Shown in pieces: positions 1 to 46,355 of a DNA stretch of 46,355 nt. The stretch is from NCBI GenBank assembly GCA_015066465.1, contig SVOI01000013.1, forward strand, positions 1 through 46,355, written 5' to 3'. The DNA comes from Oscillospiraceae bacterium. Lineage in GTDB: Bacteria; Bacillota; Clostridia; Oscillospirales; Acutalibacteraceae. Numbering within the stretch: the stretch's first letter is position 1; the number at the start of each line of letters is the position of its first letter. The notes beneath the pieces were generated by a model, which saw only the letters and a list, made by a program, of their open reading frames with translations, made no database searches and was not told the DNA's origin. The position numbers and the translations under genes were made by a program.

Positions 1-918
1 AACAGACTTTCAACTGTTGTTGAAAAAAGCTATGATACAATTATGAGTATCTATGGTGAATCTATAAATGCCGGTGAAATTGTAAGAGAAAATATTCACA
101 CTTTCCTTTATGGTGCTTATGATGTAACTCTCGATTTCAGAAATCTTGTGCCCACAATTATGATGACATTAGGTGTCAGTGCTATTCCTGTTATTTCTTC
201 AGCAATGGCAAAACGCGAGTTTAAGACAGTAGAGAATACAGTAAATACTGTTTTCAGAATGAGTATGTTAATTGCGTTACCTGCAGGTATCGGCTTTTTT
301 GCCCTTGCAGAGCCTATTTTAACAGTGTTCTATCAGGGTAGTGAAAATGAGTCAGGTATTGCAGTAGCGGCGCCTATATTGGCTCTTTACGGACTTATGA
401 TGGGTATTCACACGCTTTCTTCACCACTTACCAACATTTTACAGGCTATTGGCAGAGCAGATGTTCCTGCAAAGGCTCTTGCTATTGGTTGTGGCTTTAA
501 AATTGCGTTTAACTATATTTTAATCGGTATTCCTGAAATAAATATTTTAGGTGCAGTTTTCAGTTCAGGCTGTTTCTATCTTTTCTGTATTTTTTATGAC
601 TATGCTGTGCTTAAAAAAGAAACGGGAATTAAGCTTGATTGGAAAACAGTTTTAATTAAACCTCTTATATCCGCTGTACTTTGTGGTACTGCCGCCTGGG
701 GTACTTACGAGCTTGTCAGCACCTATTTAGTCTTTGGCGATGCCGGAAGCAGATTGAACAGCGGAACACTCGCTTGTGGTATTTCAATAATAATTGCAGT
801 AGTAGTTTATGCAGTTTGTATATTGCTTTCTAAAACAATCGTAAAAGATGATGTTTTAATGCTTCCAAAAGGAGAAAAAATCGCAGAAATACTTGAAAAA
901 TATAAACTTTTAGGGTAA
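1..918 (+). CDS. yabM: Lipid-linked polysaccharide flippase, YabM/SpoVB/MurJ type (5' truncated by window)
   Basis: This is the C-terminal 305 residues of a MOP-superfamily flippase, the membrane proteins that flip lipid-linked cell-wall or spore-cortex precursors. The reading frame is open from the first base, so the N-terminus lies outside the window. It aligns without a length change to residues 293-597 of the complete copy at 24370-26163. Several hydrophobic helices are visible, and the tail is a short charged segment ending KYKLLG. The next gene is mazG, 30 bp downstream, the same pairing as yabM-yabN in Bacillus. The family call is firm; the exact substrate (peptidoglycan lipid II, spore-specific or other) cannot be told from sequence. 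Confidence 0.85.
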   Translation, partial: NRLSTVVEKSYDTIMSIYGESINAGEIVRENIHTFLYGAYDVTLDFRNLVPTIMMTLGVSAIPVISSAMAKREFKTVENTVNTVFRMSMLIALPAGIGFFALAEPILTVFYQGSENESGIAVAAPILALYGLMMGIHTLSSPLTNILQAIGRADVPAKALAIGCGFKIAFNYILIGIPEINILGAVFSSGCFYLFCIFYDYAVLKKETGIKLDWKTVLIKPLISAVLCGTAAWGTYELVSTYLVFGDAGSRLNSGTLACGISIIIAVVVYAVCILLSKTIVKDDVLMLPKGEKIAEILEKYKLLG

Positions 919-948
919 AATGTATTCGTTATATGAGGATGTAAAAAT

Positions 949-1752
949 ATGCTAGTAAATTTTGAATTCAAAGAAAATTATAATTTTAATGACCTTGTTG
1001 AAATTGTGAAAATTCTTCGTTCCCCAGGTGGTTGCCCGTGGGATATGGAGCAAAACCACAAATCAATAAGAGAAGATTTTTTAGAAGAAACTTATGAAGT
1101 GTTAGAAGCTATCGACACAGAGAATAAAGTTCTTTTAGAAGAGGAATTGGGCGATGTTCTTTTGCAGGTTGTGTTCCACGCACAAATCTCAAAAGAAGAT
1201 AGTGACTTTGATATAAATAACGTTACTGACGGAATTTGCAAAAAGCTTATTACTCGTCATCCTCATGTTTTCTCAGATGTTACTGTAAATAGTACTGATG
1301 AGGTTTTAAGCAATTGGGATACTATAAAGCGTCAGACCAAGAGCCAGACAACACAAAGCGTTGCTATGGCGGCAATTCCCAAGACATTCCCGGCACTTAT
1401 GAAAGCACAAAAAGTTCAGAGTAAAGCAAAAAAGGCAGGCTTTGACTGGCCCAGTGCAGACGGTGCATTCAGTAAAGTGCTTGAAGAAACTGAAGAGCTT
1501 AAAGAAGCTTTTAACTCCGGCAATAAAGACAGAATAGAAGATGAGCTTGGTGATTTACTCTTTTCAGCAGTTAATGTTGCTCGTTTTTGTGACTGCAATG
1601 CAGAAAGTGCATTAGAAAAAGCGACACAGAAATTTATGAGAAGATACACCGCAGTTGAGAGGTTAGCAGAAGAAAAAAACATTGATATGAAAACTTCTTC
1701 TATAGAAACACTTGACAAACTTTGGGAATCTGTTAAAATGTTAGAGAGATAA
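949..1752 (+). CDS. mazG: MazG nucleoside triphosphate pyrophosphohydrolase (left-arm copy)
   Basis: This 267-residue protein belongs to the all-alpha NTP pyrophosphatase family that hydrolyses (d)NTPs, including non-canonical ones, to NMP and PPi. The CPWD motif (residues 29-32), EETYE (46-50) and EELGDVL (65-71) form the first metal-binding MazG domain. A second set, EETEEL followed by EDELGDLL, lies near residues 180-205, so it is the tandem-domain form. Its length matches E. coli MazG and lacks the methylase domain of Bacillus YabN. The start has GAGGAT 8 bp upstream. It follows the flippase and precedes hup; a possible hup promoter lies inside its 3' end. The right-arm copy differs mostly at synonymous positions. 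Confidence 0.93.
   Translation: MLVNFEFKENYNFNDLVEIVKILRSPGGCPWDMEQNHKSIREDFLEETYEVLEAIDTENKVLLEEELGDVLLQVVFHAQISKEDSDFDINNVTDGICKKLITRHPHVFSDVTVNSTDEVLSNWDTIKRQTKSQTTQSVAMAAIPKTFPALMKAQKVQSKAKKAGFDWPSADGAFSKVLEETEELKEAFNSGNKDRIEDELGDLLFSAVNVARFCDCNAESALEKATQKFMRRYTAVERLAEEKNIDMKTSSIETLDKLWESVKMLER
1712..1739 (+). promoter_or_regulatory. Possible promoter for hup inside mazG 3' end (left arm)
   Basis: TTGACA, a 16-bp spacer and TAAAAT sit in the last codons of mazG, about 95 bp before the hup start. The identical pair and spacing occur in the right arm. Because the bases also encode protein, conservation alone is not proof of promoter function. Confidence 0.45.
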
Positions 1753-1806
1753 GAAGTCCAAAATGAAGACGGATATTAAGTTTTCGTCTTTTGGTAATAA
1801 AAAAAT

Positions 1807-1821
1807 CAATTATTTTAATTG
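1807..1821 (+). promoter_or_regulatory. Palindrome abutting the hup ribosome binding site (left arm)
   Basis: CAATTATTTTAATTG is an inverted repeat whose last G is the first G of the GGAGGA Shine-Dalgarno of hup. The right arm has CAATTATAATAATTG, also an inverted repeat, at the same place. It could be an operator or an mRNA hairpin that limits ribosome access; this role is inferred. Confidence 0.5.
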
Positions 1822-1833
1822 GAGGATTTAAAA

Positions 1834-2109
1834 ATGAACAAAACAGATTTAGTAAATGCAGTAGCAGCTTCTGCAGAACTCACAAAAAAAGATGCAGCAG
1901 CAGCTGTAGACGCAGTTTTCGGTGCAATCGAAGGCGCTCTCGTTAAAGGTGACAAAGTTCAACTTATCGGCTTTGGTACTTTTGAAGTTCGTGAAAGAGC
2001 AGCTAAAGAAGGCCGTAACCCAAGAACAGGCGAAACAATCAAAATCGCTGCAACAAAGGTTCCTGCATTCAAAGCTGGTAAAGCTCTCAAAGACGCAGTT
2101 AGCAAATAA
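1834..2109 (+). CDS. hup: HU family histone-like DNA-binding protein (left-arm copy)
   Basis: This 91-residue nucleoid protein binds and bends DNA as a dimer. It has the full HU layout: N-terminal [11 protein letters not shown] helix, [12 protein letters not shown] helix, the [22 protein letters not shown] beta-arm region with its conserved RNPRTG tip near residue 64, and the C-terminal helix [14 protein letters not shown]. The ATG start is chosen because GGAGGA lies 7 bp upstream; an in-frame TTG further upstream overlaps that site and is not a plausible start. A strong terminator follows. It differs from the right-arm copy by three substitutions and two single-residue indels. Confidence 0.97.
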
Positions 2110-2124
2110 TTTTACTTAATGTAT

Positions 2125-2159
2125 AAAAAGCAGAGAAGTTTTTGACTTCTCTGCTTTTT
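2125..2159 (+). terminator. Rho-independent terminator of hup (left arm)
   Basis: An AAAGCAGAGAAGT stem pairs with ACTTCTCTGCTTT and is followed by a T-run. An equivalent hairpin follows the right-arm hup. Confidence 0.9.
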
Positions 2160-2174
2160 ATTTTGCGTAAATAC

Positions 2175-2203
2175 TTGAATTTTTAATTAAAAATATATAC
2201 AAT
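2175..2203 (+). promoter_or_regulatory. Promoter of the acyltransferase-like gene (left arm)
   Basis: TTGAAT, a 17-bp spacer and TACAAT lie 40 bp before the start codon. The right arm keeps TTGAAA, 17 bp and TACAAT at the same position, with much of the AT-rich spacer unchanged. Confidence 0.7.
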
Positions 2204-2242
2204 ATAAATGTTTTAAAAGTACCTTAAGAAAGAGAAGATGTT

Positions 2243-3166
2243 ATGAAATACTTAAACGAACATTTTAAATTAGTTGAAGAAAAATTAGAGCTTCCCAAAG
2301 AAGCAGTTGAGCTTTTTGAAAGCATTGCATTAAAAATTGAAAAAAGTAAAGGCTTTTCCAAAAGATTCCAGGCTAGTTTAGAAAAATATATGACACCAAA
2401 GGCACACGACTTTGGCGATATGTGTGACGATATGAAAAAATTAGCTATACTTTACAGAGTTAAGGAATATAGCCTGACTTTTGTGTGGCTTATTGTTGCA
2501 AGTGAAAAGATGTTAGAGCTTTACAGAGAAAAGGGTATCAGTGAAGATATTTATTGGGCTACAATAATGGACTTAAAATATAAGTTCAAGGAATGCGTTG
2601 AATGCAAAGAGGTTTATGGTACATTCGTTGGTAGCTGGAACACAGGCTTTTATGAGCTTAACCGTTTCGCTTTAGGTCGCTTCCAGTTTGAATATTCTAC
2701 ATTCGGTGTGGTTGATGAATTCACTACAAGTGCAGGCGTTAAAATTAAAAGAGGCGACAAAACAGTCGGCTTTCACATTCCGTCATCAGGCGTACCGCTT
2801 ACAGATGAAATTCGCCTTGATGCTTACAAAAAGGCTTATGAATTCTTTAAGGACCAGAGAAGAGAAGACGGACTTATGATATTTGAATGTGGCTCATGGC
2901 TTCTTTATGAGGGCAATAAAGAAATTTTACCTGAAAATTCAAATACAGTTAAATTTATAAATGACTTTGAAATTATTAAAAGCGAGACAAAAGATAAATT
3001 TAACGATGCGTGGAGAATTTTTGCAAAGTCCGGTTATAAATCACCAAAGCATTGGTACGATGACACATCAATGCGCCGTGCTTTCAAGCAACATGTATTA
3101 AACGGTGGCAAAACAGGTAGCGGACACGGGGTTATTGTGTTTGATGGAACTAAGATAGTAAGATAG
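2243..3166 (+). CDS. Acyltransferase-like protein of unknown function, possibly NAT_N/GNAT_C type (left-arm copy)
   Basis: This soluble protein of 307 residues has no signal peptide or membrane segment. Residues 141-150 (RFALGRFQFE) and 178-186 (HIPSSGVPL) resemble motifs I associate with Clostridia proteins annotated as acyltransferase domain-containing, which pair an alpha-helical N-terminal domain with a GNAT-like C-terminal domain. That recognition is from memory and tentative. No catalytic residue can be assigned. It has its own promoter, stands alone after hup, and converges on the ABC permease. The right-arm copy is full length and very similar, so both appear to be under selection. 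Confidence 0.55.
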   Translation: MKYLNEHFKLVEEKLELPKEAVELFESIALKIEKSKGFSKRFQASLEKYMTPKAHDFGDMCDDMKKLAILYRVKEYSLTFVWLIVASEKMLELYREKGISEDIYWATIMDLKYKFKECVECKEVYGTFVGSWNTGFYELNRFALGRFQFEYSTFGVVDEFTTSAGVKIKRGDKTVGFHIPSSGVPLTDEIRLDAYKKAYEFFKDQRREDGLMIFECGSWLLYEGNKEILPENSNTVKFINDFEIIKSETKDKFNDAWRIFAKSGYKSPKHWYDDTSMRRAFKQHVLNGGKTGSGHGVIVFDGTKIVR

Positions 3167-3318
3167 AAAACAGGAAGCAGGAAACAGAAAACAGAAAACA
3201 GAAAACAGTTGAAAATAAAACACCTATCATTTTTAGTTGATTACTTGACCAACTTTAAATGATAGGTGAATTTGTTTTTTGCGAAGCTCTGTTTTCTGTT
3301 TCCTGCTTCCTGTTTTCT
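3165..3318. repeat. Inverted heptamer-repeat element, unit (G/A)AAACAG (left arm)
   Basis: The left side carries tandem 7-bp units of the GAAACAG/GAAGCAG/AAAACAG type. The 30-bp segment 3165-3194 is a perfect inverted match to 3289-3318. Between the arms lie a terminator hairpin and a short GCGAAGC motif. The right arm of the window has an element at the same intergenic site with a different heptamer. Confidence 0.85.
3221..3268. terminator. Bidirectional terminator between acyltransferase-like gene and ABC permease (left arm)
   Basis: The 12-bp stem CACCTATCATTT pairs with AAATGATAGGTG. The core TATCATTTTTAGT...AAATGATA is conserved in the right arm at the equivalent place between the same two convergent genes. 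Confidence 0.75.
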
Positions 3319-3322
3319 GAAT

Positions 3323-5821
3323 TTAAAGTTTCACTTTAAATTCAGACGGTAGCTTATTCTCCGGAATAAAGCAAAGGGAAGCGTCGCCTGTTGATGTGAA
3401 GAATGTTACAAAATAGCCACTATCTGTTGAATCCTGCTCGTAAGCAGTGTAGGCATATCTTAAAAGCTTTTCTATGTCCTTGCTATTGTTAGTAACGAAG
3501 CCATCAAATTTTGTGTCGATTGTTGTGTTGTAACGACTCCAATCATCTTGAACAGGGTTGCCGTATTCATCAACATTTGTGTAGCCTTTTGCAGTATATG
3601 TTGATATAAAATATCGTGAGAAAAAATGTTGTATATTACCAAAACCAGATGCAAAAGAGCCTTCGTAGGCAACAGATGATGGAATGATTTTAGCCGAAAC
3701 AAAATCTGGTGTTTTAATAAGGTCATCATAAAGCTTTAAATTCTTTAACGCCTTGATTGTTTCTGTCATATCAGGTGTAATTGTAAAGAACGGGTATGGG
3801 TTATAGTAGCTTGAAATATAAAAATCCGCCTTGTCAGAAGAAAAATCATTCATAATGATTTCTGTCTTTGTGTTTTTAGTTGATTGCTCCTTTTCGGTTG
3901 CTACATCGTCAGAATTTCCTCCGCCGTTTGCAGTGTCGATAATATCCCAATAAACAGAGTCGTAATTACCCTCAAATCGTATAAACGCAACAGGTGATGA
4001 GTCCGGGTAGTATTTATCAGTTACAGAACGATTCATTAAATCGTTATAAAGTGCGGTTAAGAGCTTTTCTCTGTCTTTGTCAGAGAAAGAAATGTGAGCA
4101 TAAGAGTCAAGGTATTTTGAATAAATATTTACAGTTGAAGATGAATCTCTTAAAGAGAACTGCGCAGTTGCAAGGGTTTGCTCACTGTTAGAAAGATAAA
4201 CAGCATTTTTAGGGTCAGGGAATTTAATTGTCCCCTTGAAAAGCTCGTGGAGTGAATTTTTGAAATATTGGCTTTCTTCAAGATAAAGCAAAGCTCTGTA
4301 AGCTGCTGGGGTGGAGGTGCTGAAGTTACGCTTAAATGTAGAGCCGTCTTTTAAGGTGTAAGAAAATTGAATAGCATTTTCGAGCGTTCTTTCATTTTCA
4401 TCTGAATTTGCAATTAACTCGTGTGCTTTAAGGGCTGCTTTTATATCTTCTTCAGAAGTCATTTCGCCTGTGAGAACACCGGGATTGTTTGTGAAGAATA
4501 AATTGTGGTCTGTTATAAAGTGTGAATCCTCACCAAATAAACCATATTGTGAGGTTTCACCTACAATAGAAACAGAAACACTTTTAATTTTTTCGAAATC
4601 TGGAAGCTTTTGAGAGTAACCGAAAAAGCCCGTGTTCATAGAAACTGCAAAAAGACTCACCGCAACAAGACCAATAGGTAATTTGTAAAGTCCTCTTACA
4701 AATTTCTTCAAATCTCTTAAAACTGCAAGTTCGAGACCTAAATGGATAATTGCAAAGGCAATTAAGCCTATTACAATACCCATAATAAACTCTTCTGCAA
4801 CATAAATCGCAAAAGCGAAAACAAAGAAGCCTGCAAGGAATGAAACGAATGTATTTAAAATTCTGTTTGTGCCTATAAAGCCTGCAATTTCTGCTTTGCG
4901 TCTGTTAAAGAGTTTAACCCCGATAAACCCAATAACAGCAGTTAAAATAATCCATAAAATAACATTTGTAAAGGATGGTTTTTCAATTATCTGTTGTACT
5001 GCTGAATCTGTTGATTTTTCAATTATTGCAAATTTTAAAAGCTCTGTTTTTGCGAAAAATACAGGACTTGTAAATTCAAATTGCTCTGAAAGAGTTGCAA
5101 CATAAGAGTTATCCCAGCTGTTGTTGTTAGCAGGTGTAAAGTTAAAGCCGTAAGGGTTACCGTAAAGGCAGTTAGACATAATAGTCTGAATACCATAAAG
5201 AATTATATCCGGTAAAAAGAGGATAATTCCTGAAAAAATACCAGCCTCAAAAATTGTACCAACGCACGAGAAAACGGTTGCAGTTATTGTGAATGCAGAA
5301 AGTGATACAACTAAAAATGAGAACAAATAAAGGAAAAAAGTTTTAAAAACAATACCTGAAAAGCCGAGTGTTGCAAGGTTCATTATAAGTAAAATGAATA
5401 AAGGCAAGAAAATTGATGTAACTAAAAGAGAAGCACCGGAAATATATTTGCCCAAAAAGAGCTTTGTTCGTGTTATACCAAGGCTGTAAAAAACATTAAC
5501 CTGCTTTTTAGAGGTGATAAAATTGAATGTGCAGATTGCCATTGCAAGACCGCAAAGAGCAACTAAGACAAGGCAGGGCATAAGCATATATTCGTCTGAG
5601 AAGAAATATGAAATATAATTCTGCTTTGCAGAAACATAACCTGAGATTTCGCCTGTGGCGTTATAAATAGGCTGTTTGTTTAAAAGCTCAGCTCCCGAAT
5701 AAAGAAGCATAAAAAAGCTTAACAAGCCTAAATTGGCGATTGCAGGTAAAAGCGGAAGTCCTTTAAGACCTGACTTTAAGGTGTATGTAAAAGCATTAGT
5801 TGAGGATTGATTTGTAGTCAT
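3323..5821 (-). CDS. ABC transporter permease with large extracytoplasmic domain (left-arm copy)
   Basis: This 832-residue membrane protein pairs with the ATPase encoded just upstream. An N-terminal helix near residues 28-45 is followed by several helices up to about residue 400. These include the FNFITSKKQVNVFYSLG(I) type cytoplasmic loop seen in ABC-2/FtsX-like permeases. The remaining roughly 430 residues are hydrophilic and probably extracytoplasmic. Such architecture fits an antimicrobial-peptide, lipid or sensory transporter, but the substrate is unknown. It overlaps the ATPase gene by 26 bp, so the two are translationally coupled; AGGAG lies before the ATG. The right-arm homologue has 827 residues and diverges most in the hydrophilic domain. 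Confidence 0.8.
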   Translation of the reverse strand: MTTNQSSTNAFTYTLKSGLKGLPLLPAIANLGLLSFFMLLYSGAELLNKQPIYNATGEISGYVSAKQNYISYFFSDEYMLMPCLVLVALCGLAMAICTFNFITSKKQVNVFYSLGITRTKLFLGKYISGASLLVTSIFLPLFILLIMNLATLGFSGIVFKTFFLYLFSFLVVSLSAFTITATVFSCVGTIFEAGIFSGIILFLPDIILYGIQTIMSNCLYGNPYGFNFTPANNNSWDNSYVATLSEQFEFTSPVFFAKTELLKFAIIEKSTDSAVQQIIEKPSFTNVILWIILTAVIGFIGVKLFNRRKAEIAGFIGTNRILNTFVSFLAGFFVFAFAIYVAEEFIMGIVIGLIAFAIIHLGLELAVLRDLKKFVRGLYKLPIGLVAVSLFAVSMNTGFFGYSQKLPDFEKIKSVSVSIVGETSQYGLFGEDSHFITDHNLFFTNNPGVLTGEMTSEEDIKAALKAHELIANSDENERTLENAIQFSYTLKDGSTFKRNFSTSTPAAYRALLYLEESQYFKNSLHELFKGTIKFPDPKNAVYLSNSEQTLATAQFSLRDSSSTVNIYSKYLDSYAHISFSDKDREKLLTALYNDLMNRSVTDKYYPDSSPVAFIRFEGNYDSVYWDIIDTANGGGNSDDVATEKEQSTKNTKTEIIMNDFSSDKADFYISSYYNPYPFFTITPDMTETIKALKNLKLYDDLIKTPDFVSAKIIPSSVAYEGSFASGFGNIQHFFSRYFISTYTAKGYTNVDEYGNPVQDDWSRYNTTIDTKFDGFVTNNSKDIEKLLRYAYTAYEQDSTDSGYFVTFFTSTGDASLCFIPENKLPSEFKVKL

Positions 5822-6695
5822 AGTCTTCTCCTTTCATCTCCTGCATAAATATCTCTTCAAGAGAAAGATTGATTTTTTCTGTAACGGCAGGCTTTAATTT
5901 TTTGATTTGTTTTTCGACCTCTTCGGTATTTCCGCTTACTGTAAAGAGTGCTAATTGACCGTCTTTAATAAGGCTTTCACAAGGAATATCTTTAAATTCC
6001 TCGAGAGTGAATTCTCTTGCGAATGCAAGACGGAACTTAGTCTTGCCGTAAGAAAGGTCAGAAACTGCGCCTGTAACAGAAATCTTTTTGCCGTTTATAA
6101 TTCCAATATGGTCGCAAAGATTTTCTAATTCCTGTAGGTTGTGTGAAGAAATAATAACTGACATATTATTTTCTTTAATTGCTTCTTTTAAAAGACCTTT
6201 CATAAATATTCTTTTTTGCGGGTCAATTCCGTCAAAGCTTTCGTCAAGAAGTAACAATTTAGGGTGAGTAGAAAGGGCTAAAACCATTTCTGCCTGTCTT
6301 TGCATACCTTTAGAAAAGCCGTTAATTCGCTTTGTAGGGTCTAACCCAAAGGCTTCGGTTAATTTATTAAAGGTATCATAATTAAATCTTTTATAATATC
6401 CGTTATAAAAGTCAGCCATTTTCTTCATTGTGGAGTAAGCACCAAAATAAAGGTCATCAGGCATAAAGAATATTTCTTCTTTTTTTATTTCGTTGTCAAA
6501 AATATTTTTGCCGTCAAAAAGCACTTCGCCATTTTCCGGCTTGTAAATACCCGAAATGTTTTTTAAAAGAGTTGTTTTACCGGCACCGTTGTAACCAACA
6601 AGACCATAAACGCTTCCGTCCTCGACAGTGAGCGAAATGTCCTGAAGTGCTGTAAAGTCTCCGAATTTTTTAGTTAATGATTTTACTTCGAGCAT
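5796..6695 (-). CDS. ABC transporter ATP-binding protein (left-arm copy)
   Basis: This 299-residue ATPase powers the adjacent permease. Walker A GYNGAGKTT is at 34-42, the signature segment NGFSKGMQRQ at 125-134, Walker B LLLLDE at 147-152, and the switch histidine in SSHNL at 185. It resembles the YtrB/BcrA-like group. The start is set at the ATG that matches the right-arm copy and follows AGGTGA; an upstream in-frame GTG overlaps that site. Transcription starts from a promoter shared back-to-back with the phosphoesterase promoter. Confidence 0.93.
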   Translation of the reverse strand: MLEVKSLTKKFGDFTALQDISLTVEDGSVYGLVGYNGAGKTTLLKNISGIYKPENGEVLFDGKNIFDNEIKKEEIFFMPDDLYFGAYSTMKKMADFYNGYYKRFNYDTFNKLTEAFGLDPTKRINGFSKGMQRQAEMVLALSTHPKLLLLDESFDGIDPQKRIFMKGLLKEAIKENNMSVIISSHNLQELENLCDHIGIINGKKISVTGAVSDLSYGKTKFRLAFAREFTLEEFKDIPCESLIKDGQLALFTVSGNTEEVEKQIKKLKPAVTEKINLSLEEIFMQEMKGEDYDYKSILN

Positions 6696-6730
6696 CCTTG
6701 TCACCTGACTTTCTTATTTGTTTTTTATTT

Positions 6731-6732
6731 TA
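6731..6732. other. Empty target site corresponding to the right-arm MITE
   Basis: This TA dinucleotide is where the left arm aligns across the MITE inserted at 18125-18398. The left-arm flanks (TATTTTAAATTG) match the right-arm flanks once the element and one TA are removed. Confidence 0.7.
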
Positions 6733-6825
6733 AATTGAAAATTAAAATTTGTCTATATATAATAAGATGTTTCTTTGCTACATTTTGTTGCATTTTAAAA
6801 ATAACTTTCGTCGTGTCATATTTCA

Positions 6826-6854
6826 ATTTTACAATTATTGCAGTATGCAGTCAA
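6826..6854 (-). promoter_or_regulatory. Promoter of the ABC operon (left arm)
   Basis: On the minus strand TTGACT, a 17-bp spacer and TAAAAT are present. The right arm has TTGCAA, 17 bp and TAAAAT. The leader before the ATPase start is about 125 nt. Confidence 0.75.
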
Positions 6855-6924
6855 TACGATTTACTGTTTCTTAACAAATCTTAATATTTTCGTAATAATG
6901 AAACGGGAAAAATTCGAGAACTAA

Positions 6925-6953
6925 TTGACAATAACAGGTAATTTTGTTATATT
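6925..6953 (+). promoter_or_regulatory. Promoter of the secreted metallophosphoesterase (left arm)
   Basis: TTGACA, a 17-bp spacer and TATATT. Both hexamers and the spacing are identical in the right arm. The interval from the ATPase start to the phosphoesterase start (about 320 bp) holds only these two divergent promoters and AT-rich DNA. Confidence 0.85.
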
Positions 6954-7014
6954 AAAATTGTATATTTTCAAATAGCGTATAAGGTTTCGCTTAATTTAAA
7001 AAAGGTGGTATATG

Positions 7015-8733
7015 ATGAAGAAGATATTAGCTGTTATACTTGTCTTGACATTCGCTGTTACAATGTTTGTTGTACCGGCAAATGCGGCGTGGTCTGTTGT
7101 TGATACTACTTTTGCAGTATCAGCCGATTTACATTACGAATTTCAGGAAGAAGAGCTTGAATGGTTCTCAGAGGACCCTATTTTCGGTTACGCAAACCGC
7201 AGAGCCGCTATGGAAAACGAAAGCAGATATATCATTGATGAATTTTTAAATCAATGTGCTGAGAATGATAAAATAGAATTCATTTTAATTCCGGGCGACA
7301 TTTCTAATGAGGGCAGAGCATTCAAGGAGCAACATTTGCAGGTAGCAGAAAAATTCAAAAAATTTGAAGAAGAAACCGGAAAGCAGATTTATGTTATAAA
7401 TGGTAACCACGATGCCGGAAATGCTACTAAAGAAGGCGAAACAGGTCTTTCTGATTTCAGAGAAATTTATTATGAGTTTGGTTTTAATGAAGCACTCAGC
7501 ACAATGGATGGCAATTTATCTTATACAGCAGAACTTAATGAAAAATATCGTCTTATTGCAGCAGATAGCTGTGATATTAACCGTTCAACAGGCGACGGTA
7601 TGACATCTGACAGAGTTGAGTGGGTTACAGAACAAGCAAAGCTTGCAATCAAAGAGGGTAAATACCCGATTTTAATGATGCACCATAATCTTCTTGATCA
7701 TATGCCTGTTCAAAGCCTTTTAAGTAAAGATTTTATTATCAGAAATCACCTTTCAACTGCAGAAAAATTTGCAAATGCAGGCATCAAGGTAGTGTTCACA
7801 GGTCACGAGCATTGCAGTGACGCCAACACATATACAAGCACAAAGGGTAATCAGATTACTGACTTTGCTACAACCTCACTTACAATGTATCCGTTACAAT
7901 ACAGAATTATGGAAATGTCTGATGAAACAATTACCTATGAAGCTGCAACAATTGAAAAAATTGATGCAGAAAATTTAAAAGATGATGTAATCGGTTACAC
8001 AGACGCTCATATTGCTGAAATGAACAAGGGTATGAACGATTATGCTAAAAAGTTCTTAAAGAACGGTATTGAGTGGCGTCTTGAAAGAGGCTTCCAGGAT
8101 GAGCAATTGGGCATTGACAAGGGCGCATTTTACTATGACCTTGTAAGGAAAGCTGTTGATGCTTTAAATGATATTCTTAACACCCCTCTTTATGGTGAGG
8201 GTGGCGTTCAGGAAATGGCACTCCAGAAAGGAATTATTATTCCGGATAGTGATTATGTTGATGGTTGGGATGTAGCAACAGAGCTTGTTGCTGCACACTA
8301 TTCAGGTGAAGAAAATTATCCGTTAATGGAAACTGATGTAACAATCCTTTTAAGAACAATGTGCCTTATTTTAGACACTGAGCTTTCAATGCTCACAGAA
8401 GAAGAACTTATGGTGGCGGCAACTGCCATAACTGCACTTTACGGCTCAACACCACCTGATGAGTTAGCAGAAAAATTAGAGCTTGATTTAGGCTATTCTC
8501 ACGGTGCACAAAGCTTCTTGTTAGCACTTGCCTCACCACTTCTTGACAGCTTTGCAAATGACGACGATGTTCCCGATAACAACGGCTCAATTAAAGGTTA
8601 CGGAAGAACAGGTGCTGCAGATGGTTTTATAAATATCGCAGGCGAGATTGAATTTTCATTTGCAAAATTGATTGAAAGATTAAAAACAATATTAACTTAT
8701 ATATTTAAAGGTTTAGAGTATATTAAAGGCTAA
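7015..8733 (+). CDS. Secreted calcineurin-like metallophosphoesterase (left-arm copy)
   Basis: This 572-residue protein has a signal peptide (MKK plus a hydrophobic stretch to about residue 20, cleavage after ANA at 24). The metallophosphoesterase motifs follow in order: DLH (38-40), GD (93-94), GNHD (129-132), MHHN (221-224) and GHEH (262-265), giving the full dinuclear metal site. The C-terminal 290 residues form an uncharacterised helical domain ending in a hydrophobic segment that could anchor it. It likely hydrolyses phosphoesters outside the membrane; substrate unknown. The second of two adjacent ATG codons is preferred because it aligns with the right-arm start. A terminator follows directly. 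Confidence 0.9.
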   Translation: MKKILAVILVLTFAVTMFVVPANAAWSVVDTTFAVSADLHYEFQEEELEWFSEDPIFGYANRRAAMENESRYIIDEFLNQCAENDKIEFILIPGDISNEGRAFKEQHLQVAEKFKKFEEETGKQIYVINGNHDAGNATKEGETGLSDFREIYYEFGFNEALSTMDGNLSYTAELNEKYRLIAADSCDINRSTGDGMTSDRVEWVTEQAKLAIKEGKYPILMMHHNLLDHMPVQSLLSKDFIIRNHLSTAEKFANAGIKVVFTGHEHCSDANTYTSTKGNQITDFATTSLTMYPLQYRIMEMSDETITYEAATIEKIDAENLKDDVIGYTDAHIAEMNKGMNDYAKKFLKNGIEWRLERGFQDEQLGIDKGAFYYDLVRKAVDALNDILNTPLYGEGGVQEMALQKGIIIPDSDYVDGWDVATELVAAHYSGEENYPLMETDVTILLRTMCLILDTELSMLTEEELMVAATAITALYGSTPPDELAEKLELDLGYSHGAQSFLLALASPLLDSFANDDDVPDNNGSIKGYGRTGAADGFINIAGEIEFSFAKLIERLKTILTYIFKGLEYIKG

Positions 8734-8741
8734 TGGAAGAT

Positions 8742-8783
8742 AAAAAACGGGCAATTCTCAAAGTTGAGAGTTGTCCGTTTTTT
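8742..8783 (+). terminator. Terminator of the left-arm phosphoesterase
   Basis: AACGGGCAATTCTCA pairs with TGAGAGTTGTCCGTT and is followed by a T-run. A closely similar hairpin at 15079-15114 ends the right arm, so this is the last element shared by both arms. Confidence 0.9.
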
Positions 8784-8788
8784 GAAAT

Positions 8789-8891
8789 TATTCATCATTC
8801 ATCAGCGAAAGCGATTTCATTATTCATTATTCATTGAAAATCCGTTCTTCACAAAAGAATAATGAATGATGAATATTGAAGAATGAATAAT
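8789..8891. repeat. Inverted heptamer-repeat element, unit ATTCATT/ATTCATC
   Basis: ATTCATC is repeated twice at 8790-8803, and ATTATTC/ATTCATT units lie at 8819-8835. The opposite arm (8858-8891) carries AATGAATGATGAAT units that are their reverse complement. A GCGAAAGCG motif lies between the arms, resembling the GCGAAGC of the element near 3281. Confidence 0.75.
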
Positions 8892-8899
8892 ACAAAACA

Positions 8900-8930
8900 A
8901 AAATCCGTTCCCTTGTGAGAACGGATTTTT
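8900..8930 (-). terminator. Original tRNA-Arg terminator, now separated from the intact gene
   Basis: AAAATCCGTTC pairs with GAACGGATTTT immediately beyond the CCA end of the tRNA-Arg fragment. It was presumably the terminator of the tRNA gene before the island inserted. Confidence 0.7.
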
Positions 8931-8934
8931 GTTT

Positions 8935-8979
8935 TGGCGCGCTGGAAGGGACTCGAACCCCTGACCTACTGGTTCGTAG
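8935..8979 (-). repeat. Partial tRNA-Arg (3' half), attachment-site repeat
   Basis: These 45 bp are identical to 14202-14246 and cover the tRNA from the anticodon loop to the encoded CCA. Identity stops exactly in the anticodon loop on one side and at CCA on the other. This is the signature of integration by a tyrosine recombinase into a tRNA gene; no such recombinase gene remains in the window. Confidence 0.9.
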
Positions 8980-9103
8980 GCGCCACCAAAACTTACCAAC
9001 CATTCCATACCACAACATATAGTGGTTTTTATTCCGGTTACAAATACTATTCCACAACAATATTTCCAATAATTCCAAATGTTCCAAGTCTCTGTGTGGG
9101 ATG

Positions 9104-9118
9104 ATTTGTGGTCAAAAC
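9104..9118 (+). repeat. Short direct repeat near island left end
   Basis: ATTTGTGGTCAAAAC is identical to 14122-14136 near the other island end; both are preceded by GTGGG. They could be recombinase arm-type sites or the relic of an integrase 3' end; inference only. Confidence 0.5.
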
Positions 9119-9257
9119 CTCATCGAAATTTAAGATTTTTTTGAAAGGTGTTTTATACCTCTTTTCAAATGAACTTTCACACCTTTTCTTATTGGGATTT
9201 TAACATGAATTCACCCATAAGTCAACAAAAAAACTAACCACCCAATTCGCAGCTTTA

Positions 9258-9290
9258 GGTGTAAAAATTTATACGCAAACAAAGAAAAGG
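9258..9290 (+). repeat. Island motif, copy A
   Basis: One of three same-strand copies with consensus near GGTGTAAAAATTT(T)ATACGC, 0-3 nt, then AAACAAAGAA. The front half is an imperfect palindrome, GTA.AAATTT.TAC. Copies B and C are at 10308-10344 and 13918-13950. Confidence 0.65.
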
Positions 9291-9367
9291 AGCAGAGAAA
9301 TGCTCCTAAAAGTTTGTAATGTTGTTTAATAAAGAATTCGACAAATTGGAATTTAGCCAACAAATGG

Positions 9368-9970
9368 TTAATACGTAAAATTCCTTTTTCGGTCACACTG
9401 ATATTTGAACACATCCAAAAAATCAAAATCCTCTGGAGTAAAACTCTTGTCCTCAGTATTGAATTCCATAAACAATCGTTTTAGGTTTTTACAATTTCTT
9501 AATGGAGCAATTGTTTTTACAGTATATTTATTAAATGTGGAGCTGAATAAAAGAAGTTCTTCGAGGTTTGGCGCAAATTGTAACGGTTCAAGGTTATAAA
9601 TCAGCTTCTTGCTTTCAGAAATCATGACACCCCGCAAATTCTCATTTTCGCTCATATTCCACAAGGAATTTGCTCGCATATCCCAAAACAGCAAATACTT
9701 CACTTTCTTCAATTTAGAGAGTGAAGACAAATCTTTGATTTTTGTGTTGCCAAAGAAATAAATGGATTCGTAATTATCGCCGTATTTGTCGATAAAATAG
9801 TCAAACTCTTTCTGTGTCAAATTACAAACTTCAACGGCAGTCACACCAAGATGGTATTTCATTTCTTCGTCAACATCTGGTAATGCCACAGATGGCGTCT
9901 GTGAGAAAGAAATAATCTGGTTGGATTCGTATGCCATGCCCGAATATTTGTGCAATTCAAATTCACTCAT
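9368..9970 (-). CDS. Leucine-rich-repeat protein, possibly truncated at the C-terminus
   Basis: This 200-residue protein has no signal peptide. From about residue 80 on, short repeats with spaced leucines are visible (IKDLSSLSKLKKVKYLLF, then NLEPLQFAPNLEELLLF, then IAPLRNCKNLKRLFMEF), the pattern of a small LRR solenoid used for protein binding. No catalytic domain is seen. Relatives I recall are somewhat longer, and this one ends abruptly after the last repeat in a cysteine- and arginine-containing tail, so it may be cut short. It lies alone on the minus strand between motif copies A and B. A regulatory or immunity role is possible but not shown. Confidence 0.6.
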   Translation of the reverse strand: MSEFELHKYSGMAYESNQIISFSQTPSVALPDVDEEMKYHLGVTAVEVCNLTQKEFDYFIDKYGDNYESIYFFGNTKIKDLSSLSKLKKVKYLLFWDMRANSLWNMSENENLRGVMISESKKLIYNLEPLQFAPNLEELLLFSSTFNKYTVKTIAPLRNCKNLKRLFMEFNTEDKSFTPEDFDFLDVFKYQCDRKRNFTY

Positions 9971-10307
9971 ACCATTTTATCCTTCCTTTAATCAAATTCA
10001 AGTTTGTCGAGTTGATTATAACACAAAACATTGTAAGCAACAACAAATTTTATTTTTTCGATTCGGTTTCGTCTTAATTTATTTTCTTTTAGGTTGGATT
10101 TTTTCTGAACTTTGGATTTGATTTTGAAATTTCTTGTGAGAGTTTTGGTTTGGTTTTGAGATTTTAATTTCAGTTTGCGATTAGAAATTGATTTAGTTTT
10201 GAAAATTTTGTTTCTGTTTGTGGTTGAGTTTTGGTTTGAATTTTAAAATTTTTTCTGATTTTGGTTTGGTTTTCGTTAGAAAATCGGTTAAAATTTTTCG
10301 TGTTCAG

Positions 10308-10344
10308 GGTGAAAAATTTTTGTACGCATGAAACAAAGAAAAGG
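10308..10344 (+). repeat. Island motif, copy B
   Basis: GGTGAAAAATTTTTGTACGC, three bases, then AAACAAAGAAAAGG. It shares the AAAAATTT, TACGC and AAACAAAGAA blocks with copies A and C and lies between the LRR gene and the five-gene operon. Confidence 0.6.
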
Positions 10345-10840
10345 GATTTTGAATTTCGTTTGAAAATTTCTTCTGAAAGTTTACCAACAAAGAAGAAAAA
10401 AGTTTGAAAAGTTTTATCGGCAGCTGAGAAAAAAATCTGCGAGTTGAAGTAAAAAAGTTAGTCAGGAAAATAAAAAAGTTATCAAAAAGCAAAAAGAAAA
10501 TGTAACCGAGAGTGAACAAAAAATTTTATTTAATGACACCTGTTCGCCCAGATTTGAGCGAGTGAATTGAAAATAGAATATAGACCAGGATAGGAGAAAA
10601 AGACGAAATTTGGCACGAATTTGGGCAAATATACGAAAGCAGATGTTTGTCATAATGTGGTGGTATTTCGAGCTGATTCAGATGTATTTCGCAACGGATT
10701 TATAGGCAGGAATAAGAAAAGTCTTTGCTAAAGCGACTTTTCCAAAAACATCAGGCGGCGGTGCCACCTGTTTAAAGGGGTTTGACGATTTCAGATGGTT
10801 CGTAACCTTAAATCACCCTTTACTTTGCTAAAATGAAAAA

Positions 10841-10873
10841 ATAGGCTTGATTGTAAGAAAATCAAGCCTTATT
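10841..10873. terminator. Hairpin, probable terminator
   Basis: AGGCTTGATT pairs with AATCAAGCCT, flanked by A-rich and T-rich runs. No intact gene lies directly upstream, which suggests it once served a gene now lost. Confidence 0.6.
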
Positions 10874-10930
10874 TAGGTCTTTGCTGGAGGATGTTTGGGA
10901 AAATTGTTGAAAATAACAACAAACACAGTA

Positions 10931-10964
10931 AATCCTCGTACTTGAAGATGTAAGTACGAGGATT
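10931..10964. terminator. Perfect 13-bp hairpin upstream of the GNAT operon
   Basis: AATCCTCGTACTT pairs exactly with AAGTACGAGGATT across an 8-nt loop. It lies just before the promoter at 10975, insulating the operon from upstream transcription. Confidence 0.65.
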
Positions 10965-10974
10965 TGTGTTCTAG

Positions 10975-11004
10975 TTGATTTGTTTGGTGAGATTGTGATA
11001 TAAT
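10975..11004 (+). promoter_or_regulatory. Promoter of the island operon
   Basis: TTGATT, an 18-bp spacer and TATAAT preceded by TG (extended -10), 36 bp before the GTG start of the first gene. Confidence 0.75.
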
Positions 11005-11040
11005 TGTTTTAACAAATACGAGTTTAAAGGAGTTAATCAA

Positions 11041-11544
11041 GTGGTACTAAGATTAAGACCTTACAATATAAATGATGCAGATAAAATACTTTCTTGGAGT
11101 AAAGACGAAAGAAGTTTTTATAAATGGTCAGCAGGTGTTATGGGTGAGTATCCTATAACTAAAGAGCAGTTTGGTTTTGTTAATAATCTTATGGCTTTTA
11201 CTGCTATTGATGATAATGAGATAGTTGGATTTTTTACAATGAGAAGACCATCAGAAAATTTTGATGAGTTGAGATTTGGATTTGTTATTGTTGACCCCAA
11301 AAAGCGTGGCAAGGGATATGGAAAAGCAATGCTTAAATTGGGACTAAAGTTTGCATTTGAAATTTATGGTGCAAAAAAAGTTTCTTTAGGGGTTTTTGAA
11401 AACAATGAATCTGCCTATCGCTGTTACAAAGCAGTTGGTTTTAAAGATGTTGTTTTGGAAAAGACTGAAACTTATACCGTACTTGATGAAGAGTGGAAAT
11501 GTTTTGAGTTGGAAATGGATTTAGTAAACTATAAATTGGTTTAA
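11041..11544 (+). CDS. GNAT family N-acetyltransferase (RimL-like)
   Basis: A protein of 167 residues with the GNAT fold that transfers acetyl from acetyl-CoA to an amine. It begins LRLRPYNINDADKIL, typical of RimJ/RimL-like members. The acetyl-CoA pyrophosphate loop is KKRGKGYGKA (87-96), followed by motif B NNESAYRCYKAVGFK. The GTG start is supported by AAAGGAGT 7 bp upstream. It is the first gene of a five-gene operon of small modifying enzymes in the tRNA-Arg island. The substrate (protein N-terminus, antibiotic, metabolite) is unknown. Confidence 0.85.
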   Translation: MVLRLRPYNINDADKILSWSKDERSFYKWSAGVMGEYPITKEQFGFVNNLMAFTAIDDNEIVGFFTMRRPSENFDELRFGFVIVDPKKRGKGYGKAMLKLGLKFAFEIYGAKKVSLGVFENNESAYRCYKAVGFKDVVLEKTETYTVLDEEWKCFELEMDLVNYKLV

Positions 11545-11561
11545 AATTAGGGTGAGATAAT

Positions 11562-12350
11562 ATGAAAACAGATATATTAAAACAAAACGAAAACAGTTGG
11601 AATGCATTGGCAGATGATTTCTTTGGTGTAACTGCTTTGCCTGTACTTGGTTGTTCAATTCCAACAGAAGACGAATTACACCTTTTTCCCGACCTTAATG
11701 GTAAGGCAGTTTTTGAAATGGGTTGTGGTAGTGGTCATTCTTTGAAATGGTGTGCCGAACATGGAGCAACAGAACTTTATGGTCTTGATATTTCTGAACA
11801 GCAACTCAATAACGCAAAAAGATTTCTTAATGAAAATGGATATTCTTGTACCCTTTTCCATCAACCAATGGAAGATGATACCAATATACCAAAAAATTAC
11901 TTTGATGTTGTTTATTCTATATATGCTATTGGTTGGACTACTGATTTAAAAAAGACAATTAACAATGCAGCTTCCTATTTAAAGCAAGGTGGAACTTACA
12001 TTTTCTCTTGGGACCATCCTCTTTTACATTGTGTTGATTTAGAAAGTATAGCAATTTCAGGTGGTAATAGAACAACCAAAACAGAAGAACGAATTATTTT
12101 CAGTGGCAATTATCTTGAGGAAGATTATTATACTTTTGACAAAAACGGTAATTGTTTGACATTGCAAAATCGTAAATTATCAACATACATTAACGCTCTT
12201 GCAGAAGCTGGTTTTGCAGTAGAAAAAGTTGTGGAAGAAACGAGTTCAAAGGTTTTAGAAAAAACTGCAGAATTCTCATCAGGTTATTATGCAGATTTTA
12301 AAGCGAAACATTTTCCTCTTTCTATTGTGATTAAGGCAAGAAAACTTTGA
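11562..12350 (+). CDS. Class I SAM-dependent methyltransferase
   Basis: A 262-residue methyltransferase. The SAM-binding motif I is KAVFEMGCGSGHSLKWC near residues 48-64, followed by the acidic motif II region LYGLDISEQQL. The motif IV/post-I region FDVVYSIYAIGW and the late motif GGTYIFSWDHPLL are also visible. It resembles the broad Methyltransf_11/25 group with small-molecule substrates. It lies 17 bp after the GNAT with GGGTGAGA before the start. A nucleosidase-like gene that could recycle SAH ends the same operon, which is suggestive only. Confidence 0.85.
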   Translation: MKTDILKQNENSWNALADDFFGVTALPVLGCSIPTEDELHLFPDLNGKAVFEMGCGSGHSLKWCAEHGATELYGLDISEQQLNNAKRFLNENGYSCTLFHQPMEDDTNIPKNYFDVVYSIYAIGWTTDLKKTINNAASYLKQGGTYIFSWDHPLLHCVDLESIAISGGNRTTKTEERIIFSGNYLEEDYYTFDKNGNCLTLQNRKLSTYINALAEAGFAVEKVVEETSSKVLEKTAEFSSGYYADFKAKHFPLSIVIKARKL

Positions 12351-12366
12351 TTTTTGAGGTATGAGT

Positions 12367-12804
12367 ATGTTTGTACTTGAACAAGTGCGCAATGAAAATC
12401 TCTTGTATTATAGCGGATACGAAGAAGCCTTTGATACTGACCTAAAACAATATCAATCAAGAATTTATCCGACAAAAGATGCTCAATGTTTTCGTTGGTA
12501 TCATATTAAGACTGATGATAAATATATCGGTGCTATATGGTTAGAGAAAACTTCAACTGATGATTTCGCAGTTCTTGGAATATTCATTGCTGATAAAGAT
12601 TACAGAAATAAAGGCATTGGTGCAAGAGTAATTGAGGAAATAATAAAAAATGATTTGCCACATATGCACACTAATAAAATACTCCTTCGTGTTCGTACAG
12701 AAAACGAAAGAGCAATTAAATGTTATAACAAAGTGGGTTTTATAGAAACCCAAAGATACGAAAAAGATGGATTGAATGTAATTGAAATGATATACGAGGC
12801 TTAA
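12367..12804 (+). CDS. GNAT family N-acetyltransferase
   Basis: About 145 residues with a GNAT C-terminal half: LGIFIADKDYRNKGIGARVIEEI forms strand 4 and the acetyl-CoA loop, and ENERAIKCYNKVGFIETQRYE the motif B helix-strand. The second of two nearby ATG codons is preferred because GAGGT lies only directly against the first. The N-terminal part is unusual, beginning FVLEQVRNENLLYYSGYEEAF. It is the third gene of the island operon, 2 bp before the next. Confidence 0.82.
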   Translation: MFVLEQVRNENLLYYSGYEEAFDTDLKQYQSRIYPTKDAQCFRWYHIKTDDKYIGAIWLEKTSTDDFAVLGIFIADKDYRNKGIGARVIEEIIKNDLPHMHTNKILLRVRTENERAIKCYNKVGFIETQRYEKDGLNVIEMIYEA

Positions 12805-12806
12805 CT

Positions 12807-13232
12807 ATGATTTACAGAAAATATGAAAGCAGAGATGTTTCTGCTATACGAGATATACTTGAAAATGATTTAGGTTATAACTGTGAGCTTGAGAGTTTGA
12901 AAAATCGTGTGGATGAAATGATGAAACGTGGAAACTATCAAATTTTTGTTGCCTGTGACGGTAACAAGGTTATTGGCTACATAGGGTGTGTTAATTACCT
13001 TGCATTTGAATTAGAAAACGAAGGTATGAAAATTATTGCTCTTGCAGTTTCAAAAGAATATCGTAGAAAAGGTATTGGTACTCAGTTGCTTAAAACTGCT
13101 GAACAATGGGCAAAAGAAAATAATATAGAAGTTGTGCTTCTAAATAGTGGTTTGCCACGAGAAGATGCACACACATTCTATGAATCACAGGGCTATTTCA
13201 AAAAAAGTTATGGTTTTATTAAAAGGATGTAG
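12807..13232 (+). CDS. GNAT family N-acetyltransferase
   Basis: A compact 141-residue GNAT. The order is MIYRKYESRDVSAIRDIL (strand 1 and helix 1), IFVACDGNKVIGYIGCV (strands 2-3), LAVSKEYRRKGIGTQLL (strand 4 with the acetyl-CoA loop) and LPREDAHTFYESQGYFK (motif B). Its start lies 2 bp beyond the stop of the preceding GNAT, so translation is probably coupled. It shares little sequence with the two other GNATs of the operon, so these are separately acquired enzymes rather than a tandem duplication. Confidence 0.87.
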   Translation: MIYRKYESRDVSAIRDILENDLGYNCELESLKNRVDEMMKRGNYQIFVACDGNKVIGYIGCVNYLAFELENEGMKIIALAVSKEYRRKGIGTQLLKTAEQWAKENNIEVVLLNSGLPREDAHTFYESQGYFKKSYGFIKRM

Positions 13233-13238
13233 TGTATT

Positions 13239-13919
13239 ATGACAGGTATAAGCATAGCAGCTAAAAGAGAGTGGAATACTGTTTTAGATAAATTTCAAAT
13301 AAATATAGACGAATGCACCAAATATCCATTTGGTGAGTATTTTACTACTGAGATAAATGGCGAAAACGTTATTTTTTATAGATGTGGTGTTAGAAAAGTG
13401 AATTGTTCTGCGGCTACCCAATATATGATAGACCATTTTGATTTGAAGAAGATAATAGTTGTTGGAACATGTGCTGGAATAGATGATAAATTTAAACCTT
13501 TAGATATATTTATTCCAAATAAAGCAGTGCAATATGATTGTACTGTAAAAGAGCAAGAACCTTTGATTAAGGATTCTTTCACAGTAAACTTCAATTTGGG
13601 TTCATTAGATTTTAATGTATTGACTGGTACAATAGGAACTGCCGACAAAGCTGTTGTTATGTGGGAAGATTATTTAGAATTAAAAGAAAACAATATAACC
13701 ATTGCAGATACAGAATCAGCAGCAATAGCTTATATTTGTAAAGCAAATAATATTGAATGTATCATAATTAAGGGTATATCTGATTTTCCAACTAATGAAC
13801 AAGAAAATTTAAATGGAGAACAATTGAATTCGTTTATAACAAACATTCCAATAATAATGAATAAAATTGTTGATGGATATTTACCATTGGTTTTAAAATC
13901 GTCTGTAAAGTATAACTGA
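13239..13919 (+). CDS. MTA/SAH nucleosidase-like protein (PNP/UDP phosphorylase family)
   Basis: A 226-residue member of the purine nucleoside phosphorylase/MTA-SAH nucleosidase fold. Residues around 69-82 (IIVVGTCAGIDDKF) match the conserved glycine-rich nucleoside/phosphate loop. IADTESAAIAYICK near 155-168 matches the family's ME(S/G) ribose-binding motif, here with T-E in place of M-E. KGISD near 179-183 contains the catalytic aspartate. The N-terminus is shorter and more divergent than true MtnN, so substrate is uncertain. It is the last gene of the island operon, directly followed by motif copy C. Confidence 0.72.
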   Translation: MTGISIAAKREWNTVLDKFQINIDECTKYPFGEYFTTEINGENVIFYRCGVRKVNCSAATQYMIDHFDLKKIIVVGTCAGIDDKFKPLDIFIPNKAVQYDCTVKEQEPLIKDSFTVNFNLGSLDFNVLTGTIGTADKAVVMWEDYLELKENNITIADTESAAIAYICKANNIECIIIKGISDFPTNEQENLNGEQLNSFITNIPIIMNKIVDGYLPLVLKSSVKYN

Positions 13920-13950
13920 TGTAAAAATTTTATACGCCTAAAACAAAGAA
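13918..13950 (+). repeat. Island motif, copy C
   Basis: GATGTAAAAATTTTATACGC, four bases, then AAACAAAGAA, starting at the stop codon of the nucleosidase-like gene. It is followed by a 35-nt hairpin, ACAGGTG...CACCTGT (13953-13987). Confidence 0.65.
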
Positions 13951-14121
13951 TAACAGGTGACTTGAATCATAGATTCGAGCCACCTGTGAATTTATTTTAT
14001 GCCATTTTTTAGAGCTTTTTTAGCATCTTTTCCAATTGGTTTTTGAACAAGGTTTTAAGCACGAAATTCGCCCTGGAAAATAGAAAGAAAAAATATCTGT
14101 AAAATTTCTATAAGTGGGCAA

Positions 14122-14136
14122 ATTTGTGGTCAAAAC
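14122..14136 (+). repeat. Short direct repeat near island right end
   Basis: ATTTGTGGTCAAAAC, identical to 9104-9118. Together they bracket the cargo in direct orientation just inside the tRNA repeats. Confidence 0.5.
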
Positions 14137-14164
14137 GCTTAAATTACGATTTCAGAAAAAAGTA

Positions 14165-14198
14165 AAAACCGCTGAAACCCAATGGTATCAACGGTTTT
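14165..14198 (-). terminator. Replacement terminator for tRNA-Arg carried by the island
   Basis: AAAACCG pairs with CGGTTTT immediately downstream of the tRNA-Arg CCA end in the direction of transcription. Confidence 0.6.
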
Positions 14199-14201
14199 CG
14201 A

Positions 14202-14278
14202 TGGCGCGCTGGAAGGGACTCGAACCCCTGACCTACTGGTTCGTAGCCAGTCACTCTATCCAACTGAGCTACCAGCGC
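14202..14278 (-). tRNA. tRNA-Arg (anticodon ACG)
   Basis: A 77-nt gene including encoded CCA. The acceptor GCGCTGG pairs with CCAGCGC. The anticodon loop is CTACGAA between CTGG and CCAG, and the T-arm is GGGGTTCGAGTCCC. It is the second gene of a leftward Gly-Arg unit and the target of the island; the 3' 45 bp are duplicated at 8935-8979. Confidence 0.97.
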
Positions 14279-14282
14279 AAAA

Positions 14283-14358
14283 TGGAGCGGATGACGAGGC
14301 TCGAACTCGCTACCTCCACCTTGGCAAGGTGGCGCTCTACCAGATGAGCTACATCCGC
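14283..14358 (-). tRNA. tRNA-Gly (anticodon GCC)
   Basis: A 76-nt gene with encoded CCA. The acceptor GCGGATG pairs with CATCCGC, and the anticodon loop TTGCCAA lies between CCACC and GGTGG. It is transcribed first in the Gly-Arg unit, 4 bp before tRNA-Arg. Confidence 0.97.
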
Positions 14359-14371
14359 AAATGCAAGGCAT

Positions 14372-14400
14372 ATTATACATATAAAATAAAGGCTTGTCAA
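14372..14400 (-). promoter_or_regulatory. Promoter of the tRNA-Gly/Arg unit
   Basis: On the minus strand TTGACA, exactly 17 bp, TATAAT: full consensus, with the tRNA starting 14 nt downstream of the -10. Confidence 0.92.
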
Positions 14401-14460
14401 GTGGTTTTTCTTTAAAAATGAAAAAAGTTTTAGTTTTTGAAAAATTTTTCAAAAAAACTA

Positions 14461-14489
14461 TTGACAAATACACTCTTTCACGATATAAT
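14461..14489 (+). promoter_or_regulatory. Promoter of the tRNA-Met/Glu unit
   Basis: TTGACA, exactly 17 bp, TATAAT. It is divergent from the Gly/Arg promoter, about 60 bp away. Confidence 0.92.
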
Positions 14490-14553
14490 CACTATGCTCA
14501 ATTGAGAGCGACACCACTCTTTCAGCGGGTGAGTTTGTTGTTTTCATATATAT

Positions 14554-14630
14554 GGCGGAATAGCTCAGTTGGCTAGAGCGTCCGGTTCATACCCGGCAGG
14601 TCGTAGGTTCAAGTCCCACTTCCGCTACCA
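14554..14630 (+). tRNA. tRNA-Met (anticodon CAT)
   Basis: 77 nt with encoded CCA. The acceptor GGCGGAA pairs with TTCCGCT (one G-T pair), the anticodon loop is TTCATAC, and the T-arm has GGTTCAAGTCC. It is probably the elongator; a lysidine-modified tRNA-Ile(CAT) cannot be excluded without family alignment. Confidence 0.9.
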
Positions 14631-14689
14631 AGTCAACTTTCTTACCTGCTGGAGTGTTAAATATAGAAGAACTAAGTTCTTCACGATAT

Positions 14690-14764
14690 GGCCCGGTGGT
14701 CAAGCGGTTAAGACACCGCCCTTTCACGGCGGTAACACGAGTTCGATTCTCGTCCGGGTCACCA
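14690..14764 (+). tRNA. tRNA-Glu (anticodon TTC)
   Basis: 75 nt with encoded CCA. The acceptor GGCCCGG pairs with CCGGGTC, the anticodon loop CTTTCAC lies between CCGCC and GGCGG, and the T-arm has GTTCGATTC. Its last 21 nt recur at 14929-14949. Confidence 0.96.
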
Positions 14765-14835
14765 CAAAGCACTTGCAATAAGCGAGTGCTTTTTTCTTTG
14801 TATTTTTTGGTTTTCCAATCACAGAGAATCGAACT
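14744..14835 (+). repeat. Direct repeat, copy 1 (tRNA-Glu 3' end plus terminator)
   Basis: 92 bp covering the tRNA-Glu 3' end, its terminator and downstream sequence, nearly identical to 14929-15021. The stretch ends in GAGAATCGAAC, the reverse complement of the tRNA-Glu T-arm. Confidence 0.85.
14767..14795 (+). terminator. Terminator of the tRNA-Met/Glu unit
   Basis: AAGCACT pairs with AGTGCTT and is followed by TTTTT, 2 nt after the tRNA-Glu CCA. The same hairpin recurs 185 bp downstream. Confidence 0.88.
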
Positions 14836-14928
14836 CTATCGTCCATCTTTCGGCGGTTCGCCATAGGCGGAGCCGAAAGGGACTTACAATAGGATATTTG
14901 CGCAGCAAATCGTCAAGGCTTGCCTTGA
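14836..14928. repeat. 93-bp hairpin cluster between the tRNA-Glu repeats
   Basis: Three consecutive palindromes: CTTTCGGC...GCCGAAAG, ATTTGCGCAGCAAAT, and CGTCAAGGCTTGCCTTGACG (8-bp perfect stem). This resembles a REP/BIME-like mosaic; I know of no named family for it. Confidence 0.6.
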
Positions 14929-15021
14929 CGATTCTCGTCCGGGTCACCACAAAGCACTTGCAATAAGCGAGTGCTTTTTTCTTTGTATTTTTTTGATTTT
15001 CCAATCACAGAGAATCGAACT
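14929..15021 (+). repeat. Direct repeat, copy 2 (tRNA-Glu 3' fragment plus terminator)
   Basis: Begins with 21 nt of the tRNA-Glu 3' end including CCA and repeats the terminator. It is either the scar of an element at tRNA-Glu or a tandem duplication. Confidence 0.85.
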
Positions 15022-15078
15022 TTCACTTGATGTGCAAGCATCAAATTTCACAATGTCAAAAACATTTCACTAAAAACC

Positions 15079-15114
15079 AACGGACAACTCTCTTTTTATG
15101 AGAATTGTCCGTTT
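15079..15114 (-). terminator. Terminator of the dcd/GNAT/phosphoesterase unit (end of right arm)
   Basis: AACGGACAA...TTGTCCGTT with a T-run on the minus strand. The sequence CAATTCTCA...GAGAGTTGTCCGTT is shared with the left-arm phosphoesterase terminator. Confidence 0.85.
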
Positions 15115-15116
15115 TC

Positions 15117-15599
15117 TTATTTTATTCTTTTTTTCATAAATCCAACTGTAAATGGTAAATTCTCAAATTTCTTTACACCTATATGTACAAAACCCAACTT
15201 TTCATACCATTTCTTTAGTCTTACATTCTCTTCAACTATTCCTAAATATATTTTGTTACCATTATTTTCTTTAATCTTTTCTGTTGCAAAGTCAACTAAC
15301 GATTTGCCAATTCCCAAATGTCTTAACTCTGGCAAAACAGCGAGATTATTCAATTCCCATTCACCATCACTGCATTCTGAAAGCGAAAAATATCCAACTG
15401 GAATATTACCGTCATAATATAAAAACATCAATTTATCTTCATCGAACTGTTTTCTCAATTTGTCAATGGTAATAAACCCTGTATATGACGGACAATTGTT
15501 TTTGGTTATTCCAAACTCTTCTGCAACAGTTAAAAAACTTTTCTGTATTATTTCACAACAAATATTAAGCTGCTCATAATTATCTACTTGTACTATCAT
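15117..15599 (-). CDS. GNAT family N-acetyltransferase
   Basis: A 160-residue GNAT. FLYYDGNIPVGYFSLSEC gives strands 2-3, LNNLAVLPELRHLGIGKSLVDFA strand 4 with the acetyl-CoA loop, and ENVRLKKWYEKLGFVHIGVK motif B. It overlaps the dcd stop by 4 bp (ATGA), so translation is coupled. Together with dcd it separates the right-arm phosphoesterase from its ancestral terminator and has no counterpart in the left arm. Substrate unknown. Confidence 0.87.
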   Translation of the reverse strand: MIVQVDNYEQLNICCEIIQKSFLTVAEEFGITKNNCPSYTGFITIDKLRKQFDEDKLMFLYYDGNIPVGYFSLSECSDGEWELNNLAVLPELRHLGIGKSLVDFATEKIKENNGNKIYLGIVEENVRLKKWYEKLGFVHIGVKKFENLPFTVGFMKKRIK

Positions 15600-16132
15600 T
15601 TCACTTCTTTATCCATAAATACTCTTGAGCCTGTTGCACCCTTTTGACCTTGGTATTTTCCATTATATGGATTAAGTGCTGTATCATCCATCTTTGCAAA
15701 TACAAGCTGACCTACACGTCTACCAGCTTTAAGCTCAATTGCACATCTGTTAGCATTATAAAGTTCAAGTGTTATTTCACCTTTGAAGCCAGGGTCAACC
15801 CAACCAGCATTTTGAATGAATAAACCCATTCTGCCTAAAGAGCTTCTGCCTTCAACAAATGCAGTTAAATCGTCTGGTAAATCGAAATATTCCATTGTTG
15901 TAGCAAGAACGAACTGGTTAGGTAAAAGTATGTATGAATCAGTTGTTATAGTTTTATATTTAATTTCATTTTCTAAATTTATAATACCTGTTGAAGTATC
16001 TTCTACAATACTGAATGTATTACCTAAACGAATATCAACACTTGCAGGTTGTATCTGTTCCTTTTCTAAAGGTTCTACAATAAGCTCCTTGTTTTCTATC
16101 ATTTTCATTAACGTTTTATCTGATAATATCAT
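15596..16132 (-). CDS. dcd: dCTP deaminase
   Basis: This 178-residue enzyme deaminates dCTP to dUTP (in some members directly to dUMP) for thymidylate synthesis. The trimeric dUTPase-fold motifs are clear: EGRSSLGR (94-101), NAGWVDPGFKGEITLEL (108-124) carrying the catalytic glutamate, GRRVGQLVF (137-145), and the C-terminal YQGQKGATGSR (160-170) that closes over the nucleotide. Length is close to the family norm. It lies 19 bp after the phosphoesterase stop and is preceded by GGAGAGAAA. The conserved pieces cannot tell mono- from bifunctional deaminase-dUTPase. Confidence 0.93.
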   Translation of the reverse strand: MILSDKTLMKMIENKELIVEPLEKEQIQPASVDIRLGNTFSIVEDTSTGIINLENEIKYKTITTDSYILLPNQFVLATTMEYFDLPDDLTAFVEGRSSLGRMGLFIQNAGWVDPGFKGEITLELYNANRCAIELKAGRRVGQLVFAKMDDTALNPYNGKYQGQKGATGSRVFMDKEVK

Positions 16133-16151
16133 TATTTTCTCTCCTTAAATT

Positions 16152-17870
16152 TTACCCCTTAATATAATCCATACCCCTGAATACAAATGTGAAAATCATC
16201 ATTAACGTTTCATAAATTTTATCAAGAGTAACTTCCATTGACTGGGTTATATTTATAAAGCTATCTGCAGAACCAGTTCTTGCATACCCTTTAATTGAGC
16301 CCACATTATCTGCTACCTCATCGTCATTTGCAAAGCAATCTAAAAGCGGAGTTGCAATTGCTAAAAGGAAGCATTGTGCGCCGTGAGAGATACCTAAATC
16401 AAGCTCTAACTTCTTTGCTAAATCATCTGGTGGAGTTGAGCCGTAAAGAGCAGTTATAGCAGTTGCTGCACTCATTAACTCTTCTTCTGTAATCATAGCG
16501 AGCTCTGTATCTAAAATAAGGCACATTGTTCTTAAAAGAATTGTAACGTCTCTTTCCATTAACGGATAATTCTCTTCACCGGCATAGTGAGCAGAAACAA
16601 GTTCTGTTGCAACATCCCATCCGTCAACGTAATTACTTTCAGGAATATAAATTCCTTTGGCTTTCGCCTGCTCTATAACGCCACCTTCACCACGATATGG
16701 TGTGTTAAGAATATCGTTTAAAGCATCAACAGCTTTTCTTACTATATCATAGTAAAATGCGCCTTTATCAATGCCTAACTGCTCATCCTGAAAACCACGT
16801 TCAAGACGCCACTCAACACCATTCTTGAGGAACTTTTTAGCGTAAGCGTTAAGCCCTTTATTCATTTCTGCAATATGCTCAGGTGTGTAGCCTTTAACGT
16901 CGGTTAATAATTTTTCTGCTTCTATTTTATCAATAGTTGCAATATCGTAATTAATAACTTCATCAGACATTTCTACAATTCTGTATTGTAACGGGTACAT
17001 TGTAAGTGCAGTTGTAGCAAAGTCTGTAATCTGATTACCTTTTGAGCTTGTGTAAGTATTAGCGTCACTACAATGCTCGTGACCAGTAAACACCATTTTT
17101 ATACCAGCATTAGCAAATTTCTCTGCTGTTGAAATATGATTTCTTATAATAAAGTCTTTACTTAAAAGTCCTTGGATTGGCATATGGTCTAAAAGATTGT
17201 GGTGCATCATAAGAATCGGGTATTTGCCATCAGCAAATGCTTTCTCGGCTTCGTTTACAACCCACTCTACTCTGTCATCAGTCATACCGTCGCCTGTTGA
17301 ACGGTTAATATCACAGCTATCTGCTGCAATAAGGCGATATTTCTCATTAAGGTCTGCTGTGTAAGATAAATTACCCTCCATTGTGCTGAGAGCTTCAGAA
17401 AAACCAAATTCATAATAAATTTCTCTGAATTCCTCAAGACTTGTTTCGCCTTCTTTTTCACCCTTACCAGCATCGTGGTTACCATTTATTACATAAATTT
17501 GTTTTCCTGTTTCTTGTTCGAACTTTTTGAATTTTTCAACTATCTCTAAATGCTGTTGTTTAATTGCTCTGCCTTCGTTAGCAATATCACCAGGAATTAA
17601 AATAAATTCTATTTTTTCATTCTCGGCACATTGATTTAAAAATTCATCAACAATATATCTGCTTTCATTTTCCATAGCAGCTCTACGGTTTGCATAACCA
17701 AAAATCGGGTCTTCTGAGAACCACTCAAGCTCTTCCTCTTGCAATTCGTAATGCAAGTCTGAAGCAACTGCAAAGGTAGTGTCAACTATTGACCACGCCG
17801 CACTTACAGGCACAGCTAACGCTGTAACCACAAGTGCCAATATAATAAGTACTGCGATTATTTTCTTCAT
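16152..17870 (-). CDS. Secreted calcineurin-like metallophosphoesterase (right-arm copy)
   Basis: A 572-residue homologue of the left-arm protein with no length change. The signal peptide (MKKIIAVLIILALVVTALA) is followed by the same complete metal-site series DLH, GD, GNHD, MHHN and GHEH. Differences cluster in the signal peptide and the last 40 residues, as expected for a real secreted protein under constraint. It is read from a promoter identical in hexamers to that of the left copy. Here it heads a unit continuing into dcd and a GNAT instead of ending at its terminator. Confidence 0.9.
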   Translation of the reverse strand: MKKIIAVLIILALVVTALAVPVSAAWSIVDTTFAVASDLHYELQEEELEWFSEDPIFGYANRRAAMENESRYIVDEFLNQCAENEKIEFILIPGDIANEGRAIKQQHLEIVEKFKKFEQETGKQIYVINGNHDAGKGEKEGETSLEEFREIYYEFGFSEALSTMEGNLSYTADLNEKYRLIAADSCDINRSTGDGMTDDRVEWVVNEAEKAFADGKYPILMMHHNLLDHMPIQGLLSKDFIIRNHISTAEKFANAGIKMVFTGHEHCSDANTYTSSKGNQITDFATTALTMYPLQYRIVEMSDEVINYDIATIDKIEAEKLLTDVKGYTPEHIAEMNKGLNAYAKKFLKNGVEWRLERGFQDEQLGIDKGAFYYDIVRKAVDALNDILNTPYRGEGGVIEQAKAKGIYIPESNYVDGWDVATELVSAHYAGEENYPLMERDVTILLRTMCLILDTELAMITEEELMSAATAITALYGSTPPDDLAKKLELDLGISHGAQCFLLAIATPLLDCFANDDEVADNVGSIKGYARTGSADSFINITQSMEVTLDKIYETLMMIFTFVFRGMDYIKG

Positions 17871-17916
17871 TTATATCACCCTTATTAACAGAATAAGCCT
17901 AAATTTATACATTTTA

Positions 17917-17945
17917 AATATAACAAAATCGCTATTTATTGTCAA
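17917..17945 (-). promoter_or_regulatory. Promoter of the right-arm phosphoesterase
   Basis: TTGACA, 17 bp, TATATT on the minus strand, matching the left arm. Confidence 0.85.
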
Positions 17946-18015
17946 TAAATTCCCGTAATTTTCACACTTATTTATTACAAAATTATTAAGATATGTTAAG
18001 AAACAGTAAACTGTA

Positions 18016-18044
18016 TTGCAATACGCTGTAAATAATTGTAAAAT
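18016..18044 (+). promoter_or_regulatory. Promoter of the right-arm ABC operon
   Basis: TTGCAA, 17 bp, TAAAAT. The start codon is about 390 nt downstream because the MITE has lengthened the leader. Confidence 0.7.
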
Positions 18045-18124
18045 CGAAATATAAAATAAAATGCAACAATTTGTAGCAAAACAAACTCTTATTAATATAT
18101 AGACATTTTTCTTTTTTACAATTA

Positions 18125-18398
18125 GAGTGAGTGTGTTCGAACCAGATATGGTTTAATACAGTCACTTTTCCCCGTAACATCGTTAAAACTCTTGAAATAC
18201 GTCAGTATTCCTGCGAGTTTTGCCTTGTTACAGAAAAAATTGCCAAGTATTAAACTTCGCAGAACCTGAAATGTCCGAGTTTACGTGCATTTTGGATTTT
18301 CTTTGGCGAAGGAATACTCTCGTATTTCAAGACAAAAAAATATAAAAGGTGCGTGAAATCGGACATTTAAGGCATATTTGGTTCGAACACACTCACTC
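18125..18398. mobile_element. MITE with 26-bp terminal inverted repeats and TA target duplication (mariner/IS630-like)
   Basis: The ends GAGTGAGTGTGTTCGAACC... are inverted repeats over 26 bp with one mismatch (18125-18150 and 18373-18398), each flanked by TA. The 274-bp body has no coding capacity and is itself largely palindromic: CTTGAAATACG at 18190 pairs with CGTATTTCAAG at 18330, and GAAATGTCCGA at 18268 with TCGGACATTT at 18358. The left arm shows the unoccupied TA. TA duplication and non-coding structure are typical of MITEs moved in trans by Tc1/mariner/IS630 transposases. It sits in the 5' leader of the ABC operon. Confidence 0.85.
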
Positions 18399-18436
18399 TA
18401 AAATTAATATATAAAAACAGAAAGACAGGTGACACA

Positions 18437-19336
18437 ATGTTAGAGGTTAAAGCTTTAACTAAAAAATTCGGTACGTTTACCGCTTTACAAGATATTTCCC
18501 TCACCGTTGAGGACGGTAGTGTTTACGGTCTTGTAGGCTACAACGGTGCTGGTAAAACTACTCTTTTAAAAAATATAGCCGGTATTTATAAGCCAGAGAG
18601 TGGCGAGGTTCTTTATGACGGTGAGCAAATTTTTGATAATGAAATAAAAAAAGAAGAAATCTTCTTTATGCCAGATGACCTTTATTTTGGTGCATACGCT
18701 ACTATGAAGAAAATGGCTGACTTTTATAATGGCTACTATAAAAGATTCAGTTACGACACTTTTAATAAATTAACTGAGGCTTTTGGCTTAGACCCTACAA
18801 AGAGAATCAACGGCTTTTCTAAGGGTATGCAACGACAAGCAGAAATGGTTTTAGCTCTTTCTACTCACCCTAAGCTCTTGCTTCTTGACGAAAGCTTTGA
18901 CGGAATTGACCCTCAAAAAAGAATTTTTATGAAAGGTCTTTTAAAAGAGGCTATTAATGAAAATAATATGTCGGTTATTATTTCTTCTCACAACTTGCAA
19001 GAATTAGAAAATCTTTGTGACCATATAGGCATTATAAATGGTAAAAAGATTTCTGTTACAGGTGCTGTAAGTGAACTTTCCTACGGTAAAACAAAATTCA
19101 GACTTGCATTTGCAAGAGAATTTACTCTTGATGAATTCAGTGGTATTCCTTGCGAAAACCTTATTAAAGATGGTCAGCTTGCACTCTTTACAGTAAACGG
19201 TAACACTGAAGAAGTAGAAAAGCAGATTGCCGCCTTAAAACCTGACGTTACCGAAAAAATCAACCTTTCTCTTGAAGAAATATTTATGCAGGAGATGAAA
19301 GGAGAAGACTATGACTACAAATCAATCCTCTACTAA
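18437..19336 (+). CDS. ABC transporter ATP-binding protein (right-arm copy)
   Basis: 299 residues, colinear with the left copy and with all ATPase motifs unchanged (Walker A GYNGAGKTT 34-42, NGFSKGMQRQ 125-134, LLLLDE 147-152, SSHNL near 183-187). The start follows AGGTGACACA. Differences are conservative and concentrated after residue 225, in the accessory C-terminal part. It overlaps the permease by 26 bp as in the left arm. Confidence 0.93.
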   Translation: MLEVKALTKKFGTFTALQDISLTVEDGSVYGLVGYNGAGKTTLLKNIAGIYKPESGEVLYDGEQIFDNEIKKEEIFFMPDDLYFGAYATMKKMADFYNGYYKRFSYDTFNKLTEAFGLDPTKRINGFSKGMQRQAEMVLALSTHPKLLLLDESFDGIDPQKRIFMKGLLKEAINENNMSVIISSHNLQELENLCDHIGIINGKKISVTGAVSELSYGKTKFRLAFAREFTLDEFSGIPCENLIKDGQLALFTVNGNTEEVEKQIAALKPDVTEKINLSLEEIFMQEMKGEDYDYKSILY

Positions 19337-21794
19337 TGTATTTTCACATACATATAAAACTGGTCTTAAAGGCTTACCTATTTTACCTGCCCTTGCAAAC
19401 TTTGGTATTCTCGCCTTTTTTGTAACCTTCTTTACAGGCGTTGAAATTCTCTCAAAACAAGTTCTTTATAACCAGAACGGCGAACAAATCGGCCACATTT
19501 CATCTTCCAGCAAATATCTTTCTTTCTTTTTCGGTGCAGGCGAAGAGCTTGTTATGCCAACACTTGTTTTAGTAGCACTTACAGGTCTTGCTATGGCTAT
19601 TTGTATGTTTAATTTTATTACCTCTAAAAAACAAGTTAACGTTTACTACAGCCTTGGTATAACACGAACAAGATTATTTTTAGGTAAATATTTAGCTGGT
19701 ATAACACTTCTTTCAATTTCAACTTTTATACCTTTATTTATTACACTTATTTTAAATCTTGCTGTTTTAGGTTTTTCTGGAATAGTTTTTAAAACATTCT
19801 TTTTGTATTTATTCACATTCTTAATTGTTTCAATTTCTGCTTTTACAATTACAGCAACTATTTTCTCTTGTGTCGGCACAGTTTTTGAAGCTGGTGTATT
19901 CTCTTCTGTAATTCTCTTTTTACCAGACATTCTCCTCTTCGGAGTTCAGTCTGTTATGGCAAAATTCCTTTACGGCAACCCTTATGGCTTTGACTTTGTT
20001 CCTGCTAATAATGATAGCTGGGATAACTCATACGTTGCAACTCTTTCTGAACAATTCAATTTTTTAAGCCCTGTTTTCTTTATGAAAAAACAACTTTCGG
20101 ATTTTTCAATAATCGAAAGAGAAGAAACAAAAGAAGGCGTGAAACAAATTATTGAAAGCCCTGACTTCACAAATATTATTCTCTGGGTTATTTTCATAGT
20201 AGCCATTGCATTTTTGGGTATTAAGCTTTACAACAAGCGTAAGGCTGAAATTGCAGGCTTTATAGGCACTAACAGAATTTTAAACACCTTTGTTTCATTA
20301 CTTGCTGCATTCTTTGCTTTTTCACTTGTTGTATCAATTTCAAGTAAACTATTAGTTGGTATTATTATAGGTGCTATCAGCTTTATTTTAATCCACTTAG
20401 GTCTTGAACTTGCAGTTTTAAGAGATTTAAAGAAATTCGTTCGTGGCCTTTACAAATTACCTGTTGGACTTGTTGCAGTCTCTCTCTTTGTTGTTTCTAT
20501 GAACACAGGTCTTTTCGGCTTTTCTGAAAAAATTCCTGAAGAAGCAAAAATCAAAAGCGTTTCTGTAACTATTGTCGGTGAAACAACCGGCTACGGCTTA
20601 TTTGGTGAAGGCGACAGATGGTACTCAGACAACAACTTCCAATATATTCCTGCAACTAATGTGTTAACTGGCGAATTAACTTCTTCTGAAGATATAAAAT
20701 CTGCTATTAAAGCACATAAACTTATAGCAAATACAGACGTTGAAGATGCAACACTCAGCAATAATATTCAATTTACTTACACATTAAAGGATGGCTCTAC
20801 CTTCAAACGTAATTTTGATAAGGTTTCCCCAGAAGCTTACAAAGCAGTTCTTTATTTGGAAGAAAGTAATTACTTTAAAAATTCTTTAGACACACTCTTC
20901 AAAGGAGAAATTAAGTTCCCGAAACCTCAGGAGGGCATTCGTCTTTCAGCAAGTGAAGAAGCTGTTTCTAATGCACAATTCTGTTTAAGAGATTCTTCTT
21001 CAACTGTCAGCATTTACTCAAGATATTTAGATTCTTATTTCTATGGTACACTTTCAGAAAAAGACAGAGCAAAGCTTTTAACAGCACTTTACAACGACCT
21101 TTCAAAGCGTTCTGTTACAGATAAATATTACCCAGATGGCTGCCCTGTTGCATTTATGAAATTTGAGGGCGATTTCTACTCAGCTTATTGGGCTACATTA
21201 GAAACAAACACTAATGAATCTGACAAAGAAACCACTAAAAAAGAAAAGCCAAAGACACACTTTGACCTTTGCGATTATTCTTCTGACCAGGTAGAGCTCT
21301 ACACTTCGAGCTTTTATAATCCAAACCCGTTCTTTGTAATTACTGATGATATGACAGAAACAATTTCGCTTTTAAAGAAGCTCAAGCTTTATGACGACCT
21401 TATAAAGACACCTGACTTTGTTTCTGCTGAAATTCTTAAAGCTGACGTTTGTTACAACGGAACTTATGCTCAAGAGGGTTCTACTCAAAAATATTTTTCA
21501 AGATATTTTATTACAACCTACACTTCAACGTCTTATGTTTCGCTCGATGAGCACGGCAACCCCGTTAGCGACCCCTGGATTCGTTACAGCAACACTATAG
21601 ACAAGATGTTTGACGGTTACATTACTAACGATATAAAAGACGTTGAAAAGCTCTTGAGATACTCTTACACAGCGTATGAACAAGATTCTCCTGACAGTGG
21701 CTATTTTGTAACGTTCTACACTTCAAACGGTGACACTTCTCTTTGCTTTATTCCGGAGAATAAGTTGCCATCTGAGTTTAAAGTGAAATTATAA
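19311..21794 (+). CDS. ABC transporter permease with large extracytoplasmic domain (right-arm copy)
   Basis: 827 residues with the same architecture as the left copy: membrane helices up to about residue 400, then a hydrophilic domain. The membrane part and the last 60 residues are nearly unchanged, ending in the shared ENKLPSEFKVKL. The extracytoplasmic part differs by substitutions and small indels around residues 420-460 and 620-640, suggesting faster change in the surface-exposed region. The start is the ATG after AAAGGAGAAG. A substrate cannot be assigned. Confidence 0.8.
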   Translation: MTTNQSSTNVFSHTYKTGLKGLPILPALANFGILAFFVTFFTGVEILSKQVLYNQNGEQIGHISSSSKYLSFFFGAGEELVMPTLVLVALTGLAMAICMFNFITSKKQVNVYYSLGITRTRLFLGKYLAGITLLSISTFIPLFITLILNLAVLGFSGIVFKTFFLYLFTFLIVSISAFTITATIFSCVGTVFEAGVFSSVILFLPDILLFGVQSVMAKFLYGNPYGFDFVPANNDSWDNSYVATLSEQFNFLSPVFFMKKQLSDFSIIEREETKEGVKQIIESPDFTNIILWVIFIVAIAFLGIKLYNKRKAEIAGFIGTNRILNTFVSLLAAFFAFSLVVSISSKLLVGIIIGAISFILIHLGLELAVLRDLKKFVRGLYKLPVGLVAVSLFVVSMNTGLFGFSEKIPEEAKIKSVSVTIVGETTGYGLFGEGDRWYSDNNFQYIPATNVLTGELTSSEDIKSAIKAHKLIANTDVEDATLSNNIQFTYTLKDGSTFKRNFDKVSPEAYKAVLYLEESNYFKNSLDTLFKGEIKFPKPQEGIRLSASEEAVSNAQFCLRDSSSTVSIYSRYLDSYFYGTLSEKDRAKLLTALYNDLSKRSVTDKYYPDGCPVAFMKFEGDFYSAYWATLETNTNESDKETTKKEKPKTHFDLCDYSSDQVELYTSSFYNPNPFFVITDDMTETISLLKKLKLYDDLIKTPDFVSAEILKADVCYNGTYAQEGSTQKYFSRYFITTYTSTSYVSLDEHGNPVSDPWIRYSNTIDKMFDGYITNDIKDVEKLLRYSYTAYEQDSPDSGYFVTFYTSNGDTSLCFIPENKLPSEFKVKL

Positions 21795-21827
21795 TAATTC
21801 GATTTTGAAGATTAATAAGCATAAAAA

Positions 21828-22087
21828 AGTGCTGAGTGCTGAATGCTGAGTGCTGAGTTGTGGAAACGCTTCGCGTTTGATTATAATTATTAATCTATAA
21901 AACAACAAAATTCTATCATTTTTAGTTTACGATAAACTTTAAATGATAGAATTTTTATTTCTTATAATTATATTAATTTTTACTATTTTGTTAGTAAAAA
22001 CGTAAAGATAAATTTACTATTACAATTAATTATTATAATAGCGTCGCAGACCCGAAACTCAGCACTCAGCACTTTGCACTCAGCACT
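21828..22087. repeat. Inverted heptamer-repeat element, unit AGTGCTG (right arm)
   Basis: AGTGCTG units fill 21828-21858, and the inverted counterpart is 22057-22087, with about four mismatches over 31 bp. Inside lie AAACGCTTCGCGTTT (21864-21878), the conserved TATCATTT terminator and AT-rich DNA. It occupies the same intergenic site as the element at 3165-3318, yet the heptamer is unrelated. The whole 21795-22127 gap contains no gene. Confidence 0.85.
21908..21954. terminator. Bidirectional terminator between ABC permease and acyltransferase-like gene (right arm)
   Basis: AAATTCTATCATTT pairs with AAATGATAGAATTT, with an inner AGTTT/AAACT stem. It is the orthologue of the hairpin at 3221-3268. 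Confidence 0.8.
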
Positions 22088-22127
22088 ATTTGGAGTCCAG
22101 AATTCGACGATTAAATAAGGCGTGTCA

Positions 22128-23051
22128 TTACTTTACTATCTTAGTACCATCGAAAACAATAACCCCATTACCACTACCAGTTTTACCACCAGCGAGAACG
22201 TGGTTTTTAAAGGCTCTTCGCATTGATGTGTCATCATACCAATGTTTAGGTGCTTTATAACCTGATTTTGCAAAAATTCTCCAGGCATCGTTAAATTTAT
22301 CTTTGGCTTCACTTCTTACAAGCTCAAAATCGTTTATAAATTTAACTGTGTTTGAGTTTTCTGGTAAAATCTCTTTATTACCCTCATAAAGAAGCCATGA
22401 GCCACATTCAAAGATTATAAGACCATCTTCACGGCGTTGGTCTTTAAAGAACTCATACGCCTTTTTATAAGCATCAAAACGAGCTTCGTCTGTAAGTGGT
22501 ACGCCACTTGATGGAATATGGAAGCCAACAGTTTTGTCTCCTCTTTTAATTTTTATACCAGCACTTGTTGTAAATTCATCTTGCACACCAAAATTAGAAT
22601 ATTCAAACTGGAAACGACCTAAAGCGAAACGGTTAAGATTATAAAAACCTGTATTCCAGCCACCAACAAATGTACCATAAACACCTTTACATTCAACACA
22701 TTCCTTGAACTTATATTTTAAGTCCATAATGGTATCCCAATAAATATCTTCGCTGATGCCCTTTTCTCTGTAAAGCTCAAGCATTTTTTCACTTGCAACA
22801 ATAAGCCACACAAAAGTGAGACTATATTCCTTAACTCTGTAAAGAAATGCAAGTTTTTTCATATCATCGCACATATCACCAAAATCGTGTGCTTCTGGTG
22901 TCATATACTTATCAAGTGTAGCCTGAAATCTTTTTGAAAAGCTATCGCTCTTCTCAATTTTCAATGCAATTTTATGGAAAAGCTCAACTGCTTCTTGTGG
23001 AAGCTCTAATTTTTTCTCAACTAATTTAAAATGTTCATTTAAATACTTCAT
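22128..23051 (-). CDS. Acyltransferase-like protein of unknown function (right-arm copy)
   Basis: 307 residues, colinear with the left copy, keeping RFALGRFQFE and HIPSSGVPL. The start was set at the ATG that matches the left copy; another in-frame ATG lies two codons upstream and is equally possible from the weak upstream GTGAGAT. It is expressed from its own promoter and converges on the permease. The NAT_N/GNAT_C family suggestion is from memory; function remains unassigned. Confidence 0.55.
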   Translation of the reverse strand: MKYLNEHFKLVEKKLELPQEAVELFHKIALKIEKSDSFSKRFQATLDKYMTPEAHDFGDMCDDMKKLAFLYRVKEYSLTFVWLIVASEKMLELYREKGISEDIYWDTIMDLKYKFKECVECKGVYGTFVGGWNTGFYNLNRFALGRFQFEYSNFGVQDEFTTSAGIKIKRGDKTVGFHIPSSGVPLTDEARFDAYKKAYEFFKDQRREDGLIIFECGSWLLYEGNKEILPENSNTVKFINDFELVRSEAKDKFNDAWRIFAKSGYKAPKHWYDDTSMRRAFKNHVLAGGKTGSGNGVIVFDGTKIVK

Positions 23052-23088
23052 AGCCATATCTCACTTACTTAATTTTTTGATATAGTAT

Positions 23089-23117
23089 ATTGTATATATT
23101 TTTAATACAAATTTCAA
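23089..23117 (-). promoter_or_regulatory. Promoter of the acyltransferase-like gene (right arm)
   Basis: TTGAAA, 17 bp, TACAAT on the minus strand, conserved with the left arm. Confidence 0.7.
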
Positions 23118-23133
23118 GTGGTTATAAAATAAA

Positions 23134-23162
23134 AAACAGAGAAGTTTTCACTTCTCTGTTTC
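23134..23162 (-). terminator. Terminator of hup (right arm)
   Basis: AAACAGAGAAGT pairs with ACTTCTCTGTTT, matching the left-arm hairpin with compensating changes at its base. Confidence 0.88.
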
Positions 23163-23180
23163 TTATTTAATAAGTAAAAC

Positions 23181-23450
23181 TTATTTAACAGCGTCTTTAA
23201 GAGCTTTACCAGCTTTGAATGCAGGAACTTTTGTTGCAGCGATTTTGATTGTTTCGCCTGTTCTTGGGTTACGGCCTTCTTTAGCTGCTCTTTCACGTGT
23301 TTCGAATGTACCGAAACCGATAAGCTGAACTTTGTCACCTTTAACGAGAGCGCCTTCGATTGCACCGAAAACTGCGTCTACAGCTGCTGCTGCATCTTTC
23401 TTTGTAAGACCTTTAGCTGCTACTGCATTTACTAAATCTGTTTTGTTCAT
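23181..23450 (-). CDS. hup: HU family histone-like DNA-binding protein (right-arm copy)
   Basis: 89 residues with the complete HU fold, including the GRNPRTGE arm tip. It lacks two residues compared with the left copy (one in the first loop, where it reads AAKGLTKKD, and one near the C-terminus). The ATG is preceded by GGAGGA. It is the last gene of the long leftward operon but probably also has an internal promoter in mazG. If both copies belong to one genome, the cell would make two HU isoforms able to heterodimerise. Confidence 0.97.
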
Positions 23451-23462
23451 TTTAAAATCCTC

Positions 23463-23477
23463 CAATTATAATAATTG
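23463..23477 (-). promoter_or_regulatory. Palindrome abutting the hup ribosome binding site (right arm)
   Basis: CAATTATAATAATTG, an imperfect-to-perfect palindrome like the left-arm one and directly next to GGAGGA. Conservation in otherwise variable intergenic DNA suggests function. Confidence 0.5.
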
Positions 23478-23535
23478 ATTTTATTACCAAAAGACAAAAA
23501 CATCAAAATTTTATTTCTGCCTTCAATTTGGACTA

Positions 23536-24339
23536 TCAATCTTCTAACATTTTAACAGATTCCCAAAGTTTGTCAAGTGTTTCGAGAGAAGAAGTTTTCA
23601 TATCTATGTTTTTTTCTTCTGCCAAACGCTCAACTTCAGTATATCTTCTCATAAATTTCATGGTAGCTCTTTCTAATGCACTCTCTGCATTACAGTCACA
23701 AAAACGAGCAACATTTACTACTGAGAAGAGCAAATCACCAAGTTCATCTTCGATTCTGTCTTTATTGTCAGAATTAAATACTTCTTTAAGCTCTTCTGTT
23801 TCTTCAAGCACCTTATTAAAGGCACCCTCAGCATCCGGCCAGTCGAAACCAGCTTTTTTTGCTTTTTTCTGAACCTTCTGAGCTTTCATAAGTGCTGGGA
23901 AAGTTTTTGGAATTGCCGCCATAGCTACACTTTGTGTCTCCTGGCTTTTTGTCTGCCTTTTAATATCATCCCAGTTGCTTAAAACCTCTTCTGTACTGTT
24001 TACAGTAACATCTGAGAAAACGTGTGGATGACGAATAATAAGCTTTTTGCATATTCCGTCAGTAACGTTATTTATATCAAAGTCACTATCTTCTTTTGAA
24101 ATCTGGGCGTGAAATACTACCTGTAAAAGTACATCACCCAATTCCTCTTCTAAAAGAACCTTATTTTCTGTATCGATAGCTTCTAACACTTCATAAGTTT
24201 CTTCTAAAAAATCTTCTCTTATTGATTTGTGATTCTGCTCCATATCCCAAGGGCATCCACCAGGAGAGCGAAGAATTTTCACAATTTCAACAAGGTCATT
24301 GAATGTATAGTTTTCTTTGAATTCAAAATTTACTGCCAT
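23536..24339 (-). CDS. mazG: MazG nucleoside triphosphate pyrophosphohydrolase (right-arm copy)
   Basis: 267 residues, same tandem-domain layout as the left copy: CPWD (29-32), EETYE (46-50), EELGDVL (65-71) and the second EETEEL/EDELGDLL set are all unchanged. Over the first ~220 nt I count about 19 differences from the left copy, of which only those in codons 2 and 12 change the protein. It lies 30 bp after the flippase gene in the native operon. Confidence 0.94.
   Translation of the reverse strand: MAVNFEFKENYTFNDLVEIVKILRSPGGCPWDMEQNHKSIREDFLEETYEVLEAIDTENKVLLEEELGDVLLQVVFHAQISKEDSDFDINNVTDGICKKLIIRHPHVFSDVTVNSTEEVLSNWDDIKRQTKSQETQSVAMAAIPKTFPALMKAQKVQKKAKKAGFDWPDAEGAFNKVLEETEELKEVFNSDNKDRIEDELGDLLFSVVNVARFCDCNAESALERATMKFMRRYTEVERLAEEKNIDMKTSSLETLDKLWESVKMLED
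23549..23576 (-). promoter_or_regulatory. Possible promoter for hup inside mazG 3' end (right arm)
   Basis: TTGACA, 16 bp, TAAAAT, identical to the left arm. Confidence 0.45.
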
Positions 24340-24369
24340 ATTTTACCTTCCTGACATAACAGATATATT

Positions 24370-26163
24370 TTACCCTAAAAGTTTATATTTTTCAAGTATT
24401 TCTGCGATTTTTTCTCCTTTTGGGAGCATTAAAATATCATCTTTTACAATTGTTTTAGAAACGAGTATACAAACTGCATAAACAACCACTGCAATTATTA
24501 TTGAAATGATACAAGCAACTGTTTCACCGTTTAATCTGCTATCAGGAGAACCGAACACTAAATATCTGCTTATAAGCTCATATCCACCCCACGCAGCAGC
24601 ACCACAAAGTAGTGAAGATATAAGTGGTTTTATAAATCCTTTACTCCAATCAAGCTTAATTCCAGTTTCTTTTTTAAGAACTATATAATCGTAAATAATG
24701 CAGAACAAGTAGAACATTCCCGTACCAAAAACTGCACCCTTTATATTTATTTCAGGAATACCAATCAAAACATAGTTAAGACCGATTTTAATAACACAAC
24801 CAAGTGCTAAAGCTTTTGCCGGTACATCTGCTCTGCCTATTGCCTGTAAAATATTTGTAAGTGGTGATGATATTGTTAAAATAACCATCATAAGACCATA
24901 AAGAGCTAAAACTGGAGCTGCAACCGCAATGCCAGATTCATTTTCACTACCTTTATAAAGGAGTGTATAAATAGGCTCTGCAAGCACAAAGAAGCCAACA
25001 CCTGCTGGTAAAGCAAATAACATACAAATTCTGAAAATAGTGTTTATTGTATTCCCCGCAAGCTTAAAATCCTTTTTTGCCATTGCAGAAGAAATAACAG
25101 GAATTGCACTTACGCCTAAAGTCATCATTATAGTAGGTATTAAATTCCTTAAATCAAGTGTTGTATCATAAGCACCGTAAAGGAAGGTGTGAATATTTTC
25201 TTTTGCCACTTCTGCTGAAGTTATAGAGTCCCCATACATACCCATTATAACGTCATAACCTGTTGCTACAACGGATTTAAGTCTGTTCTGAATCATAGCA
25301 GCATCAATAAAGTTTGTAACGTTAAGCACTAATGAGCTTATTGCTGTAGGAACTGCTATTGCAACAATATCCTTCATTGTTGATTTTTTAGGTTGTGCTA
25401 ATGGTGAATTTATAAGCATTTCTTTTGTTATGCCGTCACTGTTTTTCCTGAAATGATGTTTTATAACAACATAAACAGTTCCCATCACAGTACCTAACGT
25501 AACACCTAAAACTGCACCTGCTGCTGCAAGAGCATAAACTATTGCACCATCTGCTTCTGTTTTCACTTCAAAACCAAAAACTGAACCTGTTGCCTCTACC
25601 TGCTTAACAGCATAATCGAGTGCAACATAAGAAAGTGAAAGGCCAAAAATAAGCTTACCTAAAGACTCAAGCACCTGAGAAATTGCAGTAGGATACATAT
25701 TATTAAGACCTTCGTAATAACCACGATAGGTACTCATAATACAACAGAAAAGAACACAAGGAGCAATGCAGAAAACTGCGTAAACAGAAAGTGGTGAAAG
25801 AGCTATTTTTGTTACATAATAATCTGCAAACAGCATAAGAAATGCCGTGCCTATCACACCAAGGCCTAAAAATAACGGAAAGGTTACTTTAAACACTTGT
25901 TTTACATCACGATATTTACCGAGAGCAACATTTTTTGAAACTATTGCAGAAACCGCAACTGGAAGACCTGCCATAGATATAGCATAAACAGGTGTATAGA
26001 TATTGTAAGCAGATGCAAAATAGCCACGACCTAATGAGCCTATTATACCAGTAAGTGGAATTTTATAAATTGCACCTATAATCTTAACAAGTGCTGTTGC
26101 TACAACTAATACCATAGCACCATTAAGAACATTTTGTTTCTTTATAGCTTTTTCGTTAGCCAA
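24370..26163 (-). CDS. yabM: Lipid-linked polysaccharide flippase, YabM/SpoVB/MurJ type (complete copy)
   Basis: 597 residues with about 14 hydrophobic helices, typical of MOP-superfamily flippases that translocate undecaprenyl-linked cell-wall or spore precursors. The N-terminus QNVLNGAMVLVVATALVKII and the segment AYNIYTPVYAISMAGLPVAV (helices 1-2) are characteristic of the SpoVB/YabM branch. Adjacent mazG and hup match the Bacillus yabM-yabN neighbourhood. It starts 13 bp after the uridine kinase stop behind AAGGTGGTGAC. Which of the SpoVB-family roles it plays is not decidable here. Confidence 0.88.
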   Translation of the reverse strand: MANEKAIKKQNVLNGAMVLVVATALVKIIGAIYKIPLTGIIGSLGRGYFASAYNIYTPVYAISMAGLPVAVSAIVSKNVALGKYRDVKQVFKVTFPLFLGLGVIGTAFLMLFADYYVTKIALSPLSVYAVFCIAPCVLFCCIMSTYRGYYEGLNNMYPTAISQVLESLGKLIFGLSLSYVALDYAVKQVEATGSVFGFEVKTEADGAIVYALAAAGAVLGVTLGTVMGTVYVVIKHHFRKNSDGITKEMLINSPLAQPKKSTMKDIVAIAVPTAISSLVLNVTNFIDAAMIQNRLKSVVATGYDVIMGMYGDSITSAEVAKENIHTFLYGAYDTTLDLRNLIPTIMMTLGVSAIPVISSAMAKKDFKLAGNTINTIFRICMLFALPAGVGFFVLAEPIYTLLYKGSENESGIAVAAPVLALYGLMMVILTISSPLTNILQAIGRADVPAKALALGCVIKIGLNYVLIGIPEINIKGAVFGTGMFYLFCIIYDYIVLKKETGIKLDWSKGFIKPLISSLLCGAAAWGGYELISRYLVFGSPDSRLNGETVACIISIIIAVVVYAVCILVSKTIVKDDILMLPKGEKIAEILEKYKLLG

Positions 26164-26176
26164 TTAAGTCACCACC

Positions 26177-27100
26177 TTAGAATTTAACAAACTCTCTCAT
26201 AAGTGAATTTTCAGGAATATATTTTTTATCAATGCTTGGGAATTTCTCGAGATTTCTTATAAGTCTTTGTGCTTCCTTATAAAAACCTGAATCATTTTTC
26301 ACTTCCTTAAGAAGCTTTATTGCAGTATCCTTTAAAACACAGGTTTCATAAAGATGAATTGTGTTTATTTTAACGTCTGCATTATGTCTGTATGGGAAAA
26401 GATATGTATCTTCGCCATAACGTACAGTCACCCACATTTCGAGTGTTCTTTCAACCGAGTTCCCTCTGAAATTATAATCTCTTACAAGCCTTCTGACAAA
26501 GCGCATATTACGTTTATTAAGCACAATTTCTTTGCCATTGTCATAAATTCTTGAAGAAACATTTATGTAGATTTTAAAAAGTCTTTCACTTGGTAATTCC
26601 TTTGTAATAATAGGATTAAGAGCGTGAAGACCTTCAACAATAATAACTTCTCTGTTTTGAATTTTAATGTGATTAAATTCTTCTTTCCTTTTTCCTGTTA
26701 AGAAGTCAAATTCAGGAATATCTGCTTCACCAGTTTCTAAAATCTGTTTCATTACTTCATAAAAGAATGGAATATCTAAAGCGTGAACAGTTTCAAAGTC
26801 AGGTGTACCATCAGGGAAGCGTGGAGCATCACAGTTATTAAGATAGAAATCATCAAGAGAAATCGCATAACTGTTAACACCGTTTTTCTTTAATGCTTCT
26901 CTTATTTTTTTAGCAGTTGTAGTTTTACCAGCAGAGCTTGGACCTGCAAGCATAATAATTTCAATCTTTTCATTTTCTGCTACTTTCTTTGCGATATTTT
27001 CAATAATTCTGTTATATCTGCCCTCGCAAAGCTCAACAAACGTAGCTGGACTACTTGCTTTCTGCTGAATGTACTGAAGATTATTATTTATATTTGACAT
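26177..27100 (-). CDS. Uridine/nucleoside kinase-like P-loop protein
   Basis: A 307-residue phosphoribulokinase/uridine kinase family member. Walker A is GPSSAGKTT (53-61), SLDDFYLNN near 80-88 is the substrate-binding/catalytic aspartate region, and EGLHALNP near 153-160 matches the family's EG(I/L)HAL motif. It lacks the N-terminal TGS-like domain present in the longer Clostridia nucleoside kinases, so it is the short form. It is in a tight operon, 12 bp after hemZ. Substrate may be uridine/cytidine or another small molecule. Confidence 0.82.
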   Translation of the reverse strand: MSNINNNLQYIQQKASSPATFVELCEGRYNRIIENIAKKVAENEKIEIIMLAGPSSAGKTTTAKKIREALKKNGVNSYAISLDDFYLNNCDAPRFPDGTPDFETVHALDIPFFYEVMKQILETGEADIPEFDFLTGKRKEEFNHIKIQNREVIIVEGLHALNPIITKELPSERLFKIYINVSSRIYDNGKEIVLNKRNMRFVRRLVRDYNFRGNSVERTLEMWVTVRYGEDTYLFPYRHNADVKINTIHLYETCVLKDTAIKLLKEVKNDSGFYKEAQRLIRNLEKFPSIDKKYIPENSLMREFVKF

Positions 27101-27112
27101 ACTCTACACCCC

Positions 27113-28585
27113 TTATTTAATAGGATATTCCTTAAAAAATGTATTTATTCTGTCTTTTCTTTCTATTTGCTCTGTGAAACGAGAAATATACTCAAACGGA
27201 AATTTAAAATTAAAAATTCTTTCTATTTGTTTTCCGTCTGGTTCTTTTAGTTTGGTTACACTACCAGCACCAACTGATAAAACAGTCTGGCACTCGCTCA
27301 TCATATAAACGTTATAATAACATTCCTTGTTTTCTTTGCACCAGCCAACGTTTTCTAAATTACCTAAAGATTTACTCTGGCGATACATATAATACGACTT
27401 ATATCCGCACTCTGTAAGGCGAGAATTTGCATACTCGACCATATCGCTCGTAATAGTGGCATCAAGCCCACTCTTTTCATCTTCGGTAACAATAGTAGAT
27501 GACCTTTTCAAAGACAACGTATGAACAGTAATATTTTCAGGATTTAAAGAAAGTGCTTTTTCAATACTGTTTTTAAAGCCTTCGACAGTATCAGTAGGAA
27601 GCCCCGCAATTAAATCCATATTAATTACATCGAATCCGGTTTCCCGTGCTAAGTTATATTTTTCAACAGTTTCTTCAGCAGAGTGACATCTGCCGATTTC
27701 TTTTAAAACAGAATCATTGAAAGTCTGTGGATTAATACTTATTCTGTTTACATTATGCTTTTTCAGAACTTCTAACTTTTCTTTTGTTATTGTGTCGGGT
27801 CTGCCCGCTTCAACTGTATATTCAATACATCTTGATAAATCAAAGTCATTTTCAATTTCAGTTAAAATTACGTCTAACTGCTCGTGAGTAAGCGTTGTAG
27901 GTGTGCCACCACCCCAATAAACACTTTTTAAATAAAGATCGTTTTTCTTACTGAGTTCTGCAGTAGCCTTTAACTCTTCACAAAGCTTTTCTACATACTG
28001 TGGAATTAAATCCCTTGCTTTTTCATTTGAAATTGAATGAGAAACGAATGAGCAATAACTACACCTTGTAGGGCAATATGGAATAGAAATATATAAACTA
28101 AAAGAATCACCCTCTGCCGAGTTTATAATTCTTTCTTCCATTTTTGCTACGTTAAACGCAAGTTCAGCCTTTTTAGGCTTTGCAAGGTATTTTTCTACGA
28201 AACGTGTAACTGCCTTTTCTTCGCCCACTTCATTTATAATAGTCGCCATAAGCTTTGATGGTCTTACGCCAGTTACAATACCCCAGTTTGGTTTAAAGTT
28301 AAATTCACTTATGAATTGCTCTAAAACCATACCTGCTAAATAAAGCTCGGCTTCACCGTCTGTTATATTAAAATATTCTTTTTTATTCTTATATTCTTTA
28401 CCGCCAAATGAAAACTCAGAAATAAGCGTTGTTTTTTCGTTTTCCTCTTGCTTTTCTGTGTAAAGATAATCCCCAGTAAGCTCACCTTTTTCTTTTAAAA
28501 CAAGAATTTTTTGAAACGGCAAAAACAATCTTATTACATTTTCTATTTCATAGTGGTAAGAGTGTGAAATACAAAATACCGTCAT
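27113..28585 (-). CDS. hemZ: Radical SAM coproporphyrinogen dehydrogenase-like HemZ
   Basis: A 490-residue radical SAM protein. The 4Fe-4S binding CPTRCSYC motif is at 171-178 (C171, C175, C178), followed by YWGGGTPTTL and the TVEAGRPDT and RISINPQTF motifs of the HemN/HemZ family. The 160-residue N-terminal extension is characteristic of HemZ rather than HemN. HemZ is usually described as acting in anaerobic porphyrin synthesis, though many Clostridia carrying it lack haem synthesis, so its real reaction here is open. It overlaps the upstream MBL gene by 4 bp. Confidence 0.9.
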   Translation of the reverse strand: MTVFCISHSYHYEIENVIRLFLPFQKILVLKEKGELTGDYLYTEKQEENEKTTLISEFSFGGKEYKNKKEYFNITDGEAELYLAGMVLEQFISEFNFKPNWGIVTGVRPSKLMATIINEVGEEKAVTRFVEKYLAKPKKAELAFNVAKMEERIINSAEGDSFSLYISIPYCPTRCSYCSFVSHSISNEKARDLIPQYVEKLCEELKATAELSKKNDLYLKSVYWGGGTPTTLTHEQLDVILTEIENDFDLSRCIEYTVEAGRPDTITKEKLEVLKKHNVNRISINPQTFNDSVLKEIGRCHSAEETVEKYNLARETGFDVINMDLIAGLPTDTVEGFKNSIEKALSLNPENITVHTLSLKRSSTIVTEDEKSGLDATITSDMVEYANSRLTECGYKSYYMYRQSKSLGNLENVGWCKENKECYYNVYMMSECQTVLSVGAGSVTKLKEPDGKQIERIFNFKFPFEYISRFTEQIERKDRINTFFKEYPIK

Positions 28586-29223
28586 ATTCTCTTTTTTCTC
28601 AAATATCTGTTTCTAACTCTTTCGCTACCAATGGTAGTAGAAATATTGTGACCTGTGTAAACATCGTAATCATCAGATAGAAGCATAAGCTTCTCAACAG
28701 AGTCAAGGAGTTCGTTTAAATTACCACCCCAGAGGTCAGTTCTGCCAACTGTGAGTTTAAAAAGTGTATCACCTGAGAAAAGGAATTTTTCTTCATCACA
28801 GATGTAACAAACACCACCTAAAGAGTGACCAGGAGTTTCAAGCACTCTGAATTTTTTACTACCTATTTCAAACTCATCGTTTTCTTTCACCAAAACGTCG
28901 GGCTTAAACTTTTCAAATGAAGCGCCAAAATAGTCAGCAACGTTCTTTTGGGAGTCCTCTGTTAAAATTGCATCTTTTTCACCAATTACAATTTTTGCCT
29001 CTGGATACTTTTCTTTAAACTTCTTTACACCTGCAATGTGGTCAAAGTGACCGTGAGTGCAAAGAATATATTTTAACTTTTCAATTCCTGCTTCTTTTAT
29101 TTCTTTTAATAATTCTTCAGAAAATCCGCCGACGTCTAAAACTGCACCGACTTTTGTAGTTTCGTCGCAAATTATATAGCAATTTGCCTCTACGTCACCT
29201 AAAGGTAATCTTTTAATATACAT
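28582..29223 (-). CDS. MBL-fold metallohydrolase (glyoxalase II-like, YqgX type)
   Basis: A 213-residue metallo-beta-lactamase fold protein. The metal-binding THGHFDH is at 56-62, with further ligands in ETPGHSLGGVC, LFSGDTLF and the C-terminal YTGHNISTT. It is shorter than true GloB and lacks its C-terminal glutathione-binding domain, so it belongs to the broad YcbL/YqgX group. It is often linked with relA-dtd-hemZ in Clostridia, as here. The natural thioester substrate is unknown. Confidence 0.87.
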   Translation of the reverse strand: MYIKRLPLGDVEANCYIICDETTKVGAVLDVGGFSEELLKEIKEAGIEKLKYILCTHGHFDHIAGVKKFKEKYPEAKIVIGEKDAILTEDSQKNVADYFGASFEKFKPDVLVKENDEFEIGSKKFRVLETPGHSLGGVCYICDEEKFLFSGDTLFKLTVGRTDLWGGNLNELLDSVEKLMLLSDDYDVYTGHNISTTIGSERVRNRYLRKKRI

Positions 29224-29229
29224 AATTAA

Positions 29230-29685
29230 TTAACCTAACCATAAATCTGTATCATAAGTAATTGTAACTGGACCATCATTAATTAAAGCGACCTTCATAT
29301 CTGCCCCGAAAACACCTTTTTTAACTGCCTTTACACCATTCTTTAAAAGCTCTTCACAGAAATATTCGTAAAGTCTGTTAGCGTTTTCAGGCTCTTCGCT
29401 ATTTATAAAAGATGGTCTGTTACCTTTTTTGCAATCAGCACAAAGAGTAAACTGTGAAACAGCAAGTATTTCGCCACCGATGTCATTAACAGACAAATTC
29501 ATTTTGCCATTTTCATCTTCAAATACTCTTAAAGATGCCGTTTTTCTTGCAAGAAGCTCTGCTTCTTTTTCTGTGTCACCTTTCATAACACCTAAAAGGA
29601 GCATATACCCTTTTTCAATAGATGAAATTAATTCACCATCTACTGTTACACTTGCTTCTTTAACTCTTTGAATTACCGCTTTCAT
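29230..29685 (-). CDS. dtd: D-aminoacyl-tRNA deacylase
   Basis: A 151-residue proofreading enzyme that removes D-amino acids (and glycine from tRNA-Ala) from tRNA. The two signature motifs are SQFTL (77-81) and the NDGPVTI segment near 136-142, containing the Gly-cisPro pair of the chiral selector. Length is the family norm. Its start overlaps the last base of the relA stop, so the two are coupled. It starts [15 protein letters not shown], typical of Dtd. Confidence 0.96.
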
Positions 29686-31889
29686 CAGTTGGTTCTCCTT
29701 GTAATATCTATAACGCCCTGAACATTTTTGAGTCTTGAAATAAGAACGTTAAGTGAATCTGTGCTTCTTACAGTTACAGTAATAAATACAGTACCTCTGC
29801 CGCCCTTTTCACCACGGGTGTTAACTGCATTAATCATAATTCTCATTTCTGCTAAAACATTCGCAATATCTGCCATAATAAATGCGCTTGGCTCGCATAA
29901 AACCGCAATAGTAGCGTTAAATTCTTTTGTTTCTGTACCTGCACTCCACGAAGCATCTACCCAACGGTATGGCTCAGGAGCATTTTCAATAACCTGTGGC
30001 ACGTTAGGGCAGTCACGCTTATGAATTGACACACCGTGACCCCTTGTAATGAAACCTATAATTTCATCGCCTGGAATTGGCGCACAGCAACGTGAAAGCT
30101 TAATAAGACAGTTATCAATACCCTCAACAATAACGCCTTCGCCTTTTGCACGTTTTACAGGTTTAGTTTCTTCAACAACCTTAATTGGCTCTGGTTGTTT
30201 TTGTGAAGCTAATCTGTGATATTCTTCTCTTATATATGGAAGAAGTCTTGAAATAGGAATACCACCATAACCAATAGCCGCAAAGAAATCTTCTTCAGTA
30301 TTACAATGCTGTCTTTCTTTAAGCTTTGTAATAATTGTTGCCATTTCTTCATCAGTAAAATGCAATTTGTTTCGTCTTATTTCTCTTTCTAACTGCAATC
30401 TACCTTCAGCGATATTCTCTTCTCGACGTTCCTTTTTAAACCATGAACGAATTTTGGTTTTCGCACCACTTGTTTTAACAATAGAAAGCCAGTCACGGCT
30501 TGGCCCTTTACCTGGTTGTGATGACGTGAGAACTTCAACAATTTCACCAGTTTTAACCTGATAATCAATAGGAACTATTTTACCATTGACCTTAGCACCC
30601 ACCATTTTAGCACCAATAGCCGAGTGAATAGCATAAGCAAAGTCAATAACCGTAGCGCCAGACGGAAGATTTATAACGTCACCCTTTGGGGTGAAAACGA
30701 AAACTTCTTCAGGGACTAAATCACTTTTTATTGTTCTTACAATATCTTTTACGTCATCTGCTTCTTTTTGTGCATCAAGAAGCTGACGAATCCACGCAAG
30801 TCTTTCTTCAAACTTAGCAGTACCATTAAGACCTAATTTATATTTCCAGTGAGCAGCAATACCGAACTCAGCAGTTTTGTGCATATCCCACGTTCTAATC
30901 TGAACTTCAAAAGGAATAGCCGCTCTGCCGATAACTGTAGTGTGAAGTGACTGATACATATTAGGTTTTGGGGTAGAAATATAATCTTTAAATCTACCTG
31001 GAATTGGTGTAAACATATCGTGAATAATACCAAGACAGTCATAGCACTGAATAGTATTATCAACAATAATTCTTACTGCATACACATCATAGATTTCATT
31101 GAACTCTTTATTTTGCATATACATTTTTCTGTATATACCATGAACAGATTTTATTCTGCCTTCAATAGTAACGTCAGGAACTACTTCTGCTACTCTGTCG
31201 TGAATCTGTTTTTTAATGGTTTCAAGAAATTCTTTATATGAACGACCCTGACTCGAAAGATTATCTTCAATCTCTTTATAGCCTATTGGGTCAAGGTAGC
31301 TTATTGCTCTGTCTTCAAGCTCTTCTTTCATTGCCCTGATACCTAATCTGTGAGCAATAGGAGCATAGATTTCGAGTGTTTCAAGAGCTTTGTCACGACG
31401 TTTCTGAGGAGCAACAAAGTTCAAGGTTCTTATATTGTGAAGTCTGTCAGCAAGTTTTACGATTATTATTCTTATATCCTGCGACATAGCAAGAAGCATT
31501 TTTCTTACGTTTTCTGCTTGTTGTTCTTCTTTATCTTTGATATCTAAAGGCACTTTACCGAGTTTTGTAAGACCATCTACAAGATGAGTGATTTCTTCAC
31601 CAAAAATCTCGTCAAGCTCTTCTAAAGTCAAATCAGTATCTTCAACTGTATCGTGTAATAACGCCGCAACTACGGATGCACAATCCATACCGTAATCAAG
31701 AACAATTTTCGCAACGGATACAGGGTGGATTATATAAGGCTCACCAGATGAACGCTTTTGTTCTTTATGCTTTTCATTAGCAAGTTCAAACGCTTTGTCA
31801 AGCATAAGAAGTTCATCTTCTTTAAACTGAGCACTTGCCTGTTCTCTTAAATCTTCATACATAATTTTTACTGATGTATTATCCTCCAC
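29685..31889 (-). CDS. relA: Bifunctional (p)ppGpp synthetase/hydrolase (RSH)
   Basis: 734 residues controlling the stringent response. The hydrolase domain has HPVSVA (H55), HD at 79-80 and ED at 83-84, all metal-site residues. The synthetase domain around 230-350 carries the YQSLHT motif and the conserved VYAVRII segment. TGS follows near 390-450 ([18 protein letters not shown]), then a zinc-finger-like CC motif and a C-terminal ACT domain. Both active sites look intact. The GTG start is supported by AAAGGAGG 8 bp upstream. It is second in the recJ-led operon. Confidence 0.95.
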
Positions 31890-31925
31890 GCCTGTTTCCT
31901 CCTTTCGTAAACAATTATCAATTAA

Positions 31926-33956
31926 TTATAATAAACTCTTGTAAATACCAGACTCTGTGAGTTCTACTTTTTTCGACTCTGTCGGCAATAAATATTTACC
32001 GTTTTCGTAATTTATAACACCAAGCTCTATGAACATATCAAGGGCAATTTTCAAAGCAGAAAGTTTTTCTTCTTTGAAGCCTAATCTATAACATAAAATT
32101 TCTTCACCAGAAGAAAAGCCGTTGTTTGCTCTTAAATATTTATACACAGAGCCACAGAAATCACGGTCTGGTAAAAGCTTTTGCTTCTGTTCGGGTGACA
32201 ACGTATCGCCTCGACGGAAACTCTCATAAAGTGAAAGACTCTTCTGAACCTCATCGTCATCTACTTCACTCAATTTTATATCTTTTACCTGTATGCTTAC
32301 CTTAACTTCACCCATATATTCATTTTGTGTAAGTCTTACAGCCAAATCTACAGTATCAGAAGTAGTAAATGGAAAATCTTCTGGTGCTACCGAGAAGAGC
32401 ATAACTGGTAAGCTTACGCCGTTTTTATTAACTGTAAGTCTTATATGCTTATTACTACCAACCGGCTGAATACCCGTAATTTTCATATTGAAAAGACCAA
32501 AAAGCGGTTGCGGATTTTCTGCACCGAATGGCTCTAAAATATTTAAAACAGAAAGCATCTCAAGATTTATAGATGCAGGGTTTAATTTGCAATCTAATTT
32601 TAAAACAGGAAGAATTTCTTCGAGTGTTTCTGCATATTCGTTTATTTTCTTTCTGAATTCATCTATTTTGTCAGTTTCAACTGTCATACCAGCAGCTAAT
32701 TTATGCCCGCCGAATTGCACTAAAATATCTTTACAAAAACTAAGCGCATCATAAAGCGAGAAGCCATCGATACTTCTACCGCTACCCTTTGCCACGTCGC
32801 CTGATTTTGAAATAACAATACACGGCTTACCATATTTTTCACAAAGACGTGAAGCAACAATACCAATTACGCCCTGATGCCAGTTTTCGCCATCAACCAC
32901 AATTACCTTAGAGAATTTTATTTCAGGGTGGCTTTCTATATAACTCTCAGCAAATTCTGTAATTCCACTTTCAGTTGATTGTCTCTCTGAATTCGCTGCT
33001 GAAATTTCTGATGCTAAAAGTGAAGCTTCGTCACTATCATCTGTAAGCAAGAGCTTTATTGCTCTTTCAGCAGAACCCATTCTTCCTGCGGCGTTTATTC
33101 TTGGTGCAATTCTGAATGCGGCATTCATAGAAGTCATATTTTTAGTAGCACCAGACTCATCTATTAATGCCTTTAAGCCTTTTCTTAACGTGCCACTTTG
33201 GAGTGCATCATTTAAAACTGCAAGACCAGCCCTTACCAATATACGATTTTCACCTTTTAATGCTACAATATCTGCAATAGTACCTATTGCTAAAATATCG
33301 CCGTACGCTTCTAATAAATCATAAACGTCGCAATCAGCTAAAGCAGAAACCAATTTAAACGCTACGCCGACACCAGCCCACTCACGAAAATCCATTTCAC
33401 AATCTTTTCTGTGTGGGTCAACCACTGCAACAGCATCTGGCAAAACGTCGCCAGCCTGATGGTGGTCGGTTACGACTACGTCAATATTTAGTTCTTTTGC
33501 TTTCTCTATTTCTTCTATTGCAGAAATACCATTATCAACTGTGATAATAAGCTTTGTGCCACGTTCTTTTAAAGCTTCTATTGCAGAAACGTTCATACCA
33601 TACCCTTCACCTGCTCTGTCCGGTATGTAATAATCTACATTAGCGCCAGCGCCAGAAAGATATGAGTAAAGTAATGCCGTTGATGTAACACCGTCAGCAT
33701 CATAGTCACCGAAAATCGTGATTTTTTCACCTTCGTCTATAGCAGACTTAATCCTTTCACAAGCCTTTTCCATATCAGGAAGTGTAAAAGGGTCACAAAT
33801 ATCGGTATCATATAAAAAGCTTTCAACTAAAAATTCATCTGTAAAGCCACGTGCAACTAAAAGATAAGCAACAAAAGGGTCAACGCCACAGTTTTCTGCA
33901 ATATCTGCTGCTAAATCTTTATCGCACTTGTTTACAATCCATTTCTTTCGATTCAA
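31926..33956 (-). CDS. recJ: Single-stranded-DNA-specific exonuclease RecJ
   Basis: A 676-residue DHH/DHHA1 phosphoesterase that degrades ssDNA 5' to 3' in recombination and mismatch repair. GDYDADGVTS (83-92) and DHH (164-166) are the Mn-binding motifs. DHHA1 carries GSGRSIDGFSLYDAL and GGHKLAAGMT. An OB-fold segment follows and about 100 extra C-terminal residues complete it. The TTG start is preceded by GGGTGAT. It heads the operon running through relA, dtd, MBL, hemZ, kinase, yabM, mazG and hup, from a promoter just upstream. Confidence 0.95.
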   Translation of the reverse strand: MNRKKWIVNKCDKDLAADIAENCGVDPFVAYLLVARGFTDEFLVESFLYDTDICDPFTLPDMEKACERIKSAIDEGEKITIFGDYDADGVTSTALLYSYLSGAGANVDYYIPDRAGEGYGMNVSAIEALKERGTKLIITVDNGISAIEEIEKAKELNIDVVVTDHHQAGDVLPDAVAVVDPHRKDCEMDFREWAGVGVAFKLVSALADCDVYDLLEAYGDILAIGTIADIVALKGENRILVRAGLAVLNDALQSGTLRKGLKALIDESGATKNMTSMNAAFRIAPRINAAGRMGSAERAIKLLLTDDSDEASLLASEISAANSERQSTESGITEFAESYIESHPEIKFSKVIVVDGENWHQGVIGIVASRLCEKYGKPCIVISKSGDVAKGSGRSIDGFSLYDALSFCKDILVQFGGHKLAAGMTVETDKIDEFRKKINEYAETLEEILPVLKLDCKLNPASINLEMLSVLNILEPFGAENPQPLFGLFNMKITGIQPVGSNKHIRLTVNKNGVSLPVMLFSVAPEDFPFTTSDTVDLAVRLTQNEYMGEVKVSIQVKDIKLSEVDDDEVQKSLSLYESFRRGDTLSPEQKQKLLPDRDFCGSVYKYLRANNGFSSGEEILCYRLGFKEEKLSALKIALDMFIELGVINYENGKYLLPTESKKVELTESGIYKSLL

Positions 33957-33986
33957 AAAATATCACCCGATTTTAAATTACATTAT

Positions 33987-34016
33987 ATTATAACATTTTT
34001 TAGTAGTGATTGTAAA
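33987..34016 (-). promoter_or_regulatory. Promoter of the recJ-relA-...-hup operon
   Basis: On the minus strand TTTACA, 18 bp, TATAAT, 31 bp before the recJ TTG start. Confidence 0.75.
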
Positions 34017-34072
34017 GAGTTAAATTAGTTAGCATTGTAGAGGGCTAACCTTTGGTTTCCCGTGAAGAAATG

Positions 34073-34100
34073 CACAATTCACAATGCATAATGCACAATA
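34073..34100. repeat. Single-arm heptamer-repeat tract, unit CACAAT(T/G/A)
   Basis: Four tandem heptamers: CACAATT, CACAATG, CATAATG, CACAATA. No inverted partner was found nearby, unlike the other three loci. It lies in the gene-free stretch 33957-34261, which also holds the recJ promoter, a terminator and an imperfect inverted repeat (GTAGAGGGCTAA near 34036 with TAACCCTCTAC near 34180). Confidence 0.65.
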
Positions 34101-34117
34101 ACATTCAGAACACAAAA

Positions 34118-34151
34118 AACAACCGCCCAACTTCGATATTAGGCGATTGTT
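34118..34151 (-). terminator. Terminator of the orphan three-gene cassette
   Basis: AACAACCGCCCAA pairs imperfectly with TTAGGCGATTGTT, followed on the minus strand by a T-run. Confidence 0.7.
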
Positions 34152-34261
34152 TTCAAAAACTAAACTTATTCAAAGTCTAACCCTCTACGGTATAGCTCCT
34201 TATTCATTTATACTTTATCACACGCAACAAAATGTCAACATTTTTGGTTTTTAGTAGTATT

Positions 34262-34960
34262 TCAGTATTCAAAAATCATCATTTTCATATCACTTGTGAA
34301 AGCATTCTTTCTGGGTTTTATAGTAACCTTATTTAAACTTAATTGTATTTCCCCTATTTCATCTAATATTGAATTTTGGGGCAAATCTTTTTCAAACAAC
34401 AAGTTCCCACTTAAATCAAACACACGTAAAAGCGGGTAATATCCAGAACTATCGAGGTAACGTAAATATATTATTGCTTTTCTTTTCGATGTAACTTTCT
34501 CTTTATATTTCATCAACATCTTCTCTCCCTGCTCTACTGCCTGTTTAACACATTCACAAACAAGCGAAACATTAAAATCGCTATTACAAAACTTTTCAAT
34601 TAGCACTTTAGTTATAGTTTCTATTAAATAATCATATGTATGAGATTTACCTATGCTTTTATATAAACTGTCATTTATTCTAACAAAACAGTATCTATAC
34701 CACGGGTGATACTTATCAATTATTTCTGATAAGCATCTTTCCTCTTTAATGTCAACTGTTGTAAAAACAATATACAAGTGGTCGAAATCTCCAAAAGAAA
34801 AACTATTTTCACGCAGTTTCATTACAATTCTATGTATTATTGCATTAAGCTTTTTATCACCAAAAGAATGCAAACTTGGAATACCGTACTCATTTTGTTT
34901 ATCACTTTTATATACACGAATATCTTTTATTATTTTACCATTCATAATTTTCAAATCCAT
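34262..34960 (-). CDS. Hypothetical protein
   Basis: I do not recognise this 232-residue protein. It is soluble, with no signal peptide or membrane helix, is rich in Lys, Ile and Tyr, and has a C-terminal half of alternating beta-like stretches (AIIYLRYLDSSGYYPLLRVF). It overlaps the upstream 80-residue gene by 26 bp, which implies joint translation; a second ATG five codons in is also possible. The set of three small unknown proteins between recJ and a phosphoesterase gene looks like an acquired cassette. Its function is unassigned. Confidence 0.6.
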   Translation of the reverse strand: MDLKIMNGKIIKDIRVYKSDKQNEYGIPSLHSFGDKKLNAIIHRIVMKLRENSFSFGDFDHLYIVFTTVDIKEERCLSEIIDKYHPWYRYCFVRINDSLYKSIGKSHTYDYLIETITKVLIEKFCNSDFNVSLVCECVKQAVEQGEKMLMKYKEKVTSKRKAIIYLRYLDSSGYYPLLRVFDLSGNLLFEKDLPQNSILDEIGEIQLSLNKVTIKPRKNAFTSDMKMMIFEY

Positions 34961-35177
34961 CTACCCAAAAAGTTTTATTAAGCAATGCAGGCTTTTTCAG
35001 CTTTAGAACTTTAAAGATATAAAAATTGTTAGGTCTTATAGAAAATCCCTTTTTTGTTTTAAGCTCTTCTACCGCTTTATTCGCTTTTTCGTTACAATCA
35101 TATATACCAATATTGAACCAATGAAAATGCTCTTTATGTCTTGTTATAAAAAAATGAATCACCTTATAATAAATCAT
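34935..35177 (-). CDS. Small hypothetical protein
   Basis: An 80-residue protein with a supported start (AAGGAG 10 bp upstream) lying between two co-directional unknown genes. It contains FFITRHKEHFHWFNIGIYD, then a charged helix EKANKAVEELKTKKGF, and a beta-rich C-terminus. The pattern, a short strand with two histidines, an adaptor-like helix and a strand, resembles small beta/alpha proteins found near secretion-related immunity genes, but I cannot name a family. It overlaps the downstream gene by 26 bp. Confidence 0.6.
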   Translation of the reverse strand: MIYYKVIHFFITRHKEHFHWFNIGIYDCNEKANKAVEELKTKKGFSIRPNNFYIFKVLKLKKPALLNKTFWVDGFENYEW

Positions 35178-35190
35178 TTAATAAAACTCC

Positions 35191-35802
35191 TTAGATGTTC
35201 TTTTGTTTTTCGCAATATTGAATAACTGCCGTTCTGGAACCTAAACCCTTGTTAACAAAACAATCATCTGGCATATTTTTTGCATATTCAATCGCAACAT
35301 CATATTCTCTATTATGCACCAACATCAAAACTTCTCTTATATCCGAATGATACGGATTAGTATCGGCTTGAACTTTAAAATCTTCTGACTGGGTTTCATC
35401 AATAATCACGGCAAATTTTTTCATAGCACTATCAGTACAATCGGTCAATTCATCAATCGACCAATCAACCAATTCTATTGTTTCTTTATATAAAACACAT
35501 CCGTTTACAGAAAATGCTCCAATACACCTTAAACTAACAGGCTGATTTTTATTTTCAGGCATTTGTAATATATCCCAGAGCAAATTGTCCACCCAGAAAG
35601 GTTTAAATTGAATAGTTATATCAATGTAACATCTGCCATCTAATACTCTTTCAAAAACAAAAAGTGTAAATATCATTTCTTGTTTTTTGCTCCACACCAT
35701 ATAATCTTTCTTTTTAAAACCATATTCTTTAGAAACAGATTGAAGAATTTTAGGCAACGCTGTGCGGATTTCTTTGAATTTCTTTTGTTGTTCCCGAGTC
35801 AT
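35191..35802 (-). CDS. Hypothetical protein, possibly DUF4304-like
   Basis: A 203-residue soluble protein. Residues 1-120 run from helix REQQKKFKEIRTALPKILQS through GFKKKDYMVW and a series of strands (MIFTLFVFER, CYIDITIQFKPFWVD), a layout I associate with DUF4304-type proteins. The last 50 residues look helical and end in a lysine-rich tail. It is the first gene of the orphan cassette, 13 bp before the next. DUF4304-type proteins are often found beside polymorphic toxin immunity genes; no toxin is present here, so that link is only a suggestion. Confidence 0.55.
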   Translation of the reverse strand: MTREQQKKFKEIRTALPKILQSVSKEYGFKKKDYMVWSKKQEMIFTLFVFERVLDGRCYIDITIQFKPFWVDNLLWDILQMPENKNQPVSLRCIGAFSVNGCVLYKETIELVDWSIDELTDCTDSAMKKFAVIIDETQSEDFKVQADTNPYHSDIREVLMLVHNREYDVAIEYAKNMPDDCFVNKGLGSRTAVIQYCEKQKNI

Positions 35803-35900
35803 ATAATTTCACACCCTAAAATCTGATATAAATTATATTAACACAACTCCCTATATTCTGCAACAAAAAGCCAAACCCTCTTCCATTTTTAAGTAAACTG

Positions 35901-35909
35901 TGGTATAAT
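35901..35909 (+). promoter_or_regulatory. Extended -10 element upstream of the metallophosphoesterase
   Basis: TGGTATAAT, a TGN-TATAAT extended -10, 38 bp before the start codon. No good -35 hexamer is visible. Confidence 0.55.
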
Positions 35910-35947
35910 TATGAATTATATTATAAAAACACTTGAAGGAGTACGTT

Positions 35948-37264
35948 ATGTCAAATTTTCTTTCACAAATTATTGCAAGAGTTATTTCTTCTGCAATAAG
36001 TTTTATTTATCTTTTTACTGGTTATAAGAGTGGTCTTACTGGTAAAGAAATTAAGAAGCCTGACGATTTTACCCCTGTGCTTCGTTTCATTGCTTGTTCA
36101 GACATTCATTTAGACGGTACAGAAGACCAGGCAAATGCTGTAAGACTTGCAAATTTAATTAAGGATATGTATAAATATTCTGAAGTACAAGAATATAACA
36201 CAGTTGATGCTTTAATGGTTGTCGGCGACTTTGCTGGTGGCGGTGCCGAAAGTGAATACGCTATGTTCAACAGAATAATTAAAGAAAATATTAAACCTCA
36301 AACTCAACTTTTAACCGTTATGGGTAACCACGAGTTTATTAATTATCGTGACGTTGATGCAACTGCTGCCTACCCTGTTTATCAGGAAATGGTAAACCCA
36401 GACGTTGACACAGACGTTGTTATTAACGGCTATCACTTTATTGGTGTTTCTTACGATAACAACGGTAAAACATTTAAGGGTAAAACAAAATGGCTCAGAG
36501 AAAAACTCGAAAATGCTACAAAAGAAGACCCTACAAAGCCTGTATTTGTTTATCAGCACCCAAGTCCAACTCTTACAATTTACGGAAGCATAAGTTGGAG
36601 TGACCCTGATATTAAGAAAGTTTTAAAAGATTTTCCACAAGTAATTGACTTTTCCGGTCACTCACATTACTCACCAAGCGACCCAAGAAGTGTTTGGCAA
36701 GGTGAATTTACCGCTATTGGCTGTGGTTCACTTAAAGCGCTTATGGGTAACTTAAACTATATAGAAGGCGACAACGATGCCCCCGGTGAATCTGCTGCGG
36801 CATGGCTTGTTGAAGTTGATAAAGACGGTAACGTGAACATAAGACTTTATGACGTTGAAAACCGAATTTTCTTTAAAAACGTTGAATACTATTTCACTAA
36901 CGTAAGCGACGTAACAAAAAGAGATTATACATGGGCTAAACAACAGTCACTTGACACAGCACCAACATTCCCAACAAATTCAAAAGTTGAAAATACTCTT
37001 AATGACGAAAAAGAAACAATTATTTCATTCCCTGAAGCAAAGGGTTATTATGAAGCAGAAAACTACAAAATTACAGTTAAAAATGATGATGGCAAAAAGG
37101 TATTTGAAAAAACAGTTATTTCTGAATACGTAAGAGCAACTGACGACGACGTAAAAGTAAACCTTGGCGAACTTGAAAAAGGCACTTACAAAGTAACAGC
37201 CACCGCTTACAGTCCTTACACAAAAAAAGGTGAAACAATAAGCACAAGAATAACTGTAAATTAA
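35948..37264 (+). CDS. Membrane-anchored calcineurin-like metallophosphoesterase
   Basis: 438 residues. A hydrophobic segment near residues 5-22 (IIARVISSAISFIYLFTGY) suggests a signal anchor. The metallophosphoesterase motifs run DIH, VGD, GNHE, QHP and GHSH. From about residue 340 a beta-rich domain with a repeated KITVKNDDG...GTYKVTATAYS pattern resembles an Ig-like fold. The ATG was chosen because AAGGAG lies 7 bp before it; an upstream in-frame TTG overlaps that site. It is only distantly related to the duplicated phosphoesterases. It is monocistronic, with a terminator shared with the convergent ECF gene. Confidence 0.85.
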   Translation: MSNFLSQIIARVISSAISFIYLFTGYKSGLTGKEIKKPDDFTPVLRFIACSDIHLDGTEDQANAVRLANLIKDMYKYSEVQEYNTVDALMVVGDFAGGGAESEYAMFNRIIKENIKPQTQLLTVMGNHEFINYRDVDATAAYPVYQEMVNPDVDTDVVINGYHFIGVSYDNNGKTFKGKTKWLREKLENATKEDPTKPVFVYQHPSPTLTIYGSISWSDPDIKKVLKDFPQVIDFSGHSHYSPSDPRSVWQGEFTAIGCGSLKALMGNLNYIEGDNDAPGESAAAWLVEVDKDGNVNIRLYDVENRIFFKNVEYYFTNVSDVTKRDYTWAKQQSLDTAPTFPTNSKVENTLNDEKETIISFPEAKGYYEAENYKITVKNDDGKKVFEKTVISEYVRATDDDVKVNLGELEKGTYKVTATAYSPYTKKGETISTRITVN

Positions 37265-37265
37265 A

Positions 37266-37305
37266 AATTAACCGATTAGATTTCAACAAATCTAATCGGT
37301 TAATT
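37266..37305. terminator. Bidirectional terminator between phosphoesterase and ECF S-component
   Basis: A perfect 18-bp stem, AATTAACCGATTAGATTT with its complement across a 4-nt loop; T-runs on both sides serve both convergent genes. Confidence 0.93.
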
Positions 37306-37307
37306 TT

Positions 37308-37847
37308 TTACTTTAACTTTTCACTGATTTTTGATTTTTCAACAATTACTATCACTACTGGAATAAGCAATATCTGAAGAATTATTCCAGGTATAGCATT
37401 GACTACTGCACCAGAGAAGAACGCTGACAGCGGAAATTTTTCTAAATCAAATCCCATCAGGCAGAATTGAACCATACCCCAAAGGAGTCTACCAACAACC
37501 ATTGATAAAACAAGTGACACATAAATATTTATTTTCTTCTTCGGTAACACTCTGTATAAAAGACCGCTTAAAAATCCATAAGCCGCAAGCTCAAACGCCA
37601 TTGAAATTGCCGTAGGAAATAATGGTGGCATACTAAGCACAAAAGAACGAAGAAGCGGTGCCGTAGCACCCACTAAAAGTCCCCAAGGTGCCCCGCAAAT
37701 AAATCCACAAAGAATTACTGGTATGTGCATAGGTAGTAGCATTGCACCAATCTGCGGAAGCTGCCCTGTAAAAAAAGGCAAAACAAATGCTAAAGCTAAA
37801 AACATTGCGGATAATATGAGCTTTAAAGTTGTGTTTCGTTTATTCAT
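37308..37847 (-). CDS. ECF transporter substrate-binding (S) component
   Basis: About 179 residues, six hydrophobic helices. The MHIPVILCGFICGAPWG segment and PLLRSFVLSMPPLFPTA match the S-component pattern of energy-coupling factor vitamin transporters, which capture a vitamin and pair with a shared EcfAAT module encoded elsewhere. I choose the MNKRNTT start because it overlaps the methyltransferase stop by 4 bp (ATGA) and has AGGGGTTGAG upstream; the frame also stays open for 24 codons further. Substrate (biotin, pantothenate, folate or other) cannot be assigned. Confidence 0.8.
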   Translation of the reverse strand: MNKRNTTLKLILSAMFLALAFVLPFFTGQLPQIGAMLLPMHIPVILCGFICGAPWGLLVGATAPLLRSFVLSMPPLFPTAISMAFELAAYGFLSGLLYRVLPKKKINIYVSLVLSMVVGRLLWGMVQFCLMGFDLEKFPLSAFFSGAVVNAIPGIILQILLIPVVIVIVEKSKISEKLK

Positions 37848-39205
37848 TTTAATCTCAACCCCTTCGGGTAATGATTTTTCGCCCTGCCGTTCACTACCTT
37901 TACGCCACCCAAAGAACAACCATTTACAGTTACAACTGCCCAGCCATTTTCACAGGTGGTGTCAAATTCTTCGCCGTGCAAATATTTTTTTATCTCATCA
38001 CTCTCACAGTCAAGTTCAATTTTTCTTTTAAAGCTTTCGCCCATTGCCATAAAAAACTGATGATGTGGCTGAATATAATTTTTCTTTATTTCGCCTATGG
38101 TAACACCTTTCATATAAACAGTAGCTTTTGACGTATCAAAATCACCATTAAAATAAATCGGCGTATCATTATTCATTTTTACACAAGCTTTGTCGTATGT
38201 AGTAAGAACACCGTCAAGAAAATCAAAAACAGTTTTTTCTATTTTAACATTACTGCTTTTTGAATTCTTTGAAAATTTACTTTGTGCCTCTGGGTCAGTA
38301 TTATGAAGAAGCGCCATAAACTGACCTTCGCCTTTGTTTTTATGAGGATAAACTCTTCTTGTAAAAGTAATATTTTCGCATTTGCATCCATCAAAGAAAA
38401 TGCCGTCAGAGGTGTTTTTCTCTACCTCTTCATTTACTCTCAACAATTCAAATTCAGGGTGATTACTTAAAAACTCATCTATAAGCATTTCGTTCTCTTC
38501 AAGCGAAAATGTGCAGGTAGCATAAACTATATAGCCACCATTTTTAAGGCATTTTGAAGCATTCTCTAAAATTTCTTTTTGACGAGTGGCACACTTTTCT
38601 ACGTTTTCTTTACTCCATTCGTCAATTGCAATCTGCTCTTTTCTGAACATACCTTCCCCTGAGCAAGGTGCATCAACCATAATAAAATCAAAGGTTTTCG
38701 GGTAAAGTCTTGCTATTCTCTCAGAATCCATACAAGTAGTAATTACATTTTTAAGCCCCAAGCGTTCAACGTTACTTGTAAGAATTTTGCAGCGTGATGG
38801 AATAATCTCATTAGAAACTAAAATTCCGTTTTCGCCTAATTTATTGCGAAGCTGTGTGCTTTTACCTCCGGGAGCTGAACACATATCCAGCACCACCCAA
38901 TCTTCTTCTAAATCCAGACACTCTGCCGGTGCCATAGCACCAGGCTCCTGAACATAAAACATACCAGCGTGGTGGTATGGGTGATTACCTATTTTTTCAT
39001 AATCAAAGTAAAATCCCGTTGGTGAATATGGGATTTTCTCTGCATTAAAAATATTCATTTTATTAAAATCTTCAAGTGAAATTTTATCTGTATTAACTCT
39101 GAAAGACCTTACAGGCTCTTCTTCCAAAGAAGCCTTGTAGCTACTGAATTCATCACCTAAAAGATTTTTCATTCTGTTTTCGAAATCTACTGGTAATGCT
39201 GTCAT
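37844..39205 (-). CDS. RsmB/NOP family 16S rRNA m5C methyltransferase (RsmF-like)
   Basis: A 453-residue cytosine-5 RNA methyltransferase. The SAM-binding motif DMCSAPGGKSTQL is at 107-119, the motif IV cysteine is in DAPCSGEGMF, and the second catalytic cysteine is in the YATCTFSLEENE motif. A C-terminal extension with a NOL1/NOP2-type RsmF domain and a PUA-like tail (NGWAVVTVNGCSLGGVKVVNG) is present. In the family the enzyme modifies 16S rRNA; the exact position is not read from sequence. It overlaps rsmE by 4 bp and the ECF gene by 4 bp, forming an operon. Confidence 0.92.
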   Translation of the reverse strand: MTALPVDFENRMKNLLGDEFSSYKASLEEEPVRSFRVNTDKISLEDFNKMNIFNAEKIPYSPTGFYFDYEKIGNHPYHHAGMFYVQEPGAMAPAECLDLEEDWVVLDMCSAPGGKSTQLRNKLGENGILVSNEIIPSRCKILTSNVERLGLKNVITTCMDSERIARLYPKTFDFIMVDAPCSGEGMFRKEQIAIDEWSKENVEKCATRQKEILENASKCLKNGGYIVYATCTFSLEENEMLIDEFLSNHPEFELLRVNEEVEKNTSDGIFFDGCKCENITFTRRVYPHKNKGEGQFMALLHNTDPEAQSKFSKNSKSSNVKIEKTVFDFLDGVLTTYDKACVKMNNDTPIYFNGDFDTSKATVYMKGVTIGEIKKNYIQPHHQFFMAMGESFKRKIELDCESDEIKKYLHGEEFDTTCENGWAVVTVNGCSLGGVKVVNGRAKNHYPKGLRLK

Positions 39206-39954
39206 TCGTTAATATCTCCTAATTCCATTTCTGCATAGAGCATACACATTGTAACAGATGCGATTGCGGCTGTTTCTGTACGAAGAATTCTACTGCCCAA
39301 AGAAATTGTTTTACCATTTTTATCAGTTACAAGCTCAATCTCTTTTTCATCGAAACCGCCTTCTGGACCAATGATTATGCCAACAGTGTCTCCCGACTTA
39401 ATTTCTTTTAACGCTTCTTTAGTCGCTTTCATTCCATCCTTATTTTCATAAGGCACTAAAAGAACTGAAAACTCCTCTGCTCTTTGTAAAAACTCTTTAT
39501 AAGAAATAATATTATTAACCTTAGGGATAACAACTCGTTTGCTCTGCTTTGCAGCACTTTCTGCAATCAACTGCCAACGCTCTTGTTTACTCTTCTTTTT
39601 CTTTTCTTCAATTTTTACAACACATCTGTTCATTTCAACAGGTGTAATTTCTTCAACGCCCAATTCCACAGCCTTTTGAATTATAAGCTCCATTTTATCA
39701 CTTTTAGGTAACCCTTGGAACAAATGAATTTTTATAGGCAAATTGGTGTTATGATAATTCTCCTCTATAACCTCAGCCCTAACATAATCAGAAAAAATTT
39801 CTATTTTACAAAGCGAAGCTTGTCCATTACAGCTGACTAAAATCTCATCACCAGTTTTCATACGAAGTACGTTACTTATATGATTAAAATCAGACTCTGT
39901 AATTATAAAGCAGTTACCTTGCTTTTCACTTTCATTTACGAAGAAATTATACAT
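39202..39954 (-). CDS. rsmE: 16S rRNA m3U1498 methyltransferase RsmE
   Basis: A 250-residue SPOUT-class methyltransferase. The N-terminal PUA-like domain starts MYNFFVNES, and the C-terminal knot contains IIIGPEGGFDEKEIE and LGSRILRTETAAI, the SAM-binding signatures of RsmE. The MYNF start was chosen because AGGTGG lies 11 bp upstream and the family begins this way; a TTG eight codons earlier is unlikely. It methylates N3 of U1498 in the 30S decoding site. Confidence 0.94.
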   Translation of the reverse strand: MYNFFVNESEKQGNCFIITESDFNHISNVLRMKTGDEILVSCNGQASLCKIEIFSDYVRAEVIEENYHNTNLPIKIHLFQGLPKSDKMELIIQKAVELGVEEITPVEMNRCVVKIEEKKKKSKQERWQLIAESAAKQSKRVVIPKVNNIISYKEFLQRAEEFSVLLVPYENKDGMKATKEALKEIKSGDTVGIIIGPEGGFDEKEIELVTDKNGKTISLGSRILRTETAAIASVTMCMLYAEMELGDINE

Positions 39955-39974
39955 TTTGACACCACCTATTCTTT

Positions 39975-40439
39975 TCAATCACCATATACATAAGTCATAG
40001 CATCGCCATCTTCATGGGTACTTTTATATTTAAACCCTGCTTTTGAAAATGCTTTTTGTGAAGCTTCATTACTTGGAAAAATAATTGCTTCAGCTTTCTG
40101 TATATTAAACCCGATTATATCTTTTCCGTTTCCTAAAAGCTCTTTGAGCATTTTTGAGCCTTTACCTTTACCACGCATTTTAGGTGCAACTAAGGTTTCC
40201 ATAATTGTAATATTACCTTCGTACAAATTAAGCGCTATTACTGCAAAAGGCTTTTCTTCTTCAAAAACTACTTTACACCAATAATTCTCACCAACAATAA
40301 ATCCTTCTTCATTTGCCCAATACTCGTAAAAATCACGGAACCCATCATCCATACCCGTCAATTTAACAGCTTTTCTATCGAGCCATTTTTCAACATACCC
40401 CATTGTTTCAGGGTCATAATCTTCCCAGATATAATTCAT
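39975..40439 (-). CDS. GNAT family N-acetyltransferase
   Basis: A 154-residue GNAT. WCKVVFEEEKPFAVIALNLY gives strands 2-3, METLVAPKMRGKGKGSKMLKELL strand 4 with the acetyl-CoA loop, and FPSNEASQKAFSKAGFKYKS motif B. It is a small stand-alone acetyltransferase in the rsmE operon, 4 bp after the kinase gene, and unrelated in detail to the island GNATs. Substrate unknown. Confidence 0.83.
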   Translation of the reverse strand: MNYIWEDYDPETMGYVEKWLDRKAVKLTGMDDGFRDFYEYWANEEGFIVGENYWCKVVFEEEKPFAVIALNLYEGNITIMETLVAPKMRGKGKGSKMLKELLGNGKDIIGFNIQKAEAIIFPSNEASQKAFSKAGFKYKSTHEDGDAMTYVYGD

Positions 40440-40443
40440 TTTA

Positions 40444-40935
40444 TCACCTTATCTTCTCTAAATACTCATCCGCTTCTTTTCGTGATTTAAAAATCACAAT
40501 TTGTTTTTCGTTTTTGTATTTTTCAAGTAGGTTATATATTTTTGGTAAAGAGTTTTCTTTAAACTCTTTAATAAATCCAGCAAACTCAGGGTCTAATTCT
40601 GTTTCAAGCCAAGGTAAATCATATCTGCCTTTACCAATACGCTCGGTAGCACCCTGCAAACAAACCTCTGTTGGCAAGTCAAAAAGAAAAACCGTATCGC
40701 ATTCCTTAAGCCGCATTTCAATTGTTCTGTTATAATTCCCGTCAATTATCCATTCCGATAAAGCAAATATCTCTTTTATTCGCTCGTCAAATTCTTCTCT
40801 TGAAATATGTGTTTTGTCGGGCTTATGCCATATAGCATCAAGATAATATAACGGTAGATTTGTTTTCTCTTGTAATTTTTCTGCAAAGGTTGTTTTACCA
40901 CTACCAGGGCAACCTATAACTATAACTTTTTTCAT
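40444..40935 (-). CDS. Small P-loop kinase, FlaR/adenylate-kinase-like (topology modulation protein type)
   Basis: A 163-residue P-loop NTPase. Walker A is GCPGSGKTT (8-16). LYYLDAIWHKP and WIIDGNYNRT follow the pattern of FlaR-like DNA topology modulation proteins and small nucleotide kinases, and FLFDLPTEVCLQG is the Walker B region. The family's true substrate is poorly known. It is first in the operon with the GNAT, rsmE, the rRNA m5C methyltransferase and the ECF gene. Confidence 0.85.
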   Translation of the reverse strand: MKKVIVIGCPGSGKTTFAEKLQEKTNLPLYYLDAIWHKPDKTHISREEFDERIKEIFALSEWIIDGNYNRTIEMRLKECDTVFLFDLPTEVCLQGATERIGKGRYDLPWLETELDPEFAGFIKEFKENSLPKIYNLLEKYKNEKQIVIFKSRKEADEYLEKIR

Positions 40936-40965
40936 TGTTTTTCCATTTCTGAATATATTTCTTTA

Positions 40966-40994
40966 ATTTTACCATTGTACCAATCTAAAATCAA
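40966..40994 (-). promoter_or_regulatory. Promoter of the kinase-GNAT-rsmE operon
   Basis: On the minus strand TTGATT, 17 bp, TAAAAT, about 30 bp before the kinase start. Confidence 0.65.
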
Positions 40995-41012
40995 CTAAAA
41001 CTACACAAAAAA

Positions 41013-41041
41013 ATCCACCGAACGAAATTTGTTCGGTGGAT
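41013..41041 (-). terminator. Terminator of the V-type ATP synthase operon
   Basis: ATCCACCGAAC pairs perfectly with GTTCGGTGGAT and is followed on the minus strand by a T-run. Confidence 0.93.
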
Positions 41042-41056
41042 AATTTTTATTAAATC

Positions 41057-41482
41057 TTAGCCTAAAGCAACCATGCTGAAAACGAGTGCGAAGAGAGCAA
41101 CTGTTTCGCAAAGACCAACAACTGTGATGTATTGTGAGAAGCCCTTGCCTGTTTCTGCTAATGCGTCAGCACCTGCAGCACCTGCTTTACCTTGTACGAA
41201 AGCTGAAACTGCCATTGCAAGACCAGAAGCAATACCAAGACCGAATAAGAACATTGGGTCAGCATCTGCGCCCTTCATCTGTTGCATCAAAAGGAAACCG
41301 TAAATTGTCTGAGTAAGTGGAGCACCAGCGAAAACTGTAAGAATGAAAGGTGCTGCTTTATTGCTCATATAACATTTTTTCCAAGCACCGATTGATGCCT
41401 GACCTGCGATACCAATACCAATTGCAGAACCAATAGCTGCAATACCCATAGCTAATGCTGTTCCTAATAAACCTAAATTCAT
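41057..41482 (-). CDS. ntpK: V-type ATP synthase subunit K (rotor c-ring proteolipid)
   Basis: 141 residues with four hydrophobic helices, the duplicated-hairpin proteolipid. Helix 2 contains PLTQTIYGFLLMQQM, helix 3 FVQGKAGAAGAD, and helix 4 GLCETVALFALVF with the ion-binding glutamate. In Enterococcus NtpK the T-Q..Y motif, a helix-3 glutamine and this glutamate form a Na+ site; all three are visible, suggesting Na+ coupling (inference). ATG chosen with AAGGAG 8 bp upstream. It is last in the operon before the terminator. Confidence 0.92.
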   Translation of the reverse strand: MNLGLLGTALAMGIAAIGSAIGIGIAGQASIGAWKKCYMSNKAAPFILTVFAGAPLTQTIYGFLLMQQMKGADADPMFLFGLGIASGLAMAVSAFVQGKAGAAGADALAETGKGFSQYITVVGLCETVALFALVFSMVALG

Positions 41483-41504
41483 GATGAACACTCCTTAAAT
41501 TAAA

Positions 41505-43424
41505 TTAATTTTCTTCATTAAATGGCTTGAACTTATGTCCACTCCAGGACATATCCAAGTGTGATGAAAATTCCAATGTGTTAAGTCTTATACCGTGAAC
41601 GATAACCGACAAAACATTCAATATCATATTAAGTCCGTGACCGAATACTAAAAGCACTACTGCAAGTATCATAAACATAAAATTACCAAGTAACGGACTT
41701 GCGAGTTCGTTTACAGTTGCAGAAATCGCCGCACCTGCAAGACCAACCGCCCAGAGTCTTATATAAGAAACTATATCTGAGAAAACGTTAACAACGCCAA
41801 GTAACACAGAAACTATGTTTTTAAGGCTTTCTAATATAGATTTAACAACGCTTCCCTCGTAGTTTGAAAATACAAAGCTCATTACAAAGCCAACTATAAC
41901 GAGCACCAAAGCAACTGTACCAACAGGAATACCACTGATAACAAGTCCGAATGGGAAAACCTGAGGGTTTACAACGAAGCTTAATACTACATAATAAATA
42001 CCGATAAGCTGGAATATTGAACCGAAGTCGCCCAAAATTTTAATTGACTTTCTGTTTCGTTTTGCAACCTTAATATGCGCTACAACAAGCTGAATTAAAG
42101 CGAGCGAGAAGCAGAATATCTGTAAATTCTGTGCTGTGGTTAACCCCGCTTCACCGTTAGTCCAGAATGGGTACCAGATTTTATCAGCATACACATTCGA
42201 AATAACCGGTATTGAAATACTTTGTAAGAACTGCGGTAATTTTTCTGCCGGAAGACCACCCCAGGTACAAGTTACTGTACCCCAAAGAATTGTTGAAAGA
42301 CCAAACAATCCTAAAAGTAAAAATGCTGGTGGAATTTCTTTTTTTGCCTTTTTATTTTTAATAATCAAGGCGGCAGCTGCAGCAGTTAAAAGAAGACCAT
42401 AAACGCCATCGCCGAATATAATACCGAAGAAAATAAGAATAAAGCCTAAGAACCAACCTGAAATATCGTATTCAAAATATCCCGGTACAGTACCCAAAAA
42501 GTCTGTTAACGGATAAATAAGACTTACAAACTTATTGTTTTTAAGCTTTGTTGGTACGTTATCTTCTTCAGTCGGGTCTTCAATAAGAAGTCCCCACGAA
42601 TTCTCTTTTGCGGCTTCTTTAATTTTAGAAAGATTTTCTTCTTCTACATATCCTGTAAAATATGCAACAGAAATATTACCGTCAGAAGATACGCTTTCAT
42701 TTTGCATGCCCGTATTATAAACTTCAAACTCAATTTCTTTTTCGCAAGCCTTAATAGCATTTTTCATACTCTTAACGTAACCAGCGTAAGAAGAAACTTT
42801 TTCATCTATTTCACTAATACGGTTTGTTTTTTCTTCAATTTTTGAAGATATTTCACCGGTAGAAATCTTTGGTAATTCAAAACGGTAGCTTTTAAGTGAC
42901 TCAATAACCTCCGCTTCACCCTCAGCCCCTGTTTTAATTAACAAGAACTTAACTGTGTTTTTACCTTTTTCCATAGCCACAGTTTTTACTGCTTCACCTA
43001 AAGTGTCATATTCAGCCTTCGGCATTTCATAAAATGAAACCTCAACGCCTTTTTCACTTAAATCTGCAATAATTTGTGGCTCAATTTCGCCCCAGTTTTT
43101 AATTCGCTCAAGTTCAGAATTTAATGAAACACGTTCGTTAATACAAGTTTTCTTTTCTTCAGTAAGTGCAAAAACTTCTTTTGAAATAGCGAGAATCTCA
43201 TCCTTAGATGCATCCTTCATTTCAATATTTTTGTTTTTCTTTTCGCTTACGCTGAAAATAGCACTTTCAATTAAAGAAATCTGTTCTTTTAATTCTTCTA
43301 ATTTTTTACCAGAACCTTCAGTTATTTCAATATGAAGAATTCCTAATTTACGAAGCTTTTTGAGCGTTTCTTTCTTTTTATCTCCCATAATCATAAGGGA
43401 GACTTTTTTCATAGGCACTATCAT
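41505..43424 (-). CDS. ntpI: V-type ATP synthase subunit I (membrane stator)
   Basis: 639 residues. The N-terminal half is soluble with coiled-coil segments (KLEELKEQISLIES; ISEIDEKVSSYAGYVKSMKN) forming the peripheral-stalk connection. The C-terminal half from about residue 320 has at least seven hydrophobic helices, including IRLWAVGLAGAAISATVNELA, which carries the conserved arginine that faces the c-ring glutamate, and GLNMILNVLSVIVHGIRLNTLEF. It overlaps the subunit D gene by 4 bp. Confidence 0.93.
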   Translation of the reverse strand: MIVPMKKVSLMIMGDKKKETLKKLRKLGILHIEITEGSGKKLEELKEQISLIESAIFSVSEKKNKNIEMKDASKDEILAISKEVFALTEEKKTCINERVSLNSELERIKNWGEIEPQIIADLSEKGVEVSFYEMPKAEYDTLGEAVKTVAMEKGKNTVKFLLIKTGAEGEAEVIESLKSYRFELPKISTGEISSKIEEKTNRISEIDEKVSSYAGYVKSMKNAIKACEKEIEFEVYNTGMQNESVSSDGNISVAYFTGYVEEENLSKIKEAAKENSWGLLIEDPTEEDNVPTKLKNNKFVSLIYPLTDFLGTVPGYFEYDISGWFLGFILIFFGIIFGDGVYGLLLTAAAAALIIKNKKAKKEIPPAFLLLGLFGLSTILWGTVTCTWGGLPAEKLPQFLQSISIPVISNVYADKIWYPFWTNGEAGLTTAQNLQIFCFSLALIQLVVAHIKVAKRNRKSIKILGDFGSIFQLIGIYYVVLSFVVNPQVFPFGLVISGIPVGTVALVLVIVGFVMSFVFSNYEGSVVKSILESLKNIVSVLLGVVNVFSDIVSYIRLWAVGLAGAAISATVNELASPLLGNFMFMILAVVLLVFGHGLNMILNVLSVIVHGIRLNTLEFSSHLDMSWSGHKFKPFNEEN

Positions 43425-44053
43425 AACGCTTGAACCTCCATTTCTGAAGATACTTCGTCACGGGCTGCAATTTTGCGCTTTGAAATTTTGGAACGAACAA
43501 CAGCGCTTACTTGCTGGTCTGCCATATAAATAGATATCTTTTTAATGTTCTCTTCTGTTTCGGGGATTTTAACCTTTTCAAACAAGTTAACTCTTTGTGA
43601 AGTAGAAAGAAGTTCTTTTTCTAAGAGTCTTACTTGTTCATCTAACACTTCTGCCTCTAAGTCAAGTGACATTGCTTTTTCCATATGATTTGCGGCAATA
43701 TCTACCCAAAGAGGTGTTTCATATAAATCATAATCGCCCCTATAAAAATCCGCACCCTCAAAAGTGGGGATTGTAACACCAGCAATATTACCTGTGCCTT
43801 TGCGGATATTACTTACGGTAATTATTCCATCGGGGAACGCTTCTGTTTCACTGAATACAGCAATCCACGAAGAAAAGCCTTTTTCTAAGTCTTCTCTTTG
43901 TTTTCTTACTGCAATAGCTTTAGCCTCAATCGTTCTTATTTCTGACTGTAGCTGTTGCTTTTTAAGTGTCAGTGTAGGCAAATATCTCCGGTACATTTTA
44001 AGAGCATCTTTTTGTACCTTTAACTCGTTTTTAGTTAATTTGATTTTTGCCAA
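43421..44053 (-). CDS. ntpD: V-type ATP synthase subunit D (central rotor stalk)
   Basis: A 210-residue, mainly coiled-coil protein: a long N-terminal helix (KLTKNELKVQKDALKMYRRYL) and a C-terminal helix (LLSTSQRVNLFEKVKIPETEE) that form the rotor axle inside the A3B3 head. The TTG start is supported by AGGAGG 8 bp upstream. The gene follows subunit B after 41 bp and is coupled to I. Confidence 0.92.
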   Translation of the reverse strand: MAKIKLTKNELKVQKDALKMYRRYLPTLTLKKQQLQSEIRTIEAKAIAVRKQREDLEKGFSSWIAVFSETEAFPDGIITVSNIRKGTGNIAGVTIPTFEGADFYRGDYDLYETPLWVDIAANHMEKAMSLDLEAEVLDEQVRLLEKELLSTSQRVNLFEKVKIPETEENIKKISIYMADQQVSAVVRSKISKRKIAARDEVSSEMEVQAL

Positions 44054-44094
44054 AACTCAGTCCTCCTTACTTTACTTGATAGAATTCGTTAACC

Positions 44095-45390
44095 TTATTT
44101 TACAGGCCAGAATTCATCTGTAAGGTCTGACTTAATTCCGGTTTCATCCTTTTCGAAGCATTCTGCTAAAATCTGCCAGCCTAAGTCAAGTGACTCTTCA
44201 AGTGATAAGTTAACTGACAAGTCCATAAGCTTGTTTTCGAAAAGCTCGCCGTATTTTAATAACTTTTCATCCCAACGGTTCATTGAGAAGCCCATGTTTT
44301 TCTTCTCAATAGTTTCTTTATAGGATGAATATAATCTGATCATTGAGTCCATAAGGATACGGTGGTCCTTACGGGTTTTACTGTTAACGTTCTGTTTAAG
44401 ACGTGAAAGTGAACCGAATGGCTCAATTCTGCCACCCTTTAAATAATACTGACCTTCTGTAATGTAACCAGTATTATCAGGTACAGGATGAGTAACGTCG
44501 TCACCAGGCATTGTAGTAACTGCAAGAACTGTAACAGAACCAGAGTTTGCGAAGTCAACCGCTTTTTCGTAACGAGAAGCAAGTTGAGAATAAAGGTCAC
44601 CAGGGTAACCACGGTTAGATGGAACTTGTTCCTGCGTAATTGCAATTTCTTTCATTGAGTCTGCAAAGTTTGTCATATCTGTAAGAAGCACCAATACGTC
44701 TTTATCCTGTAAAGCAAATTGCTCTGCAACTGCTAAAGACATATCAGGAATCATCATACATTCAACAGTAGGGTCAGATGCAGTATGAATAAACATAACT
44801 GTTTTACTTAAAGCGCCACCGTTTGAAAGTTCTTCTTTAAAGTAAAGGAAGTCGTCATATTTAAGACCCATACCACCGAGAACAATAACGTCTGCTTCTG
44901 CTTGTAAAGCAATACGTGCAAGAAGCTGGTTATAAGGTTCACCAGAGATTGAGAAAATAGGAAGTTTCTGTGAAACAACCAACGTGTTGAACATATCAAT
45001 CATAGGGATGTTTGTTCTCATCATTCTGTTAGCAAGAATACGCTTTGTAGGGTTAACAGATGGACCACCAATTGGCTTCATATTTTCAGTAAGTGCAGGA
45101 CCTTTATCTCTTGGCTCACCTGAACCATTGAAAATACGTCCTAACAAATCTTCACTGAATGATACGCGCATTTCCTGACCTAAGAAGCGAACTTCGTCAC
45201 CAGTAGAAACGCCCTGACCACCAGCAAACACCTGTAATGAAACTACGTCGCCGTCGATTTTGTTAACTTGGGCGAGTGATTTACCAAACTGTGTGTTAAT
45301 CTGTGCTAATTCGTTATAACGAACGTCTTTTGCTTTTACAGTAATAACGTTACCTGTGATTGATTCAATTCTGTTATAAACTTTACTCAT
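44095..45390 (-). CDS. ntpB: V-type ATP synthase subunit B (non-catalytic)
   Basis: 431 residues, marginally shorter than common homologues. The nucleotide-binding fold lacks a true Walker A, as expected for B: the position reads [13 protein letters not shown]. The segments NLANDPTIERI-like [36 protein letters not shown] and [12 protein letters not shown] are the conserved B-subunit blocks. ATG was chosen with GGAGGG 9 bp upstream; the subunit A stop overlaps that region. Confidence 0.95.
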
Positions 45391-45392
45391 TA

Positions 45393-46355
45393 TCAATCAC
45401 CCTCCTTTAAAAGACGTTCTGCTTCGGCGCTTATTGCACCTTTGCCTTCATTATACATTTCATCGATTTCTGCTTCTGCCTTTTTAAATGCATCGCTTTC
45501 GAATTCTGTATAGTTCCAGTTAATAAATTTCTGACGAAGACGGTTAAAGAAACTACGTGCATCGTCTTTGTTGTCGAGAGCGTATTCGCTACCAAGAACT
45601 TTAATAAGTTTATCTGTAACGTAGCATTGGCGTTCTCTTGTGCAGTTCGCTTCAATTAAATCAAAAGAGTTCTGTTGAAGATAAACTGCATCGAGCATTT
45701 CTGCTTTTAAATATACCTGATAGTCAGAAAGACTTGTACCTTCTTCACCAACAACCTTCATCATAGAGCCGATTTCGTCACCATTGAGAAGAATGTTTTT
45801 GCAGTATGCTGATTTCTTTGAATCAGTAACCGTCTTATATTTAGACCACGAAATAAGTGGGTCAATTGCAGGGTACTTTCTGGCATCTGAACGCTCACGT
45901 GAAAGACCGTGGAATGCACCAACAACCTTAAGAGTTGCTTGTGTAACAGGTTCTTCAAAGTTACCACCTGCAGGGGATACAGTACCGCCGATTGTAACAG
46001 AACCGGTTGAACCGTCTGGTAAACGAACGTAACCCGCTCTTTCATAGAATGCCGCAATATATGATTCAAGGTATGCCGGGAATGCTTCTTCACCAGGAAT
46101 TTCTTCAAGACGACCAGACATTTCTCTTAACGCCTGTGCCCAACGGGAAGTTGAGTCTGCAAGAAGAAGAACGTGAAGACCCATTTGTCTATAATATTCA
46201 GCAAGTGTTACTGAAGTGTAAACTGATGCTTCACGGGAAGCAACCGGCATTGATGAAGTGTTACAGATAATAATTGTTCTTTCCATAAGTGAACGGCCAG
46301 TTTTAGGGTCGGTAAGTTCAGGGAACTCTGTAAGAGTTTCAACAACTTCACCTGC
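45393..46355 (-). CDS. ntpA: V-type ATP synthase subunit A (catalytic), N-terminus outside the window
   Basis: The last 320 residues of the catalytic subunit; the frame stays open to the window end, so the P-loop (GPFGSGKT type) lies beyond it. Conserved blocks seen are [53 protein letters not shown] and the C-terminal helical domain. It is first of the visible genes A-B-D-I-K, with 2-3 bp spacing to B. Subunits E, C and F, usually next to it, must lie upstream, outside the window. Confidence 0.95.

Follow-up and report, generated by a model that had tools for sequence, protein, structure and literature searches.

Facing heptamer arrays around a conserved hairpin: a modular, dispersed and probably bidirectional terminator-like element at gene ends of an uncultured gut bacterium

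In an uncultured gut bacterium, a hairpin recurs at dozens of gene ends inside facing stacks of heptamers, the letters of which vary by species. Here we describe this element from a copy at positions 21824-22091 of the window, that is, of the whole stretch of 46,355 nucleotides that was analysed (contig SVOI01000013.1 of an Oscillospiraceae bacterium). With slightly more confidence than doubt, it is read as a modular, dispersed and probably bidirectional terminator-like element, the arms of which would turn over by slippage and by exchange among copies. Many bacteria have an excess of heptamer repeats that lacks an agreed explanation. Each genome of the genus studied here offers dozens of copies, with orthologous sites in different states: halves kept, one half swapped, a unit lost or a module changed. 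How 7-nt arrays and matching inverted arms came about therefore becomes testable by strain comparison.

Architecture of the element and the two arms of the contig

The element at 21824-22091 is, as read from the sequence, a nested inverted structure that occupies one intergenic gap of a convergent gene pair. Its upstream neighbour (19311-21794, plus strand) encodes a product of 827 aa for which a Pfam search returned no match, and the gene on the other side (22128-23057, minus strand) has the NAT_N/GNAT_C acyltransferase domains in Pfam. From the outside to the inside, each half begins with about 4.4 heptamers in tandem, continues with a small hairpin and ends in a ATTATAAT box; the core hairpin is in the centre. 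The left array (21828-21858, plus strand), identified by reading and by a tandem-repeat search, is made up of AGTGCTG twice, one AATGCTG, another AGTGCTG and a partial AGT, with its purine-rich strand running inward. It is followed by the left small hairpin, AAACGC-TTC-GCGTTT (21864-21878, plus strand; read and folded), which presents a GAA triloop on the minus strand, and by the left ATTATAAT box (21880-21887; read), which forms the inner end of the left half-module and recurs in many copies. The core hairpin (21907-21955, from an RNA fold) has a 15-bp outer stem, AAAATTCTATCATTT/AAATGATAGAATTTT, a TT/TT internal mismatch, a 6-bp inner stem and a CGA loop; TATCATTT lies in the outer stem at 21914, with an inverted copy at 21941. 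Reading alone gave the features of the right half. These are the ATTATAAT box that closes the half-module on its inner side (22032-22039), the small hairpin GTC-GCA-GAC with a GNA triloop (22043-22051, plus strand) and an array on the minus strand (22057-22087) that is the inverse of the left AGTGCTG array, with one AGTGCAA unit. GNA loops give very stable DNA mini-hairpins.

The two arms (21824-21859 and 22056-22091), of 36 nt each, are 89% complementary. AGTGCTG occurs 13 times in the whole window against 4.57 expected, a count that none of 100 shuffles reached. The element is also far more stable than shuffled sequence, with z = -13.8 for the RNA fold (0 of 200 shuffles equally stable) and z = -11.8 for the DNA fold. 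In an Rfam search at the gathering score, the element had no match, and the sole matches in the window were four tRNAs. A reading of TATCATTT as a DNA uptake-type word was weakly rejected because it is hardly over-represented outside the cores: the window holds 10 matches, of which 4 lie inside two cores, against 4.64 expected, and 3 of 100 shuffles were as high.

The element at 3165-3319 repeats this layout, its units being of the CAGAAAA/CAGGAAG type, and the flanking genes are convergent there too. The left array (3165-3208, plus strand) has CAGAAAA/CAGGAAG units that are the same in locus L196 of genome G011, the core hairpin (3225-3264) was located by a pattern search, and the right array (3288-3319, minus strand) is complementary to the left one over 31 nt at 100%. 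The first-pass annotation of the window had described these two places as one intergenic site, between the same two convergent genes, where the same core is framed by unrelated heptamer arms that remain inverted to each other, and this description was borne out. The GCGAAGC-like motif that it had pointed to belongs to the small hairpin at 21864-21878 (minus strand), and GCGAAGC itself lies at 3281-3287 in the other arm.

What needs to be revised is the nature of that other arm. Compared with contig C11 of G011, a genome of the sister species SIG596, window positions 740-4663 are 99.975% identical, positions 6000-9000 are 100% identical, and positions 8900-9061 are 100% identical until the G011 contig stops. 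The window is thus nearly identical to SIG596 over 1-9061 wherever it was compared (740-4663 and 6000-9061). The second arm is 85.7% identical to the same G011 locus over 2428 nt. With the first arm at about 100% and the second at 85.7%, the two most probably represent one locus of two species, joined; the contig is probably a chimera, which would be the likeliest cause of its two arms. The element and the heptamers of the other arm are real, and the arm itself is most likely SIG596 sequence rather than a second copy of the own genome, so that the comparison drawn in the annotation would be one of orthologous sites between species. A paralogous inverted duplication within one genome was rejected on the near-identity of the first arm to SIG596. 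The gene beside the element is present once in G011, and twice plus a distant third copy in the own genome, where the end of contig C76 also holds a piece 88% similar to window 8928-9060. An exact direct copy of 45 nt (8935-8979 and 14202-14246 of the window) comprises the 3' part of a tRNA-Arg and resembles the ends of integrated elements; a Pfam search of six ORFs between the two copies found no integrase.

A dispersed family at gene 3' ends

The exact core pattern occurs at 32 places in the own genome and its reversed control at none, and BLAST with the element returned 102 pieces. This pattern fixes TATCATTT and AGTT, and the conservation of these letters in the cores is therefore by construction. 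Core matches were found in 13 of the 40 relatives searched, in 2 of 19 genera. At least 141 cores were collected; after 9 with short flanks had been dropped, 132 copies with flanks of at least 150 nt were used, of which 35 come from the own genome (80.6% complete), 49 from SIG596, 17 from SIG595, 11 from each of two rectum MAGs and 9 from others. Five of the 132 (L099, L123, L142, L150 and L172) belong to unrelated organisms and are probably chance matches; they are included in the period-7, strict-family, covariation and placement counts and left out of the lenient-rule counts for other genomes.

Heptamers are a general feature of the family. A period-7 run is present in 199 of the 264 flanks of the 132 copies and in 1 of the shuffled flanks, and the other periods from 3 to 15 stay at or below 8 of 264, with the exception of 14, a harmonic, which reaches 164. 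The window and 130 loci, 131 sequences in all, contain 329 arrays. If each array is given a direction by its purine-rich strand, adjacent pairs within 450 nt face inward in 94 cases, run in tandem in 52 (28 + 24) and face outward in 8; an inward-facing partner exists for 230 of the 329 arrays and is missing for 99. Small hairpins are common as well. In 125 of 264 half-modules, the stretch from the array to the ATTATAAT box could be isolated as a linker. A stem of 3 bp or more occurs in 94% of these linkers (39% after shuffling), and one of 4 bp or more in 65% (10% after shuffling). Their loops are mainly TGC, GAA, TTC, TAC and AAA, with the count for GAA partly inflated by TTGAAA units left in the linker. 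At two loci, L090 and L151, arrays of different heptamers are stacked or clustered, and L090 also has a different core hairpin. A lone AATGCAC/AATTCAC array lies at 34069-34099 of the window, in a non-coding stretch.

The outer stem of the core covaries across the 132 copies. Bases pair in 128 copies at position -2 (95.5 in shuffles), in 113 at -5 (62.7) and in 105 at -6 (73.7), and positions -2, -4, -5 and -6, which lie outside the letters fixed by the pattern, are all far above the shuffles. The length of the core loop ranges from 3 to 20, and this variability favours a hairpin over a double-stranded site for a dimer. Outside the stem, the sequence is A-rich on the left and T-rich on the right. 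With respect to genes, taken from mechanically called ORFs, 69 copies lie between convergent genes, 51 between tandem and 2 between divergent ones, with 10 unassigned, and 4 of the 132 cores fall inside an ORF. Within the collection loci, gaps with a core are convergent in 40 cases, tandem in 29 and divergent in 1, as compared with 27, 258 and 49 for gaps without a core (13, 56 and 36 for those of at least 100 nt). The covarying stem, the A- and T-rich sides and the placement at 3' ends fit a bidirectional terminator, and the core hairpin is probably an intrinsic transcription terminator of this type. Against this reading, the stem itself is AT-rich, and a consensus scan picked the left small hairpin as terminator-like and not the core.

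As a dispersed extragenic palindrome, the element resembles the REP sequences of REP/RAYT systems. A search of the own genome for the Y1 transposase (PF01797) gave a single match at 20.4 bits, under the cut-off of 23 bits, and the 1992-nt locus of this match contains no core pattern. A Y1/REP (RAYT) system was rejected, with no Y1 transposase over the cut-off in a genome that is 80.6% complete.

Coupling and turnover of the arms

Ten arm families were distinguished as regular-expression classes drawn up by eye: AGTGCTG, AATGCAG, AATGCAC, AATTCGG, TTGAAAR, AATTAAR, YAGGAAN, TTAGRTG, AGTNGCA and GTCAGTN. Under a strict rule, which considers the array nearest to the core and keeps AATGCAG and AATGCAC separate, both arms share a family in 14 of 26 copies of the own genome (4.5 expected; 0 of 10,000 reshuffles as high) and in 25 of 43 copies of SIG596 (11.1 expected). 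Three smaller genome sets agree (p 0.004 to 0.03), so that sharing exceeds the chance level in all five genomes that were analysed. A lenient rule, which accepts any array within 175 nt and merges AATGCAG with AATGCAC, raises the figures to 22 of 26 in the own genome (9.5 expected) and 56 of 71 in the others (32.6 expected). Among the 97 copies with both arms classified, 40 have different families on the left and right by the strict rule, a number that overstates independence because only the nearest array is considered and AATGCAG and AATGCAC count as different; by the lenient rule, 78 share a family and 19 do not (4 of 26 in the own genome and 15 of 71 in the others). The coupling of the two arms is real and strong, but not absolute. 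The families are also not sealed off from each other, as AGTGCTG, AATGCTG, AGTGCAG and AATGCAG are neighbours within a single array of L103/L137. Mirroring of unit variants is weak within genomes for YAGGAAN (n=13, p = 0.04) and was not found for the AGTGCTG, AATGCAG, TTGAAAR and AATTAAR classes (n=32, p = 0.22); with genomes mixed, it reaches p = 0.0001 for YAGGAAN and p = 0.016 for TTGAAAR, values that weaken once genomes are separated.

At the site where the two arms had been compared, the core is present in G000, G011, G001 and G018. The own genome has AGTGCTG half-modules there; the arrays of G011, G001 and G018 are variants of a single YAGGAAN array that stay in register. For G015, inspection by eye showed the gene pair but no element. 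The first-pass annotation had named stepwise intermediates as something that would argue against concerted replacement, and such intermediates exist in the YAGGAAN arrays of these three species and within the L103/L137 array. Its idea of a concerted rewriting of both arms is partly supported, given that family sharing is above chance and that both halves changed in 22 of 32 ortholog comparisons, which overlap with one another; one half was kept in 8 of these and both were kept in 2. The stronger claim that the arms must change together is not supported, in view of the 19 copies with no shared family and of two half-replaced pairs. Between L025 and L026, with flanks 91% and 98% identical, the left half and the core are the same except for one 7-nt unit, and the right half is replaced. 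Between L138 and L147, with flanks at 83% and 86%, the left half is identical at 106 of 110 positions and the right half is different. These two pairs are the clear cases among the 8 with one half kept, the rest being borderline, differences in array length or armless sides. The core has the opposite orientation relative to the genes in 13 of the 32 overlapping comparisons.

Arms and small hairpins can also be followed within the own genome. An exact 31-mer of the left AGTGCTG arm, including its odd third unit, is found at three more sites, on contigs C8, C45 and C90, of which those on C8 and C90 appear to be the same repeat, located where contigs end. After the four identical left arms, there are three different small hairpins, and arms and small hairpins therefore reassort. 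When the 31-nt pattern was searched with one free base in 295 genomes of the order, it was found at 8 places in the own genome and 2 in G157 and was absent from the remaining genomes of this draw, which held no other genome of the own genus; the sister species do carry the AGTGCTG arm of 21828-21858, at L024 and L152. The G157 matches lie in a GC-rich setting, with no small hairpin seen. Taken together, the gain or loss of 7-nt units, in-register drift, the replacement of one half, the reassortment of arms with small hairpins and cores in both orientations have all been observed.

The preferred reading accommodates these events in the following way. A hairpin, putatively a bidirectional intrinsic terminator at gene 3' ends, would form the centre, and each half-module would consist of about four heptamers with the purine strand inward, often a hairpin with a GNA or TNC loop, and the ATTATAAT box. 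Arrays would change their length by whole 7-nt units and accumulate point changes in register, as both are seen to do, and halves or pieces of halves would be swapped singly for kinds present in other copies, as in the two clear pairs above. The new halves may come from ectopic recombination or template switching between dispersed copies. The core, found in either orientation to the genes, would presumably flip. Matched arms would arise when a donor supplies both halves or when one arm is copied from the other within the hairpin. At the site first described, a YAGGAAN array drifts in three sister species, and the own genome carries an entirely unlike version with AGTGCTG arms, of a kind that is common at its other sites. 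Some results sit less easily with this reading. Both halves changed in 22 of the 32 overlapping comparisons and 78 of 97 copies have matched arms, which would fit the replacement or insertion of whole elements equally; variant mirroring within genomes is weak; and no donor-recipient event was caught base by base.

Repeated insertion at the same spot, one of the two processes named in the first-pass annotation, stays as a rival. Here, a non-autonomous, MITE-like element would insert repeatedly at terminator sites with both its arms, and the heptamers would mark subfamilies. The dozens of dispersed copies, the stacked or clustered arrays of different families at L090 and L151, and those same counts of changed halves and shared families agree with it, as does the L003 site, where the element of the own genome has, by eye, a plain terminator-like hairpin as its counterpart in G015. 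However, a target duplication was not found in 80 copies (outer direct-repeat score 5.19 for own against 5.27 for cross pairs), the search of the own genome for PF01797 alone gave no Y1 match that passed the cut-off, and the half-replacements (L025/L026, L138/L147) and the reassortment of arms and small hairpins speak against insertion. We consider it unlikely, if a serious candidate.

A rewriting of the arms in place is more doubtful. The arms would pair and one would serve as template for the other during replication (quasipalindrome correction), and a new unit would spread through its own array before crossing to the opposite arm. The SIG596-like copy, with arms complementary at 31 of 31 nt, the sharing of families between arms, the weak mirroring of YAGGAAN variants (p = 0.04) and the opposite core orientation in 13 of 32 overlapping comparisons, which fits hairpin-mediated switching, are what one would expect from it. 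The copies of the AGTGCTG, AATGCAG, TTGAAAR and AATTAAR classes, with no such mirroring (p = 0.22), and the 19 of 97 that share no family even under the lenient rule, are not.

One may also imagine, at the speculative end, a dedicated activity in the genus that writes or exchanges 7-nt modules at gene ends, keeping their period and inward orientation and changing their letters. If it existed, half-modules with their own small hairpins would move between terminator hairpins, and the 3' ends of each species would converge on heptamers of its own. That an old element has simply diverged, with selection acting on pairing alone, is highly improbable: the in-register stepwise variants of three species at the site of the finding would suit it, but the letters change under a constant period of 7, L025 and L026 differ in an entire half-module in spite of flanks 91% and 98% identical, and the L103/L137 element is identical at 191 of 193 aligned positions (with one 5-nt gap) as against 167 of 200 and 171 of 198 in the adjacent 200-nt flanks of these two species. 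The L103/L137 element itself could be younger than the species split, have been exchanged between species, or be under strong constraint.

Relation to known heptamer repeats

A literature search, with thin coverage of subscription papers, found no published description of this element. Its kind is known, if little studied: the element belongs with the inverted arrays of tandem heptamers in Xanthomonas and Geobacter. To these it adds a conserved core hairpin at the ends of genes, the accompanying small hairpins, a range of families within one genus and turnover half by half. Cyanobacterial STRR heptamers are likewise tandem, with several kinds per genome.

In Xanthomonas, GGGAATC heptamers form tandem arrays, mostly of four units and mostly intergenic; 70 and 75 cases of two close arrays in convergent (inverted) arrangement are given, and the intergenic patterns vary strongly between close species (PMC4692102). 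The element here shares the tandem 7-nt units, often four, the intergenic location, the inverted pairs and the variation between species (PMC4692102). In contrast, Xanthomonas has one G-rich family, and here there are ten, most of them without GGG (PMC4692102); a single G-rich, quadruplex-capable unit is a trait of Xanthomonas and Nostoc and does not describe the element here. The core hairpin, the small hairpins and the swap for unrelated units are found here, and the portion of the Xanthomonas text compared describes none of them (PMC4692102). The same source mentions three tandem heptanucleotides in Calothrix (PMC4692102).

The multicopy sequences of Geobacter metallireducens include elements with four tandem heptanucleotides, and most class 3 sites have five tandem heptanucleotides, MTYCTGA, which are drawn looping from strand to strand (PMC2700814). 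Four to five tandem heptamers, dispersed and with sites on opposite strands, are shared with the element here, and by our own comparison MTYCTGA resembles the ATTCTGA units of some arms (PMC2700814). The Geobacter sequences differ in being called predicted regulator binding sites or RNA elements, and the GGACCGG elements are found inside genes as well; turnover from species to species, as seen here, is not described in the part of the text compared (PMC2700814). The TAACTGA direct repeats of marine Beggiatoaceae are likewise tandem, mostly intergenic and sporadic across phyla, but consist of a single heptamer, lie mostly upstream of start codons and include one inverted repeat only (PMC4679880). 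For 7-nt repeats, the idea of a 7-nt contact with DNA polymerase has been quoted (PMC4692102; PMC4679880). The core finds its likeness in the bidirectional intrinsic terminators of Bacillus cereus, which have a palindromic stem between convergent genes and compensatory changes in the stem, but which in the text compared are neither a dispersed repeat nor equipped with heptamer arms (PMC5381666).

Heptamers also occur in other settings. Two loci of G157 (L253 and L255), a GC-rich genome of another family, have perfect AGTGCTG arrays of nearly five units without a core, and the array of L253 presumably lies inside a polA-like reading frame, judged by eye. A second kind of element is found at 8786-8961 of the window. 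Its heptamers are ATTCATT/ATTCATC, it includes a GCGAAAGC motif and a terminator-like stem of its own, and about a dozen similar places are present in G011.
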